A stretch of 21,651 nucleotides of DNA from a virus: positions 1 to 21,651 of IMG/VR virus record IMGVR_UViG_3300009183_000414. One strand, 5' to 3'. This document shows, piece by piece, positions 1 through 21,651 of the stretch. Below the pieces are notes generated by a model. The model ran no database searches. It was not told where the DNA came from and worked only from the letters and a program-made list of their open reading frames with translations. Numbering within the stretch: position 1 is the stretch's first letter; every line of letters starts with the position of its first letter. A program made the translations under genes and the position numbers.

Positions 1-453
1 AGCGGTGAATGTATAGAAACTCGTATTCAAGTGTTGTCCAATTGCGTCACCTCTGATGTAACCTTCAGCGGTTATATTGTTGCCAGACGAAATATCACCA
101 TCAGCGGATATATCGCCATCAGCGGTTATATTGTTGCCAGACGAAATATCACCATCTGCGGATATATCGCCATCTGCGGTTACATTGTTGCCAGACGAAA
201 TGTCGCCATCAGCGGATATATCGTTACCAGACGAAATGTCGCCATCAGCGGATATATCGTTACCAGACGAAATGTCGCCATCTGCACTGATATTTGATTC
301 GGTTGTCATATCGCCAGTTGCGTTGATGTCGTATTTCCAATTATGGAGAATGTCAACGCCAAGATTTTCAGCTTTCACCACACCATTGATGATAAGTGGC
401 TTTTGTTTGCTTACAGATCCTATTCCGAAACCCTCTTGACTTGTTGCTCCCAT
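1..453 (-). CDS. Hexapeptide-repeat virion/tail-fibre-like protein, 3' end cut by window
   Basis: This reading frame starts at a minus-strand ATG (451-453) behind a clear GGAGA ribosome site and stays open for 151 codons to the left edge, so the protein is incomplete at its C-terminus. It begins MGATSQEGFGIGSVSK, a motif shared with the next gene upstream (536-934). Residues 55-129 are an almost perfect six-residue repeat of the type I-S-A-D-G-D / I-S-S-G-N-N or D, in which every sixth residue is Ile or Val. Such hexads fit a beta-helix or shaft, as found in phage tail fibres and spikes and in polymer-forming proteins. A role as a virion appendage or fibre is inferred from the repeat and from its T4-like phage context; no receptor-binding tip is visible because the rest lies outside the window. 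Confidence 0.75.
   Translation of the reverse strand, partial: MGATSQEGFGIGSVSKQKPLIINGVVKAENLGVDILHNWKYDINATGDMTTESNISADGDISSGNDISADGDISSGNDISADGDISSGNNVTADGDISADGDISSGNNITADGDISADGDISSGNNITAEGYIRGDAIGQHLNTSFYTFTA
67..291 (-). repeat. Coding tandem repeat, 18/36-bp units (hexapeptides)
   Basis: The stretch is built from 18-bp half units, mostly paired into 36-bp units encoding DGDISSGN(D/N)I(S/T)A. Read from the protein's N-terminus, the units run as three 12-residue blocks, then a single hexad, a block, a single hexad and a block. Neighbouring copies are nearly identical at the DNA level, which implies recent duplication or slippage, so unit number may vary between relatives. Confidence 0.85.
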
Positions 454-488
454 AATAATCTCCTTTTTGAAAAATAAATATTATGTAG

Positions 489-527
489 TTTACATACAGC
501 GTGAAAAAATTTAACGCTGTATGTAAA
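489..527 (-). terminator. Perfect 14-bp stem hairpin between two fibre-like genes
   Basis: Positions 489-502 and 514-527 are perfect inverted repeats of 14 bp with an 11-base A/T-rich loop. The hairpin starts 8 bases after the stop codon of the 536-934 gene and precedes the gene at 1-453. No T-run follows the stem on either strand, so it is not a classic intrinsic terminator. It may act as a 3'-end stabiliser, an RNA-processing site or a factor-dependent terminator. Confidence 0.5.
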
Positions 528-535
528 AGGTTTGA

Positions 536-934
536 CTAGCTTCTTACATTGATGCCATTTTTAACGACCATGTACATGAATGTGCGTTCATCATTGTCGC
601 CAGTATGAAGTATGAATCCACCAAACCCGTTTTCAAAACCATCATCTTCGTTGTTTCCATTTGCATCGAGCTTTTCGATGTGTGCTGGATATTGATTGCG
701 TCCATCACTATTGCCGTAATCGGATTGAATCACAAAAACGGAATAATGTTCTGGTCCGAGTGGCAATTCTGGAAATTTGACCAATGCTTGCCAGTTACCA
801 CTACCTATATTAACAGAAGTATCACAATTACCAGCAATGATGATATGTGGATCGTTAATGGTAATGTTCTTGATTGCTGGTCCAACCTTGCTGGCAGAAC
901 CATAACCTACGCCTGTTACGCTAGAAGCACCCAT
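536..934 (-). CDS. Putative virion structural protein sharing N-terminus with neighbour
   Basis: A 132-residue protein with an AAGGAGG ribosome site just before its ATG. I do not recognise a named family. It begins MGASSVTGVGYGSASK, closely parallel to the start of the adjacent gene at 1-453 (MGATSQEGFGIGSVSK). The rest is rich in Gly, Asn and Asp, with alternating hydrophobic residues typical of a beta-sandwich, and has no signal peptide or membrane segment. The two genes lie in tandem on the late-gene strand, separated by a hairpin. The shared N-terminus suggests that both bind the same virion component; that is an inference. Confidence 0.65.
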   Translation of the reverse strand: MGASSVTGVGYGSASKVGPAIKNITINDPHIIIAGNCDTSVNIGSGNWQALVKFPELPLGPEHYSVFVIQSDYGNSDGRNQYPAHIEKLDANGNNEDDGFENGFGGFILHTGDNDERTFMYMVVKNGINVRS

Positions 935-967
935 AATAGCCTCCTTGAAATTAAGGTGTAATTATCT

Positions 968-980
968 AATAATATTTATC
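968..980 (-). promoter_or_regulatory. Candidate T4-type late promoter
   Basis: On the minus strand this reads GATAAATATTATT, which matches the extended T4 late promoter pattern TATAAATACTATT at 11 of 13 positions. It lies about 34 bases upstream of the start codon at 934, leaving room for a short leader with the AAGGAGG site. T4 late promoters need a phage sigma factor and sliding clamp, and neither is visible in this window, so the call rests on the match alone. Confidence 0.4.
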
Positions 981-1018
981 ATTTGAATCGTAATTGTGAT
1001 TGGAGCATGGAATAAATT

Positions 1019-1609
1019 TTGCGAAAACAGATATATACTTATATGACATATGAAGCAAGTCCAGAAACTAAATCTTTTCAACAACAAATTTTGTATGGAA
1101 CCATACTTGGTGGATCATCTATTGTAAATCCAACACATGGTAGAAATTGTTATCTTGCAATGAGAGACAATAACCTTAATTGGCTTTCATATAAAATCAA
1201 TGAATTGAAAGATTTTTTTAAGTTAGATAGCACTACTATCAAAAAAGATAAAAACACATATAGATGTTACTCTGTCGCATATCCTTGTTTCAATCAACTT
1301 TATCGATCCTTCTATAAAGATGGTAAAAAAACTGTAACTAGAGAAATTTTAGAGTCTTTGAATGATCTTGCTTGGATGGTTTGGTATGTTGATAGTGGTA
1401 GGAAAAGTAAAAGAAAAGTGTATCTTAGAACCCAAAAGTTCGGAGAAGAAGGTTCAAATATTATTGCAGAATATTTTAATTCTTTGGATTGCACATGCAC
1501 AATAAAGAAACAAAAAGAAAGATTTGAAATAGTCTTTGACAATAAAGGCTCACAAGAATACCTCAAGACATTTTCGCATAGATTACCAAGCTTTATGGTA
1601 AATGATTAA
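1019..1609 (+). CDS. LAGLIDADG-type homing endonuclease, probably catalytically degenerate
   Basis: A protein of 196 residues if it starts at TTG 1019; ATG 1043 is the alternative start. Two LAGLIDADG helices can be seen: QILYGTILGGSSI at about residues 23-35 and LAWMVWYVDSG at about 118-127. Between them lies the usual basic and aromatic DNA-contact region. Members of this family cleave long DNA targets and spread their own gene. By eye, the acidic residue that ends each motif in active enzymes (LLGDGSI and WYMDDG patterns) is replaced by Gly32 and Ser126, so cleavage may be lost. The gene stands alone, opposite in direction to the flanking fibre-like genes, and is more AT-rich in appearance. 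It could be a decayed mobile gene or a DNA-binding derivative. Confidence 0.8.
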   Translation: MRKQIYTYMTYEASPETKSFQQQILYGTILGGSSIVNPTHGRNCYLAMRDNNLNWLSYKINELKDFFKLDSTTIKKDKNTYRCYSVAYPCFNQLYRSFYKDGKKTVTREILESLNDLAWMVWYVDSGRKSKRKVYLRTQKFGEEGSNIIAEYFNSLDCTCTIKKQKERFEIVFDNKGSQEYLKTFSHRLPSFMVND

Positions 1610-1697
1610 GAAATTAAAATTTTCATGATTTGAATTTGATTCAATTGTTGAATTATCGTATGATTCAATTAGATATTACAACGACACATTATGGAAT

Positions 1698-2156
1698 ATG
1701 ACCATGAGTACAAAGTGCAGTCTATATTATTGTGAAAATTTTCATCTTTATCGTGAATCATTTGATGAAAAATCAATTTATCTAAAAATCAATAATGAAA
1801 AAATAAAAATAAAAATTGAATTTTCATTGCAAGATTTTGCCAAAATATCTGCATGTTTCAATTTTGATTCTTTGAAAAAACAATCAGAAATTACTGATGA
1901 AGATATAAAAAATTATGTTGAAAATTCAATAAAATTAAGAGATACCGATGGAATTGGATCGCTTTTTGGTATTGGTGTATATGGATCAACTTTATTGCCA
2001 AAAGAAACCCAAATTGAGAACGGTATTAATTTCTTTGAAGAAAAAAGAAATTCAATAAAATTAATTCTAGAACAGATAGAAAACAAAAAAACATACGATA
2101 TACCATTTGGTCTAGAAGATATTATTTGTGAGAATTCCAAAGTTGTGAAAATTTAG
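1698..2156 (+). CDS. Hypothetical protein
   Basis: A 152-residue protein of no family I recognise. Lys, Ile and Glu are abundant, there is no signal peptide or membrane segment, and a Gly-rich turn (GIGSLFGIGVYG) lies near residues 85-96. ATG 1704 is an equally good start because GGAA lies 7 bases before it. The end overlaps the convergent small gene at 2122-2283 by about 35 bp. The spacer before the gene (1610-1697) holds only AT-rich sequence with two copies of GATTCAATT. Confidence 0.6.
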   Translation: MTMSTKCSLYYCENFHLYRESFDEKSIYLKINNEKIKIKIEFSLQDFAKISACFNFDSLKKQSEITDEDIKNYVENSIKLRDTDGIGSLFGIGVYGSTLLPKETQIENGINFFEEKRNSIKLILEQIENKKTYDIPFGLEDIICENSKVVKI

Positions 2157-2283
2157 ATCTCTCTTTTTCTGTAAACTTTTCTTTATATTCCCTGACGATA
2201 TTCATGTGAATTTCTTTAATTTTGATGCATTGAGTGCATCTTTCTCCACAATAATTCCCATGTTTTGCACAAAAATTATTCAT
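2122..2283 (-). CDS. Small Cys/His zinc-finger-like protein
   Basis: A 53-residue protein starting at ATG 2283 behind AAGGAAGAAG. Its N-terminus has the arrangement C-x2-H-x3-C-x3-C-x2-C within 20 residues (NFCAKHGNYCGERCTQC), which could bind one zinc ion; a charged helical tail follows. The longer frame upstream of this ATG is unlikely because the ribosome site points to 2283. The start overlaps the stop of the small gene at 2276-2386 (ATGAATAA), so the pair is probably translated together. A regulatory or nucleic-acid-binding role is possible but not shown. Confidence 0.55.
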   Translation of the reverse strand: MNNFCAKHGNYCGERCTQCIKIKEIHMNIVREYKEKFTEKERSKFSQLWNSHK

Positions 2284-2386
2284 CTTCTTCTTCCTTAAAA
2301 TAATCAAATATATCATTTACTAGTTGCATTAATTTATATATAATTATGTAAATTATGCAACACATCAACAACTCTTTTAAAAACAT
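2276..2386 (-). CDS. Overlapping 36-residue membrane-type small protein (candidate)
   Basis: An AAAGGAG site lies 5 bases before the ATG at 2386, and the frame runs 36 codons to a TAA that overlaps the next gene's ATG in the string ATGAATAA. The protein has a hydrophobic middle (LLMCCIIYIIIYKLMQLV) and an acidic tail (KEEEDE), which fits a one-pass membrane protein. Good ribosome site, coupling to the next gene and sensible composition support it, but it is short and I know no relatives. Confidence 0.5.
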   Translation of the reverse strand: MFLKELLMCCIIYIIIYKLMQLVNDIFDYFKEEEDE

Positions 2387-2445
2387 ATAACTCCTTTATC
2401 TACATACTAATAATAAACTAAAATAAATTTTTTTCAAGGTAATTT

Positions 2446-2790
2446 ATGATTAAAACAAGAGAAGATATTTGGATGCACCTCGATGAATTAAATTGGTCGA
2501 AAGTATTCATCATGTTTTCAGTTAAATACAAAAAAAAATTAAAAATTGTTGATATTGAAATTCAAAGCGTTATGCGTATTACTAAATGTGGGAAAAGTAA
2601 TGTTGATTTGGAAGATGAAATCCGTAAGGAAAAACACTTCCTCACAGAACCAATCTATCAAGAATATGAATATTCAAATTGCAATTATAAAGTAGATGGA
2701 ATGTTGACATGGAACAATGATTCAAAAAAGGTTTTTTTAAGTGGAAAAACGACAAAGAAATTAATTGAACAATTTAAAAAAGAAATATGA
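2446..2790 (+). CDS. Hypothetical protein
   Basis: A 114-residue soluble protein rich in Lys and Glu, preceded by AAGG and an AT-rich spacer. I recognise no family. Alternating hydrophobic and charged segments suggest a small alpha/beta fold. The spacer upstream (2387-2445) is AT-rich and may hold the promoter. The gene ends 25 bases before the next plus-strand gene, and the two may be transcribed together. Confidence 0.6.
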   Translation: MIKTREDIWMHLDELNWSKVFIMFSVKYKKKLKIVDIEIQSVMRITKCGKSNVDLEDEIRKEKHFLTEPIYQEYEYSNCNYKVDGMLTWNNDSKKVFLSGKTTKKLIEQFKKEI

Positions 2791-2815
2791 ATATATATTC
2801 ATAAAGGAGCATACG

Positions 2816-3094
2816 ATGAAATCTTTAATTTTGGCTTTGGTTATTTTTTTAGGCTTTAGTGGTATTTCAGAGGCACAATTTATCGTTGTGTATCCACAAG
2901 TGAGACACTACAACAACTACAATTATAATAACTATGGATATAACTATAACTATAACAATTATAATTATGGTTATAGATATAACAACTATAATTACAACAA
3001 TAATTGGAACAGATATGTAACGCCAAGTGGATATATGCCATTCAATAATCCATATTTTCAGATGGCAACACAAGGAATAGGTAGAGGCTGGTAG
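2816..3094 (+). CDS. Secreted Asn/Tyr-rich small protein
   Basis: The start at ATG 2816 is chosen because AAAGGAG lies 8 bases upstream and because the protein then opens with a typical signal peptide (Lys2, hydrophobic core, likely cleavage after SEA at residue 20). The mature part of about 72 residues is dominated by Asn-Tyr repeats (NNYNYNN-type, roughly residues 34-64) and ends in Gly-Arg-Gly-Trp. Such low-complexity Tyr/Asn proteins occur as small exported or cell-surface proteins in bacteria, and their role is generally unknown. In a phage it may act in the host envelope; that is inference. Confidence 0.65.
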   Translation: MKSLILALVIFLGFSGISEAQFIVVYPQVRHYNNYNYNNYGYNYNYNNYNYGYRYNNYNYNNNWNRYVTPSGYMPFNNPYFQMATQGIGRGW

Positions 3095-3100
3095 TCGAAA

Positions 3101-3436
3101 TTACATTCCACAACCACCAGAATACTTTTCTTCATCTTCCTTGTCGTGTTTGAACGCATGGAAAATATCAGAAATGTAAGCACGGGATACAGATATCTTA
3201 TACTCCATCCATTCTTCAAGTTGATCATCAGGAGTCAGCATTTGTAAGATCATACTCGCATCATCAATTATATCTTTCAAATTACGCATCAACATGTCAT
3301 TACCATCATCGGAAACTTCGTTTCTTAAAGTAGGAGAAGGTATAGATGTCGATGATTCACACATGTCAAAATATTCACTCTCACTTATAATGCCAGCTAA
3401 GTAAAATTTATAATTTGGATTATTTTTGTCTATCAT
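3101..3436 (-). CDS. Conserved phage protein, possible virion-associated
   Basis: A 111-residue protein with an AAAGGA site before its ATG. Residues about 54-96 form a helical segment (IIDDASMILQMLTPDDQLEEW followed by KISVSRAYISDIF) that resembles a short module I recall at the C-termini of proteins of marine and T4-like phages, with the pattern (hydrophobic)-P-D-D-x-L-x-x-W-x-x-x-K-I. The function of that module is not known to me. The C-terminus ends GGCGM. It lies on the late-gene strand next to a lipoprotein gene. Confidence 0.6.
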   Translation of the reverse strand: MIDKNNPNYKFYLAGIISESEYFDMCESSTSIPSPTLRNEVSDDGNDMLMRNLKDIIDDASMILQMLTPDDQLEEWMEYKISVSRAYISDIFHAFKHDKEDEEKYSGGCGM

Positions 3437-3481
3437 GATTATTTGTCCTTTTGATAATAACGAGTATTTTTATTGTTTCAA

Positions 3482-3838
3482 TCATTTCTTTTTTATTTCA
3501 AACTTACGGACAGAACCTTTTTCCTTATCCTTAATTCCCATCTCATGTCCAGTTTGATAATCATCATTATTTCCAAATAACTTAAATTTTTTACCATTTA
3601 AAGCATCTGTATAGCCACTATAAAATGATTCTGATATAAATGTTGTCATCGCACAAGGCTTTGCATATAAGACATCATCAGTAGTCTTGCATAAACTGGT
3701 ATTTTTAAATTGTTCTTTATCTTTCATAATTCTTGGAAATCCACTGTATTCACCTTCGAAATTCCTATGCCTGATTCTGCCGCATCCCGAAGTTACAAAA
3801 ATAGCAACAACTAAAAACAACATAATCATTTTATTCAT
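3482..3838 (-). CDS. Putative lipoprotein
   Basis: A 118-residue protein with an N-terminal hydrophobic stretch and a lipobox (VTSGC, Cys19), so it should be exported, lipid-modified and anchored in the host membrane. AGGAGA lies before the ATG. The mature part is small, basic and hydrophilic, with two more Cys that could form a disulfide. Lipoproteins in T4-like phages can serve in superinfection exclusion, lysis or receptor masking, but nothing here decides between these. Confidence 0.65.
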   Translation of the reverse strand: MNKMIMLFLVVAIFVTSGCGRIRHRNFEGEYSGFPRIMKDKEQFKNTSLCKTTDDVLYAKPCAMTTFISESFYSGYTDALNGKKFKLFGNNDDYQTGHEMGIKDKEKGSVRKFEIKKK

Positions 3839-3898
3839 ATTATCTCCTAGTCCATTAAAATTATATGATTATCATATATATGTATGGGAGAATATAAA

Positions 3899-4258
3899 AT
3901 GAACGATGAGAAAAATTTTATAAATGTAAATCAACTGAAGCAAGAATTAGAATCATATAAAAAGTTTGCATTCTCCAATAATCTAATTGCATTGGCTCTA
4001 TCTCTAACTATGGCTAATGCCACAGAAAAAATAGTAAATAGTATTAGCGAAAATTTATTGATGCCAATTATAAATTACTTTGTTGATAACACTGGAGAAA
4101 ACTGGAGAAATCTTATTTTTGTGCCAACCACGGGTCTTGAATTCGAAGTTGGAGCAATGATGAATGGTTTTTTAAAGTTCATATTCACTAGCATTATTGT
4201 CTATATCTTTTATACAAAGGTTTTTAAAAAAAATGCAAATATTCCAATGGATGAATAA
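3899..4258 (+). CDS. mscL: MscL-like large-conductance mechanosensitive channel
   Basis: A 119-residue protein, the usual length for MscL. The start at 3899 is fixed by GGGAG 8 bases upstream. The MscL plan is visible: an N-terminal amphipathic helix with YKKFAFSNN (compare FKEFAMRGN), a first membrane helix at about residues 27-60 ending in LMPIINYF (compare IMPPLGLL), a periplasmic loop, and a second membrane helix at about 87-108 followed by a Lys-rich cytoplasmic end. MscL opens under membrane tension and releases solutes. The small Gly-rich face of the pore helix is largely replaced by bulkier residues, so gating may differ. Its stop overlaps the start of the methyltransferase-like gene (ATGAATAA). 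Confidence 0.8.
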   Translation: MNDEKNFINVNQLKQELESYKKFAFSNNLIALALSLTMANATEKIVNSISENLLMPIINYFVDNTGENWRNLIFVPTTGLEFEVGAMMNGFLKFIFTSIIVYIFYTKVFKKNANIPMDE

Positions 4259-4904
4259 ACACATAATACCAAGAAAATTTGAAAAAATAAGAATAGGTAA
4301 TAACAAAGATGGAGGATATGTTCTTCCTAAAAAATGTGTTGATGAAAGTGATCTTTGTATTTCTTTTGGATTAGGAAATAATATTACTTATGAAAAAGAT
4401 TTATTGAATAGAAATAAAAAAGTTATTGGACATGATATTATTGCAAAAGAACAATATGAATGGGCAAGAAAAATGAAACTTGATACCTATGAAAAATTTG
4501 CAAATATACCAGAAGTACAACAATCCAATAAAATAGTTCTAAAGATAGATGCTGAAGGTTCAGAATGGAATTTTTTCAAAACAATGGATATGCAACATTT
4601 TGGAGAAAAAATTTCTTGCTTTGCTTTTGAACTACATCTTCATATGAATCCTAAAAAAACACCATTATCAGTTATGGAAAAGATGTTCGATACGCATTAT
4701 GTCGCTCATGTTCATGGGAATAATTATGGTGGTTGCAGGGAGCTAGTTCCAGTTGCTTTGGAAATTACACTTGCAAATAAGAAATATTTTGACAATCCAC
4801 CAATTGATATTCAAAAATATCCTATTAAAAATTTAGACTATGTAAACAAACCAAATGGCATAGAATTAGATTTGCCTTGGCTGCAGAATATTAAGGTTTT
4901 GTGA
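4251..4904 (+). CDS. FkbM-like SAM-dependent methyltransferase
   Basis: A 217-residue protein if it starts at ATG 4251, overlapping the mscL-like stop by 8 bases; ATG 4233 is the alternative. The core shows RIGNNKDGGYVLP (about 14-26), a glycine-containing motif CISFGLGNN (36-44) where SAM should bind, and IVLKIDAEGSEW (95-106), the hallmark of the FkbM family, whose members methylate sugars or other small molecules. The C-terminal third (ELHLHMNP, AHVHGNNYGG) matches the FkbM-like cellular group. In phages such enzymes may modify surface glycans or nucleotides; the substrate is unknown. The 3' end overlaps the convergent peptidase gene by 39 bp. Confidence 0.75.
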   Translation: MNKHIIPRKFEKIRIGNNKDGGYVLPKKCVDESDLCISFGLGNNITYEKDLLNRNKKVIGHDIIAKEQYEWARKMKLDTYEKFANIPEVQQSNKIVLKIDAEGSEWNFFKTMDMQHFGEKISCFAFELHLHMNPKKTPLSVMEKMFDTHYVAHVHGNNYGGCRELVPVALEITLANKKYFDNPPIDIQKYPIKNLDYVNKPNGIELDLPWLQNIKVL

Positions 4905-5513
4905 TTGACCTTTGCTTCGATATGACGCTAGTATAGGTATTTGTTGGCGAATAACCTGCCAATGTTTAGATACCCAATCTATGAATATTTTTTCAGCCCG
5001 AACAGGACCAACCTCACTTGTTGTTCCTGTTGTTTGCAATTCAAGCTCATGAGTGCATTCGTGAACAATTGTGCTGGCTATTTCAATTATAGCATCTAAA
5101 GTATCTCCGTGAGTTGCTAAATGCTTTTGAACATTTACACGAATTACATCTGATGGCTGTAATTGATTTACATCTATATCTGGAATGTATTTTTTGATAA
5201 CTGCATTGGGAATTGTATTTAACTTTTGATTCATCATAATGTCAGAACCAAATTTCATTTTGATCTTGTTTATAACGGAAGACCCTACAATTTTTTTATT
5301 TTCTGCTGAACTATAAAGACCATAAGCACCTGCTTGCAATGACGCAATGGTGCTTATGTTTTTAAGTAACTTCTGACCCGTCAATCTATCGTAAAGCTGT
5401 ACCAGTTGTACTGAATATTTGGCACTTTTATATGCAGAATCAATTTGGGTCTCATCGACATTTTCTGTGCCAATCGTAGAACCTTGCTCATAAAACCATT
5501 TTGAAAAATTCAT
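4866..5513 (-). CDS. Putative zinc metallopeptidase (HECTH)
   Basis: A 215-residue protein starting at ATG 5513 behind GGAAGGT. Residues 151-155 are HECTH within IASTIVHECTHELE, the zinc-binding helix of zincin peptidases, and Glu174 in GPVRAEKIF is a good third ligand. There is no signal peptide, so it acts in the host cytoplasm or inside the virion. The N-terminus (MNFSKWFYEQG) is a short amphipathic sequence like those that start other proteins here (12416, 16190). It might target the protein to the head, which is speculative. It is convergent with, and overlaps, the methyltransferase-like gene. Confidence 0.65.
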   Translation of the reverse strand: MNFSKWFYEQGSTIGTENVDETQIDSAYKSAKYSVQLVQLYDRLTGQKLLKNISTIASLQAGAYGLYSSAENKKIVGSSVINKIKMKFGSDIMMNQKLNTIPNAVIKKYIPDIDVNQLQPSDVIRVNVQKHLATHGDTLDAIIEIASTIVHECTHELELQTTGTTSEVGPVRAEKIFIDWVSKHWQVIRQQIPILASYRSKGQSQNLNILQPRQI

Positions 5514-5556
5514 AATACCTTCCATGAAAGTATCTATGATTCAAAATGTTAATTTA

Positions 5557-5847
5557 CTATTGAGGAATTTGAATTCCACCAGAAGATGCAACTACGATTC
5601 CACTGCCAAATTTGCTGTTGTATGCGTTTTTAATCTCATCGTCTGGCTCTCCATACGCAACAATGTGAGACTTATTTATAGTCATTTTTTGATCTTTGGC
5701 AAAAGGTGCATATGGCATCATACCAACGCCTTCTCTCGAAATAGCAAAAATCATCGGGTTCTTTAAAACAAAAGTATCATTGTCAGAAGATAAAGTTTGT
5801 GCAAGAACATCTTCACCAGTAGAAATTTTCAAATATTCAATTTTCAT
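5557..5847 (-). CDS. Conserved Sm-like (Lsm-fold) phage protein
   Basis: A 96-residue protein with AAGGAGA before its ATG. It opens with IEYLKISTGEDVLAQ and ends with EPDDEIKNAYNSKFGSGIVV. Between them is MMPYAPFAKDQK. This pattern (a strand carrying S/T-G-E-(D/E)-V, then NP, then M-P-Y-x-P-F, then E-I-x-N-x-Y-N-x-x-F-G-S-G-I) is one I recall as a widely conserved small protein of T4-like marine phages with an Sm-like barrel. Its role is not established; RNA binding is possible. It lies downstream of the capsid region on the same strand. Confidence 0.65.
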   Translation of the reverse strand: MKIEYLKISTGEDVLAQTLSSDNDTFVLKNPMIFAISREGVGMMPYAPFAKDQKMTINKSHIVAYGEPDDEIKNAYNSKFGSGIVVASSGGIQIPQ

Positions 5848-5932
5848 AATGTATCTCCTTAGAAAGATTTAACTTAAAAGAATATAACATTTATGTTTCT
5901 AATTGTAAATCATTTATTTTATTTGGTTTTTT

Positions 5933-7102
5933 CTAATTGTTGTCGTTGTCATGTTGTTTTTTGTTTTTTTTAGCATTGTAATTTTTCGTCATTGCTTTTG
6001 ATCTGCATTCCTTGCACCTTCCGCAAAGACCATCTCTTCTCGTATTGTCGGGCGAGAATCTTGACAATTCTAGAATTTGACAGCAGGAAGAGCATTCTTT
6101 TTTACCGTCAGCTATATGAGGATTGTTTTTTTGCAAGTGTGGCTTCGGTCTACTTCCTGCTATATGACCTCCCTCACGCTCACATATGTAGCGACCATTT
6201 CTGGCTATATTCTTATCGTGCGTAAGTCGTAGCGGAGTATGTTCCTCGTTGCAGAAGGAGCAATGGACTTCCACAGTGTCTTGGGCAATGTGTTTGTGAT
6301 AGTGCTTCTTGGCTTTCTTGCAGTTAAGCTCTTTGCGGAATGCAACCCAATCAAAATCACCTGTCTGTGAGCGAACAATATCAGACCAGTCACGCAGTTC
6401 TTTATCAGTCATTCCAAAAGTTTTTTCGGTGTAAACTTCGAAACTCCATCCTTGCGAGTCTGCAAACTCTTTACTGTCATTGATTTGATCGATGTTGGCT
6501 TGTTCACAAAGACGAGATTCTGGCTTAACCTCAATAGATTTATTATTGCCATCCGTGTATGTAACGAGACAATCCAAACATCGCCACCTTTCCCCTGCTT
6601 GATAGGATATTTGAGTTTGATAGGTTTTTACAGATGGGTCAGCATCTAACTCATAGCAGAGTCGCAGTTCGTATGACGATCCATAGAATACCAATCCGGC
6701 TTTTTTAGACTGGTGCCAACCTTGCCTCTTCTTGTTTTCAAACTTGTTTTCTGCATGAGCCTGAGAGGTAAGAAGGGAAAGTTTCTTTTTATGAGATAGA
6801 CCTTTTTTCGTTTTGTAAAACTCTAATTTAGCCTCAGACATTTTTTTGCGAGTTTTTGCAGATCTTTTGATGCCTTTCAGCGACCTACTGATATTTTCTT
6901 TCCGGTCTTCTGAGAATTCTACATCTTTGTGGCGTTGCTTCATGCTGCAACTTCGACACAGATATCTTCCTTTGCTAATTATTGTAGTTCTGGCTTTTTC
7001 TTTAAGAACAGTTCTCTCACACCCACAGTCCGAACAGTGCATGTCAATGTAGTGTTTCATTCCTACAGAATTCCATTTGGTATCAAATTCTTCTAGTTGC
7101 AT
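5933..7102 (-). CDS. Composite homing endonuclease-like protein (zinc fingers, NUMOD3, PD-(D/E)XK)
   Basis: A 389-residue protein starting at ATG 7102, chosen for the AAGGAG 6 bases upstream. Domains in order: a Cys-rich zinc ribbon (Cys23/26/28, Cys49/52); a NUMOD3-like DNA-binding stretch (about 66-100, SLKGIKRSAKTRKKMSEAK); a nuclease core with Glu145 in YELR, Asp177 in CLDC and Glu191-Val-Lys193 (IEVKP), the PD-(D/E)XK arrangement; a second ribbon (Cys281/284/307); and a C-terminal finger (Cys337/340/363/366) of the kind appended to phage HNH proteins. It sits just behind the capsid gene terminator on the same strand, a typical place for a stand-alone homing endonuclease. Target and activity are unknown. 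Confidence 0.75.
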   Translation of the reverse strand: MQLEEFDTKWNSVGMKHYIDMHCSDCGCERTVLKEKARTTIISKGRYLCRSCSMKQRHKDVEFSEDRKENISRSLKGIKRSAKTRKKMSEAKLEFYKTKKGLSHKKKLSLLTSQAHAENKFENKKRQGWHQSKKAGLVFYGSSYELRLCYELDADPSVKTYQTQISYQAGERWRCLDCLVTYTDGNNKSIEVKPESRLCEQANIDQINDSKEFADSQGWSFEVYTEKTFGMTDKELRDWSDIVRSQTGDFDWVAFRKELNCKKAKKHYHKHIAQDTVEVHCSFCNEEHTPLRLTHDKNIARNGRYICEREGGHIAGSRPKPHLQKNNPHIADGKKECSSCCQILELSRFSPDNTRRDGLCGRCKECRSKAMTKNYNAKKNKKQHDNDNN

Positions 7103-7198
7103 TTTTATCTCCTTAACTGTTAATGATACACGCATCATAACACATTAAATGGTTTCCCGCAACAACCTTTTTAAATAAATTCTTAAAGATGTGAGTGC

Positions 7199-7237
7199 AA
7201 AAAAAACCTAGCCATCCGAAGATGACTAGGTTTTTTT
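7199..7237. terminator. Bidirectional intrinsic terminator after the capsid gene
   Basis: The stem is 7207-7216 with 7221-7230. On the minus strand it reads CCTAGTCATC-TTCG-GATGGCTAGG, a 10-bp stem with one T-G pair and a C(UUCG)G tetraloop, followed by eight T. On the plus strand the stem is followed by seven T. It lies 47 bases after the capsid protein stop and separates the strongly expressed head genes from the endonuclease-like gene. Confidence 0.9.
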
Positions 7238-7277
7238 ATTTGTTCATACTGCTTGTTTTAAGCAAATTTTATCATTA

Positions 7278-8708
7278 TTAGATAATGAAATTCGCAATCG
7301 ACATTCTTGCGTAGAATTTAGCACCCTCACGAAGCAATTTCTTCCCGTACCTTGTCAAAATACCTTTTCTGGGGCAAAAGCTCTCTGGATCGAGAACAAC
7401 AGGTGTTTGAGTAAGAGGAACATAAGGGCAGTAGAAATATCCTGAGTCAAGATATGAATCGCCTTTATAGCCCATAAGGATTTGATTGCTTTGGAACAAT
7501 GGATCTTTATATAATCTCCAACGATTGTTCACAGTTCCGACATACTGGATGCCAAGGGAGCTAGTGAATGTTTCGCTAGGAGCAGGAGCGAAACCAGCGG
7601 TTGCGGTTTCGAAGATCGAAGCAACTTCGGGAGATGTAACGATGAAGTTAGCACCACCACGAAGGGTCTTACGATGAATAACTGAGGAAATTTCAACGAT
7701 CTTCACATAGAGAGATTCGTATTTTTCCTTGATGGTATCACCTAAGGAGGTGTTGAAGTCCCAAGCGGTTACAGTACCAGCATTTTGACGGAGGTCGGTG
7801 AGGACTTCACGATCAATTTCAAGATTGATTTCTTGAGCAAGAACTGCGGTCAATTCGGCTTCAGCGTCCAAGTTGTGTTGCGAACGAAGATCTTGTTGAG
7901 CTTCATAAGACCATACAGCCTTCAACTTACGGGTCTTGGCGGTAATATCTTCAGATTCAACAACGAGGTTGATTTCTGGAAGGTCTTGATTACATTCAAG
8001 ATTAGATTCGTAGCTCATCACTACGCTATTAGCACTAGGATCACCATCCCAAGTCAATGTTAATGCACCACTGGTCAAATCAATTGAGCCACCAGTTACA
8101 GCGGGTGAAGGTGAGCCAATTTCAGTTTTATTGAATGCACCACCAGCACTAAAATTGAATGTATATACTGCTGTAGCACCATCGTAGATAGTACCAGTGA
8201 TAGTACCAGCCAAAATTGGTCCTCGTTCAAGTGTGAAGTTGGAAGTGGTATCGCCACCTGCATCTACTAGTCTCTCGTTCTGAACGAACTGGTGAGAATA
8301 GAAGATATCAAGGTTTGCAGTACCATCAGCCTTCTGCATCAATGAATTTGCGTCATCACCGGGGAAGCCTCCATTATTATCTGCACCACGGGTAGCACCC
8401 TTATTGGATGAATAGCGGAAGCGGAGATAATAAACAAGACCAGTAGGTCCAAGCAAAGGCTGGACGGATACGATCTTATTAGCGATCAACTGTGGGTAAA
8501 TCCTACGAACCAATGGTATGGAGATTCGTTTGAATTGTGCGATGTCAGCGGTGTCGGTAGACACTTCGTTGATAAGGCGTTGGTTTTCGAGAAGAACTGC
8601 TGTGGCTGCACGAGTATTACGGTCTTCGATTCCATTGAGGAGACCAGTTTTAGCCCAGCGTCCTTCTAACTCTTTAGCTTCATTTAAAAATCTAGCATTA
8701 GCGTTCAT
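7278..8708 (-). CDS. 23: Major capsid protein, T4 gp23-like
   Basis: A 476-residue protein with AAAAGGAAA upstream of its ATG. It forms the hexagonal shell lattice of the head. T4 gp23 hallmarks are visible: SIPLVRRIYPQLIANKIVSVQPLLGPTG (63-90), KLKAVWSYEAQQDL with NLDAEAEL (261-286), and the C-terminal GYKGDSYLDSGYFYCPYVPLT (413-433) with GILTRYGKK. An extra beta-rich segment (about 165-235, rich in Thr, Ser and Gly) looks like an inserted immunoglobulin-like domain. INE at 46-48 fits the I/L-x-E rule for cleavage by the prohead protease, so about 48 residues may be removed in maturation. T4 gp23 is longer (521 residues), mostly because of a longer propeptide. The gene closes the head operon and is followed by a strong terminator. 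Confidence 0.93.
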   Translation of the reverse strand: MNANARFLNEAKELEGRWAKTGLLNGIEDRNTRAATAVLLENQRLINEVSTDTADIAQFKRISIPLVRRIYPQLIANKIVSVQPLLGPTGLVYYLRFRYSSNKGATRGADNNGGFPGDDANSLMQKADGTANLDIFYSHQFVQNERLVDAGGDTTSNFTLERGPILAGTITGTIYDGATAVYTFNFSAGGAFNKTEIGSPSPAVTGGSIDLTSGALTLTWDGDPSANSVVMSYESNLECNQDLPEINLVVESEDITAKTRKLKAVWSYEAQQDLRSQHNLDAEAELTAVLAQEINLEIDREVLTDLRQNAGTVTAWDFNTSLGDTIKEKYESLYVKIVEISSVIHRKTLRGGANFIVTSPEVASIFETATAGFAPAPSETFTSSLGIQYVGTVNNRWRLYKDPLFQSNQILMGYKGDSYLDSGYFYCPYVPLTQTPVVLDPESFCPRKGILTRYGKKLLREGAKFYARMSIANFII

Positions 8709-8739
8709 ATTAAAATTTCCTTTTGTTAGAATTTAGCTT

Positions 8740-9642
8740 TTACTTTGGTTTTTTCACACCTGAAAGAACCAAGATTTGGTCTAGTTCACTGCTGTTGTTG
8801 TTGTCATAATTTTCCGCAATTACGACTTCTTGATCAACAACCTTATTACCTCTCCCCGTTACATTCTGTGCTTTTTCAACCCTTGCATTCTGTTCTGTAA
8901 TTACTTCAGACTTTTTTCGACTTTCAACCGCCCTTGTTTGCTCTGTAATTAAATTTTTAGCATAGCGTACATTTTCATTAAGTTTGGTGTTTTCGGTAGA
9001 AAGCCTGATATTACGGGCTTCCATAATTCGAAGTTGACCTTTAAGTTCATCGGCTTGTTTGACTGCTTCTTCAACTTTTGCTGAAGAGACATTGTTCACT
9101 TCATCATCGGAAAGATAATTGCTGGTGAGGTCAACAATCTTATCGAGAACGACCTTATGTTCAGCCAAGCGAGGATCGGTTACGATGTCCTTGCGAGCTT
9201 GTTCATAGATTTCTTGACCCTTCACTTGAAGGAATTGATCTACCTTATCAACAATGTATTCCTTCATTTCATGAAGTTTCTTGTCGTATTCTTCGTACAG
9301 TTCTACTTCAAGAGAATTGTTTTTAGCTCTTTCAGATTTAAGCATCTGATAAGCTTCTTCATATCCTTCTTCCATAGCTTGCTTGTACTCTTCGCCTTGA
9401 ATATCAAGACGATTGCGAAGATCAGCAATGATAGAATAAGCTTCTTCATAACCTTTTTCCGCAGTATTTTCTGATTTGTTTAGTTCGCCAGAGAGATCTG
9501 AATATGCTTCTTCAAGCTTTTCATTATACTCTTTTTCGAGACTTACTTTAGCCTGATCTAGCATCTCGCTGATAGCAGAAGATACTTCCTTTACATCGGA
9601 CTCAGGCAACAATTTCTTGATCGCTTCCATTATCTTTTCCAT
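8740..9642 (-). CDS. 22: Prohead core scaffolding protein, T4 gp22-like
   Basis: A 300-residue, highly charged, largely coiled-coil protein (Glu and Lys heptads over about residues 15-130 and 185-260). It lies between the prohead protease and the capsid protein, exactly the position of T4 gene 22 (T4 gp22 is about 269 residues). Scaffold proteins of this type form the inner core around which gp23 assembles, and they are digested by gp21. The segment EEAY recurs at 44-47, 66-69 and 95-98, the last two within GYEEAY, suggesting an internal repeat of about 29 residues. The C-terminus ends in a short hydrophobic piece (LDQILVLSGVKK) that could contact the shell. Recognition rests on context and composition more than on motifs. 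Confidence 0.8.
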   Translation of the reverse strand: MEKIMEAIKKLLPESDVKEVSSAISEMLDQAKVSLEKEYNEKLEEAYSDLSGELNKSENTAEKGYEEAYSIIADLRNRLDIQGEEYKQAMEEGYEEAYQMLKSERAKNNSLEVELYEEYDKKLHEMKEYIVDKVDQFLQVKGQEIYEQARKDIVTDPRLAEHKVVLDKIVDLTSNYLSDDEVNNVSSAKVEEAVKQADELKGQLRIMEARNIRLSTENTKLNENVRYAKNLITEQTRAVESRKKSEVITEQNARVEKAQNVTGRGNKVVDQEVVIAENYDNNNSSELDQILVLSGVKKPK

Positions 9643-9684
9643 TAGCCTAACCTCACTTTGCTAGTGTTTCGTTTTAAGAAATAA

Positions 9685-10362
9685 TCAAACAATTTTTGAT
9701 TTAATACTTTTTGTTTGATCCTCGATTATTCCACCCAAGCAAGCAATTAACGCTTCTTTGCTAACTCTATGTATGCCGCTACTTTCATTTTTAGCAGGTA
9801 TTTCCATAGAATTATTTATTGGAGCGTAATTTTCTCGCTTGTTATTTACTACCTTCTCCTGAAAGGCAGCGTGTGTGCTTGGATCTGCAACCGCATCAAA
9901 AGTTAAGAGTTTATAGCTCTCGCCAATGACAAGGATGCCGTTCTCGTCCACTTTGCCGTTGCCTACGCCACGGCTACTAATTCCGACTCGTACACCATCA
10001 TTGATAAGTGCTTTGAGGATTCTTCCATGTGGAGTATTAAGAATCTCTCCCTCACCCATGAGGTTATTGCCTTCCCACCATAACTTTGTAATGACATGAG
10101 ATGCCTTTTCAAAGTGAATGATAGAATCAGTGGGATGGTCAAGTTCGCCAACCAACCCACGAGATTCAATTACTGGCAAAAGTTTCTTTACATTTTCATC
10201 GAGGACTCCGTGTGGATACATCCTCTTATTTTTGTTAACAGCTTCGGCTTCTTGGAATTTTCCTCTAAACTTAGTGAGTCCTTTATCAGTGGATTCATTA
10301 AGACTTAGAAAGAGTCCTCCATTATTGCAGGAGTCAACAAGTAGCATTTTGTTGTCGCTCAT
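9685..10362 (-). CDS. 21: Prohead core protease, T4 gp21-like (S80 family)
   Basis: A 225-residue serine protease (T4 gp21 is 212) that cleaves scaffold, capsid and internal proteins during head maturation. Family motifs are present: GELDHP (His76), VGISSRGVG (Ser129/Ser130), and FDAVADPSTHAAF (155-167), which contains the candidate third catalytic residue. The N-terminal part (KFRGKFQEAEAVNKNKRMYP) matches the conserved first strand region with N-x-N-x-R-x-Y. It starts 10 bases after the end of the upstream gene and is followed by the scaffold gene, so these are co-transcribed. The tail after residue 170 is probably autocleaved. Confidence 0.92.
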   Translation of the reverse strand: MSDNKMLLVDSCNNGGLFLSLNESTDKGLTKFRGKFQEAEAVNKNKRMYPHGVLDENVKKLLPVIESRGLVGELDHPTDSIIHFEKASHVITKLWWEGNNLMGEGEILNTPHGRILKALINDGVRVGISSRGVGNGKVDENGILVIGESYKLLTFDAVADPSTHAAFQEKVVNNKRENYAPINNSMEIPAKNESSGIHRVSKEALIACLGGIIEDQTKSIKSKIV

Positions 10363-10372
10363 TCATCTCCTT

Positions 10373-12211
10373 TTATTCAACTGGTTGGGATATTTCAGCC
10401 TTTGGATGCATTGGATTATTGAGGTTTGGCCAAGTATCATTCGACTGGAATGTGCCAATTTCATCATTATCCTTATCAGCGCCCTTTTCGCCCTTTAGGG
10501 TGAAAGTGAATGGATCAGGAATGTAAGGGTTACTTAAGGATGGCCAAGTATGGTCACCACCGTCATTACCCAAAGCATTATGAGCCATTTCTTCATCTCC
10601 GCCCAAATCCTTTCCATCACTTACAGGTGCATGGTTAACACCATATTCATCCCTTCCATTAAATTTGGAGGGAACTGCATCAGTTTGTTTTGCAGACCAA
10701 GTATTCATGGGGTGGTCTCCACTTACTGAAGTGTGAACTCCTTGATCTTTCCATTCGCCAGAGTTATCAATATTGGCTTCAACTAAATCATTGATATAAT
10801 CAGCGATTTCTTCAGCCATTTCTAATGATGGAGATTGAGTTTTGCTTAATACAGCTTCAACATCATACATGAAACTTGCGGTTTCAATCTTAGTTGCTTC
10901 GTCACCGATTTCGCTTGCTGTTTTGTGCATTTCATGAAGAGCTTTATAAAGATCTGAGAAAACTCTCATATCGATACTTTCGCTTTCATCAAGTTTTGAA
11001 AATAACTTAGTGGCTACATTTTGGAATTCCACATAAGCATCTTTGCATTCTTTGCATTCTGCGGTGATATCAGTTCTAACACCAGCAGCGGAGCCAATTT
11101 TCTTTACACGATCTGTATATGCACTGTGTGCGGTTCTAAGAATTGCTTCGGCAATAAATTTGCAAGTATCATCATCATAATTTGTGATATTTGCTATTTC
11201 GAAAGCTTCAGCGATATTGTTAGTCAATTCTTCTTGAGTTAAATAAAGAACTCCGGGGAATTTGCTAACCATGTTTTCTAGAGCTTCTTCAAGGGAAGAA
11301 TTATCAGATGTGTTGTTATATCGCTTTAATTCAGCGATAGCCTTTACAAATGTTTGATTCTCATTAAGCTTCTTGGCACTACCACGAAGAATTTTTAGAT
11401 CTGTATCAATTGTTTTCCATTGGAAGGAAAGGATTTTACCTTCATTCCTTTTTTGTGTATTTGGAATAGCTACGGCAACAATATTTCCTTTATCGTCAGG
11501 TTGAATTATAGATTCGGTCAACATATGACCATAATTTTTGTATTCAACATAACCAGATACATTATTGGCTAAATTAGCCCATTCTTTCATATTTTTCACT
11601 GCACGAACATAAGTTCTCCAGCGGGGATTTTTGGATTGTCCAAGTTTCCTTGCGGCTGTAGCTCGCTTACGACCCAATTCTTTCTTTTTGCTCTTCGAAA
11701 TTTTTCTCTGACTTAGCTTCCTCATACGAACACGCTTTGCTACTAAGCTGCGTGGTTGTCTCTTGTGGAATAGCTTGCTGCGTTTGCCAGTAGGTTTGGA
11801 AACCGATACTTTAAATGCAACTGCTTCGCTAATTTGTTTGCGAACATTTGGTAGCGAGAAGTATTCGTCAAATTTATTGTCAGCGATTTCATCCTTGCTT
11901 TCGATAATTGCATCAACCATTTCGGAAATGGTTTGTCTTGCACCTTTCTTAGCGGATTCTTCATCGATAACAAGTTCTTGAATATTTTCAAAAATAACTT
12001 GATCATCTTCTAGCTTGTAAATTGCATTGATGAAGTTATCATCAGCGGTTTTGTAGGTAACAGCGTTTTCGGTGAAAGAAAACAACTCAACATCAATGCC
12101 GAGAGTTTTACCTAAAATGTCTTCAGCAAGAATAAGTTCTTCTTCAATACGGGTTAAAGAATTTTCTTGCAAATTTTTGAATGCTTCAAAGCTTATAAGT
12201 TTTCTTTTCAT
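10373..12211 (-). CDS. Large prohead core/internal head protein at the gp67-gp68 position
   Basis: A 612-residue protein located between portal and protease, where T4 has the small core proteins gp67 and gp68. I see no recognisable enzyme. Its regions are: an N-terminus MKRKLISFEAFKNLQEN with an L-x-E site that the prohead protease might cut; an acidic part up to 135; a very basic block at about 139-200 (many Arg/Lys) suited to DNA or scaffold binding; a long helical middle; and a Gly/Asp/Asn-rich tail with two copies of a TWP-x-L-x-NP-x-x-P motif (near 558 and 595). CxxC near residue 388 stands alone. A role in the prohead core, or as an internal DNA-associated protein, follows from position and charge, not from homology. 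Confidence 0.7.
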   Translation of the reverse strand: MKRKLISFEAFKNLQENSLTRIEEELILAEDILGKTLGIDVELFSFTENAVTYKTADDNFINAIYKLEDDQVIFENIQELVIDEESAKKGARQTISEMVDAIIESKDEIADNKFDEYFSLPNVRKQISEAVAFKVSVSKPTGKRSKLFHKRQPRSLVAKRVRMRKLSQRKISKSKKKELGRKRATAARKLGQSKNPRWRTYVRAVKNMKEWANLANNVSGYVEYKNYGHMLTESIIQPDDKGNIVAVAIPNTQKRNEGKILSFQWKTIDTDLKILRGSAKKLNENQTFVKAIAELKRYNNTSDNSSLEEALENMVSKFPGVLYLTQEELTNNIAEAFEIANITNYDDDTCKFIAEAILRTAHSAYTDRVKKIGSAAGVRTDITAECKECKDAYVEFQNVATKLFSKLDESESIDMRVFSDLYKALHEMHKTASEIGDEATKIETASFMYDVEAVLSKTQSPSLEMAEEIADYINDLVEANIDNSGEWKDQGVHTSVSGDHPMNTWSAKQTDAVPSKFNGRDEYGVNHAPVSDGKDLGGDEEMAHNALGNDGGDHTWPSLSNPYIPDPFTFTLKGEKGADKDNDEIGTFQSNDTWPNLNNPMHPKAEISQPVE

Positions 12212-12334
12212 GTCTCATCAACTCCTGTGCCTGTAAGTTATGATTTATGTAGCACGATTTTCAATGCTGTCATTATGCTATATATTACTCACGCCATAAT
12301 ATTTTAAATCCAATTTTAAAAAATAGATTAACAC

Positions 12335-12386
12335 TATAAAAATTAGATCGACAATATAAAAATAGCATCTATCAACTATATAAGTA
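12335..12386 (+). promoter_or_regulatory. Three spaced TATAA elements; last is a late-promoter candidate
   Basis: The 204-bp divergent spacer 12212-12415 holds three A/T-rich elements about 20-24 bases apart: TATAAAAA at 12335, TATAAAAA at 12355 and TATAAGTA at 12379-12386. The last differs by one base from the T4 late octamer TATAAATA and lies 30 bases before the ATG at 12416. A transcription start near 12392 would leave room for the GAGG site. I see no other structure in this spacer. Confidence 0.4.
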
Positions 12387-12415
12387 TGCTTTTGGGATTA
12401 AAATTGAGGTAAAAA

Positions 12416-12751
12416 ATGAAAACATTTCAACAATATATTGAAGATGTCGCAATGGATCTTGGTCGTGAAATCGCTGGAAGAGGTCTAAGTGCATCAAAAG
12501 GACCAGTACTAGCTCATCTTCTTCGTGCTGTTCGTATTGCAATTGCTTCCGACCCAACTTTTGCTAGAAGACTACTGACTTTGTTGCAAAGCGAAGGTGG
12601 AGATGTTCAAGCAGAACTAGATAAATCAAATATGGACGATCTTAATGATTCTGCATTTTTGTCTGGTTTAAGAATGGCTGCAAAATCTGGTTTGAAAACT
12701 ACTAAAGATGAACCAGATGTAGTTGCTCCAAACGCTTCTGACATGGCATAA
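12416..12751 (+). CDS. Putative internal head protein with T4-type capsid-targeting N-terminus
   Basis: A 111-residue protein with GAGG 7 bases before the ATG. Its first residues, MKTFQQYIED, closely resemble MKTYQEFIAE, the capsid-targeting sequence of T4 internal proteins IPI and IPIII, which carries them into the prohead core before cleavage by gp21. The usual I-x-E cut site is only partly kept (I-E-D). The rest is helical, with a hydrophobic Ala/Leu/Arg stretch (about 30-60) and an acidic end. It is the only plus-strand gene inside the head block and abuts tail-to-tail with the gene at 12752-13000. Being packaged and injected with the DNA is inferred from the N-terminus and location. Confidence 0.6.
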   Translation: MKTFQQYIEDVAMDLGREIAGRGLSASKGPVLAHLLRAVRIAIASDPTFARRLLTLLQSEGGDVQAELDKSNMDDLNDSAFLSGLRMAAKSGLKTTKDEPDVVAPNASDMA

Positions 12752-13000
12752 TTATTTCTGGAACCAGTATTGATGTGCTTTTTTAAGACTGTCTTCAGTT
12801 AATTCAAATCCTGCATTATCAAAAACAACTGAATCTATAGAGCAGAGTGGACACAAAGCTGTCTGCCCTGCATCTGTATATTCTTTTACATCATTTGCTT
12901 TAAAAATTTTAGTGCAATGATAGCATCCAGCATTCACTGCTACATTTTGTAGATTTTTATTTTTAAAAGCAAAGTGTGCTAACTGTTTAATTGTTATCAT
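12752..13000 (-). CDS. Small zinc-ribbon protein
   Basis: An 82-residue protein with Cys26-x2-Cys29 (AGCYHC) and Cys50-x2-Cys53 (ALCPLC) flanking YTDAGQTALCPLCSIDSV. This matches a small bacterial and phage family often annotated as a cytoplasmic protein, with a C-x-x-C, then a W/Y-T/C-D-x-G-x-T-A-x-C-P-x-C-G/S-x-D pattern; the function is unknown. It starts one base after the portal stop codon, so it is read from the portal transcript. Its last base touches the end of the convergent gene 12416-12751 with no spacer. Confidence 0.75.
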   Translation of the reverse strand: MITIKQLAHFAFKNKNLQNVAVNAGCYHCTKIFKANDVKEYTDAGQTALCPLCSIDSVVFDNAGFELTEDSLKKAHQYWFQK

Positions 13001-13001
13001 A

Positions 13002-15527
13002 TTAACTCATTGTGCTATCATCACGATCTTCGTGATCTTGTTCTATTCCATAATTTATAATTTCAAGATTGTACTTTTTCAAATCATTTTCTTCAGCATC
13101 TGGAATTTCATCTGTTGCTGGTGCTTCACCTTCTGGTGGTGGAGTTTCACCTTCTGGCGGTGGTGGTGTTTCGCCTTCTGCTGGCGGTGCTTCGCCTTCT
13201 GCTGGCGGTGGAGCTTCTGCACCAAGATCTGGAGTTGGACCACCAGCTTCAGACCCTATTTCTTTTCCTGCTTCTTCTGGAGTAGGAACACCAACGCCTA
13301 GCAATTGAGGATTTTGAGACATAATCTGAATTTTTAGATCTTCTAATTTTTGCAATTTAAGTCTGCTCAACATCATAGATGTATCTTCTTCTGAATACAT
13401 TAAAATTCTTGTATAGATATCATAATCTGACATTAACAAACCGCTTTTCAAAGATCCAGCATTTGTAAGTCTTGCTGTTTTTACTTCGGCTCTTGATAAT
13501 TCTCTCCAATCTGATGGTGCGGTCATACGAACTTTTAGATCTTTAAACATTTCTTGTGGGAATCCACGAAGCTCAAGATGTCTTTCACATATATCTAAAA
13601 TTCCATCTTCGAAGTTTGATTGAAGTCTTTCTATCATTCTTGCAAATTTAACATCTTGTGCTGATAATGTAATTCTAGTTGCATTGACATCTTCGCTTGA
13701 AAAATAATTTTTTGGGAAGTTCAATGAAACAAATAATTTATTTCTAAAATAAACAGCATCATCGATTTCTCCAAGGTTTTGTGCGCCCGGAAGAGTTTCA
13801 ATTCTACTATTTGCATTTGGACGAACTGGAACCCAATAGTCTTCATCTTGTGCTGGAGGTTGCCATCTTTCTTCTACAAGGTTTGCACCTGTTGTTGCAC
13901 GATTTCCAGCAGTTTTTCTTTTACGAAATTGATCTTTTAATCTTTCCATAAAAGCTTCTGCTTTAAATGGTGGAAGTTGACCAACATCTATATAAAAAAC
14001 TCGTCTCTCAGGCGCCCTTGTAAGCCTATATACCACCATTGCATCTTCCATAAGTCTTAATTGATGTGCTGGTCCTCTAGCTGGTTCGATAAGAGATTGT
14101 CCGTAAGGATAAAAATTTCTTCGGTCATCTCCAATTCTCATATGTAAAACTTGGGATGGTGCAAATCTTATTGCTGTAGATTGGGATAATTCTGCATCAC
14201 TTTGTTGTGATACATCTCCTCTTGCCAATGCTTGATAGTCTGGACCTTCTTTTGATTGTTGGAATTCAATTAATTTTCCTTTAATTGTTTCAATTCGATA
14301 CATTGTCTCTGGTGGCAAAGGTATAATTTTATAGATACCCTCAGCTGGTTTATCTGGATTTATAACTATTTCAAAAAATTTGTCACCATGAACAATCATA
14401 TCTTTGAAGTACACATAACCATATCTGTTAAGATTTAACATTTTTCGATGAAGAAGCAAAAATTCAATTTCTTTTCTAACTTCATCATTTTTGCACTCAA
14501 TAGTCATGATATTACCTGTATCATTCTTTTGGCAATTATGAAGGATTACAGAGTCTGTTGCAAAGCACAAATGTTTCTCAACTGATATATCATAAACATC
14601 CATTTCTGGACCTTCGGACACACTAACAACTTTTCTTACCGTTGCTCTCCTGTGCAATTTTCTAATTTCTTTTAGTGTGAATCCGTTCCTTTGAATCATA
14701 CTATCGATGGTATTCCAATCATGTTCCATTATTTTGGCGATTTGTCTTACTGGAATGTCGCTGCCAATTAGTCTGCAAGCTCTATTTAACTTTTCATATT
14801 CTGGAGTTATTTTGCCACTTTTCCAATCATCTACAAATTGTCGTTCATGAATCCATCCTTTATCAAATGAAAATATTCTTGGAAATTGATTTACTCTAAG
14901 ATTTGTTAAATTTTGATTGGCTGAAATGCGATAAAATGGCATTAATTCATCGCCAAATTCAAGTTCTCCGCAAGGAATCCATTCGCCATTGCGTTTTAAA
15001 ATTCGATGATCTGGTGTTGCATATATGATTTTTCCATCATCTAGAACAACTTCAACAGTTTTGGCTTTCTTTACAAGTCTTGGAGCAAATGCCCATCCAA
15101 GTGTGTAATCTCTTTTTTCTAAGTTATAGCAATAAACTAAAAATCTTTCATTGGCTTTATTTTTTGTGAGCCATTCTATAGTTTGGTAGCCATGTGGAGT
15201 TGCAATCAATGTATCTCCGCTGACGCATGCTTCATCAGCGAATACGGTCATAGCCATTTCAATTTCTGGTAAATTTCTTAGTCTTTCGTATTCTTTATAT
15301 CTTGAAGATCGATTACCAAGTGTGGTAGTATCGATCATATCATAGGTTTGACGAAGGTTGATGTAATTACTTGGACCTTGTCCAGCAACTAATTCGCCAC
15401 CAGTTTGCAAAGCATCAGCCTGAGAAATCCCTGCACCAGAAAATTTAGAAGAGTCTTTTCTTTTTGCTAGTGGGTCTTTTTCTGTGGCGTATGTAAATAG
15501 CTTAAAAAAATCTGACCAAAGTGTCAT
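13002..15527 (-). CDS. 20: Portal (head-neck connector) protein, T4 gp20-like, interrupted by an intein
   Basis: An 841-residue precursor with a GAGGA site before its ATG. The portal ring at one head vertex nucleates assembly, docks the terminase and passes the DNA. The gp20 family is seen in EIEMAMTVFADEAC, ECKNDEVRKEIEFLLLHRKM, RYGYVYFKDMIVHGDKFFEI, the MEDAMVVYRLTRAPERRVFYIDVG region, and KNYFSSEDVNATRITLSAQDVKFARMIERLQ. Residues 101-331 are an intein. After its removal the protein has 610 residues, and the join is FADEA-CQKND, which restores the family sequence. The C-terminus has a Pro/Glu/Gly repeat tail not usual in gp20. It heads the minus-strand block and is followed one base later by a zinc-ribbon gene. 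Confidence 0.93.
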   Translation of the reverse strand: MTLWSDFFKLFTYATEKDPLAKRKDSSKFSGAGISQADALQTGGELVAGQGPSNYINLRQTYDMIDTTTLGNRSSRYKEYERLRNLPEIEMAMTVFADEACVSGDTLIATPHGYQTIEWLTKNKANERFLVYCYNLEKRDYTLGWAFAPRLVKKAKTVEVVLDDGKIIYATPDHRILKRNGEWIPCGELEFGDELMPFYRISANQNLTNLRVNQFPRIFSFDKGWIHERQFVDDWKSGKITPEYEKLNRACRLIGSDIPVRQIAKIMEHDWNTIDSMIQRNGFTLKEIRKLHRRATVRKVVSVSEGPEMDVYDISVEKHLCFATDSVILHNCQKNDTGNIMTIECKNDEVRKEIEFLLLHRKMLNLNRYGYVYFKDMIVHGDKFFEIVINPDKPAEGIYKIIPLPPETMYRIETIKGKLIEFQQSKEGPDYQALARGDVSQQSDAELSQSTAIRFAPSQVLHMRIGDDRRNFYPYGQSLIEPARGPAHQLRLMEDAMVVYRLTRAPERRVFYIDVGQLPPFKAEAFMERLKDQFRKRKTAGNRATTGANLVEERWQPPAQDEDYWVPVRPNANSRIETLPGAQNLGEIDDAVYFRNKLFVSLNFPKNYFSSEDVNATRITLSAQDVKFARMIERLQSNFEDGILDICERHLELRGFPQEMFKDLKVRMTAPSDWRELSRAEVKTARLTNAGSLKSGLLMSDYDIYTRILMYSEEDTSMMLSRLKLQKLEDLKIQIMSQNPQLLGVGVPTPEEAGKEIGSEAGGPTPDLGAEAPPPAEGEAPPAEGETPPPPEGETPPPEGEAPATDEIPDAEENDLKKYNLEIINYGIEQDHEDRDDSTMS
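13117..13226 (-). repeat. Coding repeat: Pro-Glu-Gly tail of the portal protein
   Basis: Five near-copies of an 8-10 residue unit of the type E-G-E-(A/T)-P-P-P-A/P occur in a row near the end of the portal protein. The DNA copies alternate CTTCTGGTGG and CTTCTGCTGG. The tail is flexible and acidic and is probably not part of the ring fold. Confidence 0.75.
14535..15227 (-). other. Intein inside the portal protein (231 residues, HTH-like insert)
   Basis: The splice block A is C-V-S-G-D-T-L-I-A-T (Cys101 of the precursor), block B is GKIIYATPDHRIL with the T-x-x-H motif (Thr171, His174), block F is MDVYDISVEKHLCFA (309-323) and block G is SVILHN followed by Cys332. All the residues needed for standard class 1 splicing (Cys1, block B His, terminal His-Asn, +1 Cys) are present. 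Between blocks B and F lie about 100 residues with no LAGLIDADG or HNH motif. They contain a helix-turn-helix-like stretch at about 258-286 (DIPVRQIAKIMEHDWNTIDS then MIQRNGFT). Splicing should be active. Homing, if it occurs, would need an endonuclease supplied from elsewhere. Confidence 0.93.
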
Positions 15528-15595
15528 AATATTCCTCTACTTATATTAGTGTGCTTTCTTAGTTATTGTATTATCCAACTTTTTTAGGGCATTCG

Positions 15596-16186
15596 ATGAA
15601 AAAAGTTCTATTTATAATGAGTCATATTGGTAGTGGATCTAATGAATTATATGGTTTATTGAATAACGAAACAAGAATCATGGGATTTGAAAAAGATAAC
15701 ATTTATGATACACCATTGAGATTGTTGGGTCTTACTGAAAATAAGCACAAGTTAAATAATTCATCAAGAATATACATGGATCACTTACTGTATAATTATC
15801 AATATAGTCTTAAGCCCAATCAATTTTGCCAATTTATATTTTTGGTAAGAGAGCCAGAAGCAACGATTGATTATCTTATAAATCAAAAGATTTATAAAAA
15901 AAATGATGCAAAAAGATATTATCTTTACAGAATCAGAAGATTGTGCGAATTAGCAAAAAGAAATCCAAATTCTGTTTTTTTGACACATTCTAATCTTCGT
16001 GAGGGAAAAGGTTTAGATTTAATATCAGAATATATTGGATTGAAAAATCAATTAAGATTCAGTCAAGATTTTATTATTCCGTCTGGAAAAAATACTTTGC
16101 AATTACAAGAATATGAAAATTTATCTAATGCTTATGAGAAATATATTTATTTTGCAAATAAAGTTTGTAACAAATATGTTAAATAG
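15596..16186 (+). CDS. Sulfotransferase-like P-loop protein
   Basis: A 196-residue protein; ATG 15596 is chosen over the upstream ATG because TAGGG lies about 7 bases before it and because the protein then opens directly with the first strand, KKVLFIMSHIGSGSNEL. SGSN with its neighbours is the PAPS-binding loop of the sulfotransferase superfamily. IFLVREPEATIDYLIN (81-96) corresponds to the second PAPS-contact element (R-x-P-x-x...S). SVFLTHSNLREGKGLDLISEYIGL matches the Y/T-E/S-D/N-L ... I-x-x-F/Y-L/I-G-L motif. It would transfer sulfate to a sugar or other acceptor, which is unknown. The usual catalytic His or Glu is not obvious, and it is short for the family. Confidence 0.6.
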   Translation: MKKVLFIMSHIGSGSNELYGLLNNETRIMGFEKDNIYDTPLRLLGLTENKHKLNNSSRIYMDHLLYNYQYSLKPNQFCQFIFLVREPEATIDYLINQKIYKKNDAKRYYLYRIRRLCELAKRNPNSVFLTHSNLREGKGLDLISEYIGLKNQLRFSQDFIIPSGKNTLQLQEYENLSNAYEKYIYFANKVCNKYVK

Positions 16187-16189
16187 TTT

Positions 16190-16381
16190 ATGAAATTTAA
16201 AAATTGGTTATCTAAAAAATCTGAAAATTTTAATATTGGCATTTCTGATATTGGACCTGATTCTCATGATATGCTCCCGCCCATGGATAGTCCGGGAGCA
16301 TTTCAAACAATTGGCGATGATAAACCGCCAGTAAACAAGAAAACAAGACCTGCAAAGAAGTGTAATTGTCGAAAAAAATAA
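16190..16381 (+). CDS. Small basic hypothetical protein
   Basis: A 63-residue protein starting 3 bases after the sulfotransferase-like stop, with no clear ribosome site of its own, so translation is probably coupled. It opens with an amphipathic MKFKNWLSKKSE, has a Pro/Asp/Gly-rich middle and ends in a Lys/Arg tail with CNCRKK. I know no family. The stop codon abuts, without a gap, the stop of the convergent peptidase gene. Confidence 0.55.
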   Translation: MKFKNWLSKKSENFNIGISDIGPDSHDMLPPMDSPGAFQTIGDDKPPVNKKTRPAKKCNCRKK

Positions 16382-17095
16382 TCATTTTGGAAAAAGAATA
16401 TAATTCTTTGGAGCCAGAAAATTTAAATTTTCCATATCAATTACTTTAATTGTTGATGCCAGCCATTTGTTTGGAATGTGATCCACATCAGCATAAACTG
16501 CACAAATCCAACCATCCCATCTACGGTTAAATTCATCGATTGTCCAAGTTCTTACTTTCAATTCTTTATCGCTATTGTTGATATATTTGATAATTCCTTT
16601 TGCTTCGTCATAGTGAACCATGACCATAGCATGACCGGGAATACCAAATAATACACCACGCTTTTCTTTCACTACAGCCTTAAGGATCAAACTTTTATCA
16701 GACAAACTTGTAGTCTGTTCAAATTTGACATTTAAAGCCATAAGCTTTCTTGCTGATCCACTTGGACTGCTATAACCTTGACATTCGGAATCATTCGTTA
16801 GGTTGATAAGTTTTTTTTCTTCAGCATATCTTCCAATACATTCAAGTGATGCCCAAACACATTGAATTCCAGTCTTATTATAGACTCTATCCTTCATAGG
16901 AATTGGAACCATTACATTTGAAACATCATCATCTTCATAGCCTTCGAAATTGGCTACTGGATTAGTTATTTTCTCATGTGAAACTTGAGCAACGCTTTGT
17001 AAGTTCGGTGCTTTAGCTACAACCAGAAAACACAATGAAAATGAAAGTATTGTACAGACAGAAATCAGGAAAAAACTTGCTTTTTTAGATTGCAT
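16382..17095 (-). CDS. Membrane-anchored papain/C39-like cysteine peptidase
   Basis: A 237-residue protein with AAGGAGG before the ATG. Residues 6-28 are a hydrophobic signal anchor after a Lys-rich start, so the domain is probably on the outer face of the inner membrane or exported. The peptidase-like core shows Cys79 in TGIQCVWASLECIGRYA (start of the catalytic helix, preceded by the oxyanion Gln78), His155 in GIPGHAMVMVHYD, and Asn174 or Asp176 in YINNSD, the C39/papain triad order. Members cleave leader peptides or other proteins. A role against the host envelope or in exclusion of other phages is possible but unproven. Confidence 0.7.
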   Translation of the reverse strand: MQSKKASFFLISVCTILSFSLCFLVVAKAPNLQSVAQVSHEKITNPVANFEGYEDDDVSNVMVPIPMKDRVYNKTGIQCVWASLECIGRYAEEKKLINLTNDSECQGYSSPSGSARKLMALNVKFEQTTSLSDKSLILKAVVKEKRGVLFGIPGHAMVMVHYDEAKGIIKYINNSDKELKVRTWTIDEFNRRWDGWICAVYADVDHIPNKWLASTIKVIDMENLNFLAPKNYILFPK

Positions 17096-17110
17096 ATTCC
17101 TCCTTGAAAA

Positions 17111-17130
17111 TTCCTATAAATATATAGGAA
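17111..17130. promoter_or_regulatory. Palindrome containing an exact T4 late promoter octamer
   Basis: TTCCTATA-AATA-TATAGGAA is a perfect 8-bp inverted repeat with a 4-base centre. On the plus strand 17115-17122 is TATAAATA, identical to the T4 late promoter core. It lies between the divergently read peptidase gene and a small plus-strand frame at 17146. It may be an operator and a promoter at once. Both readings are inferred from sequence alone. Confidence 0.4.
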
Positions 17131-17145
17131 AATAGGAGTCTATGT

Positions 17146-17205
17146 ATGCAATCATTACACAATAATATTATCAAATATATATTGATAATATTATTATTGG
17201 TGTGA
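17146..17205 (+). CDS. Candidate 19-residue hydrophobic microprotein
   Basis: AGGAG (17134-17138) lies 7 bases before this ATG, and a TATAAATA octamer lies 24 bases before the ATG. The frame encodes 19 residues: a polar start MQSLHNN, then IIKYILIILLLV, a short membrane-spanning stretch. Most of the frame lies in a 35-base inverted repeat. Promoter, ribosome site and hydrophobic peptide together are suggestive, but with AT-rich DNA such a frame can arise by chance. Confidence 0.3.
   Translation: MQSLHNNIIKYILIILLLV
17161..17195. repeat. Perfect 14-bp inverted repeat, all A/T except one pair
   Basis: Positions 17161-17174 and 17182-17195 are exact inverted repeats with a 7-base ATATATA centre. 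The stem holds a single C-G pair, so as RNA it is weak; as DNA it could be a protein-binding site. It lies inside the candidate microprotein frame, 66 bases upstream of the start of the peptidase gene at 17095 as that gene is read. Confidence 0.6.
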
Positions 17206-17237
17206 TTTTAAAATTTGTCTTACATTATTTATAATTT

Positions 17238-17270
17238 AGAGATCGCCTTGAATAAATTAAGGCGATCTCT
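17238..17270 (-). terminator. Perfect 12-bp stem hairpin after the Asp-rich gene
   Basis: AGAGATCGCCTT (17238-17249) and its exact inverse (17259-17270) flank a 9-base loop. The hairpin begins 10 bases after the stop codon of the Asp-rich gene. As at 489-527, there is no T-run after the stem, so it may be a 3'-end stabiliser or a factor-dependent terminator and not a classic intrinsic one. Confidence 0.5.
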
Positions 17271-17280
17271 TTGCGAATCA

Positions 17281-17652
17281 TTAATCATCGTCTTCATCGT
17301 CATCATCCCAATCATCATCATCATCATCATCGTCATCATCGTCATCATCGTCATCATCGTCTTCATCGTCATCCCAATCATCTTCATCGTCATCATCGTC
17401 ATCTAAATCGTCATCTTCATCTAAATCGTCATCATCATCATCAAAATCATCATCATCTAAATCATCATCATCTAAATCATCATCATCTAAATCATCATCA
17501 TCATCATCCCAATCATCATCTTCATCGTCTTCATCGTCTTCATTATCGTCATAGTCATTATCATATTTCCAACTCTCTTTTTCTGAGAATTCTTTTGTAT
17601 CCCATTCATCATACTGAATGAACAAATTGTTTTTATTTTTTTTATGATTCAT
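17281..17652 (-). CDS. Extremely aspartate-rich acidic protein
   Basis: A 123-residue protein with AAAAGGATG before the ATG. The first 30 residues are ordinary and mixed (MNHKKNKNNLFIQYDEWDTK). The remaining 90 or so are mostly Asp, broken at intervals by Trp, Leu, Phe or Glu (DDDDL and DDDDW units). It must carry a very large negative charge and be disordered without bound cations. It could bind metal ions or basic proteins, or act as a DNA mimic, but sequence alone does not decide this. The DNA is a GAT/GAC triplet tract prone to length change. A perfect hairpin follows the stop. Confidence 0.65.
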   Translation of the reverse strand: MNHKKNKNNLFIQYDEWDTKEFSEKESWKYDNDYDDNEDDEDDEDDDWDDDDDDLDDDDLDDDDLDDDDFDDDDDDLDEDDDLDDDDDDEDDWDDDEDDDDDDDDDDDDDDDDDWDDDDEDDD

Positions 17653-17701
17653 ATTTGCATCCTTTTATAAAAGACTTCAATACATAATATAAGAGGTTAC
17701 A

Positions 17702-18148
17702 ATGAAAATTTACAAGGTTTTTTTATTTTTTATGTTTTTTTTATCTGGATGCCAATTTATTGGTCTTGTTAGCCCTATTATTACGGGAATAATTATTTGG
17801 AAAGACGGCAGAGCGCATAAGTATTACGAACTTGAAGCTGATGTTTTATTTAAAGCGGTAAAGAATACTTGTTCTGATTTAGAATTCAAAATAATATCTG
17901 AATATAAAACTAAAAATGGATATTATGTCGGAGCAAAAGGAAGAGACAATTTTTCATTCCACATTGAAAAAACAAGAAATAATATAACCGATTTGAGTTT
18001 GCGTATAAATGCACTTGGCAATAAATCATATACGGAAATGATAATTCACAAGATTGATGATAATATCAACCTTGTGAATTATGATGATTATAAAACTTCT
18101 TTAAAATTAACAGACCTTCCTGTTAATATTTTGACAGAAGACCCTTGA
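17702..18148 (+). CDS. DUF3568-like lipoprotein
   Basis: A 148-residue protein with AGAGG before its ATG. The signal peptide ends in the lipobox LSGC (Cys17), so it is exported and lipid-anchored. After a short hydrophobic piece, the mature domain (about 40-125) reads ELEADVLFKAVKNTCSDLEF, then KTKNGYYVGAKGRDNFSFHI, then ITDLSLRINALGN, the helix-strand-strand pattern of small bacterial lipoproteins of the DUF3568 type (function unknown). The last 42 bases overlap the convergent metallopeptidase gene. A possible TATAAG element lies just upstream, near 17687. Confidence 0.65.
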   Translation: MKIYKVFLFFMFFLSGCQFIGLVSPIITGIIIWKDGRAHKYYELEADVLFKAVKNTCSDLEFKIISEYKTKNGYYVGAKGRDNFSFHIEKTRNNITDLSLRINALGNKSYTEMIIHKIDDNINLVNYDDYKTSLKLTDLPVNILTEDP

Positions 18149-19810
18149 TATGGTTGAGCATGACTTTGTATTTATATAACAACCAAGTTTAGGTGCAGGT
18201 GTTGGTTCTGGAGAGTTACATTCGCAATCGACTGTAATTCCTTTTGAACCGCAACCAGCGTTATTTTCGCCCTTCCAAGGTTTTCCATATTCTGGAGATT
18301 GTGGATTGCAAGCATTGTTTGGATGGCAACGACACATAATTCTTTTTCTAATTAATTTTCCTTTTTTTATTTCAAACAACTGATTTTCTTCCGTACCGAT
18401 AAGATTTTTACTTTGTAATTTATTGACACAAAGAGTTATCATTTCGGTGACTTCTTTTTCTGTGGTTTCAGTTGCGTGAATTAAATTTCTATTCTTATCT
18501 AAAATGTAAATGTTAGTGCAAGGAACATCAACAGAAAATGATTCTATCTTTCCGGAAAGTGCAGACAAACCATTTGTGAAATTTAAAGTTTTAATGGGTT
18601 TTGTTGTCCATATAAAACCATGATCTGTCATTTCTTGCATAGCATATTCAGATTTATTTTTTATTTTATTGTAATCAATATTGCTCAATAACTTTAAACT
18701 AGCAATAGGAATATTTCTATTGGCAAAAACTTGAGAAAGAACTATTTGATATTTCCCATTATTTTTAGTTCTATCATAATAAAGCATTTGAGCAGCACAA
18801 GAACTATAAAATTTAATTGTATTCGCAAATTGACATGCGTATAAAACATATTTTGCAGCAGTGTCTCTTGCCAATTTAAGAGCATCAATCGCTCCCATGC
18901 CATTTTGCAAGTTTTGCTTGAACATACTAACCAAACATTCATACCAAGTTCCAGTCCAAACCCTACTGAAATTATGAGGTTCATTTGATAATTCAGTATT
19001 TGGAGCATCTTCTGGCAAAGATGCTGGATCAACATACTTAAAATCATTTGAAGCATCTCTAAGTGCTAAGGCATAAGAAGGATCATTAGAAACATCAGAA
19101 ATTGCTTTACCTAATTCTTCTGCTAATCGTGAAATTATATTAGACTTTGATAAATCATTAGAAGTTTCGCTCAACGCTCTGGTTAAAATTTGGTCATATT
19201 GCATAATGTTGCATATCGCAACAATATCTCCGAATGATTCATGAAATGCCCAAGCCTCATAAGATTGCGCACTCCACAGATCAGGTCTTAAAATATCTAG
19301 AAATGCGTGTCCGAATTCATGAGCTACAATATCTGCAGATTCAGATGCATATATCATTTTCTTGGTGATAGGATCTTTGTCGTAAAAGAATTTGAGTCCT
19401 TGTCGATCATAATAGGCATTAAAATCTTTTCCAGCCCTTGGATTTACATTCAAAATACTAACAGCAGCCCACTTCGTGAATGTCTTTTTTGTATCAACTA
19501 AGGATATGAGATATTTGGCGACTGTATTGATAGTCACATAACAACCCGCAGCTTCGCCCTGCAATGTGTTTGGTTCATAACCACCACCGACATATCCTGC
19601 GATATTCATTTTTAATGAACATGGAGTTGGTGGCAACAAATTTATCAATTGATCCGATGTTGTGGGATCATTTAAAATATATTTAATTTGCTTTACTGCT
19701 GGCACTGGTTTTGGTGTCGGCACTGGCAATTTTTTTGGACCTGATACTACCTCTTTTATTTCTGGAGATGAATTGAATAGATTGATTATTTTTTTAAACC
19801 ATTGAATCAT
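18107..19810 (-). CDS. Thermolysin-like (M4-type) metallopeptidase with Cys-rich tail
   Basis: A 567-residue protein with AAGGAGG before its ATG. The zinc site is HEFGH (164-168, in DIVAHEFGHAF) with Glu191 in AFHESFGDIVA as third ligand, the gluzincin plan. His279 in NEPHNFSRVWTGTWYECL matches the catalytic His region of thermolysin (VHxNSGIxNxAxY). There is no clear signal peptide; the N-terminus has a Pro-rich linker (28-39). After the peptidase domain come a mixed domain (about 400-485) and a tail with about ten Cys in 80 residues, split by a Pro-rich linker, which would suit disulfides or zinc. Its target is unknown; a virion-borne or exported protease is possible. The 3' end overlaps the lipoprotein gene. 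Confidence 0.75.
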   Translation of the reverse strand: MIQWFKKIINLFNSSPEIKEVVSGPKKLPVPTPKPVPAVKQIKYILNDPTTSDQLINLLPPTPCSLKMNIAGYVGGGYEPNTLQGEAAGCYVTINTVAKYLISLVDTKKTFTKWAAVSILNVNPRAGKDFNAYYDRQGLKFFYDKDPITKKMIYASESADIVAHEFGHAFLDILRPDLWSAQSYEAWAFHESFGDIVAICNIMQYDQILTRALSETSNDLSKSNIISRLAEELGKAISDVSNDPSYALALRDASNDFKYVDPASLPEDAPNTELSNEPHNFSRVWTGTWYECLVSMFKQNLQNGMGAIDALKLARDTAAKYVLYACQFANTIKFYSSCAAQMLYYDRTKNNGKYQIVLSQVFANRNIPIASLKLLSNIDYNKIKNKSEYAMQEMTDHGFIWTTKPIKTLNFTNGLSALSGKIESFSVDVPCTNIYILDKNRNLIHATETTEKEVTEMITLCVNKLQSKNLIGTEENQLFEIKKGKLIRKRIMCRCHPNNACNPQSPEYGKPWKGENNAGCGSKGITVDCECNSPEPTPAPKLGCYINTKSCSTISRVFCQNINRKVC

Positions 19811-19907
19811 AATAAACCTCCTTGATATAGATTTTGAAATGTACTAAAATATATATGATATTATGAATCATAGATAAATTAAATTGGAGATTATCTAACC
19901 GAAAATC

Positions 19908-20429
19908 ATGAATAAAGAAAAACTAATACAGGAACAAAGAACTATAGAAGCTATGAAAAATGGCTATATGGGATTAGAAGGTAAGTTTTCAAACATAGCA
20001 AAAAAGTTGGGATACCCAATAATTTCTCAATCTAGTCCAAATTTTCAACAAACATTTTTAGAAGATTTCTATGGGTTTGATGAAGAGCCAGATGATTTGC
20101 CAACTATGGATGAAGATGAAATGTTCAATGAGATTGGACATTCATTCGATGGGTATAAATTTGGTTGTAATTTAACTATAAATTTATTTTTTTCAAATAT
20201 GGAAATTAATGTATCATACAATGGATATGTTGTTTATAAAGAAGTTACTGGAGAATTAGAAAGATATACTCCAAATGATGAATGGGAAAAAATTGTTGAT
20301 AATTTATATGAATCTTCAATTAAAACAGATAAAAAAATGAGGCAAAAACAAGTTGAAGAAAATGTAGTTTTGGCGAACAGAAGAAAAAAAGAAATATTGG
20401 AGAAATTAAAAACAAAATGGGGAATATAA
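19908..20429 (+). CDS. Hypothetical protein
   Basis: A 173-residue soluble protein of no family I know. An acidic middle (residues 56-76, rich in Asp/Glu) is followed by a beta-rich stretch (about 84-110) and a long Lys-rich helix at the C-terminus. No ribosome site lies close to this ATG (GGAG is about 20 bases upstream), so ATG 19953 is an alternative start. The last 13 bases overlap the next gene, which suggests coupling. The spacer 19811-19907 is AT-rich and holds the divergent promoters. Confidence 0.6.
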   Translation: MNKEKLIQEQRTIEAMKNGYMGLEGKFSNIAKKLGYPIISQSSPNFQQTFLEDFYGFDEEPDDLPTMDEDEMFNEIGHSFDGYKFGCNLTINLFFSNMEINVSYNGYVVYKEVTGELERYTPNDEWEKIVDNLYESSIKTDKKMRQKQVEENVVLANRRKKEILEKLKTKWGI

Positions 20430-20773
20430 ATTACAAAGAATTAAATGAATGTGGCATCGTAATATATCAAATAGAAAAAGGCTATGGAATTCAAAAAGTA
20501 TCAACTCCAAAAGACAATCGTTCATTTAATGAAAAATTTTTTGAAAATGAAGATTTTTTAAAAGAATTCATAAATTCTTTGTTTGAAGAAGAAAAAAAAG
20601 TTTACAAAGCTATTATAAGATTTGATAGAGGATTGGGTATCGAATATAAAACTATTGAAAATATTCATTGCCAAAACGAAGCAGAAGCAGAAAAAATGGC
20701 ACTGGAAACCAGTAAATTGTTAAATAACTGTAAGGTTGGGATAGCTGAGATAAAAATACGCAAACAAAATTAA
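20417..20773 (+). CDS. Hypothetical protein
   Basis: A 118-residue protein overlapping the preceding gene by 13 bases, with GGAGA about 12 bases upstream. I recognise no family. It has an alpha/beta rhythm: strands IVIYQIEKGYGIQKV and YKAIIRFDRGLGIEYKTI, an acidic helix, and an Ala/Glu-rich helix (NEAEAEKMALETSKLL). It is probably a small soluble protein made together with its neighbour. Confidence 0.55.
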   Translation: MGNINYKELNECGIVIYQIEKGYGIQKVSTPKDNRSFNEKFFENEDFLKEFINSLFEEEKKVYKAIIRFDRGLGIEYKTIENIHCQNEAEAEKMALETSKLLNNCKVGIAEIKIRKQN

Positions 20774-20783
20774 TATCAGATGG

Positions 20784-20791
20784 CATAAATA
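20784..20791 (+). promoter_or_regulatory. Candidate late promoter (CATAAATA)
   Basis: CATAAATA differs from the T4 late octamer by one base. It lies 32 bases before the ATG at 20824, leaving room for a leader with the strong AAGAGGGG ribosome site. The gene behind it ends in a proper terminator, so it may be a transcription unit on its own. Confidence 0.4.
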
Positions 20792-20823
20792 GAAATAGCC
20801 ATATTCTTTACAAGAGGGGTATC

Positions 20824-21375
20824 ATGAGCAATAACACTGAAAAATGGACTTTGGAAGACGGAAGGAAAGCCGAGAAGCGTGTGCAAGAAAACATAAATCA
20901 CGCAGATTTAACCAGCGAAAAGGTTGTTGAGCTTCACATGGAAGATGAACGACCACTTAAGCTGAAACAAAGAGTTATTGAAAAAAGCAAGCCAATTATT
21001 TATGAACGCAAAATTGAAACAGTAGATGATGCTGGCAATGTTGTGGATGTAAAAATTGAAAGTGCAGAACCAAGAGTTCCTATGCAGCTTGTTGAACACA
21101 TTTCTGCAGCTAATTCTTTTGCTGCTCAAGGCTGCAAAAAAGTTTGTCATCCTAAAGGATTGACAAAAGAAGATATGATTGAAGCCATAACCATGGCAAT
21201 TAAATCTGTAAAATCTTCTGATGTTTGCGAATCAAGGATTAGTAGCCTTGGAATCGCAGATCAAATTGCCGAAAAAGTAAATGAAGATTCTAATAACGGT
21301 GTAACCAATAAAATTCTTATTGGCGTTATTATTGTTCTTGCCGCTGGTTTGGGATACATGTTATTTGCAATGTAA
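20824..21375 (+). CDS. Tail-anchored membrane protein of unknown function
   Basis: A 183-residue protein with a strong AAGAGGGG ribosome site. The first 155 residues are hydrophilic and charged; the last about 22 (NKILIGVIIVLAAGLGYMLF) form a single membrane helix at the very C-terminus, so the protein is tail-anchored with its bulk in the cytoplasm. A pair CKKVC near residue 99-103 and an EAITMAIKSVKS helix precede the anchor. I know no relatives. It appears to be a one-gene unit with its own candidate late promoter and a strong terminator. Confidence 0.65.
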   Translation: MSNNTEKWTLEDGRKAEKRVQENINHADLTSEKVVELHMEDERPLKLKQRVIEKSKPIIYERKIETVDDAGNVVDVKIESAEPRVPMQLVEHISAANSFAAQGCKKVCHPKGLTKEDMIEAITMAIKSVKSSDVCESRISSLGIADQIAEKVNEDSNNGVTNKILIGVIIVLAAGLGYMLFAM

Positions 21376-21402
21376 TGATTCTAAACAGATAAAACTAAAT
21401 TG

Positions 21403-21431
21403 GGGGAAGCTTCACAACTTCCCCTTTTTTT
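21403..21431 (+). terminator. Intrinsic terminator
   Basis: GGGGAAG (21403-21409), an 8-base loop and CTTCCCC (21418-21424) form a 7-bp GC-rich stem followed by seven T. It lies 27 bases after the stop codon of the tail-anchored protein gene. The stretch from here to 21535 holds nothing else that I can support. Confidence 0.88.
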
Positions 21432-21535
21432 CTATTCATATCTTTGAAAATAAAGAAATTTTATCAATTCATAAAAAAGTTTCTATCGCAGAATTGGAAG
21501 ATAGTGCAGAAAATTGGTCTCTGAGAGAATTTTCT

Positions 21536-21651
21536 TTACGCCTTCCTGATTCCAAAGGTAGTCTCATATCCAGCGGAAACATATAACCATTTGTTGTCTG
21601 CCATAATCGTTTGAACTGGTGAAGATCTACTGTCGGTATCATCTAATCCCA
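21536..21651 (-). CDS. RCC1-repeat protein, C-terminal fragment cut by window
   Basis: The minus strand is open from the right edge to a TAA at 21536-21538 and gives the last 37 residues of a protein. They include SRSSPVQTIMADNKWLYVSAGYETTFGIRK, which is the typical end of one RCC1 blade and start of the next (S-S-P-V-Q-x...W-x-x-V-S-A-G-x-x-T-x-x-I-x-x-D). RCC1 repeats build seven-bladed propellers for protein or DNA contact and occur in large phage structural proteins. The repeat breaks off where a D-G-x-L-W-x-W-G stretch would follow, so this is either a natural end or a truncated one. The rest lies outside the window. Confidence 0.65.
   Translation of the reverse strand, partial: GLDDTDSRSSPVQTIMADNKWLYVSAGYETTFGIRKA

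Follow-up and report, generated by a model that had tools for sequence, protein, structure and literature searches.

The window, by which we mean the whole 21,651-nt stretch analysed here (positions 1 to 21,651 of IMG/VR record IMGVR_UViG_3300009183_000414), comes from a large T4-like phage. A gene for a 389-residue TnsA-type nuclease, probably a homing endonuclease, lies on its minus strand at 5936..7102, with the ATG at 7102-7100, the last sense codon ending at 5936 and the stop codon at 5933-5935. An earlier note on this DNA had placed the gene at 5933-7102, which is correct, but the strand needed correcting to minus; the plus strand at these coordinates is full of stops. An alternative in-frame ATG upstream gives a 401-residue form; the start of the 389-residue form has the context AAGGAGATAAAAATG. 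The gene is next to the capsid gene, as the note had also said: directly upstream is the gene for the major capsid protein, of the Gp23 family (7278..8708, minus strand; PF07068, 293 bits), and the nuclease gene begins 175 bases behind its stop codon. Downstream comes a phage gene of family phrog_527 (5557..5847, minus strand). Ahead of this displaced gene, at the 3′ end of the insert, is a sigma-70-like promoter, TTTACA-17-TATATT (5881..5909, minus strand), which matches the consensus at 10 of 12 positions in a region that overall has no excess of such sites over shuffled sequences.

A terminator scan of the region reported none, although on inspection by eye the sequence behind the capsid gene shows a stem-loop with T's after it. 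No tRNA was found in the neighbourhood of the nuclease gene. The nuclease gene lies outside any intron or intein, since its empty site, described below, falls between two intact genes and no Rfam family, group I introns included, was matched in the window at the gathering threshold; an intron-borne gene was rejected on the latter ground. Elsewhere in the window are a Gp20 portal protein with a Hint intein (13002-15527, minus strand; PF14890, 39.2 bits), a LAGLIDADG_2 homing endonuclease (1019-1609, plus strand; 103.6 bits), a protein with tandem 'DISSGN(N/D)ITADGDISADG'-like repeats (1-453, minus strand) and an ORF consisting mostly of aspartate repeats (17281-17652, minus strand).

Residues 124-247 of the nuclease (6362..6733, minus strand) form a PD-(D/E)XK core, which the note had proposed with Glu145, Asp177, Glu191 and Lys193 in the positions where we also find them, and which profile, fold and conserved residues now identify as being of the TnsA type. 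It matches PF08722 (TnsA-like endonuclease N-terminal) in Pfam at 29.2 bits against a curated cut-off of 26.5, a margin of just 2.7 bits, and some relatives (L081, L048) fall slightly under the cut-off. An AlphaFold2 model, made with 18 sequences from the window and the loci, gives core residues 131-240 pLDDT values of 89-97. The best three PDB chains found by Foldseek are all TnsA (E 1.9e-6), and VIA-align superimposes the core on TnsA with Z 12.6 over 141 residues (rmsd 10.4), the next protein having Z 7.4. In the BFVD fold search the entries nearest to the core include the Moonbeam endonuclease, head completion nucleases and TnsA-N phage proteins. The A3 profile, when compared with PDB sequences, returned mostly ubiquitin chains, which were taken as spurious and dropped; the same list held two TnsA fusion entries (E 2.3e-4 and 5.2e-4).

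The four key residues are invariant across the 18-sequence alignment and are kept in 90 of 94 distinct cores; among the other four, the Asp position is Glu in L125 and Ala in L216, and the remaining two are only partly aligned. In the window protein the motif has LD in place of 'PD'. The note had let its reading hang on two points, both of which were run: the core was not assigned to a non-nuclease fold, and its acidic residues are unsubstituted in close homologues. Purifying selection has acted on the core, with dN 0.038 and dS 0.386 (dN/dS about 0.10) between the window and its relative L018 over residues 1-262.

Zinc ribbons had been proposed at both ends of the protein, and Cys/His ligand sets are present at each. 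The N-terminal ribbon (residues 18-57; 6932..7051, minus strand) has C23, C26, C49 and C52, and is recognised from its sequence, from model strands and a helix at pLDDT about 68-80, and from its likeness to the second ribbon. The latter (residues 273-316; 6155..6286, minus strand) has C281, C284, H288 and C307, all invariant in 42 sequences; because only these ligands are kept, it is a CCHC ribbon and no plain copy of the first. The two align with a local score of 65, where shuffles average 21.8 (sd 4.2), and a score as high was reached by 0 of 20,000 shuffles, or by 1 of 20,000 with the Cys residues held fixed. A profile of the C-terminal ribbon finds the N-terminal one well only in the window and L002 (E 0.03-0.8 in the other relatives listed). 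The likeness that led the note to suggest a binding module duplicated around the nuclease is thus upheld, but not the duplication itself: the two ribbons look like a combination of ribbon-type modules, because the N-terminal part and the C-terminal module shift independently among relatives, in which the N-terminal part may be absent.

Between the first ribbon and the core is a helical region (residues 65-117; 6752..6910, minus strand), modelled as helices of low pLDDT, with a NUMOD3-like motif. Its best-matching stretch, residues 77-91, scores 10.4 bits against a small NUMOD3 profile made from relatives, as high as in 0 of 1000 shuffles. Pfam NUMOD3 has no match in the window protein at E<=10; the relative L008 passes its cut-off with 26.8 bits. 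What remains of the NUMOD3-like helix called earlier is therefore a motif-like stretch found by a local profile, and not a Pfam match.

The second ribbon and the zinc finger that follows it make up what we term the C-module. The finger (residues 330-381; 5960..6115, minus strand; pLDDT about 90), with C337, C340, C363 and C366 likewise invariant in the 42 aligned sequences, is the HNH-type accessory finger of the note and is of a kind seen in EndoVII/HNH nucleases. In 42 of 42 members the ribbon-finger pair matches phrog_1035, an EndoVII family, and Hpy99I is the best, though weak, structural match of the finger (Z 5.6 over 46 residues). A Pfam search of the window C-module returned no family, and a fold search with it gave no match at E<=0.001, the best being the Stc1 tandem zinc finger (E 0.013) and Hpy99I. 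An EndoVII/HNH nuclease was disfavoured as a reading of the whole protein, the EndoVII PHROG models reaching only ribbon and finger (residues 279-382 and 327-382). Pfam reports no HNH catalytic family for this protein. The order of the five parts, for which the note knew of no described enzyme, is not unique and recurs at least in L002, L154, L137 and L103.

The site occupied by this gene is empty in a close relative, L007 (IMGVR_UViG_3300021470_000072), where the capsid gene is followed directly by the phrog_527 gene, whose start codon comes directly after the empty site. Compared with L007, the window has 1,244 extra bases (5862..7105), inserted precisely after the ribosome-binding site and before the ATG of the phrog_527 gene, with a copy of TAAGGAGATA at either end (7106-7115 and 5852-5861, minus-strand reading). 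Over the 3 kb that adjoin the junction on its capsid side the two are 96-100% identical in each 200-base bin, and their capsid proteins are 99% identical; the L007 sequence is one short contig of 5,582 bp, and no other contig in viral_contigs matches the empty junction exactly. In L008, with flanks 97% and 94% identical to those of the window, a different TnsA-type gene occupies the same spot. The gene of L008-L011, where the flanks are near-identical to the window's, has two N-terminal ribbon-like Cys motifs and NUMOD3 and is without the C-module. A single site is thus empty in L007 and filled by different genes in the window and L008.

Exchange is also seen within the gene. The phages L017 and L018 are about 96% identical and differ in exactly the block that encodes the front and core of the nuclease. 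Through this block L018 shares 88-94% of bases with the window, and in the near flanks mostly 72-83%; within a few codons, at residues 265-270, it then crosses sharply from a window-type front half to the C-module of L017. In the L017 gene itself, that module follows a Mom-like front and a different core.

We conclude that the window gene is likely to be a free-standing homing endonuclease with a TnsA-type PD-(D/E)XK catalytic core. The support, which is at the level of sequence, consists of the intact core and the purifying selection on it, presence and absence at one site, replacement by other TnsA-type genes and the exchange of modules, together with the link of the C-module to capsid genes and the intein-borne TnsA-type core, both described below; the empty site, replacement and module exchange among related phages are behaviour that fits the homing endonuclease envisaged in the note. 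The zinc ribbons and NUMOD3-like helices would wrap a long target near the junction of the capsid and phrog_527 genes, and the core would cut, in a metal-dependent manner, the DNA of a gene-less phage infecting the same cell. The break would then be repaired with the carrier's copy as template, so that the gene, plus some flanking DNA, enters the recipient; the carrier would be spared because the insertion splits the target site.

Could the gene instead be kept for the phage's own benefit, cutting the DNA of a competitor or of the host, or serving in packaging as T4 gp4 does, and not be selfish at all? It sits in the head module, and its core is close to phage head-completion nucleases both by profile (phrog_218) and by fold. 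We nevertheless consider this improbable, since the gene is absent from the L007 locus with its 99%-identical capsid protein, unrelated versions replace it in sister phages, and some phages with such genes have a second TnsA-like domain elsewhere. In the 10 records searched for such domains there are 2 TnsA-like matches each in G002, G006, G007 and G008, both at the same locus in G007.

The association of this probable homing endonuclease gene with the capsid gene extends to its relatives. A scan of viral_contigs with the C-module gave 67 relatives, and all 67 loci have a capsid homologue in the fetched flank. Across all loci retrieved up to that point, the TnsA-type core and the C-module are joined in 65 distinct proteins, and for 61 of these a same-strand capsid gene lies upstream in the flank at a median gap of 166 bases (range -53 to 2489). 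As for the remainder, L119 overlaps the capsid gene by start choice, L165 and L150 have the capsid gene on the other strand, and L234, an apparent exception, has it about 500 bp upstream, just beyond the fetched stretch. Capsid homologues below about 40% identity (for example L136, L148, L152, L180, L182, L198-L204 and L211) are identified solely by a BLAST comparison with the window capsid.

Scans that did not start from the C-module were tabulated by the best plus-strand ORF per locus only, with cut-off ORFs left out, so that minus-strand TnsA-type genes at the capsid locus, such as L193, fall outside the table. In a core-only, locus-blind scan, the capsid gene was in the flank of every distinct uncut protein that has the module (39 of 39) and of 0 of 10 that lack it (Fisher 1.2e-10 for distinct proteins and 2.3e-7 for 33 clusters at 70%, both of which ignore shared descent). 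A scan with the Mom-like domain found it for 22 of 22 with the module and also for 8 of 28 distinct proteins without it, the capsid locus being a general hotspot. Retrieval by capsid protein gave 80 loci, among them 59 that extend 1.5 kb or more downstream; a TnsA-type core lies within 2.5 kb in 38 of the 59, many of the 38 being near-copies of one another.

In these scans, then, the C-module appears only beside a capsid gene. It is not required there, because TnsA-type genes that lack it sit at the same locus (L008-L011, L065, a minus-strand family that includes L039, L078, L124 and others, and phiXF1), nor is it tied to capsids in principle, because related ribbon-plus-finger units occur in EndoVII-type nucleases (phrog_1035). 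Shared descent alone could keep C-module genes at the capsid locus. In a tree of the cores, which has a weak root and long branches and was used solely for this placement, the C-module falls on two separated lineages, one the main clade and the other L020 with L008 and L065. A search for a prophage or bacterial source of the C-module gave 15 genome_contigs stretches that fit a pattern and 0 that are relatives. The 595-kb megaphage LR756511 has a capsid protein at 77.6% identity, yet the 5 kb that follow it contain no TnsA-type gene. Hits to the window protein among GenBank phages came from 6 records, representing 4 distinct phages, and no hit reached 80% coverage.

Other arrangements were also seen at capsid genes. 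Opposite-strand TnsA-type genes with repeated YGV-type motifs lie right behind the capsid gene in L039 (7503-8612, minus strand), L078, L124, L146, L147 and L232, and some of this set appear to have overwritten a C-module gene. In L017 (7576-9120), L031, L057, L082 and others, the gene at the capsid locus has an N-terminal Mom-family domain (PF25680, 40.4 bits in L017) fused to the TnsA-type core. Mom-like domains are also present on other nuclease-like proteins elsewhere and in phage 'Hef' genes, one of which adjoins the capsid gene of Caulobacter phage Cr30.

A regulatory role has also to be weighed, in which the C-module would act on the capsid gene like CapR of phage satellites and the nuclease would be secondary. 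Eight distinct ORFs have the module but not the core, all of them beside the capsid gene, and there is a precedent in CapR, which is described as related to the DNA-binding domains of homing endonucleases (PMC10448857). Several of the stand-alone forms, however, look like debris of overwritten genes (L039/L117, L286, L125) and the core is under strong purifying selection, so that this explanation seems very improbable. A stray TnsA subunit of a Tn7-like transposon can scarcely be entertained: fold and profile do match TnsA, but 0 of the 10 window ORFs scanned (of 62) match a transposase or are relatives of TnsB or TnsC, the homologues are fusions with NUMOD3, Mom-like and zinc modules, and the NCBIfam TnsA_like model gives 28.6 bits, far below its cut-off of 110.

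A TnsA-type core is also found within an intein. In L210 (IMGVR_UViG_3300003155_000137), a 1583-aa PolIII-alpha protein (1997-6748) is split by an intein (PF14890, Intein_splicing, 52.6 bits; TIGR01443, 19.6 bits against a cut-off of 15.6). The inner part of an intein is the usual seat of its homing endonuclease, and here it comprises a zinc-ribbon-like stretch and a TnsA-type core that scores 24.3 bits with PF08722 (just below 26.5), 37.1 with NF033179 (cut-off 110) and 66.1 with the A3 profile. The case is that of one contig, because the search gave just L210 itself (L294, the same contig) and the free-standing L295. In L295, from another phage, a NUMOD-like/TnsA-type gene (3632-4354) is wedged between two other genes, the next one looking tail-sheath-like by eye.

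For the probable homing endonuclease of the window, the conserved C-module would most likely give part of the recognition of the capsid locus, and would most likely also serve as a homology arm during the replacement of such genes by one another. More speculatively, there may be an unrecognised subclass of phage TnsA-type homing endonucleases, free-standing and intein-borne, in which a swappable ribbon-plus-finger serves as a portable 'capsid address' captured by different cores and N-terminal modules (ribbon-NUMOD3, Mom-like or none). The Mom-like versions could then join a DNA-modifying domain to a cutter and so mark their own genome. We put forward this wider scheme tentatively, as possible but doubtful. 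The likely assignment of the window gene itself would add a TnsA-type branch to the homing endonucleases and would link the TnsA nuclease fold across transposons, phage head assembly and selfish genes. Empty, filled, swapped and chimeric alleles in close phages offer a natural series for how modular DNA cutters choose and change their targets, and the capsid-gene neighbourhood as a landing place bears on the exchange of capsid genes between large phages.

How does this protein compare with known systems? A literature search by title and start of abstract, with few subscription journals covered, found no paper on TnsA-type homing endonucleases, and one for Mom with homing endonuclease found nothing. 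With TnsA of Tn7 (1t0f, 1f1z) the window protein has in common the nuclease fold and the acidic/Lys active-site pattern of the superfamily; in place of transposon partners, none of which was seen in the 10 ORFs scanned, it has ribbons, NUMOD3-like helices and a finger. The T4 gp4-type head completion nuclease (phrog_218), which has been linked to TnsA or T7 EndoI (PMC1189080) and termed TnsA-like (PMC7824862), likewise has a TnsA-type core, but as a stand-alone domain of about 150 residues, without targeting modules and with a structural or packaging role. An identity with gp4 was rejected for the five-part, 389-residue window protein; the gp4-size relatives L212, L214, L217 and L218 are without the C-module.

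Nearer in construction is gp26 of Bacillus phage Moonbeam, annotated 'endonuclease' (AIW03424.1), which is the best BFVD match (E 9.1e-12; 25% identity to the window protein) and has the Cys-pair motif, NUMOD3 and TnsA-type core. It differs in lacking the C-terminal ribbon and finger, and has no capsid gene annotated within 4 kb on either side. The PD-(D/E)XK homing endonucleases, such as I-SspI, and the EDxHD enzymes share with the window protein both nuclease superfamily and homing lifestyle; I-Bth0305I (3r3p), however, aligns with the window core at Z 5.7 only, far below TnsA. These two are among six homing-endonuclease families (PMC3943268; PMC6083498) and are treated as group I intron enzymes (PMC3943268), while intronless homing and marker exclusion by free-standing genes have been reviewed separately (PMC2988022). 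For the T5orf172 and IPA-HNH types, phage homing genes have been described that lie near capsid genes, have zinc fingers of modular build and swap domains (PMC10448857). The T5orf172 genes, with CapR/DUF723 zinc fingers and a position near capsid genes in 31% of neighbourhoods, resemble the window gene in their modular fingers, domain swaps and capsid proximity; their nuclease is of GIY-YIG type, in contrast to the TnsA-type core of the window protein, a core that the available text of PMC10448857 does not describe.
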